IMG/VR virus record: IMGVR_UViG_3300027743_000007
Location: 1-53,516 of that record
DNA from: a virus
Strand: one strand, 5' to 3'
DNA length: 53,516 nucleotides
This document shows, in pieces, positions 1-53,516 of this stretch. The notes under the pieces were generated by a model. It ran no database searches, had not been told where the DNA came from, and saw nothing but the letters and a program-made list of their open reading frames with translations. Made by a program: the position numbers and the translations under genes. Numbering within the stretch: position 1 is the stretch's first letter; the number at the start of each line of letters is the position of its first letter.

Positions 1-123
1 AGCCGCTCACTGGTGGCCCCTCTTGTCACCCACCTACCCCGGGGGTCACCGACTCGTCACGCTGGTCGAACCGGGCGGCGGAGTGCGTCCGGGCTGTCTC
101 TCTCCCCGCCGCGAGCTAGCACG
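1..123. repeat. Direct terminal repeat, left copy
   Basis: These 123 bases are identical to 53394-53516. A perfect repeat of this length at both ends of a phage contig usually means an assembled circle, or a circularly permuted genome whose ends overlap, so the unit genome would be 53,393 bp. It could instead be a true short terminal redundancy. It lies beside the small terminase gene and contains the left arm of the 85-bp inverted repeat, so the packaging site may be near. Confidence 0.9.
25..109 (+). repeat. 85-bp perfect inverted repeat, left arm
   Basis: Every base of this arm is complementary to 1632-1716. Mismatches begin immediately outside on both sides, so the unit is sharply bounded. 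The arms enclose about 1.5 kb with four candidate genes, including an HNH-like nuclease. The arm holds a CCCCGGGG core and is GC-rich. Possible roles are a duplicated packaging or cos-associated site, or the ends of an invertible or mobile cassette; the sequence alone does not decide. Confidence 0.95.
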
Positions 124-284
124 CCCGTGGACACTGACCGCGCTACGGTTGCCGCAGACACGGGCAGCACTGGGCGCAAGCCTTAGAACCGTGAACCGTC
201 ACGAGGACTGCTACAGGGACGGAGCCGCCGATCGGGGGTCTGGCCCACCTGGTGTGCCGGTCGGAGCAGCGCTAGCGAACGGGC

Positions 285-527
285 CTATACCTCGGCAGCC
301 TCTATAGCGACGGCGGTCATCGCGGGCAGGTGGTCGATCTCCATGCCCACGACCATCGTGCGCAGCCGCACCGACACCGTGGCGACCCAGACGCGGCGGC
401 CGTCCTCGTCGCCGCTGTAGCGCACCTCGACGGGCAGCTTGGTCCCGTCACCGAACACGATGCGCACGCCCTGCGGCGCCGGCAGGGCAAGCTCGACGGC
501 GGTCAGCTCGTCCCACTCGTCGCTCAC
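285..527 (-). CDS. Hypothetical small protein (80 aa)
   Basis: An 80-residue ORF with a GTG start, divergent from the gene at 551 with only 23 bases between the starts. The translation alternates hydrophobic and charged residues in a beta-rich pattern (for example VRIVFGDGTKLPVEVRYSG) and has no cysteines. No family was recognised. It lies inside the module bounded by the 85-bp inverted repeats. It reads like a real small phage protein, but there is no independent support. Confidence 0.5.
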   Translation of the reverse strand: MSDEWDELTAVELALPAPQGVRIVFGDGTKLPVEVRYSGDEDGRRVWVATVSVRLRTMVVGMEIDHLPAMTAVAIEAAEV

Positions 528-550
528 GCCGTCACGCTACGGTGCGCGCC

Positions 551-736
551 ATGACACACGAGCGACTGTCACCCGAGCGGGCGGCGCGCCTGCTGCGCGC
601 CAAGGCTGGCGAGCTGGAGGGCTACGTCCTCAGCAGTGAGGCGCCGGTGCCCGACGTGGTTGACCGCGCCCTGGCCGCCGACGTGGCGCTGATCGCCGCG
701 CTGCTGGCCGACCACATCGAGGCAACGAGTGAGTGA
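551..736 (+). CDS. Hypothetical small helical protein (61 aa)
   Basis: The start is ATG in the context ATGACACAC, a start sequence shared by several other genes of this phage. The preferred start skips an upstream in-frame ATG at 542. The predicted protein is acidic and helical, without a recognised domain. A possible minus-10 element, TACGGT, ends 7 bases before the ATG, consistent with a leaderless transcript. It overlaps the following gene by 8 bases, so the two are probably co-translated. Confidence 0.55.
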   Translation: MTHERLSPERAARLLRAKAGELEGYVLSSEAPVPDVVDRALAADVALIAALLADHIEATSE

Positions 737-1187
737 CGACGCGCTGCGCACCGAGCTGGCCGCCGAGCGCGACTTCGCTGACCGTCTGGCCGCCGAGCTT
801 GCTCGCCACGGGTGGGGCGACATGCACTACGGCGACCAGCCGCAAGACCGCAACGTCGTCAGGCTGCTGGCCGAGCACAAGACGCGCCGGCGGATCGGCG
901 GCGGGTATCGGTTCGTGGACGACCGCCACGCGCTGTACGTCGGGTGGGTGCTCGGGCTCGCCATGCGCAACGGCGTGTCGGCTCGGCCCATCGTTGACGA
1001 CGCCGGCAACTACACCGACCGCCTCGTCGTAGACCTCGAGCCCGGCGTGACGATCACGCTCGTCGTGCCGCCGTCGCCCGACGACTGGACGTTCACCGAT
1101 GACTCGGCGTTCACCGACGGCCGACACGACGACTGCACCGCCGCGCACAACTGTGGCGAGCATGCCGAGTGGCCGACGGGCGGGTGA
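729..1187 (+). CDS. Hypothetical protein (152 aa)
   Basis: The GTG start overlaps the end of the preceding gene. The N-terminus (about residues 1-30) is helical. A central segment contains RRIGGGYRFVDDRHALYVGW, and the C-terminal tail is rich in Asp and His with a late Cys/His cluster (CTAAHNCGEHAEW) that might bind a metal. No known family was recognised. It is the largest rightward gene within the inverted-repeat module and converges on the HNH-like gene with 12 bases between them. Confidence 0.6.
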   Translation: MSDDALRTELAAERDFADRLAAELARHGWGDMHYGDQPQDRNVVRLLAEHKTRRRIGGGYRFVDDRHALYVGWVLGLAMRNGVSARPIVDDAGNYTDRLVVDLEPGVTITLVVPPSPDDWTFTDDSAFTDGRHDDCTAAHNCGEHAEWPTGG

Positions 1188-1199
1188 TGACTAAGCGCC

Positions 1200-1478
1200 T
1201 CACCACTGGCGCGACGGCACCGGCGGCCGGCGAGCTTCGTAGCGACGCCGGCGGATGAGCAAGCCCTGGCGGCGCTGACACGGCGCGCACGCTAGGCGCA
1301 ACACGCAGCAGCCCGAGCCCTCGACGTGATGGTGCATCGCCAGCGGCGGGTCGTGGTCAGGCGACGTGCCCGGCGCGCCGTCGCACACCAGCCGCAGCCA
1401 GCACGCCCCACCACGGGCCAACATCGCTCGGCGCTCTCGCTCGTACCGGGGCCCGTATGGCGAGCCATGGCGGGGCAC
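1200..1478 (-). CDS. HNH-endonuclease-like protein, start uncertain
   Basis: The 92-residue reading from GTG 1478 shows an HNH-like layout: paired cysteines near residues 26 and 32, a DHDPPLA motif at 41-47, His 49-51, then LACAPCQRRQG with Cys 64 and 67. The usual NL before the second Cys pair reads VL, and the following Asn is Gln, so it is divergent and may be inactive. The frame stays open upstream through the 85-bp repeat to an ATGACACAC start at 1847, so a longer form of about 215 aa is possible. HNH nucleases often sit beside terminase genes and assist cos cleavage; on the circle this gene lies about 1.2 kb upstream of terS. That role is inferred. Confidence 0.55.
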   Translation of the reverse strand: MPRHGSPYGPRYERERRAMLARGGACWLRLVCDGAPGTSPDHDPPLAMHHHVEGSGCCVLRLACAPCQRRQGLLIRRRRYEARRPPVPSRQW

Positions 1479-1631
1479 GCCGTCAAGCGTAGGGCGGTGA
1501 CGGTCGGTCCATCCGGCTTCACCGGGCCCTTGATCGTCAGTCAGCAGCGCTACCTCGTGGCGACGCCAGGTCGAGGACCGACCGCTGGTCAGCGTAGGGC
1601 GCCGCCGTGATCGCCAAGCGTCAACGGCCAA

Positions 1632-1716
1632 GCGGGGAGAGAGACAGCCCGGACGCACTCCGCCGCCCGGTTCGACCAGCGTGACGAGTCGGTGACCCCC
1701 GGGGTAGGTGGGTGAC
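1632..1716 (-). repeat. 85-bp perfect inverted repeat, right arm
   Basis: Reverse complement of 25-109 without a mismatch. Because the left arm lies in the terminal overlap, the same arm is also seen at 53418-53502. The perfect identity implies recent duplication, ongoing recombination between arms, or functional constraint. Confidence 0.95.
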
Positions 1717-2037
1717 GATGTTTGAGCGCTACTGGAAACGGTGCATCTGTTAGCGCGTGACACGCAGCGGGCGATCCCCAACTCGACAGCGGCGCGCCGG
1801 TAGCCTCGGCGCCCGGGTGGCCCGGCGAGCGGGCTGTTGTGTGTCATCAACCGCTCGTCGTGGCTGCCCAGCGGCGTCGCCGGCCAGGTCCCCTGCCACA
1901 GCCTTCCGGCGGCGTCGCATGGCTACGCAAACGATTCTTGCAGCGTTTGCAGCCGCACTGTAAACGCGCTAACAGATCAGGGTATTACTGTTACAGCTTC
2001 CGGTCGGACGTGGGCTCGGCCCGCTATGACCGGTTGC
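1717..2037. other. Non-coding region with nested inverted repeats
   Basis: No convincing gene occupies this stretch, apart from a possible N-terminal extension of the HNH ORF to 1847. It contains a perfect 14-bp inverted repeat, 1745-1758 with 1964-1977 (ATCTGTTAGCGCGT and its complement). It also holds a shorter pair, 1927-1933 with 1944-1950 (GCAAACG/CGTTTGC). A locally AT-richer segment around 1955-2005 has further CTGTAA/TTACAG and AACAG/CTGTT half-sites. The arrangement suggests operator, origin or recombination sites. Which of these applies cannot be decided here. Confidence 0.5.
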
Positions 2038-2084
2038 GTGGGGGCGCCCAGGTACTTCCGCTAGGGTGCTTCGGGCGCCCCCAC
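2038..2084 (-). terminator. Hairpin terminator after the leftward early operon
   Basis: A perfect 12-bp stem (GTGGGGGCGCCC at 2038-2049 with its complement at 2073-2084) and a 23-base loop lie just beyond the last gene of the leftward operon, which ends at 2104. There is no clear T tract, as is common in GC-rich actinobacterial DNA. Confidence 0.6.
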
Positions 2085-2103
2085 GCTCGCCAGTGATCGG
2101 ATG

Positions 2104-2379
2104 CTACACGGCGGAAACGGCGGCGGCGCCCGGGCCCAGCTGGCGGAATAGCGCCGGGCACCAGCGGTCCAACAGTGTGGTGACGAAGCCCTCGGTGAGC
2201 GCCCACGTCGGCACGGCGCGGTAGCACCCGACGCACCACCACACCTCGGCGGGCGGCGGCCCGAGCGCAACGAAGCAGTGCCCGCCGTCGAGCAGCGGCG
2301 GGCGCATCTCTAGGTAGCGCAGGGCCCGGCCCGGCGCCGGACGGTCGAGCGGCAGCCCGCAGCGCACGCAGCCGGTCAC
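2104..2379 (-). CDS. Putative zinc-ribbon protein (91 aa)
   Basis: The protein begins MTGCVRCGLPLDRP and has a second pair, WWCVGCYRA, near the middle, giving two CxxC knuckles separated by about 45 residues. This layout suggests a single structural zinc site. No catalytic motif is visible. It is the last gene of the leftward operon and overlaps its upstream neighbour by 4 bases (ATGA). Confidence 0.65.
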   Translation of the reverse strand: MTGCVRCGLPLDRPAPGRALRYLEMRPPLLDGGHCFVALGPPPAEVWWCVGCYRAVPTWALTEGFVTTLLDRWCPALFRQLGPGAAAVSAV

Positions 2380-2648
2380 TCGGTGTACCCGACCGGCAGC
2401 CAGCGGGCGACGGCGGCCAACAGGGCCGCAGCTTCGGGGGTGCCCCGTACGTCGCGCACGATCAGCCCGGCGCCGGCTTGCTCAGCGATGGTGAGCCGGC
2501 GCCGTAGGTGAGCCACCCGAGCCCCGAACTGAGTCCACTCGTAGGCCGGGTCACCAACGCTTCGCAGGGCGCGACGGGCGCGGTCGAGGTGTTCGGGCCC
2601 GGGCGGGCGCGGCCGCTGACCGTGGTGGGCGACTGATGCGTGCCACAC
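2376..2648 (-). CDS. Hypothetical protein (90 aa)
   Basis: Starts with GTG and is predicted to be mostly helical, with an Arg-rich centre (RVAHLRRRLTIAEQAG). No family was recognised. The stop overlaps the start of the zinc-ribbon gene, so the two are probably coupled. A 24-base gap separates it from the 42-residue gene upstream. Confidence 0.55.
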   Translation of the reverse strand: MWHASVAHHGQRPRPPGPEHLDRARRALRSVGDPAYEWTQFGARVAHLRRRLTIAEQAGAGLIVRDVRGTPEAAALLAAVARWLPVGYTE

Positions 2649-2672
2649 GGGCCCGCCGTAGCCGGCCTCGAT

Positions 2673-2801
2673 TCATTCGTAGCCGGTGTTCACGGTGAGC
2701 ACGAGCGACCAGGCGCCCTTCTGCGAGCGGAACCGAGGGTGAATTGTCTCGCCGCCGAGGTGGCACGCGTGGCTGAGCGCGAGGCGCTGGTTGTCGTTCA
2801 T
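2673..2801 (-). CDS. Small hypothetical protein (42 aa)
   Basis: A 42-codon gene starting MNDNQRLALSHACHLGG. Its ATG overlaps the stop codon of the preceding gene (ATGA), the typical coupling in this operon, which is the main reason to accept it. One Cys and two His are present, but there is no recognisable motif. Confidence 0.5.
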   Translation of the reverse strand: MNDNQRLALSHACHLGGETIHPRFRSQKGAWSLVLTVNTGYE

Positions 2802-3229
2802 CGGTCGCCGGCGCCGATGGCGAGCTGCTGGTCGAGGTACAACTCCCAGACCGTACGGCCGTCGTCGCTCTGCATGTACGGCAGCATCACCTGGTCGAGC
2901 GTGACCATCTCGGTCTCGGTGATCGCCAGCTGCGCCTCCAGCCAGTCCTTGATGATCCGCCACGCCACCCGCTCGGCCTGCTCGGGTGACTTGTAGCGCG
3001 GCGGCACCTGCCGGTCGTTGCGTAGCACCTTGGCGACGCGCTCGACGTTGACCGGCAGCGTGAAGCGGCGTAGCCCGTGGGCGGTCGGCATGGCGAAGGC
3101 GAGCCCGGTCGGGCGGCCGGCGTCGTACGTCATCATGATCTGGCTGGCGCCCTTGACCGCCAGCACATGCGTCATCTCGGCGGCGGTGCGGGTCGCCGCC
3201 ACGCTCGTGGTGTAGTTGAGCAACGGCAT
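2798..3229 (-). CDS. Hypothetical phage protein (143 aa)
   Basis: The N-terminal half is beta-rich, with SQIMMTYDAGRPTGLAFAM, and is followed by a helical segment (residues about 65-110) rich in Lys, Arg and Glu. The layout recalls the small uncharacterised proteins often found near phage replication and recombination genes. No catalytic residues are recognisable. Start and stop overlap both neighbours, so it is a central member of the operon. Confidence 0.65.
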   Translation of the reverse strand: MPLLNYTTSVAATRTAAEMTHVLAVKGASQIMMTYDAGRPTGLAFAMPTAHGLRRFTLPVNVERVAKVLRNDRQVPPRYKSPEQAERVAWRIIKDWLEAQLAITETEMVTLDQVMLPYMQSDDGRTVWELYLDQQLAIGAGDR

Positions 3230-3396
3230 CAGTCGTCAACCTCTAGGCCGTCACCGAACACTTGGCGAGCAGCCGCCACCATCGCCTCACGGTTGGCGGG
3301 CGTGTCGGCGTAGCCGTTGGCGGCTAGCAGCTCGGGAAGCACGAGATGCATCCCGCCGTCGCCGTCGTCGTACACGCCGGGCGCGAGCCGCCTCAC
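3229..3396 (-). CDS. Small hypothetical protein (55 aa)
   Basis: A GTG start at 3396 is preferred because it overlaps the upstream gene's stop (GTGA); the frame extends further upstream without support. The protein ends in an acidic tail (GDGLEVDD) and has no recognised family. Confidence 0.5.
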   Translation of the reverse strand: MRRLAPGVYDDGDGGMHLVLPELLAANGYADTPANREAMVAAARQVFGDGLEVDD

Positions 3397-3794
3397 TGAT
3401 CGCCCTCGCAGCCGCGCCGGAACGTCGCCAGCTCGGGGTCCCACGCGTACACGCAGCCCATTCGGTCGAGCAGCGTGGTGTCGGAGTCATCAACGAAGAT
3501 CGTCGGCAGCCCGCAGTGCGTGCACTCGCCGCCGTCGATCACCTGCTCGCACAGCCGCAGCACCGCCCGCAGCCCGTTCATGCCGGCGGCGGCCTCGTGC
3601 ATCAGCCGGCCGCCCTTGGCCATCGGCTTGCCGGTCGAGGGGTTCATGCCCCACGTGGCGGTCGCCCACCACACGACGGGCTCGCCCTGATCGGGGTCGC
3701 TGTAGCCGATGCGGAACTGCCGGGCGCCGGTGCGCTCCAACAGCTGTACTGCCGCGGCGAAGCGCGGGTCCATGGTCGGGTTGGTGTGTGTCAT
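3393..3794 (-). CDS. Hypothetical protein with a CxxC pair (133 aa)
   Basis: The ATG lies in the ATGACACAC context shared with other starts in this genome. The N-terminal half reads FRIGYSDPDQGEPVVWWATA, like a beta-sheet domain. The C-terminal half has a CTHCG pair and a later Cys (RRGCEGDQ), possibly one zinc site. The middle segment MNPSTGKPMAKGGRLMHEAAAG is Gly- and Lys-rich. No function can be assigned. Confidence 0.6.
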   Translation of the reverse strand: MTHTNPTMDPRFAAAVQLLERTGARQFRIGYSDPDQGEPVVWWATATWGMNPSTGKPMAKGGRLMHEAAAGMNGLRAVLRLCEQVIDGGECTHCGLPTIFVDDSDTTLLDRMGCVYAWDPELATFRRGCEGDQ

Positions 3795-3813
3795 CGTGCG
3801 CCAGCCTGCCGCA

Positions 3814-4272
3814 TCACAGCAGCTCGCCCTGGCGCCCGGCCTCGGCGGCCCGGGCCGCCTTGACCTCGGCCGGCGACGGCCAGCGGTTGGCCCGGCCGAT
3901 AGCCCGGTAGGTGTCTTCGTACTGCGCACCGGCCGGGCACGAGCACGGCAGCACCGCCGTGCACGCGCACGCGGTGGCGCCCTTGCGGCGCGGGCAGCCC
4001 GGCCCGTGCTCGGTCCTCTCGAACCAGCCCGAGCCGTCGCAGCGCGAGCACTCGACTCGCACCGGGGCGCGGGTGGTGTGCAGCGAGCGGTAGGCCTCGA
4101 GGAATCGTCTGACCGACGGTGCCCGCTCAAGCTCCCGGCGCAGCCGCACGAACGCCGTGCCCGCTGGCCCCTCGTCCAGTAGCACGAGTTCCTCAATCCA
4201 CACCTCGGCGGTGGGCCCGCCGGCCCACGTCGAAACGATCCGAGCCGCTAGCTCTCGGGCCTGTTCCAACAT
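3814..4272 (-). CDS. Zinc-binding protein, possible replication accessory
   Basis: The start is ATG 4272 with a strong ribosome-binding site AGGAGG seven bases upstream; a GTG three bases earlier is an alternative. Residues about 1-70 are helical. A Cys-rich block follows (CSRCDGSGW, then CPRRKG, CACTAVLPCSCPAG), resembling DnaJ-type or replication-accessory zinc domains. The C-terminus is helical and charged. The operon context fits a replication accessory, but the function is unproven. Confidence 0.6.
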   Translation of the reverse strand: MLEQARELAARIVSTWAGGPTAEVWIEELVLLDEGPAGTAFVRLRRELERAPSVRRFLEAYRSLHTTRAPVRVECSRCDGSGWFERTEHGPGCPRRKGATACACTAVLPCSCPAGAQYEDTYRAIGRANRWPSPAEVKAARAAEAGRQGELL

Positions 4273-4469
4273 CACGGTTCCTCCTGTTCGCTAGCGCGCT
4301 CGCAGCCGAGCACGTGCATGAGCGTTGTGACCGGGTGGCCGCACGCCGGGCACAGGTCGCCTCGGCGCGTGGTGGTGTCGCAGTGACAGCGGTGGTCGCC
4401 GTCGTGGGCGGCGTCGAGGTGGCAGGCGTGGTCGCCCCAGCCGTCGCTCCATTCGTAGCCGCACGTCAC
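4272..4469 (-). CDS. Cys/His-rich small zinc protein (65 aa)
   Basis: A GTG start at 4469 overlaps the stop of the upstream gene. The sequence is dense in Cys and His (HACHLDAAHDGDHRCHCD, then CPACGHPV and a final Cys), enough for two zinc sites. The first block resembles the short C-x-H repeats common in actinophage proteins. No known role. Confidence 0.6.
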   Translation of the reverse strand: MTCGYEWSDGWGDHACHLDAAHDGDHRCHCDTTTRRGDLCPACGHPVTTLMHVLGCERASEQEEP

Positions 4470-4732
4470 GGCGTCACCTCGCCGGCGGGCCGACCTCGGC
4501 GGATCATGGCCCTGAACCCGTCGGGGATCAGCGAGCGCAGGTAGCCGTCGTCGTCGCTGCGGGCCCAGATGATGCCGACGGTCTCGCCGGCGTCGTCGGT
4601 TATGCGCAGGCGCGTGAAGCCAGCGTCGATTGCGTGGTCGTGCGCCAGGTTGTTCGTGTACTCGGTTCGCGCCGGTCGAGGTCGTTCTGTCGGGTGAGCC
4701 GCGTTCTGGGTAGTTGTCTGAGCACGCTCCAA
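4466..4732 (-). CDS. Hypothetical protein (88 aa, TTG start)
   Basis: The frame is open far upstream, but codon content becomes implausible there. The best start is TTG 4732, four bases after GGAGGA, the clearest ribosome-binding site in the vicinity. The C-terminal part, TRLRITDDAGETVGIIWARSDDDGYLRSL, looks like a compact beta-rich domain. No family was recognised. It follows a long gap and may be the first gene of its transcription unit. Confidence 0.5.
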   Translation of the reverse strand: MERAQTTTQNAAHPTERPRPARTEYTNNLAHDHAIDAGFTRLRITDDAGETVGIIWARSDDDGYLRSLIPDGFRAMIRRGRPAGEVTP

Positions 4733-5261
4733 GGTTCCTCCGAAGCGCCGATCCGCCGAGGCCGGCCCGAAGGGTCGGCATCGGCGGTGAGAGCGCAACG
4801 CAGCCGGGGTGTCGCGTCCCTCAGGCCGCCTGGGACCTCCCTGGGGGCGCGAGCATCCATCCGCCCAACCGATTGCACGAGCTTCGTTCCACGGCCGACT
4901 CCCTACCACTGACGCGCCACCCGGCCTCATAGGCCGCTCCCTCGGGGCGCGATTCGTATACACGGCGTTACCGTCACGAGCCAGCCGGATCTTTCGGCCT
5001 CCCCCGGGGTGGGTCCGGGGGTCCAGAGTTCTGGTCAGCGGTCCCAATGCCGCGTCCTGGTGTGGGGCGTTTGGGCTTGCCCGGGCGCCCCACACCTCGC
5101 CGGCGGTGGTCGCGCCACCGAGTGAAATCGTCCGACTCGGCACGTTGAAGCTCGGTCGTGCCGTCGGCCCGTGTGATCTTGACCGAGCTGGCGCTCGGTC
5201 CCCAATAGCCGCCGCGGGTGCGGATGCCCTTAGGCCGCCCGGGCATCTACCGTCGCCCTCG
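4733..5261. other. Long gap with a weak leftward ORF and a hairpin
   Basis: Several overlapping frames are open here because of the high GC content. The most plausible leftward ORF is 4974-5246, starting MPGRPKGIRTRGGYWGPSASS, but its C-terminal half crosses a perfect hairpin at 5060-5069/5086-5095 (GTGTGGGGCG and its complement). A TATACG box at about 4957-4962 on the minus strand could be a minus-10 element for the gene at 4732. No strong gene call is possible. Confidence 0.4.
4974..5246 (-). CDS. Doubtful ORF (90 aa)
   Basis: The first 45 residues look protein-like (SSVKITRADGTTELQRAESDDFTRW), while the rest is Pro-, Arg- and Gly-rich and spans a terminator-like hairpin. It follows the direction of the operon but overlaps neither neighbour. 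It may be a real gene with a disordered tail, a remnant, or chance. Confidence 0.3.
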   Translation of the reverse strand: MPGRPKGIRTRGGYWGPSASSVKITRADGTTELQRAESDDFTRWRDHRRRGVGRPGKPKRPTPGRGIGTADQNSGPPDPPRGRPKDPAGS

Positions 5262-5354
5262 GTGGGACGGCGCCCTTACGACCCCGATGAGGTCGTGGCG
5301 CTGCTGCTGCTCGGGCTCGCCCTGGCGGTCGTGCTCGTCGTGCTCAGTAGGTGA
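5262..5354 (+). CDS. Possible 30-aa single-pass membrane peptide
   Basis: Reading from GTG 5262 gives a short polar head (GRRPYDPDE) followed by about 18 hydrophobic residues (VVALLLLGLALAVVLVV) and a terminal Arg. That is a good membrane anchor, similar to minimal phage membrane peptides. No ribosome-binding site is visible, the strand is opposite to all neighbours, and it overlaps the end of the transglycosylase gene, so it remains tentative. Confidence 0.25.
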   Translation: MGRRPYDPDEVVALLLLGLALAVVLVVLSR

Positions 5355-5913
5355 CCCACGCCGACCAGCCCTGCACGGCCTTGACGTGAAGCGCGCAGTG
5401 CAGATTGAACCACGGGTCGTAGAGGTCGCTCGGTGAGCCGCCACAGTCCTCGGCCCAGAACGGCATGATCTGCATGAGCCCGGTGACGCCGCTGGCGCCG
5501 TTGTAGGCGCCGGCCTGGCAGCGGCTCTCGGCGTACATGATGCGGTCAACGGTCGGCCAGTCGGCGTCGGACCAGCCGGCCGAGATGGCGGTGCCGTACC
5601 ACTCGCCGCACGTACCGCCGGCGCTGCCGTTGTCGGGCTCGTCGGGTGTGACATCGGCGGGAATAACTTCACTGCCGTCGTCACCCTCGGATACATACGT
5701 TTCCGCGACGTTTGCGGCGGCCTCGGGTTCGGGCTCGACCACGCCGTCGTGGTCCCAGTCGAGGGTGCACAGCTCGGCGCACTCGTGGCGGGCCCACGCA
5801 ACGGCGGCGCGGGGTTCCTCCCGCCACCACCGAAGCCAGGCGCGGGTCTGGGCCGGCGAGCAGCCGGTGAGCGCGCCGGCGACGAGCGCGAGCGCGATGA
5901 GCCTCTTGGGCAT
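5344..5913 (-). CDS. Lipoprotein lytic transglycosylase (SLT-like)
   Basis: The 189-residue protein starts with a lipoprotein signal: a basic N-terminus, a hydrophobic core and the lipobox LTGC (Cys 18). Residues 51-61 contain a DWDHDGVVE calcium-loop-like motif. An acidic linker follows, then an SLT-like domain: catalytic Glu 129 in IMYAESRC, followed by NGASGVTGLMQIMP. SLT enzymes cleave the glycan strand of peptidoglycan. A strong AGGAGG site precedes the ATG. Its place among early/recombination genes, away from the amidase and holin genes, suggests a role other than lysis, such as wall entry or alteration of the lysogen surface. Confidence 0.8.
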   Translation of the reverse strand: MPKRLIALALVAGALTGCSPAQTRAWLRWWREEPRAAVAWARHECAELCTLDWDHDGVVEPEPEAAANVAETYVSEGDDGSEVIPADVTPDEPDNGSAGGTCGEWYGTAISAGWSDADWPTVDRIMYAESRCQAGAYNGASGVTGLMQIMPFWAEDCGGSPSDLYDPWFNLHCALHVKAVQGWSAWVTY

Positions 5914-5955
5914 TGGGGTCCTCCTGCGGTTGGGAGGGCGCCGGCGCCGGCGGCG

Positions 5956-6297
5956 TTACTCGTCGCCGTCATCGTCACCCTCGAATGGGAGTTGTCCCCT
6001 GCCACGGGCTTCGTCCACCGCCTTGCGGTGGGCGTCCAGAACCTTGCTGACCACCTTCTCGGGCACCGGCGTGCCGGTGCGGGTCTTGAGCGTGTGGACG
6101 CGCTTGAGCACGTCGGTGTCCCTGACCTCGGCGTAGCTCACGGCGGTGCACACGGTCTCCAGCACCAGGTGCACCACGTCACCGAGTTCGTATTCGACGT
6201 CCTCCAGGGCCAGCGCGTCGCTCAGGCCGTCGCCGGCGTTGATCACCTTGGCGGCCGCCTGAACCACGTCGCGATCCTCGAATGGCTTCAACGTCAT
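5956..6297 (-). CDS. Hypothetical protein (113 aa)
   Basis: An acidic, mostly helical protein with a C-terminal Asp/Glu run (EGDDDGDE). It has no Cys and no catalytic motif. The segment VHTLKTRTGTPVPEKVVSKVLDAH is a helix-loop-helix that could bind DNA or a partner protein. It is co-directional with the RecT operon, and its start overlaps the upstream stop. The family was not recognised. Confidence 0.6.
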   Translation of the reverse strand: MTLKPFEDRDVVQAAAKVINAGDGLSDALALEDVEYELGDVVHLVLETVCTAVSYAEVRDTDVLKRVHTLKTRTGTPVPEKVVSKVLDAHRKAVDEARGRGQLPFEGDDDGDE

Positions 6298-6563
6298 CAG
6301 ACCCTCACTCGTGCTCGTAGTCGGGGCCGCGCCGGCTCACGGCACGGTTGGAGCTCGGCCGGGCGGAACCACGCTTGCGGCCGTAGCTGGCGGCCAGCTC
6401 GAGCGCCGAAGTCCACGCCGATCTCGACGTACACGGCGCCGCTCGGTAGCGGCTCGCGGTGCACGGCGGCCACGCGCCCGATCCGCCCGGCGTAGCCGGC
6501 GAACGTGCCGTGCGACGGCTCGGCGCGGTCACAGCGCACCCACTGGCCGACCCGCACGGTCAT
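6297..6563 (-). CDS. Hypothetical KOW/SH3-like small protein (88 aa)
   Basis: From ATG 6563 the protein reads VRVGQWVRCDRAEPSHG then FAGYAGRIGRVAAV, a pattern of short strands and glycines like small SH3 or KOW barrels. The basic C-terminal tail (ARPRLRARVRV) might contact nucleic acid. The start overlaps the upstream stop. The fold suggestion is inferred from sequence pattern only. Confidence 0.55.
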   Translation of the reverse strand: MTVRVGQWVRCDRAEPSHGTFAGYAGRIGRVAAVHREPLPSGAVYVEIGVDFGARAGRQLRPQAWFRPAELQPCREPARPRLRARVRV

Positions 6564-6778
6564 GGCTTGCGGCCCTTGCGCCAGTCGCCGGCCTGCGGGC
6601 ACGTGACGAAGTGCGACCGGCGCGCCGGGCGGTCGTTGGTGACGTAGGCAACGCCGTCGGACTCCACGACGAGGTTGCCGTCGGTCTGTAGCCCGAGGTC
6701 CAGCGGCATCCGCTTGCCGTAGGGCGAGCGCACCCACTCGATGGCCGCCTGACAGCTGGCGCACACGCCGATTGTCAC
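6560..6778 (-). CDS. Zinc-finger-like small protein (72 aa)
   Basis: Starts at GTG 6778 with TIGVCASCQAAIEW and ends with HFVTCPQAGDWRKGRKP, leaving two Cys at the front and Cys plus His at the back, compatible with one zinc. Between them lies a beta-rich segment (DLGLQTDGNLVVESDGVAYV). Similar small proteins occur in actinophage early operons; their roles are unknown. Confidence 0.6.
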   Translation of the reverse strand: MTIGVCASCQAAIEWVRSPYGKRMPLDLGLQTDGNLVVESDGVAYVTNDRPARRSHFVTCPQAGDWRKGRKP

Positions 6779-7059
6779 GAGCGCCGCCGGCGTACGTCGT
6801 TCACGGCGGCCAGGGCCAGGGCGACGTTCTCTTCGGCGCGGTACTCGGCGGCCTCGTCGCCGGTCGGTAGGCGCACGCCGCCCTCGACGGCCGAGTCGAA
6901 GATGCCGAGGCAGCCACAGTCCCAGCAGATGAACGCCGCGCCGTTCTGAGGCTGCTCGGCGGGCCCGTCGAATTGCGTGGCCGCGTCGTGCAGCGCGCCG
7001 CAGCCCGGGCAGCGGTGCCACGGCGTCAGCGCCGTGCCGAGCTGAACGATCCGCCTCAC
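6775..7059 (-). CDS. Zinc-ribbon protein (94 aa)
   Basis: Contains CPGCGALHD at about residues 17-25 and FICWDCGCLGIFD at about 44-56, a clear four-cysteine zinc ribbon. A helical Arg-ended tail (VNDVRRRRS) follows. It lies directly downstream of recT with a 4-base overlap, so it is probably made together with the recombination proteins. Its function is unknown. Confidence 0.65.
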   Translation of the reverse strand: MRRIVQLGTALTPWHRCPGCGALHDAATQFDGPAEQPQNGAAFICWDCGCLGIFDSAVEGGVRLPTGDEAAEYRAEENVALALAAVNDVRRRRS

Positions 7060-8030
7060 GACTCGCCCTCGGGCGACAGGTCGAGCTGCTCACCGCCACC
7101 GTCGTCGCCAGGGCCGGACTGTGACTCATCTGGCGACGACTCGGGGCCTTGCGCTGCTACAGCAGACGGCGCAGGTCCCGTGGCGGTGTCCGTCTGAGCC
7201 CGGCCACGGCGGCGCGCTCGCGGTGGTTCGGGCTCGGCGGTCTTGGGCGGTTCAATGGCGAGCGCTTCATCGGGCTCGCCGGCCTCGATGTCCTCAACGG
7301 TGATCGCCTGCTCGTCGCTGGCGATGGCGGTGGCAAGCTGCACCGAGGCGGGTAACCATCGCTTCATATCAAGTACCACCGACTTGAGCGCGGCGGCGTC
7401 GTAGCTCTTGGTCCACATCTGGCCGTCGGGCTGCTTGGAGAACGAGCGGTGGTACTCGACACCGGCCCGGTCCAGGGCGTGGATGAGCACGTCACCATCG
7501 GGGTAGCGGGCCCGCACGTACCACACGAACGCCTCGCCGCCGCGGTCGCGCCCGAGCGCGTAGTGGGGCCGGTGTCTCAGCTGTTGCTCGCTGCCGAAGT
7601 CCACGTCGAACTCGTCGTTCGGGTACACGGGCCGGCCGTCGAACTTGAGCCCGGGCACGGCGCGGGTGGCAAGCTCGGTGACGCCGCCGTAGCCCAGCTG
7701 AAAGCTCGCCTCCAGTTGGCGGCTGTCCCGGTTGCGGTAGGGGATGATCCACGCCAGGTTGCGAGGGTCGTTCGGCGCCAGGCCGAGCTGAGCGCAGCGC
7801 AGCGCGGCGCCGAGCACCGACGTCGGCGTGCACTGCCACAGCTGCGGGTTAGCCCGGCAGGCGTTGGCGATCTGGGCGACGAAGGTGTGCTCGTTGATGC
7901 CGGTGCCGTCCAGCAGCTTGACGATGACCGGCGTGTAGCGGCCCATGATCTGCTGGATGGCCTGCGCCGGTGTGACCTCGGCGCCCTGGCCCTCGGTGGC
8001 CGCGACGGCCTGCGATATCTGTCCGGCCAT
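7056..8030 (-). CDS. recT: RecT-family ssDNA-annealing protein
   Basis: A 324-residue protein of the RecT/Redbeta-like annealing group. RecT proteins coat single-stranded ends and pair them with complementary strands. The N-terminal 240 residues carry the conserved core, with PTSVLGAALRCAQLGLAPND, then AWIIPYRNR and FQLGYGGVTELATR, then a late helix ending in MKRWLPASVQ. The last 80 residues are an acidic, Pro-rich disordered tail, as often seen in RecT proteins. It starts inside the stop of the YqaJ-type exonuclease gene, its usual partner, so the pair should work as a two-component recombination system. Confidence 0.92.
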   Translation of the reverse strand: MAGQISQAVAATEGQGAEVTPAQAIQQIMGRYTPVIVKLLDGTGINEHTFVAQIANACRANPQLWQCTPTSVLGAALRCAQLGLAPNDPRNLAWIIPYRNRDSRQLEASFQLGYGGVTELATRAVPGLKFDGRPVYPNDEFDVDFGSEQQLRHRPHYALGRDRGGEAFVWYVRARYPDGDVLIHALDRAGVEYHRSFSKQPDGQMWTKSYDAAALKSVVLDMKRWLPASVQLATAIASDEQAITVEDIEAGEPDEALAIEPPKTAEPEPPRARRRGRAQTDTATGPAPSAVAAQGPESSPDESQSGPGDDGGGEQLDLSPEGES

Positions 8031-8956
8031 CAGCTTGCCTCCCTGTCGGCCTTGCTCGCCGGCTTGAGCACTCGGTAGCTCGTGGGCTCGACGGGCTTGG
8101 GCTTGTAGCCCTTGCGGTGGATGGTGCGGTAGCTCACGAACGCCTCGCCGTCGAGGGTGCCGACCTCGGCGGTGCCGAGGCGGGCGACGACAACCTGATC
8201 GAGCCGCCGGCGCTTGCGTTGGAGCCAGGCGTCCTGCACGGCCAGCTCGTCGCGCTGCTGCAGCACGTCGAACAGGTCGTCCAGCTCGACCGCCGTGTCG
8301 GGTTCGTGGTCTGGGTAGGCCGCCTTCAACGCTCGGAAGGTCGCCTCGGAGCCATCGACCTCGGGCGCCACGCCGGCCAGCACGTTGTCGTGCCAGAACC
8401 GATCAGCGGCGGCCACCAGCAGGGCGATGTCGTCGTCGTCGCGCTCGACCTCGTACACCGTGAAGCGGGGCCGGCCGAAGGGCAGGTGCATCACGCCCAG
8501 CCAGGCCTCAGCCAGCCCGGTGGTGTACATGCCCCATTGACATTGAGCGACGTAGTGCACGGGCGGCTCATCCCACGGTGCGTCGGCGGTGTACTTGGCC
8601 TCGAACACGCCAATGGCGTCGTCGGTGTGTTCGTGGTGCATCACGAGCCCGTCCACGGTGGCGAACGCCCACGGCGCCTCGTTGCTCCAAACCATCTTCT
8701 GTTGCTCGCGCACGGCCAGCCCGGTCCGGGCGGTGAACCACTTGGCGATCAGCGGCTCCAGGTCGCGGCCGAACTCAAGGTGTGCCGCCGGGTCGTCGTC
8801 GGGCGGGACGAGGCCTACCTTCTCGCCCCACACCTTCCACGGGCTCGACCAGCTGGGGCACGTGGCGGGTAACAGCGCGGCCACATCACTGCCGCCGATG
8901 CCGCCGCGCCGGCGCTCCAACCATTCAGCGCGGCGGAAGGGTGCGGTGGCGGTCAT
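8030..8956 (-). CDS. YqaJ-type viral recombinase/exonuclease
   Basis: From ATG 8956 the 308-residue protein shows the YqaJ/lambda-exonuclease fold: RGGIGGSDVAALL near residue 20, then LEFGRDLEPLIAKWF, the active-site region ATVDGLV followed by FEAKYT (E-x-K), and YVAQCQWGMYTTG. These residues fit the PD-(D/E)xK nuclease core. Such enzymes resect double-stranded ends to single strands for RecT to use. The start is chosen because the frame upstream enters a 5-bp-periodic intergenic array. The stop overlaps recT by one base. Confidence 0.9.
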   Translation of the reverse strand: MTATAPFRRAEWLERRRGGIGGSDVAALLPATCPSWSSPWKVWGEKVGLVPPDDDPAAHLEFGRDLEPLIAKWFTARTGLAVREQQKMVWSNEAPWAFATVDGLVMHHEHTDDAIGVFEAKYTADAPWDEPPVHYVAQCQWGMYTTGLAEAWLGVMHLPFGRPRFTVYEVERDDDDIALLVAAADRFWHDNVLAGVAPEVDGSEATFRALKAAYPDHEPDTAVELDDLFDVLQQRDELAVQDAWLQRKRRRLDQVVVARLGTAEVGTLDGEAFVSYRTIHRKGYKPKPVEPTSYRVLKPASKADREAS

Positions 8957-8965
8957 CAGGTCCCC

Positions 8966-9037
8966 GCCCTGCCATGCCGTGTCACGCCAAGCGATGCCGC
9001 GCACAGCATGGCCGTGCATGGCGGCGCCGCGCCTAGC
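8966..9037. repeat. 5-bp-phased GC array A
   Basis: A GC dinucleotide occurs every 5 bp from 8966 to 9036: 15 consecutive slots, with only 8981 reading GT. The other three bases of each pentamer vary freely. This gap lies between the ParB-like gene and the exonuclease gene, directly upstream of the exonuclease start. Two further arrays of the same kind lie upstream of the next two genes of the operon. No known element type fits. Confidence 0.8.
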
Positions 9038-9059
9038 GCGGGAGCTTTGTGGTCGGCTA

Positions 9060-9719
9060 TCACGACCTCACCACGCTGGGTAGCAGCTCGGCGAGCCGAG
9101 CGAGAGCCTGAGCGGTCGCCTCGTCCTCGGGCACGTAGTCGGCCTCAATGGCGAGGATGATCTGCTCGGCGTGAAATCGCACCGACCACCCCGATGCCCG
9201 GCGATTCGCTTCCACCTGGCGTCGGGTGAGCTTGCCGCCGGCCTTATGGCGCAGGCTGCGCTTGATCATCACCGGCTTGCCCTCAGGGTCGAAGGCGGTG
9301 CGGGTAGCGCGCAGCTTGCCCAATACGTCGAGGTCAACGGCCAGTGCGCCAGCCAGCTGGTCAAGGTCGATGCCCAGCCCGTCGGCCAGCTCTAGACAGC
9401 GGGCCCGGTCGTACGGTTCGAGCGGCATTCCCTGACGGGCGTTGAGGGCGATCGCGTCGAGCAGCATGGCCGCGTCGTCGGCGTAGTCGTGCCACTCAAC
9501 CTCGACGGGCTGACCGGCGCGCAGCTTCCACGTGACCCGGTGGAACCCGTCGATCACCCGGCGCGATGCTCGGTCGGCTCTGACCGGCGGAAGCTGCTCA
9601 CCAACCGCAATGGCCTCGCCGATGCGGCGCAGGTTGACCGACGACAGGGCATGACGCGGGTACAGATTGAAGTCGAGCACCAGCGACTCGGCACTGACCA
9701 TCTCGGCGCGCCGAGTCAC
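9060..9719 (-). CDS. ParB-like DNA-binding protein
   Basis: A GTG start at 9719 follows GAGGGAA with 6-base spacing. The 219-residue protein begins with a ParB/Srx-like domain: IGEAIAVGEQLPPVRAD, then RRVIDGFHRVTWKLRAGQ, with the typical GFHR box in place of GNHR or GxRR. A helical middle part (EPYDRARCLELADGLGIDLDQLAGALAV) resembles the helix-turn-helix half of ParB proteins. The setting among recombination genes suggests a role in DNA metabolism or regulation rather than plasmid-type partition, as no ParA partner is present. Confidence 0.75.
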   Translation of the reverse strand: MTRRAEMVSAESLVLDFNLYPRHALSSVNLRRIGEAIAVGEQLPPVRADRASRRVIDGFHRVTWKLRAGQPVEVEWHDYADDAAMLLDAIALNARQGMPLEPYDRARCLELADGLGIDLDQLAGALAVDLDVLGKLRATRTAFDPEGKPVMIKRSLRHKAGGKLTRRQVEANRRASGWSVRFHAEQIILAIEADYVPEDEATAQALARLAELLPSVVRS

Positions 9720-9736
9720 TGGTGTTCCCTCGGCTT

Positions 9737-9833
9737 GCTGCGCCTGGCCCGGCCACGCCAGGCAAGGCCTAGCGCCGCCGCGGCACGGCTCGCCAGGCAA
9801 AGCATCGCCGCGCAATGCCCGGCCGCGCCGCGC
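9737..9833. repeat. 5-bp-phased GC array B
   Basis: GC steps fall at 9737, 9742, 9747 and so on to 9832, 20 consecutive slots in one phase. Only two (at 9782 and 9787) are displaced by one base. The intervening triplets differ. The array fills the gap between the ssDNA-annealing-type gene and the ParB-like gene and ends just before the latter's ribosome-binding site. Confidence 0.85.
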
Positions 9834-9843
9834 AAGGGTCTCA

Positions 9844-10389
9844 TCAGAGCACCTTGAATCGGCCGAATGGGCCGCCGCGCTCGGGCCGGTAGTCGCCCAC
9901 GCCCACGGTGCGACCGCCAATCTCCAGCAGCTCCCGAACGTGCGCGGCCGGAATGAACTCGGGGTCGTGCTCGAAGTGCACGGTGCCGGCCCACTCCTCG
10001 AAGCGGGGCCGCCCGCGCATGATGCCCTGCCGCTGCTGGACAACGCGACGTAGGTCTACGTCCCACTTCTCCAGCGGTTGTCCGTCGGGCAGCCGAAGCG
10101 ACGTCCACTCGTCAGCGACGAACAGCGCGCCCTTGACGATCGTGGTTGCCGCGATCTTCCCGATCCGTCGGCCCTTAGCAGCCGACAGTACGCACGCCCG
10201 AAACGCGACGGTCGGGTGGGCGATCACACCGGCGGGCGTCCGGTAGACGCGCATCTCGGCTTCGTCGTCCGGCGTCGGGATGACCTTGCGCCCGAGCCGC
10301 TCCGGCCCGCCGCTCGGGCGCATGGTCGAGAGGGGACTGCTCTGCAGCAGCGGCGAAGTGCCCTCAAGGTTGAACTCGATCAAATCCAT
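9844..10389 (-). CDS. Conserved phage protein, possibly ssDNA-related
   Basis: The start at ATG 10389 follows GAAGGAG at 8-base spacing. The 181-residue protein matches a pattern known from many phages: an N-terminal FNLEGTSPLLQ, a central HPTVAFRACVLSAAKGRRIG, RQGIMRGRPRFEEW, and a C-terminal GVGDYRPERGGPFGRFKV. The function of this family is not firmly established; it usually accompanies RecT-like genes, suggesting ssDNA handling. It sits between two 5-bp-phased arrays, upstream of the ParB-like gene. Confidence 0.7.
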   Translation of the reverse strand: MDLIEFNLEGTSPLLQSSPLSTMRPSGGPERLGRKVIPTPDDEAEMRVYRTPAGVIAHPTVAFRACVLSAAKGRRIGKIAATTIVKGALFVADEWTSLRLPDGQPLEKWDVDLRRVVQQRQGIMRGRPRFEEWAGTVHFEHDPEFIPAAHVRELLEIGGRTVGVGDYRPERGGPFGRFKVL

Positions 10390-10418
10390 TCCGCTAGCTC
10401 CTTCTTTCGTGTGACCTC

Positions 10419-10607
10419 GCCTTGCCATGCCAGGCACCGCCAAGCGCCGCATCGCCGTGCCCGGCACGGCCGTGCCTCGCCCCGGCCAGCCCGGCCGCGC
10501 CCAGCCGCGCCTCGTGCGCTCATCGAGTCACCCCGGCCTCGCCTTGCCCTGCCGCACCAGGCCGCGCCGCACCAGGCCGTGCCTAGCGCCGCGGCGCATC
10601 GCCTCGC
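10419..10607. repeat. 5-bp-phased GC array C (two blocks)
   Basis: The first block has GC every 5 bp from 10419 to 10509 (19 slots, one displaced by a base). After an interruption of about 30 bp the phase changes, and a second block runs from 10541 to 10606 (14 slots, two reading AC). It lies upstream of the gene at 10389 and its AAGGAG site. Overlapping ORFs on both strands are by-products of the repeat. Confidence 0.85.
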
Positions 10608-10619
10608 CCCGGGCCGGTC

Positions 10620-10919
10620 TCATCGCGACATCTCCAGCAGCGCCTCGGCCCACCGGCGCCCGGCACTGGTGCCGCGCCACACTCGGATCGCGCCGCCCTT
10701 GCGGTGCGGGGCCGCCGAGCGCACCACGCCGCCGGTCCACTCGATCCGCCGGCGGCGGGCCGCGGTGTTGAACAGCGAGCCGATGGCGTTCTGGGCGGCG
10801 TTGGGCCCGTGGTCGCCGGCCACGGTCACCTGGCCGCTGCCGGTCACGTCGTCGGCGGTGAAGTCGTGGCCGGCCACGATCAGCTCGGCCAGCCGGCGCT
10901 CCAAGGTGGGTGTGCTCAC
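10620..10919 (-). CDS. Hypothetical phage protein, likely DNA-associated (99 aa)
   Basis: GTG 10919 overlaps the upstream stop. The translation contains GDHGPNAAQNAIGSLFNTAARRRRIEWTGG and then RSAAPHRKGGAIRVWRG, a pattern like small DUF-type proteins found with phage replication genes. The middle helix and basic stretch would suit a winged-helix or other DNA-binding fold. The exact role is unknown. Confidence 0.6.
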   Translation of the reverse strand: MSTPTLERRLAELIVAGHDFTADDVTGSGQVTVAGDHGPNAAQNAIGSLFNTAARRRRIEWTGGVVRSAAPHRKGGAIRVWRGTSAGRRWAEALLEMSR

Positions 10920-11083
10920 GGCTGCCGCCGCACTTCGCGCATGTACTCGTCGCGCTCGGCGTCGTCGGCGTCGTCGCGGTCGTGCCACCACTCGATGACC
11001 GCCTGCGCGACGACGGCGCTCGTGATGACGATGGCCACCGCGCCGAGCAGCACGCCCACGGCGACCCAATCGGCGCCGGTCAT
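10916..11083 (-). CDS. Small membrane protein (55 aa)
   Basis: Residues 7-30 (VAVGVLLGAVAIVITSAVVAQA) form one membrane segment, followed by an aromatic boundary (IEWW) and a highly charged cytoplasmic tail rich in Asp, Glu and Arg. The ATG start overlaps the stop of the nuclease gene. A single-pass anchor in an early operon could act in superinfection exclusion or membrane targeting, but this is a guess. Confidence 0.6.
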   Translation of the reverse strand: MTGADWVAVGVLLGAVAIVITSAVVAQAVIEWWHDRDDADDAERDEYMREVRRQP

Positions 11084-11442
11084 GCGACGGTCGCCTGTCC
11101 GAACGACAGCGCCGTCACGATGTCGGGCCAGTCGCCGGGCCGCCACACGTCCACGTTCCAGCCGCCGAGCGCCAGCTCGTCGTACCACCGCTGTTGGCGG
11201 TCGGTGAGCTTGCCGGTCGCGGACTTCAACTCGCGGAACCACGTCAGGCGGCGTTGCGAGTGCAGCAGCAGGAGGTCGGGGAATCCGGCGGCGTCGTACC
11301 ACGCCCGGCCGTGGAGGTTGCCGCCGAAGTGCACGGCGACCCAGCCGTGCATCTGGGCGGCCTGGACGACGTTGGCGAGCAGATCCTTCTCGGCCCACTC
11401 CCGGTAGTCGTTCGCCATGGTGATCGAGCGCGGGCCGGCCAT
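11080..11442 (-). CDS. VRR-NUC domain nuclease
   Basis: The 120-residue protein carries the small VRR-NUC (PD-(D/E)xK) pattern: helix with E 17 (EWAEKDLLANVV), GWVAVHF, then GFPDLLLLH with the catalytic Asp, FRELKSATGKLTDRQQRW with E-x-K and the Gln helix, and VDVWRPGDW at the end. Such stand-alone nucleases are typical of phage replication modules and probably resolve branched or flap DNA. An internal ATG at 11418 is an alternative start. The upstream regulator gene overlaps by one base. Confidence 0.85.
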   Translation of the reverse strand: MAGPRSITMANDYREWAEKDLLANVVQAAQMHGWVAVHFGGNLHGRAWYDAAGFPDLLLLHSQRRLTWFRELKSATGKLTDRQQRWYDELALGGWNVDVWRPGDWPDIVTALSFGQATVA

Positions 11443-11774
11443 CAGGCTGCCCGCAGGATCGCACGGGTGCGCCGGTAAGAGGCCGGGTCGGTCACGACCT
11501 CGCCGACGCCCTGCTCGACGGCGGTGCCGATCAGGTAGGCGACGGCGGGGTTCGGGATGAACAGGTCATCGGCGGGGATGCCGACGATGGCGGCGATGCG
11601 TAGCTCAAGCTCTCGGGTCGGCTTCGTGTCGCCCGTGCGTACGGCGTCGAGCCCTTCCCGGCTGTACCCGAGGGCGGTCGCCAGCCGGTCGGCATCGATT
11701 GAGCCTTCGGCCAGCGCCGCCTCGAGCGCAGGGTAGAGAGGGGCCGCCGGCCCCTCTCGGTCGGTTGTCCGCAC
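11442..11774 (-). CDS. XRE-like helix-turn-helix regulator
   Basis: Residues about 20-65 (ALAEGSIDADRLATALGYSREGLDAVRTGDTKPTRELELRIAAIVGI) read as a five-helix XRE/Cro domain, with the turn at GYSREGL. The remaining 45 residues may mediate dimerisation. GTG 11774 follows GGAGG with 5-base spacing. An imperfect palindrome (GATCAAATTCGATC) lies just upstream at 11785-11798, suited to self-regulation. As first gene of the leftward recombination operon and neighbour of the integrase, it is a candidate lysogeny switch protein. Confidence 0.7.
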   Translation of the reverse strand: MRTTDREGPAAPLYPALEAALAEGSIDADRLATALGYSREGLDAVRTGDTKPTRELELRIAAIVGIPADDLFIPNPAVAYLIGTAVEQGVGEVVTDPASYRRTRAILRAA

Positions 11775-11784
11775 ACTGGCCTCC

Positions 11785-11798
11785 GATCAAATTCGATC
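11785..11798. promoter_or_regulatory. Palindromic operator candidate
   Basis: The 14-bp near-palindrome GATCAAATTCGATC lies immediately upstream of the ribosome-binding site of the XRE-like regulator gene. Its size and position fit an autoregulatory operator. No second copy was noticed. Confidence 0.4.
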
Positions 11799-11968
11799 TG
11801 GTCCGCTAGGTGGCTGTTGTGTGCGCCGTCTGCTGTTGGCCGTAGGTCTACTCGCTCGCCGCTGTGGGCTGGAAGGGGAACAAGTTGTGAATTCTCTGTG
11901 GACAAGTCGCGCCGCGCTGCTGCGCTAGGGCTGTGGATATCGCGAATCGGTCACTACTGGTGGCTCGC

Positions 11969-12024
11969 CAACAGGTCGGGCGCCCGCACCCACTAGCGGA
12001 TGAGCGGGGTGCCCTGACCTGTTG
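11969..12024. other. Candidate attP: 56-bp imperfect dyad
   Basis: Outer arms CAACAGGTC (11969-11977) and GACCTGTTG (12016-12024) are perfectly complementary. Allowing one bulge, the symmetry continues inward through GGGC/GCCC and further pairs for about 17 bp per arm around a centre near 11996. Large serine integrases act on attP sites of about 50 bp with imperfect dyad symmetry, usually beside their own gene. This one is 88 bp beyond the integrase stop. It could alternatively form a large RNA hairpin. Confidence 0.45.
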
Positions 12025-12088
12025 CGCGGTAGAGCAGCCTCGGCTTGCGTGACTGTCCTCTCCCGGGGTCGAGGGTAATCCCTCAGCC

Positions 12089-12108
12089 GCCCGGGCGGAA
12101 GCCCGGGC
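12089..12108 (-). terminator. Hairpin terminator after integrase
   Basis: An 8-bp perfect stem GCCCGGGC/GCCCGGGC closes a GGAA tetraloop three bases beyond the integrase stop codon. It lacks a T tract but is well placed to end the leftward transcript. Confidence 0.6.
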
Positions 12109-12111
12109 CGG

Positions 12112-13707
12112 TCAACCGAGCCGGCGCCACTTCGGCTTGAGCCGCTCGGGCTCGAAGGCGGTCGAGCCGCGCTTGCTCGCCGGCATCACTTTGACGTGAA
12201 CGAGGTAGGCGTCGAGCACGCCTCGGCGCTGGTCGTCGGTCAGCTCGCCCCACGGCTTGCCTTCGGCACCGACCGCCGCGACCAGCTCGCGGGGCCCGAC
12301 CTTGTGCGTGACGGTGGCGAGCTGCTTCTCGATCTGCTCCTGGCGGGCCTCGGCCTCGGCGGCGCGCTTGTTGGCGAGCTTGCGAGGCGTCCGTTCCTCG
12401 GCCGGCAGGTTGACCTCGGCGGCCAGGTTGTCAAGCTCGGCCTCCAGCGATTCGTACTCGGCCCGCAGCGCGGCCGCCTCGTCGTCACGGTTGTCGGCGT
12501 CGCCGTCGGCCAGCTGGCCGGCGTCGAGGCGCAGTAGCACCGCCTGGCGCAGTAGGTCCTCGACCGGCTCGGCCTTGATGCCGAGGCTGCCGCAGCCCTT
12601 GTAGCCCGGCGCCTTGCGGCAGACGTAGCGCCGGGTGCGGGGCCGCCCGCCGATGCCCGAGTCCTGCTGGCCGACCAGGCCGGCGCCGCAGTGCCCGCAC
12701 ACCAGCAGCCCAGACAGCAGCCAGGACCGCGCCGAGCGCCGGCCACGGCCGGTGATCTTGCGGGCGTCAAGGGCGTGCACCACGGCGCGGTGCTCGTCCT
12801 CAGAGATGATCTTCGGCCACGGCTTGCCGTTGGGCTGCTTGCCGTAGGCGACGATGCGGGGCGAGCCGTCGGGGTTCTTGCCGTGCTTGCGCAGGCCGGC
12901 CAGGCGCGGCTGGCGAAGTAGTTGCGTCAGCACCACGGGCGTCCACTCGGGCGCGCCGCCCACGGTCGGGATGCGCCGCTCGTTCCAACTGGCGGCGATG
13001 GAGCGCGGCGAGTCCTTGCCGAGCACCCGGGTGACCGCCTCGCGGATGAGCGCGGCCTCGGTCTTGTTGAGGGTGATGGCGCCGGTGTCGGGGTCGCGGT
13101 CGTGGCCGTAGGCCTTGCGCCCGCCGTGCCACTTGCCCTGCTCGGCGTCGTACTTCGTTGATCGTTTCACCTGCTCACTCACCTGTCGGGAATACATCTC
13201 GGCGGCGATTGCCTCCAGCATGAGCTGGTTCCAATCGCTGGACTTACGGGGGTCGAAGACCTTGAAGTCGAGGTCGGCGCCGCAGATCACGACGACCTTG
13301 CGCTCGCGCTCCATCAGCTCAAGTAGCTCCCGCCACTCGCCGGCGTCACGCGACGTGCGGCTGTTCGTCCACATCAGTAGGCCATCGGCGCCGAAGGCGC
13401 CCGACCCGAGGTCCGACATCAGGGCGGCGAACTCCTTGCGCGGTTTCTTGCCGCGCCGGAACTTGCTGGCCGAGCCGATGCCGCGGTAGATCGGCAGGTC
13501 CGACAGCCGCAGGCGCGGGTGGTACTCGATGCCCCGCACGTGATCGCGGTGCTGCTCGTCGGGCGAGCGTTCCTTCCCTGACTTGTCGTAGCTCACCCGC
13601 ACCAGCTCGCGCAGCGTCAGGATGCGGTTGCGGTCCTCGACCGCCTCGGGCACGGCGAACAGGCGCCGGTGCCGAGGCTCGACGCTCAGCGGTTCGGCGG
13701 CGCTCAT
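12112..13707 (-). CDS. int: Large serine integrase
   Basis: The 531-residue protein has the layout of large serine recombinases, which integrate and excise phage DNA at attP/attB. Residues about 30-170 form the resolvase-type catalytic domain with the nucleophile in VRVSYDKSG (Ser 39) and the Arg-containing SRTSRD. Residues about 195-285 match the recombinase domain (ERRIPTVGG...W). Residues about 345-390 form a zinc ribbon (CGHCGAG...CRKAPGYKGC). Residues 400-470 are a Glu-rich coiled coil. The ATG overlaps the upstream stop, so it is the last gene of the operon starting at 14722. Control over the integration/excision direction would need a separate factor, which was not identified. Confidence 0.95.
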   Translation of the reverse strand: MSAAEPLSVEPRHRRLFAVPEAVEDRNRILTLRELVRVSYDKSGKERSPDEQHRDHVRGIEYHPRLRLSDLPIYRGIGSASKFRRGKKPRKEFAALMSDLGSGAFGADGLLMWTNSRTSRDAGEWRELLELMERERKVVVICGADLDFKVFDPRKSSDWNQLMLEAIAAEMYSRQVSEQVKRSTKYDAEQGKWHGGRKAYGHDRDPDTGAITLNKTEAALIREAVTRVLGKDSPRSIAASWNERRIPTVGGAPEWTPVVLTQLLRQPRLAGLRKHGKNPDGSPRIVAYGKQPNGKPWPKIISEDEHRAVVHALDARKITGRGRRSARSWLLSGLLVCGHCGAGLVGQQDSGIGGRPRTRRYVCRKAPGYKGCGSLGIKAEPVEDLLRQAVLLRLDAGQLADGDADNRDDEAAALRAEYESLEAELDNLAAEVNLPAEERTPRKLANKRAAEAEARQEQIEKQLATVTHKVGPRELVAAVGAEGKPWGELTDDQRRGVLDAYLVHVKVMPASKRGSTAFEPERLKPKWRRLG

Positions 13708-13904
13708 CGCTCGCCGCGGTTCGGGGTGAGGGCCCAGCGGCCGACGGTGTTGCCGTTGGTGTCGAGCAGCGCGCCGCCGTCGGCGCCGTCGGCCAGCTTG
13801 GCCGCCATTCGCTCGAGGATGCGGGTGACCTCGCCGGCGCAGTCGGCCAGCGACCCGTCGAATGCGGCGTTGTCGAGCTGAACCTCAACGGTCAGAACGG
13901 TCAC
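13704..13904 (-). CDS. Hypothetical protein (66 aa)
   Basis: Starts at GTG 13904. The N-terminal strand-like segment (TVLTVEVQLDNAAF) precedes a helix (CAGEVTRILERMAAKLADG) and a Gly/Asn-rich end. It overlaps both neighbours. Its place directly before the integrase would suit a recombination directionality factor, but no feature supports that specifically. Confidence 0.5.
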   Translation of the reverse strand: MTVLTVEVQLDNAAFDGSLADCAGEVTRILERMAAKLADGADGGALLDTNGNTVGRWALTPNRGER

Positions 13905-14083
13905 AGCGTCACCTCGGCGGGCTCGGCGTTGTGCGGCGGGTAGCCGGCGGCCTCGTAGTCCATCCCGTGAAGGTGAAGCCACGGGCGCGGGTCGGCAGGG
14001 CCCTGGTCGGGCTGGCCCGGCCGGGCGACGTTGGTGCGCCGGTAGATCAGCTCGCCGCAGATGCGACAGCGAGGCGCGCTCAT
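13901..14083 (-). CDS. Small Cys-pair protein (60 aa)
   Basis: Begins MSAPRCRICGELIYRR, a single zinc-knuckle-like CxxC pair, with a His-containing second half (WLHLHGMDYEAAGYPPH) that could complete a zinc site. The start and stop overlap the neighbouring genes. Confidence 0.55.
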   Translation of the reverse strand: MSAPRCRICGELIYRRTNVARPGQPDQGPADPRPWLHLHGMDYEAAGYPPHNAEPAEVTL

Positions 14084-14316
14084 CGCCCGACCCGCCTGAC
14101 GGTCATGGCCGCGGGCTCGCCCGTTGCCAGCCACTCCATGACGATGGCCGGCGCCTCGCTCTTGGTGGCGCACTCGACCTCGAACACCGCCACGTTCATC
14201 TCGTGCGGCACCGGCCGCTCGGTCGTGGTGCTGATGCCGACCGACCAGCGGCCGAGCGGTGGGCGCCGGGCAACCCAGCGCCGGATCAGCGTGACGTAGA
14301 AGACGGGCCGGCTCAT
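14080..14316 (-). CDS. Hypothetical protein (78 aa)
   Basis: A beta-rich, basic protein beginning MSRPVFYVTLIRRWVARRPP and ending with RRVGR. It has an internal pattern of alternating hydrophobic residues (MNVAVFEVECATKSEAPAIVMEWL). No family was recognised. It is a member of the overlapping gene chain leading to the integrase. Confidence 0.5.
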   Translation of the reverse strand: MSRPVFYVTLIRRWVARRPPLGRWSVGISTTTERPVPHEMNVAVFEVECATKSEAPAIVMEWLATGEPAAMTVRRVGR

Positions 14317-14576
14317 CGCGCCACCTCGGCCCGCAGGCGCTCGGCGTGCTCGCCGGCCTTGTACTTGGCGGCGTAGGCGGCGACGGTCGCGTGGCGGCCG
14401 TTGGCGTAGTACACCACGACCTTCCACTGGCCGCCGGTGGCCGGCTCGACCCGCACGGCGGGCTCGGTGCCGGGCTCGTAGGTCACCGACTCGGCGGCGG
14501 CCCGCTGAGCCTCGTCCTCTTGGCGAGCCTTGGCCTGAGCGAAGGCGTTGTCGATGGCGTCCCAGCGGCCCATCAC
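14313..14576 (-). CDS. Hypothetical protein (87 aa)
   Basis: The first 35 residues are helical and Gln/Glu/Ala-rich (DNAFAQAKARQEDEAQRAAAES). The rest is a beta-rich unit with WKVVVYYANGRHATVAAYAAKYKAGEHAE. A GTG at 14576 or the adjacent ATG at 14573 can serve as start. Function unknown. Confidence 0.55.
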   Translation of the reverse strand: MMGRWDAIDNAFAQAKARQEDEAQRAAAESVTYEPGTEPAVRVEPATGGQWKVVVYYANGRHATVAAYAAKYKAGEHAERLRAEVAR

Positions 14577-14722
14577 GCAACCTCGCCGGCGGCAAGCTCG
14601 GCCTCGATGGCCTTGGCCTTCGCCAGCCAGTGGTCGAGCTCTTCGGTGGTCGTCGCCTCGGCGGCGGCCTCGTAAAGCCAGGCCAGGTGCGACAGCACCG
14701 GGTTGGTGTAGTTGTGTGTCAT
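14573..14722 (-). CDS. Small helical protein (49 aa), first gene of the integrase operon
   Basis: The ATG (context ATGACACAC) lies 6 bases after the GATACT minus-10 element, so the message should be leaderless. The 49-residue product is an acidic helical hairpin (AWLYEAAAEATTTEELDHWLAKAKAIEAELAAG). Its stop overlaps the next start. No known family; a small regulator or anti-repressor is possible. Confidence 0.65.
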   Translation of the reverse strand: MTHNYTNPVLSHLAWLYEAAAEATTTEELDHWLAKAKAIEAELAAGEVA

Positions 14723-14757
14723 GCCCCTAGTATCCACCGCCGTACTGCCTAAGACAA
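14723..14757 (-). promoter_or_regulatory. Promoter of the integrase operon
   Basis: On the minus strand, TTGTCT (14752-14757) and GATACT (14729-14734) are separated by 17 bp, and the ATG follows 6 bases after the minus-10 box. The same GATACT-to-ATG spacing occurs in the seven-copy promoter cassette elsewhere in the genome, but the upstream part of that cassette is missing here. Confidence 0.75.
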
Positions 14758-14790
14758 TAGGGAGCGGGGTGAAATTTCAGTTAGGCAGTA
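14743..14790. promoter_or_regulatory. Divided operator between divergent operons
   Basis: TACTGCCTAA (14743-14752) and its exact complement TTAGGCAGTA (14781-14790) are 38 bp apart centre to centre. The first half-site covers the spacer of the leftward promoter, and the second lies on the rightward side. A bound regulator could shut both operons. A rightward GACACT box follows at 14792-14797. Confidence 0.55.
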
Positions 14791-14925
14791 TGACACTTTC
14801 CCCAGCGTAGGGGCGCTAACCTCGCCGGCGGCCCTCGCGTACCCCAATGCCCCAACGACTCGGCCGAGAGTTGCGGCCCGCGCTACCGGGGGCCACCGAC
14901 ACACATGACAGGAGCTAGCGGTCCG

Positions 14926-15288
14926 ATGAAACGTGTTCAACTCAAGGCTGTGCCCGACGTGCCCGATGGCCCGACGTGGGGGCGATATCAGGAATGCCAC
15001 GGGCTCATCCGCCACTCGTGGCACATCGTCCCCTCCGACTGGACCCCGATGTTCGGCACGCCGTTCACCGTGCGGTGCGAGCGGTGCAACACCGAGCGGC
15101 GCGACACCCTCGGCACGAACACCGGCGAGGTGTTGAGCCGGCGCTACGTGTACCCCGATGGCTACCTCTACGGGCGCGACGACTACAAGCCGACCGCCGA
15201 CGAGGTGCGCCTGCTGTGGATACAGCGTGAGATCGAGCACGCCCGGGCGGCCCGGCCCGGGCGCCGCCGGCGGGCGGTGTCGTCATGA
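14926..15288 (+). CDS. Hypothetical protein with a CxxC pair (120 aa)
   Basis: The preferred ATG lies 12 bases after AGGAG; an upstream ATG at 14905 would add seven residues. The N-terminal half contains ECHGLIRHSWHIV and FTVRCERCNTERRDTL, a His/Cys combination typical of small zinc domains. The middle (SRRYVYPDGYLYGRDDYKPTADEVRLLWIQREIE) recalls small phage proteins of unknown role. The tail is Arg-rich. First gene of the rightward chain. Confidence 0.7.
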   Translation: MKRVQLKAVPDVPDGPTWGRYQECHGLIRHSWHIVPSDWTPMFGTPFTVRCERCNTERRDTLGTNTGEVLSRRYVYPDGYLYGRDDYKPTADEVRLLWIQREIEHARAARPGRRRRAVSS

Positions 15289-15512
15289 GCCCGGGCGACG
15301 CCGCGTGGTACGCCAAGCTCAGCGAGCCCTGCCCGCTACCGGCGGGCACCCGCATCCGCCTGGTCAAGATGACCGACGACCCGTGCCCGATTGAGCCCGG
15401 CGCCGAGGGCACCGTTACCGGCGGCTCGGGCGCTCAGATCTGGGTTGAGTGGGACGACGGGCGCGGCCTTGCGCTCGCCACCGACGTTGACCGCTGGGAG
15501 GTGATCGCGTGA
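15285..15512 (+). CDS. SH3/KOW-like small protein (75 aa)
   Basis: The protein contains PAGTRIRLVKMTDDPCPIEPGAEGTVTGGSGAQIWVEWDDGRGLAL, the alternating strand and Gly pattern of small SH3-like domains that often bind nucleic acid or protein partners. Its ATG overlaps the previous stop (ATGA). Similar DUF4314-type proteins are frequent in phage genomes; that match is from memory and untested. Confidence 0.65.
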   Translation: MSPGDAAWYAKLSEPCPLPAGTRIRLVKMTDDPCPIEPGAEGTVTGGSGAQIWVEWDDGRGLALATDVDRWEVIA

Positions 15513-16072
15513 GCCAGCTGACCCGCAAGGCGGTCGAGGCGGCGCTCGACCGGCCGCCCGAGGTGCTACCCGATGGTCGGGTGCAGTGCCCGCTGTGCCC
15601 GTTCATCGCGCAGTCGAGCCAGACGCTCGGGCCCCACATGATCACCCACCGGCGTGAGGTCGGCCTGGCGCCGGCGAAGCGACCGACCGGGCCCAGAGCA
15701 AAGAACGGCGTGAAGGTTCGGGCCACCACGCAGCTGGCGTGCACGCTGTGTTCCTCCACGAGCCAGAGCGCCAACATGCCCCGCCACTTACGACAGGTCC
15801 ACGGGCTGTCGGCCCGAGAGGCGGGTGACCTCACCATTCAGTTCAGGGCGGCAGCCCGGGCGCCGTCGGTCGAGCTGGTGCCGGTTGACGGCGACGGCGA
15901 GCCCGAGCCCGAGTCGGTGCTGACCGACGTGTCGGGGGTCGAGTTCGCTACCGGCCTGCTCGTGACCGCTCGGCGCGACGGGCTCATGCCGGTGCGCCTG
16001 CTGCCGCGGGTGGCCGAGTGGATCGCTCACACCGACGAGCTACTGGCCGAGCTAGCCCGGCTGTCGCGGTGA
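15509..16072 (+). CDS. C2H2-zinc-finger-like protein (187 aa)
   Basis: Two finger-like units can be read: CPLCPFIAQSSQTLGPHMITH at about residues 29-49 and CTLCSSTSQSANMPRHLRQVH at about 74-94. Each has CxxC and HxxxH at C2H2 spacing. A basic linker separates them, and the C-terminal half is a helical, Leu- and Asp-rich domain. Prokaryotic C2H2-type proteins usually bind DNA, so a transcriptional role is plausible. GTG start, overlapping its neighbours. Confidence 0.7.
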   Translation: MSQLTRKAVEAALDRPPEVLPDGRVQCPLCPFIAQSSQTLGPHMITHRREVGLAPAKRPTGPRAKNGVKVRATTQLACTLCSSTSQSANMPRHLRQVHGLSAREAGDLTIQFRAAARAPSVELVPVDGDGEPEPESVLTDVSGVEFATGLLVTARRDGLMPVRLLPRVAEWIAHTDELLAELARLSR

Positions 16073-16245
16073 AGGTTCGGGTCAAGACCCGCACGCCGTA
16101 CGTCGAGCGCCACTTCGTGGTCGAGGTCGAGGACCGCGACGCCGGCTGGCGCTACGTCGTGGACCACCTGCACGAGCTGACGCCCGAGCGCGAGGTCAGC
16201 CACTCCATCGAGGAAATCTGGTGGGCGAGCGAGGAACCGCCGTGA
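16069..16245 (+). CDS. Hypothetical protein (58 aa)
   Basis: A GTG start inside the previous stop gives a compact protein with beta strands (VKVRVKTRTPYVERHFVVEVEDRD) and a short helix, ending in acidic residues. No family was recognised. Confidence 0.55.
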   Translation: MKVRVKTRTPYVERHFVVEVEDRDAGWRYVVDHLHELTPEREVSHSIEEIWWASEEPP

Positions 16246-16580
16246 CCGACCCGTTCCCGCTGCGCGGCGAGGTGCCCGACGATGAGCTACCCACGGTCAG
16301 CGAGTGGCTGGCCGCCGGCGCACCGCTGCGCGAGGTCGAGCCCATCCCCGAGCGCGGCGGCTGGTTCAACATGCGGTGCTGGAACGGGCTCAGCGCCGAG
16401 CAGCAGCACACGCTCATCCACGTGGGCGCGCTGCCCTTCGGCTACCGGCCCGAGGGGACGTGCCCCCGAGGCGCCGAGGTCGCCATCGAGTGCGAGACCG
16501 ACGAGGCGCCCGGGCCGCGGTTCTATTGCCGGCCGTGCGCCATCGTGTACGTGTCGTCGGGCCTGCTGGCCGGGCGATGA
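16242..16580 (+). CDS. Hypothetical Cys-containing protein (112 aa)
   Basis: GTG 16242 overlaps the preceding stop. The protein has NMRCWNGLSAEQQ, TCPRGAEVAIEC and FYCRPCAIVYV, leaving about five cysteines that could form one zinc site in the C-terminal half. The pattern LSAEQQHTLIHVGALPFGY is shared with small phage proteins seen by memory, but no function is established. Confidence 0.6.
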   Translation: MTDPFPLRGEVPDDELPTVSEWLAAGAPLREVEPIPERGGWFNMRCWNGLSAEQQHTLIHVGALPFGYRPEGTCPRGAEVAIECETDEAPGPRFYCRPCAIVYVSSGLLAGR

Positions 16581-17206
16581 ACGCCGCCGAGCTGTGCAAG
16601 ACGGCGATGGAGGTGGCCGTCGGCCAGTACGAATCCGAGGGCGAGATCACCATGAAGGTCATGCTCCACGCGCCGACCTTCGTGCTGTTCGCCTGGCCGT
16701 CCACTCCCGACGCCGTGCCCGATGGTGACTTCCCCGAGTGGGCCCACCGGCTGATCGGCGTGCTCGGCGGCATCGGCGGCGTCGAGGCGGCGGCCATCGT
16801 TGCCGAGGCCTGGTACACGGTGATGCCCCACACCGGCGAAGAGCCGCACCTCGAGCCCGGCGAGCTAGGCCAGCGGGCCGGGGCCGGCGACGCCTCGGTG
16901 GCGACCGCGCTCGTGGTGTCGGCCGCCGACGGCGCCAAGACCGTCACCGAGGTGAGCGTGCCGCACCTGGCCGACGACGGCACGGTCACGTGGACGACGA
17001 GCGCCGGCGCCGAGATGACCGGCCGCATCCCCCGGCTGGTGACCGAGGCCTTCGCCTATGCCCGACAGGTCACGCCGGCCGAAGGCCGCAAGCCCATCGC
17101 GCCCCACGACCTCGGTGAGTACGCCAAGGCGCTGCACAAGATGGCGCCGGCGCTCGGCGCCGACGTGTCGCTCGTCGGGCTCGCCGGCGCGCCGGTGCCG
17201 CAGTGA
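16577..17206 (+). CDS. Hypothetical protein (209 aa)
   Basis: The start ATG overlaps the previous stop. Residues 1-95 contain MKVMLHAPTFVLFAWP and LIGVLGGIGGVEAAAIVAEAWYTV, resembling a mixed alpha/beta domain. Residues about 110-150 have alternating strands (VATALVVSAADGAKTVTEVSV). The end is helical (YAKALHKMAPALG). No catalytic signature. It has moderate length and no membrane segment. Confidence 0.65.
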   Translation: MNAAELCKTAMEVAVGQYESEGEITMKVMLHAPTFVLFAWPSTPDAVPDGDFPEWAHRLIGVLGGIGGVEAAAIVAEAWYTVMPHTGEEPHLEPGELGQRAGAGDASVATALVVSAADGAKTVTEVSVPHLADDGTVTWTTSAGAEMTGRIPRLVTEAFAYARQVTPAEGRKPIAPHDLGEYAKALHKMAPALGADVSLVGLAGAPVPQ

Positions 17207-17661
17207 GGACGCTTCGCTTCGAGCCGCTGGCGCTCACCGGCGCTAGGTTCGCCGACGCCCTTGGCAGCTGGCCGTGGTCCGTCATCGGGGTGTTCCCGAA
17301 CCAGGACTCGGAGGTCGGCCAGTGGTCGTGGTTCTGCTACACCGTCGGGCTCGACGTCGAGCTGTGGTGCCCGGTGCAGTCCATCGAGGGCCGAGCGGCG
17401 GGGAACGACCTGATCGGCACCATCCTCAACCCGCTGGCGCTGGCGACCCGCGACCACGCGCTGGCCCCGGGCGACTCGGTGCTGGTGCCCCTCGGCGTGC
17501 CCGGGCCGAACTACCCCGAAGACCCCGATGACTTCTGGGACGAGGACGCCGTGTTCTGGTTGGGTGAGATCGAGCCGAACGACGGGCGGCGCGCCACCTA
17601 TCAGACGCCGGCGCCGGCGGTGTTGCCGGTGCTCTGGTCGAGCCCGCTCGGCTGGCCGTGA
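17203..17661 (+). CDS. Hypothetical acidic protein (152 aa)
   Basis: The GTG start overlaps the upstream gene. The sequence is Trp-, Pro- and Asp-rich (SWPWSVIGVFPNQDSEVGQWSW, FWDEDAVFWLGEIEPNDG) and reads as a beta-rich soluble protein. No recognised family. Confidence 0.6.
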   Translation: MRTLRFEPLALTGARFADALGSWPWSVIGVFPNQDSEVGQWSWFCYTVGLDVELWCPVQSIEGRAAGNDLIGTILNPLALATRDHALAPGDSVLVPLGVPGPNYPEDPDDFWDEDAVFWLGEIEPNDGRRATYQTPAPAVLPVLWSSPLGWP

Positions 17662-17861
17662 CCGACGGCGAGCGCCAGGCCGTGCGGGCGGCGATCCTCG
17701 ATTGCCGCCAGGACGTACTCGACCGCCTCGTGTTCGCGCTGACACTCACCGGCGAGGGCGATGAGGTCGAGAGCGAGATGCGCGCCACGCTGGCCACGGC
17801 GCCGCATGACGTACAGCTGTGGTGGGACGGCGAGTGCAACTGCGATGGGCACCTGAACTAA
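17658..17861 (+). CDS. Hypothetical small protein (67 aa)
   Basis: Helical N-terminal part (ERQAVRAAILDCRQDVLDRLVFALTL) and a C-terminal Trp/Cys-containing tail (VQLWWDGECNCDGHLN). Last gene of the rightward chain; its stop lies directly against the promoter cassette preceding the ncRNA. Confidence 0.6.
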   Translation: MTDGERQAVRAAILDCRQDVLDRLVFALTLTGEGDEVESEMRATLATAPHDVQLWWDGECNCDGHLN

Positions 17862-17865
17862 CGTA

Positions 17866-17920
17866 AATATTCCCCGGCGAATATGTTGCCATCGGGTGCC
17901 CGCTGGTGGACACTGATTAC
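17866..17920 (+). promoter_or_regulatory. Promoter cassette driving the ncRNA
   Basis: Carries the full shared cassette: an upstream CCGGCGAATATG, TTGCCA at 17886-17891, a 17-bp spacer, and GACACT at 17909-17914. Unlike the other copies, no start codon follows at 6-7 bases, and no gene begins before 18548. Its product is therefore expected to be the non-coding RNA. Confidence 0.8.
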
Positions 17921-18489
17921 TAGTTACGACATAGGTGTTCCGGAGGCGCAGTTGCTGAGCACGGCCGACGAGGGAACACCGAAAGACGACGAACGAGCGG
18001 CCCGGTGAATCACCTGGCTATGCGGATCAGCCGGCCTAAGTTTCCCCTCGGGGGTATGGCGACGGGGAGCCCCGCACCGGAGGACGACCGGCCGCTCGTG
18101 AGCAGGGCCAGGGTGGTAGCAAATCGGTACAAGCCCCGGGAACCTGAGACCCGGCCCTGCTCACCGTGAGACCGGCGAAGAGCCATCCACGGGCCCGTTG
18201 ACCACACCGCTGACGGCTAACGACCACCAGCCACCTGAGAATGGTGGAGGACCCCTGAACGAACGGCGTGCGAGGTGACCCGGTACGGGTGAGCGAAGCG
18301 GAAGAACGGCCAGAACGCCAAACGAGAGCATCCCCTGAGTGGCCACGACGGGGGGAGGGTAGGGCGGCAAGTAGGGCCGGCTCACGGGGTCGTCGGCACC
18401 ATTTCGGGAGCCGCAGGGCTCGCCGCCCGCAGCGATGCGAGGTGTGGCCCGAAATCTTGAAGCCCGCAGCCTCACCGGCTGCGGGCTTC
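17921..18489 (+). ncRNA. Large structured non-coding RNA, class unknown
   Basis: About 570 bases lie between a clear promoter and a strong terminator and hold no credible gene on either strand. Several long, perfect helices can be drawn: 17993-18002 with 18090-18099, 18098-18109 with 18153-18164 (12 bp, stacking on the first), 18401-18408 with 18448-18455, and the terminal stem 18459-18470 with 18478-18489. Smaller paired elements fill the middle. No RNase P, tmRNA, SRP or group I intron signatures were recognised. Size and phage setting recall the large ornate phage RNAs (GOLLD, ROOL), but no specific match can be claimed. Confidence 0.65.
18459..18489 (+). terminator. Intrinsic terminator ending the ncRNA
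   Basis: A 12-bp perfect stem (GAAGCCCGCAGC with its complement) and a 7-base loop are followed by GTTATTT, the best run of T in the region. The next promoter cassette begins immediately after. Confidence 0.85.
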
Positions 18490-18490
18490 G

Positions 18491-18547
18491 TTATTTCCAC
18501 CGGCGAATTATGTTGCCATCCGGGCGCTGACCGTGGACACTCAAGGT
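18491..18547 (+). promoter_or_regulatory. Promoter cassette of the deazaguanine operon
   Basis: Contains CCACCGGCGAATTATG, TTGCCA at 18513-18518, a 17-bp spacer and GACACT at 18536-18541. The ATG of the next gene follows after 6 bases, so the message is probably leaderless. It is the only clear promoter for the genes up to 22836. Confidence 0.8.
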
Positions 18548-18712
18548 ATGACCAAGCGCCAGCCGAACGTTGACAACATCCTCGGGTGGAGCGCACCGCA
18601 CATCCACTTCTCGGCCGCGGCACTCAAGGCGCAGGACACGACCAACGCGCCACCGGCGACGATCCGGATGCGCCGCAACGAGCTGGGCGGCTGGGAGCGG
18701 GCTGAGGCCTGA
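18548..18712 (+). CDS. Small leaderless protein (54 aa)
   Basis: An ATG 6 bases after a minus-10 box opens a 54-codon gene with a polar N-terminus (MTKRQPNVDNILGWSAP), a short helix (HFSAAALKAQ) and a charged end. No family was recognised. It heads the DNA-modification operon and lies 43 bases before the ParB-like gene, so a leader or regulatory role is possible. Confidence 0.6.
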   Translation: MTKRQPNVDNILGWSAPHIHFSAAALKAQDTTNAPPATIRMRRNELGGWERAEA

Positions 18713-18755
18713 CCTCCACGCCCTGGACCGCGCCGGCGTCTAACGTCCGGCAGCG

Positions 18756-19544
18756 ATGGCCACGACCCTCGCCCAGACGTACGTGGCAGCGCAGCCGATT
18801 GACGAGTTGACGCTGCACCCTCGCAACCCTCGCCGGGGCGACATCGCCCGCATCGCGGCGTCGATCAACGCCAACGGGTTCTACGGCACGGTGATGGTTC
18901 AGCGCTCGACGGGCTTCGTGATCTACGGCAACCACCGCCTTGAAGCGGCTCGCCAGGTCGGGCTCACGACGGTGCCGGCACTGTGGGTCGAGGTGGACGA
19001 CGACGCTGCCGCCCGCATGCTGCTGGCCGACAACGCCACCAGCGACGCCGCCACCTACGACGAGGCCGAGCTGGCCGCGCTGCTCGAAGCGCTCGCCGCC
19101 ACCGACCTCGGGCTCGCCGGCACGGGCTGGGATCAGGCCGAGGTTGACGAGCTACTCGCCGCGCTGGCCGAGCCGCCGGCGCCGGTGAGCGACGGCAGCC
19201 TGCTCGACCTCAGCTCGCTCGCCACCGAGCCGTCGCGCTCGGCGCTGCGGGGCGAGGTCTGGCGCATCGGGCCGACGAGCCACGACTACGGCGACGAGCC
19301 CGGGTGGACCGCCGGGCCGCATCACCTTGCCGTCGTGCCCGTCGCCTCGGGCTGGCCGACCTTCGGGCCGCTACTGACCGAGGGCGCGTACCTGCTGCCC
19401 TACCCGGGCCCGTACGTGGCCGTCACCCGACTCGCCCTGCGCAGCGCGGCGGTGTTCGTTCAGCCCGACGGCTACATCGCCGGCCACCTGCTCGACCAGT
19501 GGGTCAAGCTGTTCGGCGCCGAGCACGTTCATCAGCTGTCGTGA
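18756..19544 (+). CDS. ParB-like protein with divergent C-terminal domain
   Basis: Residues 1-95 are a ParB N-terminal domain: IDELTLHPRNPRRGDIARIAASI, then IYGNHRLEAARQVG with the GNHR box. Residues 100-145 are helical. The C-terminal part (GEVWRIGPTS..., YLLPYPGPYVAVTRL, then YIAGHLLDQWVKLFG) resembles the edges of DNA methyltransferases commonly fused to phage ParB domains, but the SAM and catalytic motifs are not visible. The stop overlaps the DpdA start, so the two are probably coupled. It may target or aid the base exchange; this is inferred. Confidence 0.7.
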   Translation: MATTLAQTYVAAQPIDELTLHPRNPRRGDIARIAASINANGFYGTVMVQRSTGFVIYGNHRLEAARQVGLTTVPALWVEVDDDAAARMLLADNATSDAATYDEAELAALLEALAATDLGLAGTGWDQAEVDELLAALAEPPAPVSDGSLLDLSSLATEPSRSALRGEVWRIGPTSHDYGDEPGWTAGPHHLAVVPVASGWPTFGPLLTEGAYLLPYPGPYVAVTRLALRSAAVFVQPDGYIAGHLLDQWVKLFGAEHVHQLS

Positions 19545-20452
19545 AGGCCACCGGCGGCGCCTGGGATTGCGACGACTGGCCGGTGTGCTTCTGCGCCTCG
19601 GTGCTCGGGGCCTTGGAGGTCACCGTCAAGCACCACCCGTTCATCCTCGTGGCCGTCAACGAGATGCTGGCGCCGGGCACCTACCGCGCCGGGCGGGCGG
19701 CGCTCGACCGCTGGATCGCCGGCGGCGCCAAGGTCTTCCTCGACTCGGGCGTCTTCTGGCTGACGAACGAGCACAAGCGGGCCCACGGCATGACGATGGA
19801 CCAGGCGCTCGCCCTGGCGCCCAACGAGATCGACGGGTTCGATGAGCTGTTCGCCCGCTACGTCGAGCTGTGCCGGGCCTACGGCGACTCGCTGTGGGGC
19901 TACGTGGAACTGGACCAGGGCGGCAAGGACCGCAAGCGGGTCACCCGGGCCCGGCTGCAGGACGAGTACGGGCTGTCACCGATCCCGGTGTACCACCCGC
20001 TCAACGACGGGCGGGACTACTTCGATGAGCTGGTCGAGGGCTACGACCGCATGTGCTTCGGCAACGTCGTCCAGGCCAGCCCGGGCACCCGCCGGCGCCT
20101 ACTTCACATGATGTGGGAGGTGCGGGCCCGGCACCCTGACTGTTGGATTCACCTGCTCGGCGTACGCCCGACCGAGATGCTGCTGGCCTACCCGGCGCAG
20201 TCGGTTGACACCTCGTCGTACCTCGCCGCGCTGCGCTGGGCCCACGACACCGTGCGCACCTCGACCATGCTCAAGGCGGTGTCGAACTTCCCGCCGAACT
20301 TCGCCTACCGGCGCGGCGAACAAGACAGCTACGAAGAGGCCAACCGCCAGTGCTCGCACGCCGTGGCCGAGGCGCAAGCGACGTGGCGCGCCGTGCTGGC
20401 CGACCGGGCGGCGCTCGGGTGGTCGCCCTACGAACTCGGGCCGCTGGCGTGA
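19541..20452 (+). CDS. dpdA: DpdA-like DNA deazaguanine transglycosylase
   Basis: From GTG 19541 (overlapping the ParB stop) the 303-residue protein resembles phage DpdA, a relative of tRNA-guanine transglycosylase that replaces guanine in DNA with a 7-deazaguanine. Visible signatures include AKVFLDSGVF (Asp 68, like the TGT DSGGF motif), GYVELDQ (Asp 125), HLLGV at about 204-208 and SVDTSSY at about 221-227, matching the family's SVDSTSW-type motif. The TGT zinc cluster is not apparent, as in shorter phage forms. The neighbours supplying the base precursor follow directly. Confidence 0.85.
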   Translation: MKATGGAWDCDDWPVCFCASVLGALEVTVKHHPFILVAVNEMLAPGTYRAGRAALDRWIAGGAKVFLDSGVFWLTNEHKRAHGMTMDQALALAPNEIDGFDELFARYVELCRAYGDSLWGYVELDQGGKDRKRVTRARLQDEYGLSPIPVYHPLNDGRDYFDELVEGYDRMCFGNVVQASPGTRRRLLHMMWEVRARHPDCWIHLLGVRPTEMLLAYPAQSVDTSSYLAALRWAHDTVRTSTMLKAVSNFPPNFAYRRGEQDSYEEANRQCSHAVAEAQATWRAVLADRAALGWSPYELGPLA

Positions 20453-20772
20453 CCGTCGTCAAGGTGCGCCACCGGGCGGTCGGCTTCCACCGCTGGCCGA
20501 ACCCTCGGCCCGGGCGCGAGTACCTCGGCCAGCGCCACCGCCACGAGTTCTGGCTAGAGGCCGCCGCCACCGTCACCGACGACGACCGCCAGATCGAATT
20601 CCATGACTTCAAGGCCGAGCTGGTCGCCGCCTTCCCCGGCGGGGAGATGGGAGATGCCTCGTGCGAAGCCATGGCCCGCGACGTACTGGCTCGCCTGCGG
20701 GCCCGTTTCGGCCCGGCCGTGGCGTGGTGCGAGGTCTGGGAGGATGGCGAGTGCGGGGCGCTGGTGTCGTGA
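20449..20772 (+). CDS. T-fold protein, QueD-like without zinc ligands
   Basis: The 107-residue protein starts at GTG 20449 inside the DpdA stop. It follows the order of QueD-type T-fold enzymes: FHRWPNP, RHRHEFWLEAAATV, IEFHDFKAEL (compare DFxxLK), SCEAMARDVLARL (compare the TSENLA helix) and VWEDGECGALV. The His triad that binds zinc in QueD is absent. It may be a non-catalytic subunit or bind a pterin/deazapurine. The family is known from phages as an uncharacterised protein; the role is inferred from context. Confidence 0.6.
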   Translation: MTVVKVRHRAVGFHRWPNPRPGREYLGQRHRHEFWLEAAATVTDDDRQIEFHDFKAELVAAFPGGEMGDASCEAMARDVLARLRARFGPAVAWCEVWEDGECGALVS

Positions 20773-21188
20773 CGACGACGATCACCCGCACCTTCGAGAT
20801 TGACATGGCCCACTGCCTCGCTCAGCACGGCGGCCGGTGCCACGGGCTGCACGGCCACCGCTACAAGGTGGCGCTGACGACGACCGGCGACCTCCACGCC
20901 GAGGGCGTCGAGCAGGGCATGGTGCGTGACTTCGCCCACCTCCGCACGGCGCTCGAGGCGGCCGTCGGCCAGTACGACCACCGCTGCATGATGGCCGTCA
21001 CCGACCCGCGCACGCCGGCGACCGTCGAGGCCTTCGGCGCCAGCGTGGCCGTGGTTGACTTCGCTCCGACCGCCGAGAACCTCGCCGCCTTCTGGGGCGC
21101 GATGCTGGCGAGCCTGCTGCGGCCATTGGAGCTCGTCGGGCTCACGGTGTACGAGACCCCGAACTGCCGAGCGACGTGGGTGCCCTAG
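20769..21188 (+). CDS. queD: QueD, 6-carboxytetrahydropterin synthase
   Basis: GTG 20769 overlaps the previous stop and gives a 139-residue protein, the usual QueD length. It converts dihydroneopterin triphosphate to 6-carboxytetrahydropterin. Zinc ligands His 15, His 28 and His 30 and catalytic Cys 24 are visible in MAHCLAQHGGRCHGLHGH. Further motifs are GMVRDFAHL (50-58), YDH (69-71), PTAENLA (100-106) and the terminal VYETPN with Glu 129. It feeds QueE directly downstream, with a 13-base gene overlap. Confidence 0.93.
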   Translation: MTTTITRTFEIDMAHCLAQHGGRCHGLHGHRYKVALTTTGDLHAEGVEQGMVRDFAHLRTALEAAVGQYDHRCMMAVTDPRTPATVEAFGASVAVVDFAPTAENLAAFWGAMLASLLRPLELVGLTVYETPNCRATWVP

Positions 21189-21892
21189 TCGTCAACCGCG
21201 TCTACGACCGGGTGACCGTGCAAGGCGAGGGCCCCTTCGCCGGGCGCCGGTGCACCTTCGTGCGGCTGTGGGGGTGCAACCTGCACTGCGCCTGGTGCGA
21301 CACGCCCGAGACCTGGGACACGACCGGGCGCATCGGGCCGGCCTACGAGCGGGCCGCCAACGCCGCGCCGCTGCCGGTGGCCGAGGTAGCCGAGGCCGTC
21401 GCCGGGCTCGGGGTCGGGCTGTGCATCGTGACCGGCGGCGAGCCGCTGGTCCAGGCCGACCGCGTGGCCGAGCTGGCCCGGGCGCTGCGCCTCGCCGGCG
21501 TCGCCACGCACGTCGAGACCAACGGCACCATCGCACCGGGCGAGCTGATCGGCGCCGTCGAGCACTTCGTGGTGTCACCGAAGCTCGCCTCAGCCGACGC
21601 CGGCGCCCGGGCGCTACGACCGCCGGCGCTGTCGTCGTTCGGGTTCCTGGCCCGTCAGGACCGGGCGAGCTTCAAGTTCGTGGTCTGCTCGCCGGCCGAC
21701 CTCACCGAAGCGGCTCAGCTGTGCGACCGCTACGGCGTGCCCCACTCGGCGCGCTGGGCGATGCCCGAGGGCACCGACGCCGGCGCCGTTGGGCGCGGGC
21801 TCGGTGAGTGGGCCGAGGCGGCCATCGCTGCGGGCTTCAACGTTTCCACCCGGCTCCACGTTCTACTGTGGGGCGCTGAGAAGGGCCGATGA
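21176..21892 (+). CDS. queE: QueE, 7-carboxy-7-deazaguanine synthase
   Basis: A radical SAM enzyme of 238 residues that converts 6-carboxytetrahydropterin to 7-carboxy-7-deazaguanine. The cluster motif GCNLHCAWC (Cys 34, 38, 41) has the C-x3-C-x2-C spacing. It follows the family pattern VQGEGPFAGRRCTFVRLWGC, and the SAM-binding TGGEPLVQ follows. GTG 21176 lies inside queD, and the stop overlaps the next start (ATGA). The product should be the last phage-encoded precursor, as no QueC was found. Confidence 0.93.
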   Translation: MGALVVNRVYDRVTVQGEGPFAGRRCTFVRLWGCNLHCAWCDTPETWDTTGRIGPAYERAANAAPLPVAEVAEAVAGLGVGLCIVTGGEPLVQADRVAELARALRLAGVATHVETNGTIAPGELIGAVEHFVVSPKLASADAGARALRPPALSSFGFLARQDRASFKFVVCSPADLTEAAQLCDRYGVPHSARWAMPEGTDAGAVGRGLGEWAEAAIAAGFNVSTRLHVLLWGAEKGR

Positions 21893-22836
21893 CCACCACC
21901 GTAGAGACCGGCATAGACCTCCCGATGCGGAGCAACGGCTCGGTGGGCCAGACACTGTCGTGGGCCGACGTGTCCGAGGCCGCCTACGACCTGGCTGCCC
22001 GCTGGCGCAACCGCCGGCCGGCGGCGGTGTACGGCATCCCGACCGGCGGCGCGCCGGTGGCGGTGATGGTGGCCGGCGCGCTGAGCGTGCCCCTTGCCGA
22101 CGAGCCCGGGCCCGGCGTGCTCGTCGTGGACGACCTGATCGACACCGGCCGCACGCTGACGCCCTACGTCGAGGCCGGCCACCTGACCGACGTGCTCTAC
22201 CGCAAGCCATGGTCGCCGGCGGCGCTGTGCCCCGAGGCCGAGGAACGGGACACGTGGCTGCGCTTCCCGTGGGAGCGCGCCGACGGCGCGCCGGTGGACG
22301 CCGTGCTGCGGCTCATCCAATTCATCGGGGACGACCCGACCCGCGACGGGCTGCTCGACACGCCGTCGAGGGTCGTGCGAGCGCTGGTCGAGATGACCTC
22401 GGGCTACGCCACCGACCCGATTGCCGTGCTCGGCACGACCTTCGACGTGGCGAACTACGACGAGCTGGTCGTCGTGCGGGCCATCCCGTTCTCGTCGCTA
22501 TGCGAGCACCACATGCTGCCCTTCGTCGGGCACGCCACTATCGGCTACCTACCCGACCGGCGGGTCGTCGGGCTGAGCAAGCTCGCCCGCCTCGTGCTGG
22601 CGCTCGCCCGCCGGCTGCAGGTTCAGGAGCGGCTGACGGCCGAGATCGCTGACTGCGTGATGAACGGCCTTCGCCCGCTCGGCGTCGGCGTGCTGGTCGA
22701 GGCCGACCACAGCTGCATGGCGATGCGAGGTGTCGAGCGCCGGGCGTCGGCCATCACCTCGGCGGTGCGGGGCGCGCTGGCGACTGACCGCTCGGTGCGG
22801 GCCGAGTTCATGGCCCTGGCCGACGGCCACCTGTAG
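21889..22836 (+). CDS. folE: Phosphoribosyltransferase-GTP cyclohydrolase I fusion
   Basis: Residues 1-130 are a PRTase domain with YGIPTGGAPVA (48-58) and the PRPP loop VLVVDDLIDTGRTL (77-90). Residues 135-315 are GTP cyclohydrolase I, with DPTRDGLLDTPSRV (149-162), the zinc and catalytic CEHHMLPF (205-212), QVQERLT (244-250), and HSCMAMRGV (274-282). FolE opens the GTP ring to give dihydroneopterin triphosphate, the first step toward the deazaguanine. The PRTase half might recycle purines to nucleotides and feed FolE with GTP, or load deazaguanine bases; both are inferences. Last gene of the operon. Confidence 0.92.
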   Translation: MTTTVETGIDLPMRSNGSVGQTLSWADVSEAAYDLAARWRNRRPAAVYGIPTGGAPVAVMVAGALSVPLADEPGPGVLVVDDLIDTGRTLTPYVEAGHLTDVLYRKPWSPAALCPEAEERDTWLRFPWERADGAPVDAVLRLIQFIGDDPTRDGLLDTPSRVVRALVEMTSGYATDPIAVLGTTFDVANYDELVVVRAIPFSSLCEHHMLPFVGHATIGYLPDRRVVGLSKLARLVLALARRLQVQERLTAEIADCVMNGLRPLGVGVLVEADHSCMAMRGVERRASAITSAVRGALATDRSVRAEFMALADGHL

Positions 22837-22839
22837 CGA

Positions 22840-22907
22840 CCACGAACGCAGATCGGGTCGATCACAGACCTGTATCGACTAGGTGTTGTCCGTACAGGCG
22901 TTCGTGG
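22840..22907. repeat. Inverted repeat around a promoter
   Basis: CCACGAACGC (22840-22849) is exactly complementary to 22898-22907. The right arm lies in the spacer of the promoter at 22886-22914, so the pair may be a looping operator, or an RNA hairpin ending the folE message. Confidence 0.5.
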
Positions 22908-22920
22908 TGACGATGTAGGC
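22886..22920 (+). promoter_or_regulatory. Promoter for the gene at 22921
   Basis: TTGTCC (22886-22891), a 17-bp spacer and GACGAT (22909-22914) are followed after 6 bases by the ATG. The geometry equals that of the shared leaderless promoters, but the upstream CCGG element is absent. Confidence 0.6.
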
Positions 22921-23103
22921 ATGACACACAACCGCACTCCCGCCCAGCAGGCCACCGACCTCGTTGAGCAGCTCTGGGTCCAGGCCCAGCTGCGGATCAA
23001 CGATCTGACGGCGGCCGAACTCGCCACGCTCATCGCTGCCGTCGAGGCCGAGGGCGCCGCGCAGGCCGTCGAGGCGTTCCTCGAGGGCGACCTGGCCGTC
23101 TGA
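22921..23103 (+). CDS. Hypothetical helical protein (60 aa)
   Basis: The ATG has the ATGACACAC context and a leaderless-type promoter. The product is an acidic, all-helical protein (AQQATDLVEQLWVQAQLRINDLTAAELATLIAAVEAEG). No family was recognised. Confidence 0.65.
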   Translation: MTHNRTPAQQATDLVEQLWVQAQLRINDLTAAELATLIAAVEAEGAAQAVEAFLEGDLAV

Positions 23104-23156
23104 GCCGGGCCCTTCTCATTCCCAACAACCCAACCACCACCAGGAGACACACAACC

Positions 23157-23759
23157 ATGACCACCACCATTGACACCGGCCTGCTGGCCGAGATCGCCGC
23201 CGGCAAGGTCGCCACCGGCGACAAGCGGCTCACCGTCGCCCGTGAAGCGGGCCTCGTGACCAAGCGCGGCGCCAAGCTCACGAAGGTCGGCGCCGAGGCG
23301 CTCGAAGCGGCTCTGAACGGCGACGTGCCGACGGTCAGCGTGACCGTCGAGGCGATGGAGCCGACCGCGTTCGCGGCGCTCGGTCGCCTGGAGCGCATCG
23401 AGCGGATGAAGGCTGAGCACGCCGCCACGAAGGCGTGGATCGACGCCGGCAGCAAGGGCACGGCGCCGGCGAGCCCGGTGACGACCGCCTTCGCTCTGGC
23501 CGCCATCGACGGCGGCAAGGGCATCAAGGCCAACGGCGGCGCCGGCGGCGGCACCGGCCGGTCCAACTTCACCCCCGAGGCGCTGGCCGACGTGCTCGTG
23601 CGCATCAAGGCGCTGCGGGCCGAGGGCAAGGGCTGGCCAACCATCGCCAAGACCTTCAACGAGACCGGCGTGCCGACCGCTAAGGGCGGCAAGTGGGCCT
23701 CGTCAACCGTGCTCGGCATCGCCAAGCGCAACGGCATCCCGACCCGTCGGGACGCGTAG
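23157..23759 (+). CDS. DNA-binding protein with recombinase-like HTH
   Basis: The 200-residue protein has a Lys/Ala-rich N-terminal half, a Gly-rich linker (NGGAGGGTGR) at about 122-134 and a C-terminal segment (LRAEGKGWPTIAKTFNETGVPTAKGGKWASSTVLGIAKR). The last part matches the helix-turn-helix found in serine recombinase domains. The catalytic resolvase domain is absent, so it is likely a DNA-binding or nucleoid-like factor. A terminator follows. Confidence 0.65.
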   Translation: MTTTIDTGLLAEIAAGKVATGDKRLTVAREAGLVTKRGAKLTKVGAEALEAALNGDVPTVSVTVEAMEPTAFAALGRLERIERMKAEHAATKAWIDAGSKGTAPASPVTTAFALAAIDGGKGIKANGGAGGGTGRSNFTPEALADVLVRIKALRAEGKGWPTIAKTFNETGVPTAKGGKWASSTVLGIAKRNGIPTRRDA

Positions 23760-23775
23760 TTCACCCCACCAGCTA

Positions 23776-23808
23776 CAGAGGCGGCCCGCTCACGGCGGGC
23801 CGCCTCTG
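23776..23808 (+). terminator. Intrinsic terminator
   Basis: A perfect 13-bp stem (CAGAGGCGGCCCG and complement) with a 7-base loop lies 17 bases after the stop of the preceding gene and before the next rightward gene. The tract after it is only weakly T-rich. Confidence 0.85.
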
Positions 23809-23830
23809 GCTGTTCACGAGGAAGCAAACG

Positions 23831-24214
23831 ATGACACACACCGGACTAACCATCGCCGTCGAGGACGACGGCACCTACACGGTCAGCGAGTTCACCGGCG
23901 CGCTGGCCGAGCTACAGGCCGCCGTTGGCGGCAACGTCGAGCCGGCGCCGAGCGACGAGCTAGTGACCATCTGGGTCAACGAGGACGGCAAGTTCACCGG
24001 CCTGCCGATCAACCGACTCGCCATGGACGTATGGCTGCGCTGGGACGCCTTCGGCTGCATGCTGCTGGGCAACGACTGGCTCGCCGGCAACGTCGTGGTG
24101 ACCGGCGGCGTTGACGGGCGCGGCGAGACCCTTGACCTACCCGACGAGGCGCGGCGCTGGGTGCTGCGCGTCGCTCGTGACGCCGGCGCGAACGTGGTAG
24201 GCCAAGCGCCATGA
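23831..24214 (+). CDS. DUF3846-like protein (127 aa)
   Basis: ATG 23831 follows GAGGAAG at 7-base distance. The pattern LAELQAAVGGNVE, LVTIWVNEDGKFTGLPINRLAMDVW and LAGNVVVTGG matches the small DUF3846-type proteins common in actinobacteria and their phages. Their role is unknown. The start has the shared ATGACACAC context. Confidence 0.7.
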   Translation: MTHTGLTIAVEDDGTYTVSEFTGALAELQAAVGGNVEPAPSDELVTIWVNEDGKFTGLPINRLAMDVWLRWDAFGCMLLGNDWLAGNVVVTGGVDGRGETLDLPDEARRWVLRVARDAGANVVGQAP

Positions 24215-24597
24215 CACACACCCGAACCCTGCTCGCCGCCGTAGCGGTGCTGGCCCTGGCCGGCGCCGGCTGCGGTGACGACGACGACTCCACGGCCAGC
24301 GCGCCCGCCAGCTCACCGGCTGGCGCGCCGGCCACCCCAACCGCCGGCGGCACCGACGCCGGCGGGCCGCCGTGCCCGGGCCCGAACGACACGGTGACCG
24401 AGGACGTCGTGACCGGCTGCGTGCTCGACGGCCAGCTGGTCGCCGGCGGCCTACAGAACTACGACAACGGCTGCACCATCGCCATCTGGGCGCCCGACGC
24501 CGAGGGCGGTTGGGGCGTCGTCGGTCAGAAGCCCGGCCAGGGCGCGTGGAGCGCCAACACCGATGACCCGTCGTTCGTCAATCCCTGCTCGGGCTGA
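24211..24597 (+). CDS. Secreted lipoprotein (128 aa)
   Basis: Basic start, hydrophobic core (LLAAVAVLALAGAG) and lipobox LAGAGC with Cys 21, then an acidic and Ala/Pro/Thr-rich linker. The C-terminal half carries four more Cys (PPCPGPND, VTGCVLDG, NGCTIAIW, NPCSG), likely disulfide bonded outside the cell. Phage lipoproteins of this kind can act in superinfection exclusion; no direct evidence here. The start overlaps the previous stop. Confidence 0.75.
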   Translation: MTHTRTLLAAVAVLALAGAGCGDDDDSTASAPASSPAGAPATPTAGGTDAGGPPCPGPNDTVTEDVVTGCVLDGQLVAGGLQNYDNGCTIAIWAPDAEGGWGVVGQKPGQGAWSANTDDPSFVNPCSG

Positions 24598-24760
24598 GAT
24601 TGCGCCGGCGCTGCTCGTGGTCGGGCTGGCACTCGCCGGCCCGGCGCTAGAGCCCGAGGTCGGCCCGGCCGACCCGTGCGAGTTGAGCGACGGGCCTCAA
24701 TTCGCCTGCTGGCTCGACAGCCAGCCCGCTAGCTCCACGGTCCAGGCTCGCCAGCCTTGA
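24563..24760 (+). CDS. Doubtful small secreted or membrane ORF (65 aa)
   Basis: The frame begins within the lipoprotein gene and contains one hydrophobic stretch (APALLVVGLALAGPAL) and two Cys. It overlaps the opposing metallopeptidase-like gene by 64 bases. It may be a real short exported protein, or a by-product of base composition. Confidence 0.35.
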   Translation: MTRRSSIPARAEIAPALLVVGLALAGPALEPEVGPADPCELSDGPQFACWLDSQPASSTVQARQP

Positions 24761-24897
24761 CCGTGCCCGTAGTCGCCCGAGGCGATGTGGGCCAATTCAT
24801 GAATTGGCACCCACGCCGGCGCCTCGGGCGCGTAGCGCACCGTGTGCCGCCACGCCCGGCCCCACAGCCGCCGGTCGCGCAGCGGTAGCACCGTCAC
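24697..24897 (-). CDS. HExxH metallopeptidase-like protein, start uncertain
   Basis: Contains WVPIHELAHIASGDYGHGQGW, where HELAH is an HExxH zinc motif and GHGQGW resembles the distal HGxxW/F ligand of small actinobacterial putative metallohydrolases. From GTG 24897 the product has 66 residues. The frame remains open upstream to 24971 with protein-like sequence ([22 protein letters not shown]) but without ATG or GTG, so a rare start codon or coupling to the collagen-like gene is possible. Last gene of the leftward late region. Confidence 0.55.
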   Translation of the reverse strand: MTVLPLRDRRLWGRAWRHTVRYAPEAPAWVPIHELAHIASGDYGHGQGWRAWTVELAGWLSSQQAN

Positions 24898-24972
24898 CGC
24901 CGGCCCGGGCCACCGAGGGTCGGCGGTCAGGGCGCGGGTCAGCGCGGCGAGCTGCTCGTAGGTCAGCAGCGC

Positions 24973-25683
24973 TCAGTCCTGCACGCACACGAGCACGGTC
25001 ACCGTGATGTCGTCGGGCTCACGCTCATGGAGCCCGAGCGTGGTCGCCGTGAAGCCCGGCGGGCAGGTCGGCCCGGGCGGCCCCTGCGGCCCTTGCGGCC
25101 CCTGCGGCCCGGCGTCGCCGGCTGGCCCTTGCGGCCCGGGCGGGCCAGGATCACCTTCGGGGCCGGCCGGTCCTCGTCCGCCCGCTGGGCCGGCTGGCCC
25201 TACGTCGCCCGGTGCACCCGGGCGGCCAGGTGCGCCGGCAGGCCCTCGGGGCCCCTGGTCGCCCGCCGGGCCCGGCTCGCCAGGTGCGCCGGCAGGTCCT
25301 CGAGGCCCAACGGCACCGTCGGCGCCGGGCTCGCCGGGTGGGCCGGTCGCGCCCGGTGGCCCGGGTGGGCCCGCCGGGCCAGGGTCGCCCGGCGGGCCCA
25401 ATCCTCCACGCACGCCACGAGCACCAGCAGGCCCGCGAGCGCCAGCGGCGCCAGTAGGACCAGCTGGGCCACGGGCCCCGGTCGTGCCTTGCTCGCCTTG
25501 GTCACCTTGTGCCCCCTGTTCCCCCGGCGACCCCGGTGGCCCCGGTGGCCCGGGCGCGCCCGTGATCGTCGTCGTCGTCGTTGAGCCCTCACCGACCGTC
25601 GCGGTCAGCAGGCCGCTGACGATCCCGACGCCGAGCACGGCGCAGATTGCGCCGACCGTCCACGCGCCCTGCGCCGGGTTCAC
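24973..25683 (-). CDS. Membrane-anchored collagen-like protein (236 aa)
   Basis: An N-terminal hydrophobic segment ([19 protein letters not shown], about residues 8-26) is followed by some 50 Gly-x-y triplets (residues about 44-200), mostly Gly-Pro-x, and a short Cys-containing tail. Collagen-like repeats form triple helices and occur in phage fibres and surface proteins. The anchor and the neighbouring lysis genes suggest a cell-envelope location during infection rather than a virion part. Repeat length changes easily by slippage. Confidence 0.75.
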
Positions 25684-26000
25684 TCGGTCACCTTGGCCGC
25701 CCGGGCGCGGGGTGCGGGCTTAGCAGCCGCGGCCACCCGCTGGTCCTCAGCCGCCTGCTCGTCGTGCACCTCGCTGCGCCCCTGCCCCTTGCCGGCGATG
25801 AAGCCGATCAGCGCGCCGATGATGGTGGTCATGATGTCAACCAGTGAACCCACCAGCGTGGAGCGGTCCACGTCGGGCTGAACGATGGCCAGGACGAGCA
25901 AGCCGATCACGGTCGTGGACAGGATTATCACGACGATGCTCACGAAGGCGAACACCACGAAGTCGGTCATCGTGTTGATGGGCGGCTTCGGCAGCGCCAT
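25680..26000 (-). CDS. Two-span membrane protein, holin candidate (106 aa)
   Basis: Membrane segments can be read at about residues 13-40 ([20 protein letters not shown] onward) and 52-68 ([17 protein letters not shown]). The C-terminus is hydrophilic and basic. The size and the place next to the amidase gene suggest a holin. A second similar protein lies directly upstream, so one may be a holin and the other an antiholin or spanin-like partner. Confidence 0.6.
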
Positions 26001-26004
26001 GGGC

Positions 26005-26271
26005 CTACCCCGGTGGGGCGGCGGCTTCGGCGTCGGCTAGGTCCTCCAGCGGCTTGAGCGGCACGACCTCGGCGCGGGTGAACACCTCGTTCACGAAGGC
26101 GGCCAGGGCGGCGATGATGCCGGTGATCGCGCCGGCGACGGCGCCCTCGTACAGCCCGGCCCCGAGCAGCACGGCGTTCAGCGCGGCGATCAGGGTGAAC
26201 ACCGAGTTCATGGCCCGCACCGGCTCCCGTTGCCACAACGAGCGCATCGGGTGCAGGGTCGGCGCGGTCAT
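26005..26271 (-). CDS. Small membrane protein, holin candidate (88 aa)
   Basis: From ATG 26271, residues about 20-62 form two closely spaced hydrophobic helices (FTLIAALNAVLLGAGLYEG and AVAGAITGIIAALAAFVNEVF), with a charged C-terminal tail. This is a common actinophage holin layout. The start overlaps the stop of the endolysin gene, supporting a shared lysis operon. Confidence 0.65.
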   Translation of the reverse strand: MTAPTLHPMRSLWQREPVRAMNSVFTLIAALNAVLLGAGLYEGAVAGAITGIIAALAAFVNEVFTRAEVVPLKPLEDLADAEAAAPPG

Positions 26272-27251
26272 CAGAAGCGCTTGGTCGCGCCGACGTACTT
26301 CTTGAGGTTGTTGTCCCTCATCGTCGTCTTGATCCCCGCCCACCCGGTGACCATCGCCTTGCCAGCATTGGCGTCCGTCGCCTTATCCCACGTCGTGCGC
26401 ACGACGTTGATCGCCCCGGGCGCCATCCGTAAGAGCGACTCGGCGGTGTCGATATCGCCGCCGCTGTCGCTGACCCACAGGGCGGTCTTGCCGTCCCCGA
26501 TGAAGTAGGCGCCGTTCTCGCGCTTGGCCACTCGCCATGCCATGTCGATGTCCTCCTGCTCGGGTGTTGGGGTGGGCGGTGGCATCGGTCGGGCGCCACC
26601 GCCCTCGGCGCTACCGCCGCCGGTGTCGCCGCTCCATCGGCGCTTGCACTCGGCACGAAGGTCGTCAACGTTCCATGAGCCCGAGCTGTTGATGCTGCCG
26701 GGTTGCCACTTGCCCTGGCACGACGTGTTGCGTGACGGGTCGATCTTTCGCCCGGGCGCGTACTTCGTGTGGGTGCACACGTCGGTGGGCTGGTTACCGC
26801 ATCGGCGGTTGATCTCGTTACTGAGGGCGAAGAGGAAGTCGAGCTGCTTCTCCGGGTACGGCGCGCCGACGCCGTTGTTACAGATCTCGATGCCCACGGC
26901 CCGCCGGTTCATATCGCTGGCCGCGACCGTTCCTCGGCTGAACTTCTGCGAGTCGCCTGAGCCGTTGGTGTTGGTGGCGCCGCCGGCGAGCAGCAGGGCC
27001 ACCTTGGAGTCGATCGTGATGTTGGAGATGGGCCGGGCGCTGGCCGAGTAGCACTGATACCGGGCGTCGTTCCAAGCGTTGTCGCTGCCGGCGGTGTGGT
27101 GCCACATCACGCACAGCGGCGGTGAGTCGAACCCTCCACTGGAGCGTGAGCGGTACAGCCAGTCGTTGTCGAAGGGCTGCCACGAGTAGCCGGTCGCCTT
27201 GGCGGCGGTATCGAGCGCTGCGGGCAGCCAGTCGAGGTAGAGGCTGCCCAT
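26271..27251 (-). CDS. Endolysin: N-acetylmuramoyl-L-alanine amidase
   Basis: The 326-residue protein cuts the amide bond between sugar and peptide in peptidoglycan. Residues about 30-210 are an Amidase_2-type domain: zinc His in VMWHHTAG (50-54), RRAVGIEICNNG with the Glu, and CTHTKYAPGRKIDPS with the second zinc His and the Lys/Asp pair. A Pro/Gly/Ser linker (about 217-240) leads to a C-terminal domain (DMAWRVAKRENGAYFIGDG...) likely to bind the cell wall. ATG 27251 is chosen over upstream in-frame codons because it overlaps the preceding stop. Confidence 0.9.
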   Translation of the reverse strand: MGSLYLDWLPAALDTAAKATGYSWQPFDNDWLYRSRSSGGFDSPPLCVMWHHTAGSDNAWNDARYQCYSASARPISNITIDSKVALLLAGGATNTNGSGDSQKFSRGTVAASDMNRRAVGIEICNNGVGAPYPEKQLDFLFALSNEINRRCGNQPTDVCTHTKYAPGRKIDPSRNTSCQGKWQPGSINSSGSWNVDDLRAECKRRWSGDTGGGSAEGGGARPMPPPTPTPEQEDIDMAWRVAKRENGAYFIGDGKTALWVSDSGGDIDTAESLLRMAPGAINVVRTTWDKATDANAGKAMVTGWAGIKTTMRDNNLKKYVGATKRF

Positions 27252-27631
27252 CAGGCGGTGGTCCCCTCGAGCTCCAACCACGCGACAACGAGGCCCATCA
27301 GGTCGAGCGCCACGGCCTGGTCGCCGGCGTCGAGCTGGCCCCACTCGGCTAGCTCGGTCAGCTCGCGCTGAGCGTTGTGCAAGGTGAGCGCGCCACGCTC
27401 GGCGGTCGGCTCGTCGTGGAGCCCGGCCAGGGCGCGGGTGGCGAGGTCGATGGCGACAGCGCGCTCGTCGTCGGTCAGTTCGGGCCAGCGGGGCAGCTCG
27501 TGGCCGGCGAGCATCTCGACCGCGCCACGGTCCTCGTGGATGCGCCGGGCAACCTGCAGCGGGTCGGCCGGGCACGGTGCGGCGATGCTGTCAGCGGGCT
27601 CCCAATCACCGAAGCTCGGCTCGTCCGACAC
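27251..27631 (-). CDS. Hypothetical protein at the head of the lysis operon (126 aa)
   Basis: GTG 27631 is preceded by AGGAGG at 8 bases. The protein is acidic and all-helical with repeated Leu/Ala/Glu segments, such as IDLATRALAGLHDEPTAERGALTLHNAQRELTELAEW. No known domain. Its stop overlaps the endolysin start, so it belongs to the lysis unit; chaperone or regulatory roles are possible. Confidence 0.65.
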   Translation of the reverse strand: MSDEPSFGDWEPADSIAAPCPADPLQVARRIHEDRGAVEMLAGHELPRWPELTDDERAVAIDLATRALAGLHDEPTAERGALTLHNAQRELTELAEWGQLDAGDQAVALDLMGLVVAWLELEGTTA

Positions 27632-27676
27632 CGAGGACCTCCTGTTGCGGCGTTGACCGAGCCACGCGCAGCCTAG

Positions 27677-27694
27677 GCCGGCGGTGCCGCCGGC
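27677..27694 (-). repeat. Compact palindrome in the gap between lysis and fibre genes
   Basis: An 8-bp perfect palindromic arm pair (GCCGGCGG/CCGCCGGC) lies upstream of the lysis operon. It could be an operator for a lysis promoter or part of termination. Confidence 0.4.
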
Positions 27695-27725
27695 GCTGTG
27701 GATGGCGTCGCTAGCGTCGGGCCCC

Positions 27726-27760
27726 GGGTGGTCGCCGCACGACCGAGCTGGCGGCCACCC
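27726..27760 (-). terminator. Hairpin terminator after the fibre genes
   Basis: GGGTGGTCGCC (27726-27736) pairs with GGCGGCCACCC (27750-27760) with one wobble, nine bases beyond the stop of the collar-domain fibre gene. It likely separates the structural and lysis messages. Confidence 0.6.
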
Positions 27761-27768
27761 TTGTTCGC

Positions 27769-28800
27769 TTAGATACGAATGAGGTAGTTGACGACGGCGA
27801 AGGGCGGCATGTTGGCGTTGGTGCCGGCCACGCCGCCGGCGGCGGCGCCGGAGTTGCCGGTGAAGGGCGCCACGTTGGCGGTGTGCTGGTGGTTGCCGGC
27901 GTCACCGGTGCGCACGGTCTCCAGCGACGTGCCGGCGTTCTGCGAGCCGGCGCCCTTGGTGGCCGACTCCACCATCCGCTGATACGCGTGGTCGTGGGTG
28001 CCGGCGAAGCTGGTGCTGATCGGTGGGTGGTCGTGGGTGATCGGGTGCGTGTGGGCGACCACGACGGCGTTCTTCGAGCCGCCGAGGCGGCCAACGGTCG
28101 AGAAGAGGGTGTCGGCGGTGTCAAGGCACACGGCGCTGCGCCCTCGGAAGTTCGGGATGTTGAACGTGGTCGAGCCGTTGCCCACTCCCCAGCTCGTGCC
28201 GATCACCGAGAACAGGTCGGCGTAGTCGGTGCGGCTCACGGCGCGCCCGTCGCACGGCAGCGCCCACGTCGGGACGACCGGCCCGGCGAATTCCTCCAGG
28301 ATGCCGACGCCCCGGGCGAAGGGCCGCACGAGCCCCGACAGCTCGGCGGCGGTGATCGCCGTCGTAGACGGCACGAGGCTCACTTGCATCAGCGGGATCG
28401 CCGTCGGCGGCAGCGTCGGCGCGGCGGGCGTGCCGGCGGTCGCGGTGCCCTGAATGACCTCGACGGTCGTGTTGTCGCCGGCGGCGCCGCCCGCTTGCGA
28501 GTCGTTGACCCGCAGCACCACGAGGTCGATGCGGTTCATGCCGCCGGGCGCGGCAACGGTCACGCTCGCCGGCTCGGGCAACAGAGCGAGGTAGGCGCCC
28601 TGGTCGTCCTCGTCGTCCCCGTGCACGCACGCCATCCCGTCAGCGACCTGCACGGTGTAGTTGGGCGCCGGCGTGTTGGGCGACACGGCGAGCCCTCGCA
28701 CGATGCCCTCGGGCAGCACGGCGGCGATCAGCTGGCGGTCGAGGCGGGCGGGGTACTGCTCGTTCTGTAGGTACAGCGGCGGGTCGGGTGCGATGGTCAC
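27769..28800 (-). CDS. Tail fibre protein with collar domain (343 aa)
   Basis: The GTG at 28800 is preferred, giving TIAPDPPLYLQNEQYPARLDRQ at the start. The N-terminal 200 residues look like a virion attachment region. From about 195 the phage tail-collar pattern appears: WALPCDGRAVSRTDYADLFSVIGTSWG, then FNIPNFRGRSAV. A His-rich loop follows (VVVAHTHPITHDHPPI, GTHDHAYQ), typical of receptor-binding tips that bind metal. The ending PPFAVVNYLIRI is the usual collar-fibre C-terminus. Predicted receptor-binding fibre. Confidence 0.85.
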   Translation of the reverse strand: MTIAPDPPLYLQNEQYPARLDRQLIAAVLPEGIVRGLAVSPNTPAPNYTVQVADGMACVHGDDEDDQGAYLALLPEPASVTVAAPGGMNRIDLVVLRVNDSQAGGAAGDNTTVEVIQGTATAGTPAAPTLPPTAIPLMQVSLVPSTTAITAAELSGLVRPFARGVGILEEFAGPVVPTWALPCDGRAVSRTDYADLFSVIGTSWGVGNGSTTFNIPNFRGRSAVCLDTADTLFSTVGRLGGSKNAVVVAHTHPITHDHPPISTSFAGTHDHAYQRMVESATKGAGSQNAGTSLETVRTGDAGNHQHTANVAPFTGNSGAAAGGVAGTNANMPPFAVVNYLIRI

Positions 28801-28804
28801 GCCG

Positions 28805-29119
28805 TCACGCTCCCGGCGCCGCCGGCCTCGGGGCCGGCGGGTAGTCGGCAAGTAGGCCCTGAACGGCCGAGAGAATGTCACCGTCGGTGATGACCGAGGA
28901 CTCCCAGCCCGGGCGTCCGATGCCGCCGGCGATAGCCGACTCGTATTTGGCGTCGAAGCCCGGCGAGGCGGCTAGGAACCACGCGTTCTGGTACACCCAC
29001 GCCTGCGGTTGCGTAGGCGAGCCGGGCACAAGGGTGTGGATCTCGGTCGCCGCGGACGACGTACAGCGGTTCAGGAAGTCCGCGTCCACGGCCATCTGCG
29101 ACTGAGTTGCGAAGCTCAT
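28805..29119 (-). CDS. Hypothetical protein among fibre genes (104 aa)
   Basis: Starts MSFATQSQMAVDADFLNRCTSSAATEI and contains AWVYQNAWFLAASPGFDAKYESA and DGDILSAVQGLLADYP. Small proteins with this pattern lie in the minor-tail region of several actinophages. It may be a virion component, but no function is known. The ATG overlaps the upstream stop. Confidence 0.6.
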   Translation of the reverse strand: MSFATQSQMAVDADFLNRCTSSAATEIHTLVPGSPTQPQAWVYQNAWFLAASPGFDAKYESAIAGGIGRPGWESSVITDGDILSAVQGLLADYPPAPRPAAPGA

Positions 29120-30234
29120 GCTGCTCCCTTCAAGGTGGCAAGTTCGGCCTCGACGGTCTCCAGCCTGGCGGCCAGCTCCTTGACCGCTGCGGTCAGTAGC
29201 GGCACCAGTCGGGTTGCGTCGAGCTGTTGGGGAATGATGGCGCCGGCGGTCAGCCCACGGGCTTCGTCGGTCTCGGTGGCGATGGCGTCCTTGTCGCCGG
29301 TCACCGCGTCGGGTACTACCTCGGCGACCTCGTGGGCGAAGAAGCCATCGACCTCGGTGGCGGCCGGGTCGTCGCGCCACACGACGCGTCGCGGGGTGAG
29401 CACCTTGATGCGCTCGATGCCATCGGTGATCGGTCCCCGGTCGTCCTTGAGCCGGTAGTCCGAGGTGGTGTTGTAGAGCACCGCCGCCGTCTGGGCGTTG
29501 CGGGTGATCGAGCCGATCGTGGTGTTGTTGTTGCGGAAGTGCATGTAGTCGTGACCCGCGCCGAGCACGATCTTGTTGAGGACGATCATCGGCGTGTTGG
29601 GGGCGTCGTTGGTGAACCCCGACAGTCCGCCCGAGACCGCGGTGAGCTGGAGCCCCGTATTGGCGATCGTGTTCACGGTCTTGCCGATGAGGAGCGCCTG
29701 GGACACGACGCGGGCGGTCTCGCTGCCTCCGGCCGTAAGCGAGATGTCGTTGGCCGACTGGAGGGCCAGGTTGCGGGCCTGAGTGGCGTGGGTCTGAATC
29801 ACGAGGTCCATCGGGATGGCCGCGCCGAAGGGGAACATCCGGCCTACTTCGAGGCCGTTGGCCAGGAAGACCAAGGGCGTGCCCGTCGGCGTGGTCCCGC
29901 GCAACATCACCGTGGTGGTAGCGACCGCATCGCCGCCCAGGTCGATGGCTCCGCCCAGCGTGTTCAGCCCGAGCGTGAAACTGACCGCGCCGGTGCGGGC
30001 CTGAATCCGGTTGGAATCCAGGATCATGTGTACCGCGCCGCGGGGTGATCCCGGTTGACCGCCGATGCGCAGCGGGGCGTCGTTGTCGGCGGCCGGCGGC
30101 CAGGCCCCCACCTGGTCGATCCACAGACCCTGCGGGCCGGTCATGTGGTCGCCGGTGATGTTGACCCACTCGTCGCCAACGCCGCCGAGTACCGGCTCCC
30201 AGACCCCGTTGACCTTGGCGTAGAGCACTCCCAT
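29116..30234 (-). CDS. Tail fibre/spike with S74 chaperone domain (372 aa)
   Basis: Residues 1-260 are Gly-, Asn- and Thr-rich repeats of short strands (GLQLTAVSGG, NALQLSANDI-like), fitting a trimeric beta-fibre. Residues about 275-372 match an intramolecular chaperone of the S74 peptidase family: YRLKDDRGPITDGIERIKVL, FFAHEVAEVVPDAV, then a coiled coil (LVPLLTAAVKELAARLETVEAEL). This domain assists folding and cuts itself off in related proteins; the Ser-Lys pair would lie near the start of the domain. A receptor-binding role is likely. Confidence 0.85.
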   Translation of the reverse strand: MGVLYAKVNGVWEPVLGGVGDEWVNITGDHMTGPQGLWIDQVGAWPPAADNDAPLRIGGQPGSPRGAVHMILDSNRIQARTGAVSFTLGLNTLGGAIDLGGDAVATTTVMLRGTTPTGTPLVFLANGLEVGRMFPFGAAIPMDLVIQTHATQARNLALQSANDISLTAGGSETARVVSQALLIGKTVNTIANTGLQLTAVSGGLSGFTNDAPNTPMIVLNKIVLGAGHDYMHFRNNNTTIGSITRNAQTAAVLYNTTSDYRLKDDRGPITDGIERIKVLTPRRVVWRDDPAATEVDGFFAHEVAEVVPDAVTGDKDAIATETDEARGLTAGAIIPQQLDATRLVPLLTAAVKELAARLETVEAELATLKGAA

Positions 30235-30244
30235 CAGCTCCCCC

Positions 30245-31114
30245 TCACGCCGCGACCGGGTTGTACCACAGCAGCACCGTCGGGTCGGTCGGCTCGGTCT
30301 CGCCTACGAACACCTCAGCCGGCCCGACCTCACCCTGCGGCCCGGCCGCTCCGGTGTCACCCGTGTCACCCTTCGGGCCCTGAGCGCCGGCCGCGCCGGC
30401 GGGCCCGACCTCGCCCTGCGGGCCCTGAGCGCCGGCGGGCCCGGCAACGCCCTGCGGGCCGGCGTCACCTTCGGGCCCGGCTGGCCCCTCGGGGCCGACC
30501 GCGCCCTGCGCGCCCATCGAGCCCTGCGGCCCGGGCGGGCCCTGGATCGAGCCGCCCGACACCCACGCCGTGCCATCCCAGATGTGTAGCGAGTCGTCGG
30601 CCTGGACGAGGAAGGCGTCACCCTGAGTGTTGCCGCTCGGCGGCAGCGCGCCCACGGTGGCAACCGAGCCCCGCATCGTGATCCCCGTGCCGGTGGCGCC
30701 CTGCGGGCCGGCGGGTCCCTGTGAGCCCGTTGGCCCGGGCGGCCCTTGTGAGCCGGTCGCTCCGGTGTCACCCTTGACGCCGGCCGGTCCCGTCGAGCCC
30801 GTCGCCCCTTGTGGGCCGGTGGGCCCGGCGGGCCCGGTGGCGCCTTGCGGCCCGGCGGGCCCCTCGGGGCCCTGCGGCCCGGGGAGCAGCTCAGCCTCGG
30901 CGTCGGGGTCGTACCACAGCTCTAGCGTCGGGTCGAGCCCGGTCGGGTCGTTCGGCGGCCCGGCGCCGACGTACACCTCGTCCACGGCGTCGCCGCCGCC
31001 GCCGTCGCCGCCGCCGTCGGTGTGGCGGTGGGCCACTTGCTCGAGGCTGTGCAGCCGCTTGTCTTGGCGGGCGAGGAAGGTCGCCTCGTCACGGGTGCGG
31101 CTGGCGGTCCTCAC
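30245..31114 (-). CDS. Collagen-like tail fibre protein (289 aa)
   Basis: The N-terminus ([26 protein letters not shown]) is a short coiled coil. A region with [13 protein letters not shown] and LWYDPDA follows, and an equivalent block closes the protein ([19 protein letters not shown]). Between them lie two long Gly-x-y tracts (about 80-150 and 190-265), separated by a small non-repeat unit containing [22 protein letters not shown], like a sugar-binding or trimerisation domain. Probable fibre shaft. Confidence 0.85.
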
Positions 31115-32223
31115 GCAACGTCCTCCATGATTTCCACCGCGGCGATGCCCTCGGTGGCGGTGACCGAGATGGCGAGCGCGCCGTGGCCGTCGAAGCTGGC
31201 CGCCACCTCGGTGACCTGCGCGGTAACCGAGCCCGCCGGCGCGCCGATCACGTCGGCGGTGTCGGGCGGGATGATGACCTGAACTTGGTCGCCCGGGCGG
31301 TAGGGCGAGTCGGTGCGCCAGCGGTAGGGCTCGATGTCGGCGGTCCAGACTGACGGCGGGCGCAGGCTGCGGTTCAGCAGTCCTCGGGCCTGCTCGGTGA
31401 GGGTGGCCTGAACGATGGTCTCTGGGCTAGAGGTCACGACCTCCCAGCGGCCCCGTGGGTCGGTGGCGACCGTGCTCGATTGCACCCACACGGGCACGGT
31501 CTGCTCGTCGGACCCCGAGGCCATCGTTGCGTTGGCGAAGCTCGGCGTCGGCACCCGGGCCAGGCTGAGCGCGTTCGCGCCGAGCACGAGCGGCGTCGGG
31601 TGGATTCGGAAGGCCCCGAACGGCTGGGCGGTGAACACCCCGTCCTCGTCAACGTCCCACCAGCAGCCGTTCTCGACGGCGCTGATGTTGAGCCCGAGGT
31701 CGAGCACGTTGTCGCCCACCTTGTAGTCGGTGCGGTCGCGCTTGACGCCGGTGGCGGTAGCGCCCTTGGTGAGCCCGAGCGAGCCGCCGGCCTGCGCCTG
31801 GGCGTGGGCGATCAGCGCCCACACGATGTCACCCTGCTCGATCTGGGTGAAGGTCGGCGCCGGCGCGTGGAGGTAGCGCCAGGCGAGTAGCCGCTTGTAG
31901 CTCACGGCGGTCACCGCCACGAAGTCCTCGCCGGCGGGCCCCCAACTCTGGGCGAGGGGCAGCATGCGAAAACGGCCGGCGAGCTGGTCGTCCACGTACA
32001 GCCACACGTCGGTGGTCAGCCCGTCGGACAGCCGGGCCGCCGGCGAGCGACCGGGCATGTTGAAAGTCAGCTGGTGGCCGTCGTTGAGGGTCAGCGAGAT
32101 TGAGCCCTGGTCGAACTCGCCCACCTCTTGCACGGGCCCGGTGCGCCACGGGCCGATCGCGATGGACAGTGGGGCGCGTGGCACCGCCGCCATCGGGGCG
32201 ATGGGTGACACGGCGAGGCTCAT
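31111..32223 (-). CDS. Minor tail protein, Gp37-like (370 aa)
   Basis: The protein contains [19 protein letters not shown] near the start, then [27 protein letters not shown] and a long middle part with [18 protein letters not shown]. This is the siphovirus ReqiPepy6 Gp37-like pattern of baseplate hub proteins in actinophages. It likely contacts the Dit-like protein encoded upstream and carries the fibres downstream. Confidence 0.8.
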
Positions 32224-32226
32224 CGG

Positions 32227-33123
32227 TCAGCGCCAGGTGTCGTGCCAGCAGAACGCCGCCGAGGTCTCGGCGGTGATCGCGGTGCCGGAGTAGCGAATGT
32301 TGTTCTCACCAGGCCGCAGCCGCAGCTGGTCCCACGACCACGCTTGGTAGTTGCTCAGCCCGTAGAGGCTCTGGGTCGGGTCGCCGTTGCGCAGGATGGT
32401 GCGCTCGCGGGTGTCGATGACTGCCGACTCCCCGAGCGCCAGCGTGGTGGTGACGGTCACCACGATGCCGTTCACGGTCATCGTCGGGTTCGTGATCGGG
32501 CCGAAGATGGCGGCGGTCCACTCGGCCACCTCGTTGCCGGCGTTGACGATGTTGCGCCCGCCACGAGGCTTGGCCGGCGGGTAGATGCGGTCGTAGCACC
32601 GGCCCGTCGTGGTCGTCGCCTCCACCCGGTCAGGGCTCGGCACCAGCGCGCACTCGTCGTAGGTGCGCCCGGGCACGTCATCGCTCGACGGCTGAATCCA
32701 CTCGCACGTCGCCTCGACCGACGTGATGAGCCCTTCGGGCGCGACCCATTGGCACACGACCGGCGGGAACTTTGGGCGCTCCAGCACGAAGGGCGCATCG
32801 ACGCCGCGCACGACGAGCGCCCGACGCTCGGTCTCGGAGCCCGGCAGGGTCCAGATGAACGTCGGCCGCCGGCGCGGCGACACGTACGGCACGAGCCGGT
32901 CGAGCAAGGTCTGCAACGGCGCCACGCGCTGGTCAAGGGTCATGGCGACGGTGACGGCTCGGGCGCCGACGTACAGCGTGTCATCGACGGTCCCGTCGGC
33001 CAGGGCCCGCTCGTGCACGACCTCCCGCACCGCCGGCGTGCCGAGTTGGAAGCTCGTCACCACGTAGCCGTTCTCGCAAGTCAGCGCCAGGTCCCCGAGG
33101 GAGTCGTCGTGCAAGGTGATCAC
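32227..33123 (-). CDS. Distal tail (Dit-like) protein (298 aa)
   Basis: GTG 33123 overlaps the tape-measure stop (GTGA). The N-terminal half follows Dit proteins: SFQLGTPAVREVVHERALADGTVDDTLYVGARAVTVAM, then LQTLLDRLVPYVSPRRRPTFIW. The C-terminal half is a galectin-like beta domain with NEVAEWTAAIFGPITNPTMTVNG. Such proteins form the hexameric ring at the tail tip. The order tape measure, Dit, hub is typical of siphoviruses. Confidence 0.85.
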   Translation of the reverse strand: MITLHDDSLGDLALTCENGYVVTSFQLGTPAVREVVHERALADGTVDDTLYVGARAVTVAMTLDQRVAPLQTLLDRLVPYVSPRRRPTFIWTLPGSETERRALVVRGVDAPFVLERPKFPPVVCQWVAPEGLITSVEATCEWIQPSSDDVPGRTYDECALVPSPDRVEATTTTGRCYDRIYPPAKPRGGRNIVNAGNEVAEWTAAIFGPITNPTMTVNGIVVTVTTTLALGESAVIDTRERTILRNGDPTQSLYGLSNYQAWSWDQLRLRPGENNIRYSGTAITAETSAAFCWHDTWR

Positions 33124-36100
33124 GCCGCCACGCCCCGCATGTTGAGCGCGGCGAGCGTGCGCTGCGCCACGAGGTCGGCGTCGGTGGCGTCCTGAATCAC
33201 GGCGCCCGGCATCGACACCAGCGGGCCGCTGTAGCCGCCGGCGCGGGCCTGGTCCCACATCGCGCCGAGGCCAGAGGCCTGCATTAGCTCCATGGCCCGC
33301 TGCGGGCGGGTGATCGGGATGACCGCCTCGGCCCGGTTGCGCTCACCGACGGCGGCCAGGGTGCCGAACGGTGTGCCGGGCACGATGTCGCCCATCGCCA
33401 GCTTGAGGAAGTCGAGGCTGAGGGAGAAGCCGGGGATGTTCGGTCCCGGCCCGGGGATGTCGAACCCCGCGAACCTGAGCGCTGGCAGGGCGCTGACCGC
33501 GGCGTTCCATCCCGACCTGAGCGCGCCGCCCATGGCCGAGGCGAACGATGAGCCGAGCGAACCGAGAGCGTCGGTGATCCGGCCGGGGATGCCGGTGACG
33601 AAGTTCTTGATGTTCGTCCACAGCCCGTCGAGCTTGGTTGACACCGAACTCCAGATGTCCCCGAAGCGGCTGGCGACCTGGCCGGCGAGGCCGCTGAGCG
33701 CGTTGTAGGCCTTCTCGGGCACCCCGGCAATGAAGTCGCGCACGTTACCGATCCACGTCTGCAGCCGGTCGATGGCCGAGGTCGCCATCTCGCTCACTCG
33801 GCTCGTGACCTGCCCGGCGAGGGCCCGCAGCGCGTTGTAGGCCTTCGCCGGTAGGCCGGCGATGAACTCCACCACGTTGCTCGCCCATGTGCGCAGCCGT
33901 TCCAGGGCCCTGCTCGCCATCTCCCCGATGCGACTCGCTACTTGGCCGGCCAGCTGGCGCAGCGCGTTGTAGGCCTTGCCCGGTAGCCCGGCGAGGAACT
34001 CGATCACGTTGCCGACCCACGACCGCAGCCGCTCCATCGCCTTGCTCGCCATGTCAGCGATGCGGGCGCCGACCTGGCCGGCGAGCTTGCCGAGGGCGCG
34101 GAACGCCTTGCCCGGCAGCCCGCCGAGGAACTCCACGGCGTTGCCGACGAACTCCCGCACCCGCTCCATGGCCCCGGTCACCATCGTCTTGATCCGGTCC
34201 CAGACCTCGCGCCCGAGGTCGGCCAGGGCACGCCCGACGCGCCCGGGCAGCTTGGCGAACCACTCGATGACGCCCTTGACGAAGCGCACCACGGCGTCCC
34301 ACGCCTTGGTGAACGCCTCGGGCACCTTGTCGAGGTTCGTCACCAGCCCGGTCAGCGCCTTGAGCACGGTCGATTCCACGATGATGACGACCCGCTGGAA
34401 CGCCGCCGCCACCTTGACGATTGGCGGCAGCACGAGGTTGAGCAGCTTGACCAGCGGCGGCAACACGAGCGTGATGAGGTCAAGTAGCGGCGGCAGCAGC
34501 GGTAGCACCGCCTCGCTCATCATCTTGAAGTTGTCGGTGATCGTGGGCAGGATCGGCTTCAAGGCATTGACCAGCAGCTTGGCGACGTCACCGAGGATCG
34601 GTGCCAGCTGCACCAGCACGTCGGCCACGATGTCGAGCACCGGCGCCAGCGCCTCGGCGGCCGACACCAGCACGTCACCGATCAGCCCGGCCAGCTCGTC
34701 AATGACCGGGCTCAGCGCCTCGAACACCTTGCCGAGCGCAGCGCCCACCTTCTGCAGCGGCGGCCCGAGGACCTTGATGATCTCGCCGGCCGCCTCCATC
34801 AAGGTCTCGAACGCCGGCGCCACGGCGTCGATCGCGCCCACCAGCACGTCGCCCAGCAGGTCGCCCAACAGGGACAGGGCGTCGGACAGCGGCGCGATGA
34901 CCGGCGCCAGGCCCTCGATGAGCGAGCCGATGACCTCCAAGGCGTCCGACAGCACGCCCATCAGCGGCTCGACCGCGGGCAGGATGGCGTCGAGCGCAGT
35001 GCCGAGCGCGCCGCCGAGCTGGTCCCCGACCTTGGTCAGCATCGGTTCCAGCTTCGAGAAGGTCTCCACGAGCGGACCCGAGATGCCCTCAACGGCGCCG
35101 GCCAGCCCGCCGCCGATGGCCTCCTTGACCTCGCCCCACGCGGTAGCGATCTTCTCGGCGCCGGTGGCCGAAGCCTCGGCCGCGCCGCCGCTTGACTTCT
35201 CCAGCTTGTCCAGGATGAGCGCCTGCGCGCCGGCGATGTCGCCGGCCTCCTGCATAGCCGTGATCTTCTTCTGCTCGCCCTCGGTGAACTTGACGCCCAC
35301 CTTGGAGAGCGCGGTCATGCCCTTGATCGGGTTGTTGAGCGCCTTGCCGAGCTGGGTGGCCGTCGCCCCGAGGTCCTTGTCCCACACCGCGCTGAGGTCG
35401 GCCGCCGAGGCCATGGCCCGGTCGAAGGTGTCGCCGGAAACGTCGCGGAAGCTCAGCAGCCGGTTGGACGCGGCGATGATGTCGTCGTCGTCCACGCCGA
35501 TCTTGAGTGACAGCTTGGACGCCATGTCGGCCACGTCATCGGCGGTCTTGCCGGCGGCGCCGCCGGTTGACTCGATGAGCTGCTGGGTCTGGGCGAAGAC
35601 CTCGTTGGCGCCCTGCGCCTCGCCGGCGGCGTCCCTGAGAAACTGCGTCAGCCCAACGCCGGCCAGCGCGCCACCGAGTAGCCCGATGGTCTTGCCGAGG
35701 CCGCCCTTGAGCGCGCCGCCGACCCCTGCGCCCGTCGAGCTGATGGTGTCGAGCTTGGAGTTCGACTGGCGGGCCGCCTCGGTGAAGGCGTCCTCGACCT
35801 GCTCGCCGGCGCGCTCGGCCTGGGCGCCGATCTCGCTGAACACGTCCGCGCCGCCGATCTTCTCCAGCTGGGCGTCGGACTGGCGGGCCGCTTCGGTGAA
35901 CGCCCCTTCAACGTCCTCACCGGCGCGCTCGGCCTGGCCGCCCACCTCACCGAACACATCGGCGCCGCCGATGCGCTCCAGCGCCCGGTCGCTCTGACGG
36001 GCCGCCTCGGTGAAGGCGCCGTCAACGTCATCGCCGGCGCGCCGGGCGTCGCCGGCCAGCCCCGAGAACGGGTCGCCGGCGGCGATACGGTCGAGCGCCT

Positions 36101-36230
36101 CGCCGGCCTCGGTCGCCGCCTCCCTGAATGCCGACTCGACGCGCTCGCCCGCCTTGTCAACCTCGCTGCCCACCTTGTCGGTGCGGGCGATGACATCGAC
36201 GTACGCCTCAGCGATCGTCGTACCGGCCAA
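33120..36230 (-). CDS. Tape measure protein (1036 aa)
   Basis: The longest gene of the window. The N-terminal region holds three near-copies of a roughly 37-residue helical repeat (residues about 60-165, each with FTEAARQS and IGGADVF). A central membrane-like stretch follows (PVIDELAGLIGDVLVSAAEALAPVLDI; PLLPPLLDLITLVLPPLVKLLNLV). The C-terminal third has at least four copies of a 40-residue unit with AGLPGKAYNALRQLAGQVASRI. By the usual 1.5 A per residue this implies a tail of about 150 nm. It sits between the tail chaperones and the Dit protein. Confidence 0.93.
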   Translation of the reverse strand: MAGTTIAEAYVDVIARTDKVGSEVDKAGERVESAFREAATEAGEALDRIAAGDPFSGLAGDARRAGDDVDGAFTEAARQSDRALERIGGADVFGEVGGQAERAGEDVEGAFTEAARQSDAQLEKIGGADVFSEIGAQAERAGEQVEDAFTEAARQSNSKLDTISSTGAGVGGALKGGLGKTIGLLGGALAGVGLTQFLRDAAGEAQGANEVFAQTQQLIESTGGAAGKTADDVADMASKLSLKIGVDDDDIIAASNRLLSFRDVSGDTFDRAMASAADLSAVWDKDLGATATQLGKALNNPIKGMTALSKVGVKFTEGEQKKITAMQEAGDIAGAQALILDKLEKSSGGAAEASATGAEKIATAWGEVKEAIGGGLAGAVEGISGPLVETFSKLEPMLTKVGDQLGGALGTALDAILPAVEPLMGVLSDALEVIGSLIEGLAPVIAPLSDALSLLGDLLGDVLVGAIDAVAPAFETLMEAAGEIIKVLGPPLQKVGAALGKVFEALSPVIDELAGLIGDVLVSAAEALAPVLDIVADVLVQLAPILGDVAKLLVNALKPILPTITDNFKMMSEAVLPLLPPLLDLITLVLPPLVKLLNLVLPPIVKVAAAFQRVVIIVESTVLKALTGLVTNLDKVPEAFTKAWDAVVRFVKGVIEWFAKLPGRVGRALADLGREVWDRIKTMVTGAMERVREFVGNAVEFLGGLPGKAFRALGKLAGQVGARIADMASKAMERLRSWVGNVIEFLAGLPGKAYNALRQLAGQVASRIGEMASRALERLRTWASNVVEFIAGLPAKAYNALRALAGQVTSRVSEMATSAIDRLQTWIGNVRDFIAGVPEKAYNALSGLAGQVASRFGDIWSSVSTKLDGLWTNIKNFVTGIPGRITDALGSLGSSFASAMGGALRSGWNAAVSALPALRFAGFDIPGPGPNIPGFSLSLDFLKLAMGDIVPGTPFGTLAAVGERNRAEAVIPITRPQRAMELMQASGLGAMWDQARAGGYSGPLVSMPGAVIQDATDADLVAQRTLAALNMRGVAA

Positions 36231-36276
36231 TGGTCCTCCGGCCTGACCGAGCCGGCCGTAAGGCTAGATCGCTAGC

Positions 36277-36869
36277 TCACGGTGTACGGGCTTCACGCTC
36301 GAACTCGGCCCACGCGTCCTCGTCCGAGCCGTACCACATCGGCGCGCCGGTGTCGGGGTCGATGCGGTTGGGCGGCTCCAGCGCCGCCTCGATGCGGTCG
36401 AGAGTCTGCTCGTTCGCCCACTCCCGCACGGCGAACAGGTACAGGTTCAGGACACGTCGGAGGGGGAGGTCAAGGGGATCGACGGCGTGGGCGCCGCACC
36501 AGCCGTCAAAGTGGCTCCAGTTGGCAACGACCCATTCGAGGACGACATTGGCTGCGTAGGGTCCAGGTCGCTCATCCCCCGCATCACGGCCGTGGCGACC
36601 TGGGCCAGCAGCGCCGTGTCAACCGAGTCCTCGACGTGCTCGCGCAGGCGGTCCCGCTCGTCGGGTACGACCGCGGCCACCACGAGGTCGATCAGCGCGT
36701 CAACCTGCTCGGGCGTGCCGCCGCCTCGCTCGGCCGCCTCGATCATCTGGCGCTTGCCGAGCATTGCCCGCATGGCCCGCATCCCGATCGGCTGCATGTG
36801 GTACTCCACGCCTTGAAGCTCCAGCACGTCGCCCTCGTCCATGGCCTTGCCGAACACGTATCGCGCCAT
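36277..36869 (-). CDS. Tail assembly chaperone, frameshifted long form (gpGT-like)
   Basis: A second frame, shifted by minus 1, continues the chaperone gene to a stop at 36277. It encodes about 95 further residues with good protein character (VVLEWVVANWSHFDGWCGAH; LPLRRVLNLYLFAVREW; AWAEFEREARTP). A run of five G (36576-36580, minus strand) is the best slip site; a CCC at 36559-36561 is a weaker option. A programmed frameshift between G and GT products is a conserved feature of siphovirus tail genes just before the tape measure. Confidence 0.75.
36447..36869 (-). CDS. Tail assembly chaperone, short form (gpG-like, 140 aa)
   Basis: Starts at ATG 36869. The helical protein (EYHMQPIGMRAMRAMLGKRQMIEAAERGG; LIDLVVAAVVPDERDRLREHVEDS) fits the short tail chaperone that coats the tape measure during assembly. 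It ends in a Ser/Pro/Thr-rich tail translated only when ribosomes do not shift frame. Confidence 0.8.
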   Translation of the reverse strand: MARYVFGKAMDEGDVLELQGVEYHMQPIGMRAMRAMLGKRQMIEAAERGGGTPEQVDALIDLVVAAVVPDERDRLREHVEDSVDTALLAQVATAVMRGMSDLDPTQPMSSSNGSLPTGATLTAGAAPTPSIPLTSPSDVS

Positions 36870-36880
36870 GAGCGCGGACG

Positions 36881-37279
36881 TTAGCGGGCGGCGGTGATCG
36901 CGTTGCGGAGGTAGGGCACGGCCTTGGTGCGCCCGGCCCGGCGGGCGAAGACGTACCCGGTGCGGGTGCTGCGGCCGGCGCCGGCGGGCCAGCGAAGGTA
37001 GCGGCCCCGGTGCGGGGTGACCTCGCGGCGGCCCTGGTGCACGAACAGCGCGTACGGCACGTTGGTGCCGATCCGCACGGCCTGCTCGCCGGCGACGGTG
37101 AAGTGCTGCTCGCGCAGGCTGGCCTTGAGCGCGCCGGTGCGCTGGGGCGCCAGCCGGCGGGCCGCTTGCTCTACCCGGGCGCCGCGCCGGTCAAGGTCCC
37201 GACCAACCGGGCCGCTCGGGGCCCGCAGCAGGTTGTCGAGCGCGCTGCGGTTCCACGTCACGGTGACTTGATCGGCCAC
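36881..37279 (-). CDS. Tail completion / HK97 gp10-like protein (132 aa)
   Basis: GTG 37279 directly follows the TAG of the small membrane gene. The protein has VEQAARRLAPQRTGALKASL, IGTNVPYALFVHQGRREVTPHRGRYLRW and PYLRNAI at the end, the pattern of HK97 gp10-type neck or tail-terminator proteins. Its place between the connectors and the chaperones supports this. Confidence 0.8.
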   Translation of the reverse strand: MADQVTVTWNRSALDNLLRAPSGPVGRDLDRRGARVEQAARRLAPQRTGALKASLREQHFTVAGEQAVRIGTNVPYALFVHQGRREVTPHRGRYLRWPAGAGRSTRTGYVFARRAGRTKAVPYLRNAITAAR

Positions 37280-37372
37280 CTACGGGCGCCGGCGAGGAAT
37301 CAGGCCGGCGAGGTAGGCCAGCGCGATGACGCCCACCTCTACGACGAGGATCCACGCCTGGGTCTCGGTCAT
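37280..37372 (-). CDS. 30-aa membrane peptide in the connector region
   Basis: ATG 37372 opens 30 codons: a short acidic head (MTETQ), about 18 hydrophobic residues (AWILVVEVGVIALAYLAGLI) and a basic end (PRRRP). The stop is contiguous with the next start, so the spacing supports translation. A small membrane peptide within head-tail genes is unusual. Function unknown. Confidence 0.55.
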   Translation of the reverse strand: MTETQAWILVVEVGVIALAYLAGLIPRRRP

Positions 37373-37382
37373 CGCTACCACC

Positions 37383-37907
37383 TTACGGCGCGCACTCGGC
37401 GCACCACAGCTCGCCGTCCACGCCCACGGTCAGTCGGGTCTCGACGCCGATGCAGCCGCCCTCGGCGCCCACGAAGGTCTGGGACTCGTTGGCCCGCTCC
37501 CACCAGTCGGGCAGCTCGGCGGTCGCCAGCACGTCCCAGATGACGGCGGCGTCGTTCAGGATTGCCGAGTAGGCCGCGCCCAGCTCGAGGTCGTCGGGCA
37601 CCGAGCCGTCGTCTTCGATCACCGGCACGCACCGCAGCAGCAGCGCCACGACGTCGAGCGCGATCAGCCCGTCGTAGCAGCCGTTCTCGTCGGGCCCCTC
37701 GGTCGGGAAGCGCGCCGTGCGGTACACGCGCTCGGGCGCGACGACGAGCTGGCCGCAGCAGTTGTCCCACGCCACGGAGCCGGCGGCCACATAGGCGGTC
37801 TGCACGTCACGGTCGCACACGACGAGCGCGTCACGTACCCGGCCGAGCAGTAGGGCGCACACGTCGGCCGGCGTCACCGTCGTGGTCGCCGGCGCGGTGA
37901 GGGTCAC
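37383..37907 (-). CDS. Head-tail connector protein (174 aa)
   Basis: The helical N-terminus (PADVCALLLGRVRDALVVCDRDV) and strand-rich middle (CCGQLVVAPERVYRTARFPTEG; CYDGLIALDVVALLLRCVPVIED) fit a neck protein such as a stopper or tail-terminator. The position between the adaptor gene and gp10-like gene supports the role. About seven cysteines occur, many for a phage virion protein. Confidence 0.7.
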   Translation of the reverse strand: MTLTAPATTTVTPADVCALLLGRVRDALVVCDRDVQTAYVAAGSVAWDNCCGQLVVAPERVYRTARFPTEGPDENGCYDGLIALDVVALLLRCVPVIEDDGSVPDDLELGAAYSAILNDAAVIWDVLATAELPDWWERANESQTFVGAEGGCIGVETRLTVGVDGELWCAECAP

Positions 37908-37908
37908 G

Positions 37909-38601
37909 TCAGGCCCGCGTGGCCAGGTCGGGCGAGTAGACGCGGCTCGGGCGGCTCAGGCCCGTGGGGTTGACCACGCTGAGCCAGGCGTCAGCGATGG
38001 GGAGCCCGAGCCGGCCCGAGCGCACGAACGTAGCCGGGTCGGCCAGCTGCACGGTGACGCCCTGGCGGGCGATGGACACGGCGCGGCTCGGTAGCTTGCA
38101 CACCTTGTTCGTGAAGCCAGCGATGAACTCGCACGCCACCTCGCCCATGGCGGCGGCGGTGCCGTCGGGCAGGCTGTTGCCGGCCTTGTAGGTCACCTCG
38201 ACCGGCGGGTCGTCGCACTCGCCGGCGCACGGCCAGCACGTCCCGCGCCGGCGCAGCCACGCCGCTGCCTCCACGTCGTAGCTGGCGGGGTCGAGCGCCG
38301 CGCCGTCGAGTGTGACCGCCGTGATCTCGCGCACCGGGCGGTGGGCCAGCAGGATGCGGCAGCACATCGCCGGCAAGCCGGCCCGGTTGTGCCAGCCGGC
38401 GGCGTCGTGGAACGGTACGACGCAGCAGCCCGGGCACGAGCACGACGGGCGGTAGCGCTCGGTCCACGTGCAGATGCCGAGGCGCCGGCCGCCCATCGCC
38501 CACAGCAAGCTCTGGGCGGCGTCGAGCGCCAAGGTCACCAGCAACGGGTCCACGTCGGCGGTGTCGCACGGCCAGGAGACCGGCCAGGGCTCGCAAGTCA
38601 T
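37909..38601 (-). CDS. Cys-rich head-to-tail adaptor (230 aa)
   Basis: The N-terminus (VDPLLVTLALDAAQSLLWAMGGRRLG) is helical and recurs in actinophage head-to-tail adaptors. A Cys-rich insert (SCSCPGCCVVPFHD; GLPAMCCRI; GTCWPCAGECDDPP) follows. The end (VSIARQGVTVQLADPATFVRSGRLGLPIADAWLSVVNP) is typical for the family. More than a dozen Cys suggest metal binding or disulfides that stabilise the neck. Confidence 0.75.
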   Translation of the reverse strand: MTCEPWPVSWPCDTADVDPLLVTLALDAAQSLLWAMGGRRLGICTWTERYRPSCSCPGCCVVPFHDAAGWHNRAGLPAMCCRILLAHRPVREITAVTLDGAALDPASYDVEAAAWLRRRGTCWPCAGECDDPPVEVTYKAGNSLPDGTAAAMGEVACEFIAGFTNKVCKLPSRAVSIARQGVTVQLADPATFVRSGRLGLPIADAWLSVVNPTGLSRPSRVYSPDLATRA

Positions 38602-38608
38602 CGGGGCC

Positions 38609-39037
38609 CTACGGGGTGAAGGCGGTCAGCCAGTCGATGAGCGTGACCCGAGCTTGCCCCGCCTGTTCCTCGGCCAGGATGCGGTCGCGCTCGTCGGGAT
38701 GGGCGGTCACGTAGTCCTTGACCTGTTGCACGGTGGCCGCGTTCGGGTCGGCCCCGACCTCGAGCGTGGCGAGCCCCGAGACCCACGCCGCGCCGTCCCA
38801 GTGGGCCTGCCCGGCCGCGCCGGCGGTGGCGGTCTGCACGTACTCGCCCGTGGTCCACGCGGTGGCCGGCGAGGCGGCCACGCTGCCCGCGGCCAGCGCG
38901 GCGACCGACGCGGGCGGCGTCGAGCCCGGCGGCGTCCACGTCCCCGGCGCGCCGGCGGTCGCGCCGGTGGCGGGCACGACCGGCGCCGTCGGCGCGCCGC
39001 CTTGCAAGATGTTGCTCATGTCGCCGGCGATGCCCAT
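38609..39037 (-). CDS. Virion accessory protein with shared repeat domain (142 aa)
   Basis: From ATG 39037. Residues about 15-95 (TGATAGAPGTWTPPGSTPP...TAWTTGEYVQ...AHWDGAAWVSG) repeat nearly the same domain found at the C-terminus of the major tail protein upstream. The last 45 residues (AATVQQVKDYVTAHPDERDRILAEEQAGQARVTLIDWL) are a helical segment seen in many actinophage structural proteins. It may decorate the capsid or tail through the shared domain. Confidence 0.65.
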   Translation of the reverse strand: MGIAGDMSNILQGGAPTAPVVPATGATAGAPGTWTPPGSTPPASVAALAAGSVAASPATAWTTGEYVQTATAGAAGQAHWDGAAWVSGLATLEVGADPNAATVQQVKDYVTAHPDERDRILAEEQAGQARVTLIDWLTAFTP

Positions 39038-39097
39038 GCGGCGCCCCTTTCGTCGTGGCGGTCCTGCGAAGCTGCGGCTCGCTGGCACGAGCGCAGC

Positions 39098-39994
39098 CTA
39101 GGTAGCCCGACCGGCCGTCCAGGCGGACCCGTTCCAGTACATCTCGCCGGCCACGCCCGACGTGGAGCCCTGCACGTACTGGTCCGTCGTCCATGCCGTT
39201 GCCGGGCTGGCGGTGACGCCGGCAGAGGTAGCGCCGGCCGAGTCAGCCGGCGGCGTCGAGCCGCTCGGCGTCCAGGTGCCAGGTGAGCCGGCGGTGGCGC
39301 CGGTGGCGGCGGTGGGCGCGGCGCCGAGCGCTTCGCAGCCGTCGGTCACGTCGGGCGGCGCCGTGGTCGTGATGAAGATGCCGTACAGGTCGTCGGGCGG
39401 GAAGGTCGCGCCGGCGGGGAACGGCGAAGGGTCGTAGGGCCCGTCGAGCCAGCCCTCGCTGGCGCCCTGGCCCTCGCCCTTGAGCCCCATGGTCAGCGGC
39501 CCGTTCTCGATGGTGATGTCGCCGTCGATTGACCCGTTGGTCACGTTCGGTACGGCGAAGTAGCCCCACTCGGCCGCGCCTGAGCCGGGGTCGCAAGCGG
39601 ACGAGCCGGCCTTCTTCGTCCACACCTCGATGGCGAAGCTGTTCGGGTTCGGGTCACGCCCGAAGGTGGCGCCGATGGTGTTGCCCTGGCCGTCCACGAC
39701 CGGCGTGGCGCCGCCAACGAGGTCGAGCACCTCGGGGTCCACCTCGCACATCTGGATGGCGACGTTCACCCACTTGCGCCGGTCGGCGTCCTTCTCGGCA
39801 ATGCAGAAGTCGCCCCACGCGTTCTTCTGGGTGTATTCCTCGCCGGCCTCCACCTCGTCGCTGAGCGTCACCGAGATGAACCCGTCGGTCACGATGGTGC
39901 CGCACTCGTCGCCGTAGGCGGGGTTGCCGCATTCGTCCAGGCGGGTGAGCCGCATGACCCGGCCCTTGACTGACTTGATCTTGCGAGTTGCCAT
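39098..39994 (-). CDS. Major tail protein (298 aa)
   Basis: The start MATRKIKSVKGRVMRLTRLDECGNP and the middle (GFISVTLSDEVEAGEEYTQKNAWGDFCIAEKD) are typical of actinophage major tail proteins. A second part (SFAIEVWTKKAG...WGYFAVPNVTNGSIDGDITIENGPLTMGLKG) matches the tube fold. The last 75 residues are an additional domain (TGATAGSPGTWTPSGSTPP...YVQGSTSGVAGEMYWNG) that also occurs in the next gene and is probably displayed on the tube surface. The ATG overlaps the previous stop. Confidence 0.85.
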   Translation of the reverse strand: MATRKIKSVKGRVMRLTRLDECGNPAYGDECGTIVTDGFISVTLSDEVEAGEEYTQKNAWGDFCIAEKDADRRKWVNVAIQMCEVDPEVLDLVGGATPVVDGQGNTIGATFGRDPNPNSFAIEVWTKKAGSSACDPGSGAAEWGYFAVPNVTNGSIDGDITIENGPLTMGLKGEGQGASEGWLDGPYDPSPFPAGATFPPDDLYGIFITTTAPPDVTDGCEALGAAPTAATGATAGSPGTWTPSGSTPPADSAGATSAGVTASPATAWTTDQYVQGSTSGVAGEMYWNGSAWTAGRAT

Positions 39995-40770
39995 TACGGC
40001 CCTCCCAGCGTGGCGGTGGTTCTGACGGCGGCGCAGTCCCAGCCGGCGACGTAGGTGCGCTCGGCAATGAACAGGGCGTCGTTGACCTGGCGGTCGAAGC
40101 CCTCGAGGACCTCCCGGGCGCCCCGCCGTACGACCAGCGCGCCGGTGGCGACGTACTCGACCTCGGTGTTGGCCGGCGCCGCGCCCACGTACCCGGCGCC
40201 GACGACAACCGGCGTGCCGAGCATGGTGACGAGGTGGTTGCCCTCGACCCGCAGCCGGTCGGCCACCAGGGTCGCCCCGAGGCTGTCGGTGTGGATGGCC
40301 CCGATGCCGTTGTAGCGGTTGCGCAGCTCGCGTTCGGCGACGCCGAGCGCGATCAGCGGATCGGTGAAGGTGCCGGCGTCGGTGGCGAGGGCGTCGAATT
40401 CGCTGTTCCACACGAACGACTCGACGCCTCGTTCCTCGGCGGCGTTGAAGGCGGCCTCAACCTCGGCCAGAACCACGTCGAGCGGGATGCCCGAGCGGTT
40501 GAGGTACACGTACACGGTGAAGGGCTTGAACGCCTTGAGGTCTGGGCAGCCGAGGTCCACCTTCGGCGAGACCGCCGTGCCCGAGATGCACGGGTCGAGG
40601 GTGTACGCGGCCGTGACGCAGCCGGGCGAGCGCCGCCACTGGATACCGAGCTGCCAGTCGGTCGTGTCGGGCTCGCTCGGCGGCGCGACTGAGAAGAGCC
40701 CGAAAGGCCGGTCAACGACCGGCGGCGGCTCAACGTTGACCCACACGTCGGCGGTGGTCACGTCGCTCAT
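39994..40770 (-). CDS. Virion structural protein near capsid (258 aa)
   Basis: Lies between the major capsid and major tail genes. Features are PFTVYVYLNRSGIPLDVVLAEVEAAFNAAEERGVESFVWNSEF, then NHLVTMLGTPVVVGAGYVGAAP and a C-terminal LFIAERTYVAGWDCAAVRTTATL. The end looks like the last strands of HK97-type capsid or encapsulin-like proteins. It may be a second capsid-related protein or a head-closure component. The assignment as virion protein rests mainly on context. Confidence 0.6.
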   Translation of the reverse strand: MSDVTTADVWVNVEPPPVVDRPFGLFSVAPPSEPDTTDWQLGIQWRRSPGCVTAAYTLDPCISGTAVSPKVDLGCPDLKAFKPFTVYVYLNRSGIPLDVVLAEVEAAFNAAEERGVESFVWNSEFDALATDAGTFTDPLIALGVAERELRNRYNGIGAIHTDSLGATLVADRLRVEGNHLVTMLGTPVVVGAGYVGAAPANTEVEYVATGALVVRRGAREVLEGFDRQVNDALFIAERTYVAGWDCAAVRTTATLGGP

Positions 40771-40802
40771 CTGGCTACCTCGGTGCCCTTAGCTCCCGTT
40801 GC

Positions 40803-42431
40803 TCACGGCGCCGCGGCGGCGCAGCAGGCCGTCACGCCGTCCACGTCGAGGTCCACGGTCACCTCACGGGCGAGCGGGCCCCGGCGGATGACGCAGAACC
40901 ATTCCTCGCTCCACGCCAGCGTGAAGTCGTTGGCGGCGTTGAGCACCGAGTCCCGCACGACGCCGAGGTCGATCTCACCGGCCGAGGTCACGGCGTAGGC
41001 GCCCGAGAAGAACATCGCGAACTTCAACGTGGCCGGCCAGTCGGTCGCCGGCGCCGAGCCGTAGAGCGGCTGGTAGCCGCTGAGGAACTGCGGGCGGATG
41101 CCCCGGGTGGTCAGCCAGCTGGTGATCTCGGCGTCGGTGACCGACAGCAGGTCCACGCCGGCGCGCTTGGCAACGTTGGCCCGCAGCATCTCGATGGTCC
41201 AGTCGGGCAGCGCCACGTCCACTGAACGGGTGCGCCCGGCGCGGTACTGGCTGCGCAAGTCGGCCGCCTGCAGGCCGATGGCCGACAGCAGGTCGCCGGC
41301 GGCGTCGGAGTTCTCGCTGCCGTAGGCCACCGCCGTCGCGCCGGTCGTGACCGCGGCGATCTTGACCTGGCTGACCCGGTGCTCGTGGGCCGCCATCACG
41401 AGGTCCACGAAGGTGCGCGACAGCTGCGGGAACGCCCGGTCCTGCATGTTGCCCGAGATCACGCACAGGCCGTAGGCCGTCGGGCGACACTCGGTCCACG
41501 TCGGGCAGGGCACCCGGTAGCACGGCTTGGTGGGGTCGCCGTCAACCGCCGAGATGTCGTCGGCCTCGGTCCACGTCCACAGCGCGTTGTCGGCGTCGGC
41601 CTGGCTGAAATAGCTGGGCACGAGCACGCCACCGCCCTGCGGCGCGCCCACGGTCGGCAGGTCGAACAGGCCCTCGGTGTCGTTGATCGAGAACAGGTCG
41701 AACAGCGGCACCGACGGCGCACACCAGCCGCCCGAGGCGACGAGGGACACGGCGGTCGGCTCACCGACGACCCGCTCCATCAGCGCGGCGTTGTGAGCGC
41801 TTGACTCGTTGAGCCACTGGTCGGCGGGGATCGGCCGCTGCACCCGGGCGACGGGCACCATGGCCGAGTGATCGTTCAGACCCCGGGCCTTGTCGTGGAA
41901 CGCCTGGCCGATGCGGTCGGCCCCGATGGGCGCGCCCACCGGGATGCCGGGAATGTCGGCGGCGGCGGTGATGACGACGGGCAGCGTCGGCGGCGCAACC
42001 GTCGGTCGGGTCGCTCGGCCGGCCACGGCCCGGGCGGTCGGGCGCCGGCGCGCCGAGGCGGCGACGGCGGCCACGGGCTCGGCCTCGGCGGCGACGGGCT
42101 CACGCTCCTGCGCCTCGGGCTCGGCCTCGGGCTCGTCGGGCTCAGCCTCGGGCTCGTCGGGCTCGTCGGGCTCTTCGCCGGGCTCGGGCTCTTCGGTTGA
42201 GCCGTGCACCCGCTCGGTGAGGGCCTGAACCTGCTCCTGCTCGCGCTCGGCGGCCTCGACGCGCCCGGCCTGCTCGGCCCGCACGGCGTCGATCCCGTCG
42301 GCCAGCCGAGTCAGCTCGGCAAGGTCCCGGCTGCCGTCCTCGTTCAGCTGGTCGAAGGCGGCGACCAGCTGTTCCTCCAAGCTGTTCAGCTCGTCATCGC
42401 TGAGCTGGCTCAGGTCCTCGGGAATGTCCAT
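40803..42431 (-). CDS. Major capsid protein with N-terminal scaffold (542 aa)
   Basis: Residues 1-75 are a coiled coil (LNSLEEQLVAAFDQLNEDGSRDL...). Residues 78-115 form an acidic Glu/Pro/Asp repeat and about 130-145 a basic cleavage-type linker (ARRRPTARAVAGRATRPT). The HK97-like shell domain follows (from about 165) with LFSINDTEGLFDLPTV, CYRVPCPTWTECRPTAYGLCVISGN and FAMFFSGAYAVTSAG. The N-terminal part probably acts as scaffold, removed by the protease encoded upstream. A GGGAGC ribosome-binding site lies before the ATG. Confidence 0.9.
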   Translation of the reverse strand: MDIPEDLSQLSDDELNSLEEQLVAAFDQLNEDGSRDLAELTRLADGIDAVRAEQAGRVEAAEREQEQVQALTERVHGSTEEPEPGEEPDEPDEPEAEPDEPEAEPEAQEREPVAAEAEPVAAVAASARRRPTARAVAGRATRPTVAPPTLPVVITAAADIPGIPVGAPIGADRIGQAFHDKARGLNDHSAMVPVARVQRPIPADQWLNESSAHNAALMERVVGEPTAVSLVASGGWCAPSVPLFDLFSINDTEGLFDLPTVGAPQGGGVLVPSYFSQADADNALWTWTEADDISAVDGDPTKPCYRVPCPTWTECRPTAYGLCVISGNMQDRAFPQLSRTFVDLVMAAHEHRVSQVKIAAVTTGATAVAYGSENSDAAGDLLSAIGLQAADLRSQYRAGRTRSVDVALPDWTIEMLRANVAKRAGVDLLSVTDAEITSWLTTRGIRPQFLSGYQPLYGSAPATDWPATLKFAMFFSGAYAVTSAGEIDLGVVRDSVLNAANDFTLAWSEEWFCVIRRGPLAREVTVDLDVDGVTACCAAAAP

Positions 42432-42682
42432 CGGTGCTCCCTAGATGTCGGAACTACTAGGTGCGACCGAGACATCAGCCCGGAACGCCCGACCTCAGTC
42501 ATCAGCAGTCGGTCGGTTCGGGCGGGAACAGTACCACGGGGGTGTCAGCGCGGTGTGCATACCGAGCGCTCACGGGCCCTGTGCCGTTTGCCCGCCGTCA
42601 CCGTGGGCCCGAGCGCCGTGCGGCGCCGCTGGGCCTCAAATTTCGGCTGTGTGCAAGCTCTGGCTAGACCGCCGGCGCGGCG
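42432..42682. other. Gap upstream of the capsid gene
   Basis: No gene is apparent in these 251 bases. On the minus strand GGTACTGTT near 42523-42531 could be a minus-10 element for a capsid-specific promoter, and a GGGAGC site precedes the capsid ATG. The rest looks unstructured. Confidence 0.4.
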
Positions 42683-42898
42683 TCAGAGCGAGCGCACCGC
42701 GCCGCCGGTGCGCCGGGCGTAGTCCTGGGCGGCGATCAGCGTTGAGAACCTCTTGGGCCGCCGGCCCTGGCGCTCGACGGCGTAGGCCGGCCGGGCGGCG
42801 GCCAGTAGCGCTCGGCGCTCGGCGGCATCGGGTTGCGCCGGCGCCCGGCGTACGTCGCCGCTGCGCGACTGGCCGCAATGGCCGCAGCGAGCCATCAC
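42683..42898 (-). CDS. Small Cys-knuckle protein (71 aa)
   Basis: Begins MMARCGHCGQSRSGDVRR, a CxxC zinc knuckle, followed by a helical, Arg-rich part (AERRALLAAARPAY) and RFSTLIAAQDYARRTGGAV. The ATG overlaps the protease stop. It is encoded between protease and capsid, where phages often place small head-maturation factors; the role is unknown. Confidence 0.55.
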   Translation of the reverse strand: MMARCGHCGQSRSGDVRRAPAQPDAAERRALLAAARPAYAVERQGRRPKRFSTLIAAQDYARRTGGAVRSL

Positions 42899-44673
42899 CC
42901 GGCGTGCACTCGGGCCGCCAGCTCGGCCCTGCGCTGGTCAAGTGACCGCCCGATGGAGGCGGCGAGGCGGTCACGAACGAGGTCGATCACCGACGCCGCG
43001 ACGGGGAACGGCTGGTCGATGGGCGTCGAGATGATGGCCGAGGCGACGAGCGCGCCGTCCATGCGGAAGCTGTAGCGCGGCGTCACGTAGCCGGGCACGT
43101 TGACAAGGTGGACGTTGATGAGGTCGAGGTCGCGCCCGAAGCCCCGGCAGTCGATTGACGGCGGCGTGCCCATGACGACGCGCAGCTGCTCAGGGCTCAC
43201 GCCCGGGCGCAGCGCGCCGGCAACCCAGATGCCGTGCGCGTCCTCGCCGGCGGCCACGTCGGCCACCGCCAGCGCACAGTCCTCGTAGTGGGCGACGGCC
43301 TCGGCGGCCCGCATGCTGCGGGCGGCGTGAAGCCCGCCGACGGTGATGCGGCCCGTGGCCACCCGCGAGCCGTCGGCGCAGCGAACCTCGCCGGTGCGAT
43401 AGCGGGCATAGTTGCTCGGGCTGTGCGGCGGCATGAGGCAGGCGCCGTCGTAGCCGATGTGGCAGGTGCCCCACGTGGCGACGTGGCCCGACACGTGGCC
43501 GCTGTCGCTCACGGTCAGAGGCATCGCTTGGGAGAACCTCGGGTCATCGAACCAGCTCGCCGGCGGCTCGACGGGTACCTCGACGGCGGCCGAGGCGAGC
43601 ACGGCGAAGTTCGGCTCGGGCGGCTCCATGTCGGCGTCGCGGTAGTGGGCGGCGAGGTGGTCGTACACGCCTTGGCGGTCGTCGGTCGGGATGCCGAGGT
43701 CCACGCCCGGCCCGGCGCCGCGCCCGCCGTTGAGCGCGGCCATGGCGGCGGCGACCCCGCGCATGTTGGCGACCCCGGGCGCGCCGGCGTCGCTCACCAT
43801 GTGGTGCGGCAGCTTGCAATTGGCCTTGGCGATCTCGCCGTTCTCCACCGAGTCGTCATCGAACCAGGCGTACATGGCCCGGGCCCGGTCGAGCGGCATG
43901 GGCGAGGCGAGCTTGGCCTGCTCGGCCGCGCCGTCCCACGCCTCGTCGGTGGTCGTGCCGGTGTGGTGCACCGCCACCGCGCCGAAGGGCTCGCGGGCGG
44001 CGACGGCCAGAACCTCGATCAGCGTGCCGTCAAGTGCCGGGAACGGCACCGCCGTCGCGCCGAGGACCTCGCCCTCGGTGACCCGCTGAACGATGCGCCC
44101 GACGCCGATGGTGACGACGCCCTCGCCCTCGGTGATCTCGTCGTCGTACAGGTCAACCTCGAACTCGGTGGCGGCGGCGTCCACCGACACGGTGGGTAGC
44201 TCGCCGGCGCGGATGAGCGTGATCAGGTAGGCGGCGTCCTCGTCGGGCGCCTCGATGAAGTCGCCCCACCCGTGTATCTCTGCGCCTCGGCGCTCCACCC
44301 GCTCGATGTTGCCCACGAGCTTGGCGCCCTTGGCGACGGTGCCGTCGCCGTGTGGCGACTCATCGGTCGCCATGAACGGCAGCGGCGGCTCACGCCAGGT
44401 GAGTGAGTTCTCGGTGAACAGGCGGTCGTCGCACGTGTACACGCCCTCAGTGACGATCAGCGTGTGGAAGCTGTTGCCGCTCGCCTCGACCGCCGGCTCG
44501 GCGGCGGGCTCGTCGCCGGCGTCGTCCTCGGCGGCGTTCAGCTCGTCCAGCTGCGCGTTGGCCTCGTCCTCGGTGGCGTGACAGCCCTCGACCTCGCCGG
44601 TGTCGTCGTTGACCACCGCCCACGGGCGGTCATCGGGGCAACCCTCGTGCCCTTCTTCGGTATGCCAGGGCAT
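42895..44673 (-). CDS. Capsid maturation protease, large form (592 aa)
   Basis: The protein combines an acidic N-terminus (about 1-65), a prohead-protease-like domain (about 68-215: FHTLIVTEGVYTCDDRLFTENSLTWREPPLPFM, AKLVGNIERVERRGAEIHGWGDF, TVSVDAAATEFEVD, LGATAVPFPALDG), a middle region with LPHHMVSDAGAPGVANMRGVAAAMAALNGG, and a large C-terminal domain (SGHVATWGTCHIGYDGACLMPP..., GRITVGGLHA). The latter resembles a second module often fused in actinophage proteases. It should process the capsid scaffold. It is much longer than the usual 200-residue protease. Confidence 0.8.
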   Translation of the reverse strand: MPWHTEEGHEGCPDDRPWAVVNDDTGEVEGCHATEDEANAQLDELNAAEDDAGDEPAAEPAVEASGNSFHTLIVTEGVYTCDDRLFTENSLTWREPPLPFMATDESPHGDGTVAKGAKLVGNIERVERRGAEIHGWGDFIEAPDEDAAYLITLIRAGELPTVSVDAAATEFEVDLYDDEITEGEGVVTIGVGRIVQRVTEGEVLGATAVPFPALDGTLIEVLAVAAREPFGAVAVHHTGTTTDEAWDGAAEQAKLASPMPLDRARAMYAWFDDDSVENGEIAKANCKLPHHMVSDAGAPGVANMRGVAAAMAALNGGRGAGPGVDLGIPTDDRQGVYDHLAAHYRDADMEPPEPNFAVLASAAVEVPVEPPASWFDDPRFSQAMPLTVSDSGHVSGHVATWGTCHIGYDGACLMPPHSPSNYARYRTGEVRCADGSRVATGRITVGGLHAARSMRAAEAVAHYEDCALAVADVAAGEDAHGIWVAGALRPGVSPEQLRVVMGTPPSIDCRGFGRDLDLINVHLVNVPGYVTPRYSFRMDGALVASAIISTPIDQPFPVAASVIDLVRDRLAASIGRSLDQRRAELAARVHAG

Positions 44674-44717
44674 CGGGCGGCAACGCTAGCCCGTGCCCGC
44701 CGGCGCGCCGTTCATGC

Positions 44718-46679
44718 TCACGCGTGAACCGACAGCCCGAGAGCGTCGGCCAGGCGGTCGGTGTCATGAGCGTGCCCGGTCGCCAGCAGGGCCCGGGTGT
44801 ACGTGTCGAGCGTGACGGTCAGCGCATCGGGGTCCAGACCGAGGCGCACGGCCACGTCGGGCACGCGGGTCCACGCGTTGGCGAGCAGGTGGTCGATGGA
44901 GGCGAAGCCAGTCACGCCTTGGAGCTCCACGTGCAAGCGCGCCGGATCGTCGCACTCGATGGCCGACGTGCCGCCGGCGAGCTTGCGGGCGGCCGAGCTG
45001 CGTAGCCGGGTGCCGGCCCGCTCGAGCGCCCGGTGCACCAGGGCGTCGCACGCCTCCAACATGACCGCGCTGGCCTCGCCGTTGGCCGGCTGGTCGGGCG
45101 GCCCGTCGGCGGGCTGGTCGGGCGCGCCCGGCGGCGGGATCGGCCAGGCGCCCTCGCCGGCGTCGCCCGGCGGCGTCACGACGTCGATGCCGACCGCCCG
45201 AAGCAGCTGGGTCGTCAGCAACGGTTGCGCCTTGGCAATCTCGACCAGGATGCGCCGGCGCACCTCGGCATCGTCGGGCGCGTCGGCCTCGCTCAGCCCG
45301 GCCTCGCGCCGTAGCGCGGCGCCGCTGGCCTCGATGCGGTCGTAGGCGGCGATGGTGTCGTCGGAGCGGTCGGGCCGCGTGGTGAGGTCGGTGGTGTCGT
45401 ACCACACGAGCAGCCGGTCGGCCTCGGCCCCGAAGCCCATCGCCCGCAGCGCCGGCCGTAGGTAGCCCATGGTGCTGGCGTGCACGATGGTCTCGGCCAT
45501 CGGCTCGATGTGAAGCGTGACCGCCGACTCCTGAACCTGCCAGGCCGTCCAGTGGTTCACGTCGGCCACGCCGGTCAGCGCCTCGGGCGGCATGTCGAGC
45601 CCGAGCGCCAGCCGCTCGACGGCGGCCTCCCGCAGCGGTAGCAGCGCTTCGGAGAAGTCGCTCCAGAACGTGATGTGCTTGACCTTGTCGGCGTACTCGC
45701 CGGGGATGCGCACGGTCAGCGGCACGACCGCGGCGGCCGAGGCTCGGTCACCGATGGGCACGGTCATGGCGGTCACGAGCACGTCCACGAAGTCGTCCTC
45801 GGTCGGCTCGCTCTCGTCGTCGTCGGCCGGCGCCGTGCTCGGCAGCGGCACGAACTCGGCCTCGGCCGGCAGCACCAGCAGCCCGGCGCCGGCGAGGCGG
45901 CTCTGCGCGGTCGCTGACACGTGGGCGTCAAGCAGGCTGATCTGGGTGAGCACCGTGGTGACCGCCCGGCACGGGCTGTCGGGCTGCCACGAGTAGCGCG
46001 GGTGAGGGTTCCAGACCTTGACGAGCACGAAGTCCTCGTGAAGCTCACGCCAGTCGCCAATGCCGCACTGAACCTCGTACACGCCGCGCTCGGCGCGCAG
46101 CTCGTCGGCCGACAGCACTTGCCAGACCCACGTTTCGTCGGGCTCGGGCTCCCGCGCCGCCTCGTCGTCGCCGTTGGGCAGCGGCGGCGGCGTGATGTCG
46201 ATGACCGCGCCGGTCGCCACCATCGCCGGCTCCATCAAGATGTAGCCGATGCCGGGCACGCTGAGCAGCGTGGCGAGGTGGGCGAGCATCTGGCCCTGGC
46301 CCGAGGGCCCGCCGGCCATGGCGGCCACGAGGTCGAGCGCGGCGGCCTCGGCCGGCGCCAGCGCCTCGCCGTCGGCCGGCGGCAGTATCTCGTCGGGCTC
46401 GTCGCCAAGGTGCTCGGGCACCCGGGCGGCGATCAGGTTGACCCGGCTCATGCCGTTGGCCTTCCACTGCACGCCGAAGCGAAGCTCGCCCACCGAGTCG
46501 AAGAACTCCCACGCCCGGGCTTGCCAGTCCTCGGTCGGCGCCTGGCGGCGCAGCCCCTCGGGGCGATGGGTCATCACGGATGCCGACGCCACCATCGAGG
46601 CTCGGAACGGGGTCGTCGGGCGCCGGCGAAGGGCCACGAGCGGCAGCGTAGACCTCGGGCTCGCTAGGGTCGCGGCCAT
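44718..46679 (-). CDS. Portal protein (653 aa)
   Basis: The portal forms the dodecameric DNA channel at the capsid vertex. The N-terminus (LPLVALRRRPTTPFRASMVASASVMTHRPEG) is typical for actinophage portals. The core follows with WEFFDSVGELRFGVQWKANGMSRVNLIAARV, VPGIGYILMEPAM and KHITFWSDFSEALLPLREAAVERLALGLDMPPEALTGVADVNHWTAWQVQESAV, the conserved stem region. The C-terminal part is helical with a Pro-rich linker. It starts only 21 bases from a divergent gene, with no evident ribosome-binding site. Confidence 0.9.
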   Translation of the reverse strand: MAATLASPRSTLPLVALRRRPTTPFRASMVASASVMTHRPEGLRRQAPTEDWQARAWEFFDSVGELRFGVQWKANGMSRVNLIAARVPEHLGDEPDEILPPADGEALAPAEAAALDLVAAMAGGPSGQGQMLAHLATLLSVPGIGYILMEPAMVATGAVIDITPPPLPNGDDEAAREPEPDETWVWQVLSADELRAERGVYEVQCGIGDWRELHEDFVLVKVWNPHPRYSWQPDSPCRAVTTVLTQISLLDAHVSATAQSRLAGAGLLVLPAEAEFVPLPSTAPADDDESEPTEDDFVDVLVTAMTVPIGDRASAAAVVPLTVRIPGEYADKVKHITFWSDFSEALLPLREAAVERLALGLDMPPEALTGVADVNHWTAWQVQESAVTLHIEPMAETIVHASTMGYLRPALRAMGFGAEADRLLVWYDTTDLTTRPDRSDDTIAAYDRIEASGAALRREAGLSEADAPDDAEVRRRILVEIAKAQPLLTTQLLRAVGIDVVTPPGDAGEGAWPIPPPGAPDQPADGPPDQPANGEASAVMLEACDALVHRALERAGTRLRSSAARKLAGGTSAIECDDPARLHVELQGVTGFASIDHLLANAWTRVPDVAVRLGLDPDALTVTLDTYTRALLATGHAHDTDRLADALGLSVHA

Positions 46680-46700
46680 GACGCGAGCTAGCGGCGCGTC

Positions 46701-46904
46701 GTGAGCGGCCTGGTCAATCTGCCGGCCCTCAACGACGAGGAACTTGACGAGCTGCGCATCGCCATCGAGCTGCGCATGAACGGGCTGGCTGAGGTGCGGG
46801 CCCTAGCGACGGCGCCCGAGATCGTGGCCGAGTGCGACCGGCGCGGGCTCATCTGCCAGTCGCTCTCCACCGCCGTGGCCGAGGCCCGGCTCAACCTGCG
46901 GTGA
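46701..46904 (+). CDS. Hypothetical protein divergent from portal (67 aa)
   Basis: A GTG start, with a helical, Leu/Glu/Ala-rich product (LPALNDEELDELRIAIELRMNGLAEVRALA). It overlaps the next gene by 4 bases. It reads on the opposite strand to both surrounding regions. No recognised family. Confidence 0.6.
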   Translation: MSGLVNLPALNDEELDELRIAIELRMNGLAEVRALATAPEIVAECDRRGLICQSLSTAVAEARLNLR

Positions 46905-47530
46905 TCCGCTACGGGCCCGCCCGGGTGCGCCGCGCCGGCGTCTGCTACGACACCGACGACCGCGGCATCGGCTGGCTGGTGGTGGCCGGCGTCAGCGGTA
47001 GGCGCGCCCGGTGGCCGGTGCGCCAGTGGGACTACACCGATGTGTCCATCAGGACCCGCGCCGCGACGGTGCCCTTCGAGAACCGCTGGCAGCTGTCGGT
47101 GATCTGGGGCGGCGGCACCTACAGCAGCAACCACGACTACCACGGCGTCATCCCCGGCTGGCGCGAGACCGAGAACCAGCCGTTCATCGAGGCGCCGGCG
47201 ACGGTCGAGGTCGGCGTGCTGTGCCCCGAGCCGATCAAGCTGCCGCCGCTGATGACGCCCGACAGCGCCGAGATGATGGCCGAGCACTCGCCGGCGTTTC
47301 GTGCCGCCCTTGACAGCGCCGAGGGCCGCTCGTGGCTCTTCGATGAACGCGACACCACGCTGTGGGGCGACCCGCTCGGCTATCTGAGCGCCGACGACCT
47401 GCTGGCCGTGGCCGACGTAGTGGGCCGGCTGCCGTCGCACCCGGGCGACAAGCTCGCCGGCGCCGAGTTCTACGACCTCGACGGGTTCATGGCGACCGCG
47501 GCCGAGCGCTTCGGCGTCAGTCGACCTTGA
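46901..47530 (+). CDS. Hypothetical protein (209 aa)
   Basis: GTG 46901 overlaps the upstream stop. The first half is strand-rich (RAGVCYDTDDRGIGWLVVAGVSG; WQLSVIWGGGTYSSNHDYHG), the second helical (MTPDSAEMMAEHSPAFRAALDSAEGRSWLFDE; LSADDLLAVADVVGRLPSH). No catalytic motif was identified. It converges on the small-gene cluster with a 14-base overlap. Confidence 0.65.
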   Translation: MIRYGPARVRRAGVCYDTDDRGIGWLVVAGVSGRRARWPVRQWDYTDVSIRTRAATVPFENRWQLSVIWGGGTYSSNHDYHGVIPGWRETENQPFIEAPATVEVGVLCPEPIKLPPLMTPDSAEMMAEHSPAFRAALDSAEGRSWLFDERDTTLWGDPLGYLSADDLLAVADVVGRLPSHPGDKLAGAEFYDLDGFMATAAERFGVSRP

Positions 47531-47711
47531 GCACGTCGGCCGGCGAGCCGATCAGCAGGTTGAGGGCGATGCCGTCTTTCACGTCGTCGCGGCGCTCGCC
47601 GCGGATGCGCCCGGCCTCCAGCCGAACCATGCCGGTGAAGGTGCGGCGCTTGCCGTCGGGGTCGCGGTAGGTGATCCGCAGCCAGCGCGGGGTCTCGGTG
47701 ATGCCGGTCAT
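47517..47711 (-). CDS. Hypothetical small protein (64 aa)
   Basis: A basic, beta-rich protein (RWLRITYRDPDGKRRTFTGMVRLEAGRIRG). Last gene of a two-gene unit behind a shared promoter cassette. The start overlaps the stop of the upstream gene. Confidence 0.6.
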   Translation of the reverse strand: MTGITETPRWLRITYRDPDGKRRTFTGMVRLEAGRIRGERRDDVKDGIALNLLIGSPADVLKVD

Positions 47712-47935
47712 CGGGCGACCGCCGTCACGTGCAGGTCGGGCACCGTCGCGGCCGTGATCCGGAAGTCACGAACGAAGCCCGAGCCGAGGTTGACGTGCTG
47801 GTCGGCGTGGAGGGCGATGATCCACTTGCGGTTGAGGAACTTGACCTCTTCGACCCAGGCGTCGAAGGCCTGGCCCTTGATGGTGCCGGCGACCCGCTGG
47901 CCGGGCCTCACTGCGGGCTTCACTGCTGCGTTCAT
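47708..47935 (-). CDS. Hypothetical leaderless protein (75 aa)
   Basis: The ATG at 47935 lies 6 bases after GATACT; an apparent upstream start (MDTEL) lies inside the promoter and is rejected. The product is a small beta-barrel-like protein (GQRVAGTIKGQAFDAWVEEVKFLNRKWIIALHADQHVNLGSGFVRDFRIT). No family was recognised. Confidence 0.65.
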   Translation of the reverse strand: MNAAVKPAVRPGQRVAGTIKGQAFDAWVEEVKFLNRKWIIALHADQHVNLGSGFVRDFRITAATVPDLHVTAVAR

Positions 47936-47990
47936 GAGTTCAGTATCCACCGGCGCTTATGCGAATGGCAACATATCCGCCGGTGGTATT
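47936..47990 (-). promoter_or_regulatory. Shared promoter cassette, copy 1
   Basis: Minus 35 TTGCCA (47966-47971), an 18-bp spacer, and minus 10 GATACT (47942-47947). The upstream CCACCGGCGGATATG and the downstream CGCCGGTGGATAC can be read both as an inverted pair (CCACCGGCG/CGCCGGTGG) and as a direct repeat (CCGGYGGATA). Confidence 0.85.
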
Positions 47991-48185
47991 TCAGAACCCT
48001 GCCAGCTTGCGGGGCGAGTGCTCGAGCCCGATGCCGACGAGGGCGCGGATGACCTCGGCGCGGGGCAGCTTGTGCTTGGCGGCCAGCTTGTCGATCTTGG
48101 TCAGCGCCTCGGGCGCCAGCCGTAGCTCGACTACCTGGCCGATGGCCGGCCGGCCTCGACCTCGCTTGGTTTGGGCGGCGGTCAT
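47991..48185 (-). CDS. Ribbon-helix-helix regulator candidate (64 aa)
   Basis: A basic N-terminus (KRGRGRPAIG) precedes a strand (QVVELRLA), a helix (PEALTKIDKLAAKHK), a turn and a second helix (PRAEVIRALVGIGLE). This is the layout of ribbon-helix-helix DNA-binding proteins. Such dimers bind repeated short operators, so it could control the seven shared cassettes, one of which precedes its own operon. That link is inferred. Confidence 0.7.
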   Translation of the reverse strand: MTAAQTKRGRGRPAIGQVVELRLAPEALTKIDKLAAKHKLPRAEVIRALVGIGLEHSPRKLAGF

Positions 48186-48367
48186 TGCTCGCCCCTCAGA
48201 ATCAGCTCAGCATCAGCGCTGGCAACAAGCAGGGCATTACTGCCGGCCTCGCAGACGAAGATCGGGCGGGCGGCAATAGCGCGCAGGTTGTCGGTAGGCA
48301 GCTCCCGCATCCACGCGGCGCAGCCCTCGGCGGTGTTCATGTCGATCACCTTGCGCATGGCGGTCAC
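48182..48367 (-). CDS. Hypothetical small protein (61 aa)
   Basis: Contains MNTAEGCAAWMRELPTDNLRAIAARPIFVCEAGSNALLVASADAELIL, a mixed helical and strand pattern with two Cys. Middle gene of a three-gene unit. Function unknown. Confidence 0.55.
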   Translation of the reverse strand: MTAMRKVIDMNTAEGCAAWMRELPTDNLRAIAARPIFVCEAGSNALLVASADAELILRGEQ

Positions 48368-48642
48368 GCAGCCCTCTCGGCCACGCCCGGCCGGTAGAGG
48401 TGCAGCCGGTCAGCTGCGATCTCGACCTCGAAGGCCTTGCGAACGACCTCGCCACGCCGGCCCGAGCCGTGCTCGGCCGCGTAGGCGACCTGAGCTTCGG
48501 CAGCCTCGCGGCTGTCCCACGTGGAGCGATAGCCCTCGTCGTCGGTCCAGACGACCTCGAAGGTCTCGTATGTGCGGATGACGGCCACTTGGGCCTCCCT
48601 TCCCCGCCGGTCGGCGGTCTCGATGGTGGTGGTTGCGCTCAC
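48364..48642 (-). CDS. Hypothetical leaderless protein (92 aa)
   Basis: The GTG at 48642 lies 7 bases after GATACT. The protein starts SATTTIETADRRGR and continues VAVIRTYETFEVVWTDDEGYRSTWDSREAAEAQVAYAAEHG, a small alpha/beta unit. First gene of the unit with the ribbon-helix-helix regulator. Confidence 0.6.
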   Translation of the reverse strand: MSATTTIETADRRGREAQVAVIRTYETFEVVWTDDEGYRSTWDSREAAEAQVAYAAEHGSGRRGEVVRKAFEVEIAADRLHLYRPGVAERAA

Positions 48643-48698
48643 GAGGACCAGTATCCACGGGCGGGTATTAGATGGCAACATACTCGCCGGCGAATATT
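48643..48698 (-). promoter_or_regulatory. Shared promoter cassette, copy 2
   Basis: TTGCCA (48673-48678), a 17-bp spacer, GATACT (48650-48655), with the upstream CGCCGGCGAGTATG. The start codon follows after 7 bases and is GTG. Confidence 0.85.
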
Positions 48699-48926
48699 TC
48701 AGCCAACGAGGCGCAGCGCCGTCGGCATCGGCTCGCCGCTCGAGGGCACCCACACGGCGACCTCGGGCCCGAACAGGGCCTCGGCCTCGGCGCGGGCCTC
48801 GTCGGCGGTGCCGTTGGCGAGAGCGTGGTGCACGATCATCGAGCCGGCGCGGTAGGCGACTCGCCAGCGGTTGTTGGCGCCGCGCAGGACGCTGACGTAG
48901 GTGGCGGTCGTCGTGAGCTTGCTCAT
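48699..48926 (-). CDS. Hypothetical protein (75 aa)
   Basis: Contains TATYVSVLRGANNRWRVAYRAGSMIVHHALANGTADEARAEAEALFGPEVAVWVPSSG, one strand-helix-strand unit. Second gene of a two-gene unit; overlaps its neighbour by 4 bases. Confidence 0.6.
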   Translation of the reverse strand: MSKLTTTATYVSVLRGANNRWRVAYRAGSMIVHHALANGTADEARAEAEALFGPEVAVWVPSSGEPMPTALRLVG

Positions 48927-49249
48927 CGCACGACCGCCACGATCTCGGCGCCGAGCCGGCGGGCCCGACGGGTCGTCGCGACGCCCTTGGAATCGGCGTA
49001 GCCCACGATCTTGCCCGTTGCCACCGACACGAGCACGTAGGCCCGGGTGGTGCGGGTCGGCGGGTGCGCCGGCGACTCGACGGCGGGCTCAGTGGCCGGC
49101 ACGTAGGCGTGCTCGGCGCACTCGTAGTAGGTCACACCCGAGCGGCCCACGAACAGGGTGGCGGCGGGCTTGCCGCACCAGTAGGCGTCGCCGCCTACCA
49201 CGACGGTGCAGGTCTTGCCCGCCAGGTCGGTGTTGTGGATTGCGTTCAT
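48923..49249 (-). CDS. Hypothetical leaderless protein with zinc-type residues (108 aa)
   Basis: ATG 49249 lies 6 bases after GATACT. The protein contains GKTCTVVVGGDAYWCGKPAATLFVG and YYECAEHAYVP, giving three Cys and a His suitable for one zinc, and then RAYVLVSVATGKIVGYADSKG. No known family. Confidence 0.6.
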   Translation of the reverse strand: MNAIHNTDLAGKTCTVVVGGDAYWCGKPAATLFVGRSGVTYYECAEHAYVPATEPAVESPAHPPTRTTRAYVLVSVATGKIVGYADSKGVATTRRARRLGAEIVAVVR

Positions 49250-49303
49250 GAGTTCAGTATCCACGGGCGCTTATTGAATGGCAACATATCCGCCGGTGGA
49301 ATT
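49250..49303 (-). promoter_or_regulatory. Shared promoter cassette, copy 3
   Basis: TTGCCA (49279-49284), a 17-bp spacer and GATACT (49256-49261), preceded by CCACCGGCGGATATG. The six bases between minus 10 and ATG (GAACTC) are the same as in copies 1 and 4. Confidence 0.85.
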
Positions 49304-49540
49304 TCACCTGAGCGCCGCGCAGCTGACGCACACGGCAACGACCGAGCCGTCGTCGTCGTCAGCCACGTCGATGTAGTCAGCGCGGTCAGTGAGCGCACGA
49401 GCGCACGTCGCGCACCGCAGCTGATGGACGGGCTGGTGCTCGTCACACCAGTAAGCCACGAGGGTGCCGGTGTTGGGCCGGTCGTGCCGGGTGATGACCG
49501 TGGCCGGCCGCTCGCACCAGTCGCACGTCGGGTCGGTCAT
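49304..49540 (-). CDS. Two-knuckle zinc protein (78 aa)
   Basis: Cys pairs CDWCERP (6-12), CDEH (32-35), CATCARA (43-49) and CVSCAALR at the end allow two zinc sites. Last gene of a three-gene unit. Function unknown. Confidence 0.65.
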   Translation of the reverse strand: MTDPTCDWCERPATVITRHDRPNTGTLVAYWCDEHQPVHQLRCATCARALTDRADYIDVADDDDGSVVAVCVSCAALR

Positions 49541-49800
49541 GGCCGCAGCGCCTCGGTGATCGTGAAGTCTGCGAGGCGGCCCCGGCAGGCCAGAGCGACC
49601 TCGGTGTAGCCCTCGGCCCGCATCTTGCGCAGCCAGCTGGCGCTGACGCGCTTGCGGATCGGGTAGCGGGTCCAGCCGCGCCCGGGCTTGAAGGCCTGAG
49701 CGATGACCGGGTGGTCGTCGCGGTCGAAGGGCCCGCCGAAGTAGGCGGCGACCCGAGCGGGCACGGTGGCCTGGTGGGTCATCGTGGTGCTCACGGTCAC
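49537..49800 (-). CDS. Hypothetical basic protein (87 aa)
   Basis: GTG 49800 overlaps the upstream stop. Contains RVAAYFGGPFDRDDHPVIAQAFKPGRGWTRYPIRKRVSASWLRKMRAEGYTEVALA. The basic helical middle could contact nucleic acid. Function unknown. Confidence 0.55.
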   Translation of the reverse strand: MTVSTTMTHQATVPARVAAYFGGPFDRDDHPVIAQAFKPGRGWTRYPIRKRVSASWLRKMRAEGYTEVALACRGRLADFTITEALRP

Positions 49801-50018
49801 ACCATCTCGATCAGGAAGGCGACGAACGCCTCGACGGCGGGCTCGGCGCTCCACGGGTCGTAGCTGACGTGCTCGCCGGCCGGCGTGATCACGGTGTCCT
49901 CGCCCCACGAGGTCGAGACCATCGTCCAGAGGCGGCCCTGGCTGTCGCGGGCGGTCTCGATGGTGGTCTCGCTCAGCTCGGTCTTGGTGTGGTCGGTGAA
50001 GGTTGCGGTCTTGTTCAT
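49797..50018 (-). CDS. Hypothetical leaderless protein (73 aa)
   Basis: ATG 50018 lies 6 bases after GATACT. An acidic beta-rich protein (ETTIETARDSQGRLWTMVSTSWGEDTVITPAGEHVSYDPWS) ending in a hydrophobic helix (AVEAFVAFLIEMV). No family was recognised. Confidence 0.6.
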   Translation of the reverse strand: MNKTATFTDHTKTELSETTIETARDSQGRLWTMVSTSWGEDTVITPAGEHVSYDPWSAEPAVEAFVAFLIEMV

Positions 50019-50077
50019 GAGTTCAGTATCCACCGGCGGGTATTCAATGGCAACATTCTCACCGGCGATTATTCCGG
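50019..50077 (-). promoter_or_regulatory. Shared promoter cassette, copy 4
   Basis: TTGCCA (50048-50053), a 17-bp spacer and GATACT (50025-50030), preceded by CGCCGGTGAGAATG. Confidence 0.85.
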
Positions 50078-50341
50078 TCATCGGGCCACGACCTTGAAGG
50101 GCTTGTTGGCGTGGAAGTCGTGGCGGTGCCAGCCGCCGTGCACGAGGTCGTGAACGAGGAAGGCGACGCAGCCCGAGTTGCGCAGGCCCTTGACCCGGTG
50201 GTCGAGGCCGGCGACCGGCGTGTCGAGGTCGTCAACGAGCACCATGCCGGCCCGAAGGTTGCGGCCCTTGACCTCGACGGTCGGCGCGCTGGCGAGCACG
50301 TCGATGCCGTTCCAGTCGGTGAAGACCTTGGCCACGCTCAT
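50078..50341 (-). CDS. Hypothetical protein (87 aa)
   Basis: Contains SAPTVEVKGRNLRAGMVLVDDLDTPVAGLDHRVKGLRNSGCVAFLVHDLVHGGWHRHDFH, a strand-rich unit like small Hint- or SH3-type folds, with a His-rich end. The start overlaps the upstream stop. Function unknown. Confidence 0.55.
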   Translation of the reverse strand: MSVAKVFTDWNGIDVLASAPTVEVKGRNLRAGMVLVDDLDTPVAGLDHRVKGLRNSGCVAFLVHDLVHGGWHRHDFHANKPFKVVAR

Positions 50342-50544
50342 CGCACGACCTCGACGCTCTGGGCGGCGCCGAAGATGGCCTCGCCGCCGTTCCACGTGTG
50401 GATGGTGACGAAGGTGTGGGTGATCTCCACCCGTGAGATGTGGGGGCCGGCCCACGGCTCGACGCCGGGCCCGGTCACCCACAGGCGGTCGCCGGGCCGG
50501 ACTTCCGGCGCGGCCACCTTGATGGGCTGCTCGCTGTGTGTCAT
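50338..50544 (-). CDS. Hypothetical leaderless protein (68 aa)
   Basis: ATG 50544 (context ATGACACAC) lies 6 bases after GATACT. The product (VRPGDRLWVTGPGVEPWAGPHISRVEITHTFVTIHTWNGGEAIFG) is a small SH3-like beta unit, similar in style to the proteins in the next unit. No family was recognised. Confidence 0.6.
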   Translation of the reverse strand: MTHSEQPIKVAAPEVRPGDRLWVTGPGVEPWAGPHISRVEITHTFVTIHTWNGGEAIFGAAQSVEVVR

Positions 50545-50595
50545 GCCCGTAGTATCCACCGGCGCATAACTGAATGGCAACATACTCACCGGGGA
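50545..50595 (-). promoter_or_regulatory. Shared promoter cassette, copy 5
   Basis: TTGCCA (50575-50580), an 18-bp spacer and GATACT (50551-50556), preceded by CCCCGGTGAGTATG. It begins at the stop of the preceding gene. Confidence 0.85.
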
Positions 50596-50892
50596 TTATT
50601 CAACGACGCTGGCGAGCAGGCCGGCGACCGCCGAGGCGGTCAGGGCCAGCAGGCCGGCGAGCACCGCCCGATTGTCGCCCCACCACACGACCACGGGCGC
50701 GACGAGAGCTCCAACCCAGAACGACACGCACCAGTCGCACGTCACGAAGTAGCTCAGGCGGTTCTCGCCGTAGCGCTCGTTCACCCACGTCCGCATCGGC
50801 CGGGTCACGTAGTCGCCGGTCACCAACCGGCTGAGGCGGTACACGGCCACGACGGCGAGCACGGCCACGAGCCACGCCGGCGCCGGGCTCAC
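50596..50892 (-). CDS. DUF1360-like membrane protein (98 aa)
   Basis: From GTG 50892. A first membrane helix (AWLVAVLAVVAVYRLSRLV) is followed by TGDYVTRPMRTWV, YFVTCDWCVSFWVGALVAPVVVWW, and a final helix (VLAGLLALTASAVAGLLASV). The pattern fits the DUF1360 family of small membrane proteins, known from actinobacteria, phages and spores; the role is unknown. Last gene of the terminase-led unit. Confidence 0.7.
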   Translation of the reverse strand: MSPAPAWLVAVLAVVAVYRLSRLVTGDYVTRPMRTWVNERYGENRLSYFVTCDWCVSFWVGALVAPVVVWWGDNRAVLAGLLALTASAVAGLLASVVE

Positions 50893-51065
50893 TCGTCGCC
50901 CTCGGCGTGCCCGCAGCACACCAGCTCGACCACGCTGGCGAGCCCGTCAGGGTCGATGCTGTGCGCGACCGTGGTTGCCCCGACCGGCCGCCGGTGGCTG
51001 GCGGGCCGGTGGCAGCCGGGCTCGACGCAGTAGCTCTCGTGGTCCCAATCGCACGGCGCGCTCAC
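50889..51065 (-). CDS. Small Cys/His protein (58 aa)
   Basis: Contains CDWDHESYCVEPGCHRPASHRRP and CCGHAEG near the end, enough ligands for one or two zinc ions. GTG start, overlapping its neighbours. Confidence 0.55.
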   Translation of the reverse strand: MSAPCDWDHESYCVEPGCHRPASHRRPVGATTVAHSIDPDGLASVVELVCCGHAEGDE

Positions 51066-51256
51066 TCGGGGTCCTCGTGGAACGCCTCGACCTCGCCGCG
51101 CCACGACCGCACCGTGTCGTCGTGGTCGATGACCTCGGCGTGCGCGGTGATGTCGAGGTTCCACCGCTTGCCCTCGCTGAACGAGTCGAGGATGCGGTGG
51201 GCCTCGGTTAGTAGCTCGGCCTCGTTGCCGCCGTGGACGTCGAAGCAGACCCTCAC
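51062..51256 (-). CDS. Hypothetical acidic protein (64 aa)
   Basis: Reads RVCFDVHGGNEAELLTEAHRILDSFSEGKRWNLDITAHAEVIDHDDTVRSWRGEVEAFHE, a compact helix-strand unit. GTG start overlapping the previous stop. No recognised family. Confidence 0.6.
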   Translation of the reverse strand: MRVCFDVHGGNEAELLTEAHRILDSFSEGKRWNLDITAHAEVIDHDDTVRSWRGEVEAFHEDPE

Positions 51257-51372
51257 CGCCGGCGCTCGCCCGTCCAGTCGTGACAGGCCCCGCAGTAGCC
51301 CTCGCGTACGTCGTCGGGATGGTGCGAGGTGCGCCCGCAGCGCGGGCAGGTGAACGACTCGGGCTCGGTCAT
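51253..51372 (-). CDS. 39-aa zinc-ribbon peptide
   Basis: A short gene with FTCPRCGRTSHHPDDVREGY then CGACHDWTG, a complete four-ligand zinc ribbon. Peptides with this pattern are widespread in actinophages and actinobacteria and may bind nucleic acid or protein. The ATG overlaps the terminase stop, and its own stop overlaps the next start. Confidence 0.75.
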   Translation of the reverse strand: MTEPESFTCPRCGRTSHHPDDVREGYCGACHDWTGERRR

Positions 51373-52889
51373 CGGGGCGATGATGGCACGCGCCGGGTGG
51401 CCGGGCTATGGACGGTGGCCCGGGCCGGCGGCGGCGGCTCGGGCGAGGTGATCACGCCCCAGCGCGCCAGCGTCGCGGCCACCAGCAGGCTGAGGTCGGC
51501 CTTGCCCCGCCGGCGCCACATCCACGCGTCACCGACCCGCCGCTTGGCCGCGCCGGCCACGGCGTCGTTCAGGCGGTAGTCGTCGCGGTGGGTCAGGCGC
51601 CGGTGCACGGCGGCGTCGTGGAACTCGCCGCAGGCCCGAACTTCGTCGGGCAGGTTGATCACCCGCACCCGGTGCTGGCGCTCGCCGCCGGTGATGCGCC
51701 CGAGGCGGTTGTGCACCGGCGTCGGCGGCCCGTAGGCGGTGGCCCGCTCGAGGGCCGGCACCGCCGAGGCGGCCGGGTCACCTCGGCCGATCAGGATGGT
51801 GGCGCCCCAGCTGTTGGCGAGTTCGCCGGTGCGCTTGATCAGCGCGGCCAGGTCGGCGCCGTGCTCGATGACCTCCAGCGGCGTCACGCCGTCGAGGTTG
51901 CCGGCGGCCACGATGCCGCCTCGGTCGCGCTCGGGCGTGAAGCTCAGCCCGAGGGCGACGGTCTCGCCGGGCACGGCCTCGTCGTCGGCGCACTGCGCCC
52001 ACGTCACGGCGTCGATGCCGGTGACCTGGCTCAGATCGACCCACACGTTGAGGTGCTCGCGCCGGAAGGTGTCGGCGTCCATCGTCGTGGCGGCGTCGGC
52101 CAGGCCGGCCTCGGTCACGCCGCCCGGCAGGCCCATGCTCGGGTTGGCCTCGCGCCACGCCTGGCGGTCCCACACCTCGGCCTCGGGCGCGCCGGCGTAC
52201 TCGATCCAGCAGACCGTTGAGTTGGGGTTGTCCACCTCGACCCGGCCGATGTCGGTGTAGTGGCGCCACAGCACCGAGTCCATGTCGCCGGCGTTGCTCA
52301 GCACCCACAGCTGCGCGTGCGGCCGGGCCACCATCGTCGGCTGCAGCGCGCCGACCACGCCCATCGTCGGGTGGGCGTGCGCCTCGTCAATGACGGCCAG
52401 GTCCACGCTCATGGAGCGGGCCGCCTTCTTGGTCGAAGGCGTCACCGGCATATAGCGCGAGCCGTTGTGCATCACGAGCATCTCGCGGTGGTTGGTGCGG
52501 TCCACCCGAGCGACGTGCTCGGCGAAGGGCGTGGCCATCAGGATCTCGACGTGCTCGGCCCACTTCGTCGTCGCGATGCTGCGGTCCTGCGCGGTGTAGG
52601 CGACGGTCTGGCGGCGGACGATCAGCTGGCGGGCGATCCGCACGCACACGAGGGTCGTCTTGCCGTTCTGGCGGGCAACGCCGATCCCGACCGTGCGGTA
52701 GTACGGCAGCCGGGTCACGACGTGGTACTCGCCGGCCACGTCGGCGGCGTCGGTCTGCCACCCGAAGTAGGACCAGCCGAGCATCTCGGCCACCCGGGCG
52801 TCAACGCCGCCACGGGTCGGGCGCTCGGGCCGGCGTGGTGTTCCCCAGCGCGGGGTCGCTAGCTCAGCCGGCGTCAGGGTCAAGCTCAC
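51369..52889 (-). CDS. terL: Terminase large subunit (506 aa)
   Basis: The ATPase/nuclease motor that packs DNA. From GTG 52889 (overlapping terS by 26 bases) residues 71-79 form the Walker A motif VARQNGKTT, and 162-169 Walker B VDLAVIDE. The C-terminal nuclease part begins at about 315 (VALGLSFTPERDRGGIVAAG), where the usual first Asp is not apparent, and ends with YRLNDAVAGAAKRRVGDAWMWRRRG. The loss may be compensated by another acidic residue. The neighbouring HNH-like gene may assist cleavage. Confidence 0.92.
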   Translation of the reverse strand: MSLTLTPAELATPRWGTPRRPERPTRGGVDARVAEMLGWSYFGWQTDAADVAGEYHVVTRLPYYRTVGIGVARQNGKTTLVCVRIARQLIVRRQTVAYTAQDRSIATTKWAEHVEILMATPFAEHVARVDRTNHREMLVMHNGSRYMPVTPSTKKAARSMSVDLAVIDEAHAHPTMGVVGALQPTMVARPHAQLWVLSNAGDMDSVLWRHYTDIGRVEVDNPNSTVCWIEYAGAPEAEVWDRQAWREANPSMGLPGGVTEAGLADAATTMDADTFRREHLNVWVDLSQVTGIDAVTWAQCADDEAVPGETVALGLSFTPERDRGGIVAAGNLDGVTPLEVIEHGADLAALIKRTGELANSWGATILIGRGDPAASAVPALERATAYGPPTPVHNRLGRITGGERQHRVRVINLPDEVRACGEFHDAAVHRRLTHRDDYRLNDAVAGAAKRRVGDAWMWRRRGKADLSLLVAATLARWGVITSPEPPPPARATVHSPATRRVPSSPR

Positions 52890-53373
52890 GAGCGATCCGC
52901 TCCCACGGGTCCTCGGCTTCACCGTCGCCGTCCACGCCTTGTAGCTCTTCGACCGACACCAGCAGGGTGTTGCGCTCCAGCCGGGCGCCGAGCTCCAGCA
53001 GCCGGGCGACGGCGCTGGCGGGCATCGCGCCGGGCTCCAACACGTTGAGCGCTTGGAGCGCCTTGAGCATCGCGGCCCGTCCGGCGCGCCGGTGGTTGGC
53101 GTGCATCGACCTGATGGCGTCGAGCCGCTCTTGGTCCTCGACCCGGTGGCACTCGTCGTCCCACGCCTCGGCCCGGGTCCGCCAGTCCCAGCGCGCCGCC
53201 CACGCGTACAGCTGGCGCACCGACATCTGGGTCTGCTCGGCTAGGGCCTCGACACGCCGCTCGGCCGGCGGCAGGTCACGGAAGATCCGGAACGCAGCGT
53301 GCGCCCTCGCCCACTCGCCGGGCTGGCGCTCCCATGGAGCCGGCTCGTCGGTCGTCGCGGCGCTCGTGCTCAC
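52864..53373 (-). CDS. terS: Terminase small subunit-like DNA-binding protein (169 aa)
   Basis: Residues about 35-70 (ERRVEALAEQTQMSVRQLYAWAARWDWRTRAEAW) are a helix-turn-helix of the type found in small terminases, which recognise the packaging site. A helical region (DAIRSMHANHRRAGRAAMLKALQAL) suitable for oligomerisation follows, and an acidic tail that would contact the large subunit. The GTG start lies 20 bases from the terminal repeat. Confidence 0.8.
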   Translation of the reverse strand: MSTSAATTDEPAPWERQPGEWARAHAAFRIFRDLPPAERRVEALAEQTQMSVRQLYAWAARWDWRTRAEAWDDECHRVEDQERLDAIRSMHANHRRAGRAAMLKALQALNVLEPGAMPASAVARLLELGARLERNTLLVSVEELQGVDGDGEAEDPWERIARELDPDAG

Positions 53374-53393
53374 TCGCGCTCACAGTAGAACGC

Positions 53394-53516
53394 AGCCGCT
53401 CACTGGTGGCCCCTCTTGTCACCCACCTACCCCGGGGGTCACCGACTCGTCACGCTGGTCGAACCGGGCGGCGGAGTGCGTCCGGGCTGTCTCTCTCCCC
53501 GCCGCGAGCTAGCACG
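53394..53516. repeat. Direct terminal repeat, right copy
   Basis: Identical to 1-123; includes a second copy of the left arm of the 85-bp inverted repeat at 53418-53502. Confidence 0.9.

Follow-up and report, generated by a model that had tools for sequence, protein, structure and literature searches.

The window, i.e. the whole 53.5-kb virus record from IMG/VR that was analysed, almost certainly carries a member of a structured RNA family, one that is new and belongs to high-G+C (actinobacteriophage-type) phages. Judged from sequence comparison, it is furthermore probable that two things hold jointly, namely that this RNA family exists and that its members form homodimers through a kissing loop.

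PHROG matches in the window comprised integrase, tape measure, major head, portal and terminase genes, and the nearest relatives of the portal protein were found in Streptomyces and Arthrobacter phages, except for one cyanophage. Because of these matches and the portal relatives, the source looks like a temperate siphovirus of the actinobacteriophage type. In the same record, homologues of 6-pyruvoyl tetrahydropterin synthase (QueD type) and GTP cyclohydrolase (20661-21188 and 21889-22836) sit near a ParB/methyltransferase-type gene, and these neighbours suggest 7-deazaguanine DNA modification in the window phage.

A first-pass annotation had described a structured non-coding RNA of about 570 nt. 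This description was borne out, with covariation in homologues as the main proof, and the best explanation of the region is an RNA gene with a transcription unit of its own, whose structured product would measure about 570 nt. The start of the transcript was derived from a promoter-like element and its end from a terminator:

17886..17914, plus strand: putative promoter-like element TTGCCA-N17-GACACT, a repeated motif.
17921..18492, plus strand: predicted RNA transcript of about 570 nt, from the promoter-like start to the terminator end, with the conserved core within.
18458..18490, plus strand: intrinsic terminator, a 14-pair stem followed by TTATTT.
18513..18541, plus strand: second promoter-like copy directly 3' of the RNA, heading the following genes.

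The terminator was thus present as proposed, its stem having 14 pairs where 12 had been counted. With respect to the proposed promoter, the element itself stood, being repeated in the window; as a promoter it is putative, and a generic sigma-70 scan of the window called none at 17886-17914. Consequently, the element is regarded as phage-specific and promoter-like (putative). A search of the window for the extended motif TTGCCATC-N2-G-N9-GTGGACACT, allowing up to 3 mismatches, resulted in 6 matches compared to 0.03 by chance, five of which are likely real copies. The element (TTGCCAT ... GTGGAYACT) lies in gene gaps at 17886 and 18513 on the plus strand and at 47960, 48650, 49256 and 50025 on the minus strand.

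Comparison with all 4227 models of Rfam 15, at the gathering threshold and with E up to 10, gave only chance matches in the window, and no window match was obtained for the models of RNase P RNA, SRP RNA, group I and II introns, HEARO and ARRPOF. This agrees with the earlier statement that signatures of RNase P RNA, tmRNA, SRP RNA and group I introns are missing. The homologues described below matched no Rfam family either: up to E = 1, only separate tmRNA and tRNA genes and chance matches were found at 16 homologous loci, and no GOLLD match at the Phabba locus. Furthermore, neither the window nor the cluster C loci have a tRNA-like domain according to ARAGORN and Rfam. The RNA had been taken for either a relative of GOLLD or ROOL or a new class; of these, the new class finds support and the kinship, for which an Rfam match was missing, finds none.

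BLASTN of the window RNA against phages returned a sole match of 23 nt (E 0.2), in Mycobacterium phage Phabba. This match sits in a 588-nt gene gap, close in size to the window RNA, with conserved counterparts in Myrna, ScoobyDoobyDoo, Tonenili and about 190 further phage records (Bixzunavirus-type). Across the gaps the motifs follow one another in a shared order, CTGACGGYTAACGACCAC, CCCTGAAYGAA, GAGYGAA and finally a small hairpin holding an 8-nt palindrome. Members were gathered by exact motifs: scanning IMG/VR with the 18-nt search key CTGACGGYTAACGACCA gave 43 stretches, the majority of which had every other motif, and the conservation of the key itself is partly circular because the members were gathered in this way. 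A 22-nt search pattern was too strict, broader patterns delivered L067 as the only clear new member, the rest being chance matches (L056-L066, L068-L070, L075, L076), and a search by neighbour protein led to two loci, both without the RNA.

A covariance model (R1) was built from 15 sequences, the window among them. Full members scored E < 1e-13 and the next full-length matches E ~1e-3, and when phage records were searched whole, 36 of the 40 gave a match, with one full copy per phage. In total, the family counts 36 distinct members in phage contigs and 193 cultured Mycobacterium phage records; the latter, mostly Bixzunavirus-like and a few Myrnavirus, were the only matches among 50,697 cultured-phage records. 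The RNA was not found in the plasmids scanned, and in 84,980 bacterial and archaeal genomes the exact 18-nt key gave four chance matches without any other motif. No description of the RNA family was found in the open-access literature.

The folding energy of the window is mildly unusual (z -2.14) and alone would not settle the matter, so that the status as an RNA rests on covariation in the homologues. The following features make up the conserved part:

18164..18387, plus strand: conserved core, a three-way junction (model R1 positions 1-224), from covariance model and covariation.
18164..18170 with 18381-18387, plus strand: P1, 94.2% of cells paired, 7 of 7 pairs covarying.
18173..18301, plus strand: arm A (P2-P3-P4), long and irregular.
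18173-18176/18298-18301, 18182-18186/18289-18294 and 18194-18196/18274-18276, plus strand: P2a, P2b and P2c, from the all-columns covariation scan.
18203-18209/18264-18270 and 18227-18235/18243-18250, plus strand: P3 and P4, from covariation of modelled pairs.
18210..18227, plus strand: 5' side of the most conserved internal loop, CTGACGGYTAACGACCAC, near-invariant, partly by construction as it served as search key.
18250..18263, plus strand: 3' side of the same loop, around CCCTGAAYGAA, near-invariant.
18307..18379, plus strand: arm B (P6-P7-K), from covariation.
18307-18311/18375-18379, 18321-18323/18362-18364 and 18332-18335/18350-18353, plus strand: P6, P7 (weak in the window) and the stem of hairpin K.
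18339..18346, plus strand: self-complementary loop GTGGCCAC of hairpin K, candidate homodimer kissing loop, from covariation and shuffle control.

The window core reached 180.4 bits (E 1e-44) against the covariance model, of which it is one of the 15 seeds. The homologues, 35 of which were aligned, exhibited the strong covariation that a structured RNA should leave: all 31 modelled pairs were changed on both sides (318 such cells vs 89 after shuffling), with a covariation score of 0.738 vs at most 0.116 for slid partners. P2a, P2b and P2c lie outside the model used for the alignment and were added after the all-columns scan. For the 51-pair structure 92.2% of the cells were paired in the 35 members, 48 of 51 pairs were changed on both sides and the covariation score was 0.672, the controls reaching at most 0.102 (slid) and 0.168 (shuffled). 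Evidently, the core of about 220 nt is a three-way junction closed by P1 and carrying the arms A and B. In other members P1 comprises 7-24 perfect base pairs whose sequences are unrelated between phages. The internal loop between P3 and P4 reads CUGACGGYUAACGACCAC / CCCUGAAYGAA in RNA letters, and its CCCTGAAYGAA side is near-invariant also in those members that the opposite side, used as key, had retrieved. In place of the additions seen in the window, the mycobacteriophage members (Phabba group) carry an extra domain inserted beside arm B. The window additions, predicted and without homologues, surround the core:

17934..17980, plus strand: 5' hairpin GGUGUUCC/GGGAACACC, predicted from a fold with the core constrained.
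17985..18394, plus strand: candidate outer helix P0, 17985-17990 with 18389-18394, predicted; alternative 5' strand 18083-18089.
17993..18099, plus strand: arm I, closed by the 10-bp perfect helix 17993-18002/18090-18099, seen only in the window member.
18100..18163, plus strand: arm II hairpin GAGCAGGGCC.../GGCCCTGCTC, a 12-bp perfect helix, window-specific.
18401..18455, plus strand: 3' hairpin, from its 8-bp perfect outer helix and the fold.

The three helices spotted by eye in the first-pass annotation, 17993-18002/18090-18099, 18098-18109/18153-18164 and 18401-18408/18448-18455, are indeed perfect complements as placed. The fold of the 5' domain is given as a prediction, because this domain is without homologues. 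Arm I contains CCTAAG (18035-18040) and TATGG (18055-18059), which we read as both strands of the 11-nt receptor for GAAA tetraloops; a docking GAAA hairpin was not identified.

The region contains open reading frames of 195 aa (minus strand) and 101 aa (plus strand), which matched nothing in PHROG; the longest one gave no tblastn match in the 50,697 phage records either. The absence of a credible gene noted earlier was confirmed insofar as the reading frames are there but have no relatives. A protein-coding gene with chance structure in place of an RNA could draw on genes that are annotated at the RNA site in Bixzunavirus, such as gp76 of Tonenili, and on PHROG 5256, which is the same translation. 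Its probability is nevertheless negligible: the core pairs covary, the window reading frame has no homologue, no reading frame is conserved (of the 35 members, 0, 0 and 2 keep the respective forward frame open across the core), and the core lengths of the members are evenly spread over the three values modulo 3. The annotated 87-aa protein of Tonenili (gp76, YP_009287940.1; L011:1550-1813) is a translation of the RNA gene, and phrog_5256, which matches gp76 end to end and is likewise a translation of the RNA gene, is probably a spurious protein family. Many other Bixzunavirus records also have annotated genes that overlap the RNA.

The loop of hairpin K (in the core also written GUGGCCAC) is self-complementary and varies within the family. 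Besides GTGCGCAC, the commonest form with about half of the members, the forms GTGGCCAC, GCTGCAGC, GTTGCAAC and GGTGCATC (the last self-complementary via G-U) were found, and furthermore GACGTC, GTGCAC, ATGCAT and the 12-mers GCCGTGCACGGC and CCCGTGCACGGG. Among the alignable 8-mers 24 of 29 are perfect palindromes and 28 of 29 are self-complementary when G-U is counted, compared to at most 19 in 100,000 half-site shuffles; in the same RNAs 0.26% of the other 8-mers are perfect palindromes. In six divergent members the alignment at the loop is poor, and there the palindromes (6-12 nt) were placed by offset. A member outside the alignment, G024 from the whole-record search, has the palindrome CCCGTGCACGGG at the place of the loop.

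In the all-columns covariation scan, which used no structural prior, the pairs 18340/18345 and 18341/18344 rank 31st and 41st, respectively. The loop pairs are formed in 100%, 96% and 96%, and the pair types vary: UA 18, GU 4, CG 1 and AU 1 for pair 2/7, GC 17 and UA 6 for pair 3/6, and GC 14 and CG 9 for the central, adjacent pair 4/5. On the RNA tree, which is poorly resolved with 4 of 32 inner branches well supported, the loop sequence changed at least 16 times. Neighbouring bases within one loop are unable to pair, and the 24 members whose palindrome is perfect have no other complement of the loop within 300 nt of the core; for these two reasons we conclude that the pairing would take place between two molecules. 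A self-complementary loop with compensatory changes across the members, the mark of a homo-oligomeric RNA, was thus found. The HIV-1 dimer initiation site, a stem-loop whose short self-complementary loop with flanking purines starts RNA dimerisation, offers a parallel in an unrelated RNA; here an 8-nt palindrome lies in a 14-nt loop.

Alternatively, the structured RNA could be monomeric and its symmetric loop a site for a dimeric protein or a symmetric partner RNA. Dimeric binders typically use palindromic sites, GTGCGCAC is shared by about half of the members, and a symmetric loop could in principle be favoured by a dimeric protein. However, such a protein would not force compensatory changes in the loop, and the observed changes keep the pairing, including G-U forms like GGUGCAUC that are needless for a protein site. 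Together with the covariation of adjacent nucleotides (GC to CG), this makes a monomer unlikely, and the homodimer is the reading that we favour. In Myrna-like phages a second hairpin with a self-complementary loop occurs (L006 ~3179-3194, also L009, L010 and L034; GGGGAGTCATGACCCC in Phabba), which could form a second kissing contact.

The genes next to the RNA differ between members and encode terminase, portal, head protein, helicase, anti-restriction proteins, phosphoesterases and proteins of unknown function. This variety argues against a role in cis as well as against a packaging RNA. A cis-acting leader or riboswitch of the next gene would fit those members in which the RNA lies just upstream of a gene, yet the RNA has its own terminator, the following genes have their own promoter-like copy and the downstream genes are not constant between members, so that such a role appears very improbable. 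A packaging RNA working for the terminase in the way of phi29 pRNA would be in line with an RNA that adjoins TerL in L052 and the portal gene in L067, or lies beside or between the genes for portal and major head protein in L024 and L054, four members being located in the head/packaging region. In most records with a detected TerL, however, the RNA is ~9 kb to tens of kb away (G009, G010, G016, G025, G031 and others). In Phabba and Bixzunavirus its neighbours are small genes without a known function, and in the window it adjoins a ParB-like gene; we regard packaging as distinctly improbable.

Equally improbable is a replication or prophage-maintenance RNA comparable to the RNA-based origins described for phages Alma and LadyBird (PMC7157519). 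In its favour, the window phage encodes an integrase, a ParB-like gene comes after its RNA, and in L029 a replication initiation gene lies upstream of the RNA, but the ParB_N protein of the window has a second match, to a DNA methyltransferase family, and a parABS set did not turn up. Moreover, the RNA is single-copy and sits at unrelated sites, and the 18-nt key gave only four chance matches in the 84,980 bacterial and archaeal genomes, contrary to what a prophage element would lead one to expect. A single copy per phage and the compact packing from promoter to terminator point to an RNA that acts in trans, and a structural or scaffold role of this kind has, in our estimate, slightly less than an even chance.

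A tRNA, a tmRNA or a lone T-arm hairpin lies up to ~1.2 kb downstream on the same strand in 6 of 33 regions (a plain count). In two phages a separate tmRNA gene follows the RNA on the same strand, at distances of 416 and ~840 nt (L088 7646-8041, L100 8061-8386); in L096 a tRNA-Tyr (629-712) follows 85 nt downstream of the RNA on the same strand, and in L081, L092 and L095 isolated T-arm hairpins (e.g. CGGGGTTCGAACCCCCG) follow 66-242 nt downstream, again on the same strand. In L081 (8933-10240; the phage of L013) the RNA seems to sit in an unusually long stretch of more than 1 kb without clear genes and with a terminator-like hairpin at its end, possibly a much larger RNA.

Compared with known RNAs, the family is separate from GOLLD, ROOL and OLE in sequence and architecture, and in mechanism it may be counted as a further variant of those ornate RNAs that self-assemble. 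Like GOLLD it is a large structured phage-borne RNA with a symmetric kissing loop (a candidate here) that covaries as a palindrome (PMC12286853), and the tRNAs and tmRNAs in some of its regions recall the tRNA neighbourhood of GOLLD and ROOL, GOLLD tRNAs being sometimes nearby or embedded (PMC12286853). Unlike GOLLD, with which there is no sequence or covariance-model match, it has a core of ~220 nt with another three-way junction and occurs in high-G+C phages; GOLLD forms a 14-mer cage. ROOL is likewise a phage/prophage RNA of similar total size (659 nt for ROOL env-120 vs ~570 nt) that oligomerises partly via kissing loops, for which the loop of hairpin K is a candidate here; it differs in its helices and in the missing Rfam match, and it forms a cage. 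The OLE homodimer has a symmetric kissing loop with a covarying palindrome (GGCC/GAUC/AGCU; PMC12286853), but OLE is a bacterial RNA binding Oap proteins (PMC12286853), while here neither a covariance-model match nor an Oap-type neighbour was identified. Phi29 pRNA is also a phage RNA that oligomerises through loops; what sets the present RNA apart is a loop complementary to itself (dimer) and a gene without a tie to terminase. Finally, the RNA-based replication origin of Alma, LadyBird and RedRock is a non-coding RNA of mycobacterial phages (PMC7157519), set apart by its description, which places it in a parABS prophage setting and leaves cluster C unmentioned (PMC7157519).

In the proposed mechanism the apical loop of arm B would kiss the same loop of a second molecule, so that the working form would be a homodimer or a larger oligomer held by this loop contact and perhaps by others. 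The RNA would then act in trans as a scaffold during infection, in the manner of the oligomeric OLE, ROOL and GOLLD RNAs, and its invariant internal loop would bind a conserved partner. Tentatively, and at rather less than even chances, we propose a new class of phage RNA that self-assembles via its loop into an RNA-only dimer or larger body serving as infection scaffold or container, and that occurs widely in cluster C mycobacteriophages and in many high-G+C phages otherwise unlike one another, at times with tRNA- or tmRNA-like parts after it.

In their study of OLE and GOLLD, Kretsch et al. (2025) took the covariation of palindromes, in OLE B3 and GOLLD B8, as evidence that the oligomers are biological (PMC12286853), and the same argument is applied here. 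The structures of GOLLD, ROOL and OLE left open whether RNA-only oligomers are common in nature (PMC12286853). To this question the family would add an independent case of self-pairing, based on strong evolutionary evidence with about ten loop sequences, each of them self-complementary. Annotated genes and one PHROG family are, in addition, revealed as translations of an RNA. No function is yet known for the large ornate phage RNAs, and the present one sits at known sites in ~190 sequenced isolates, which are genetically tractable phages of the widely used laboratory host Mycobacterium smegmatis mc2 155.
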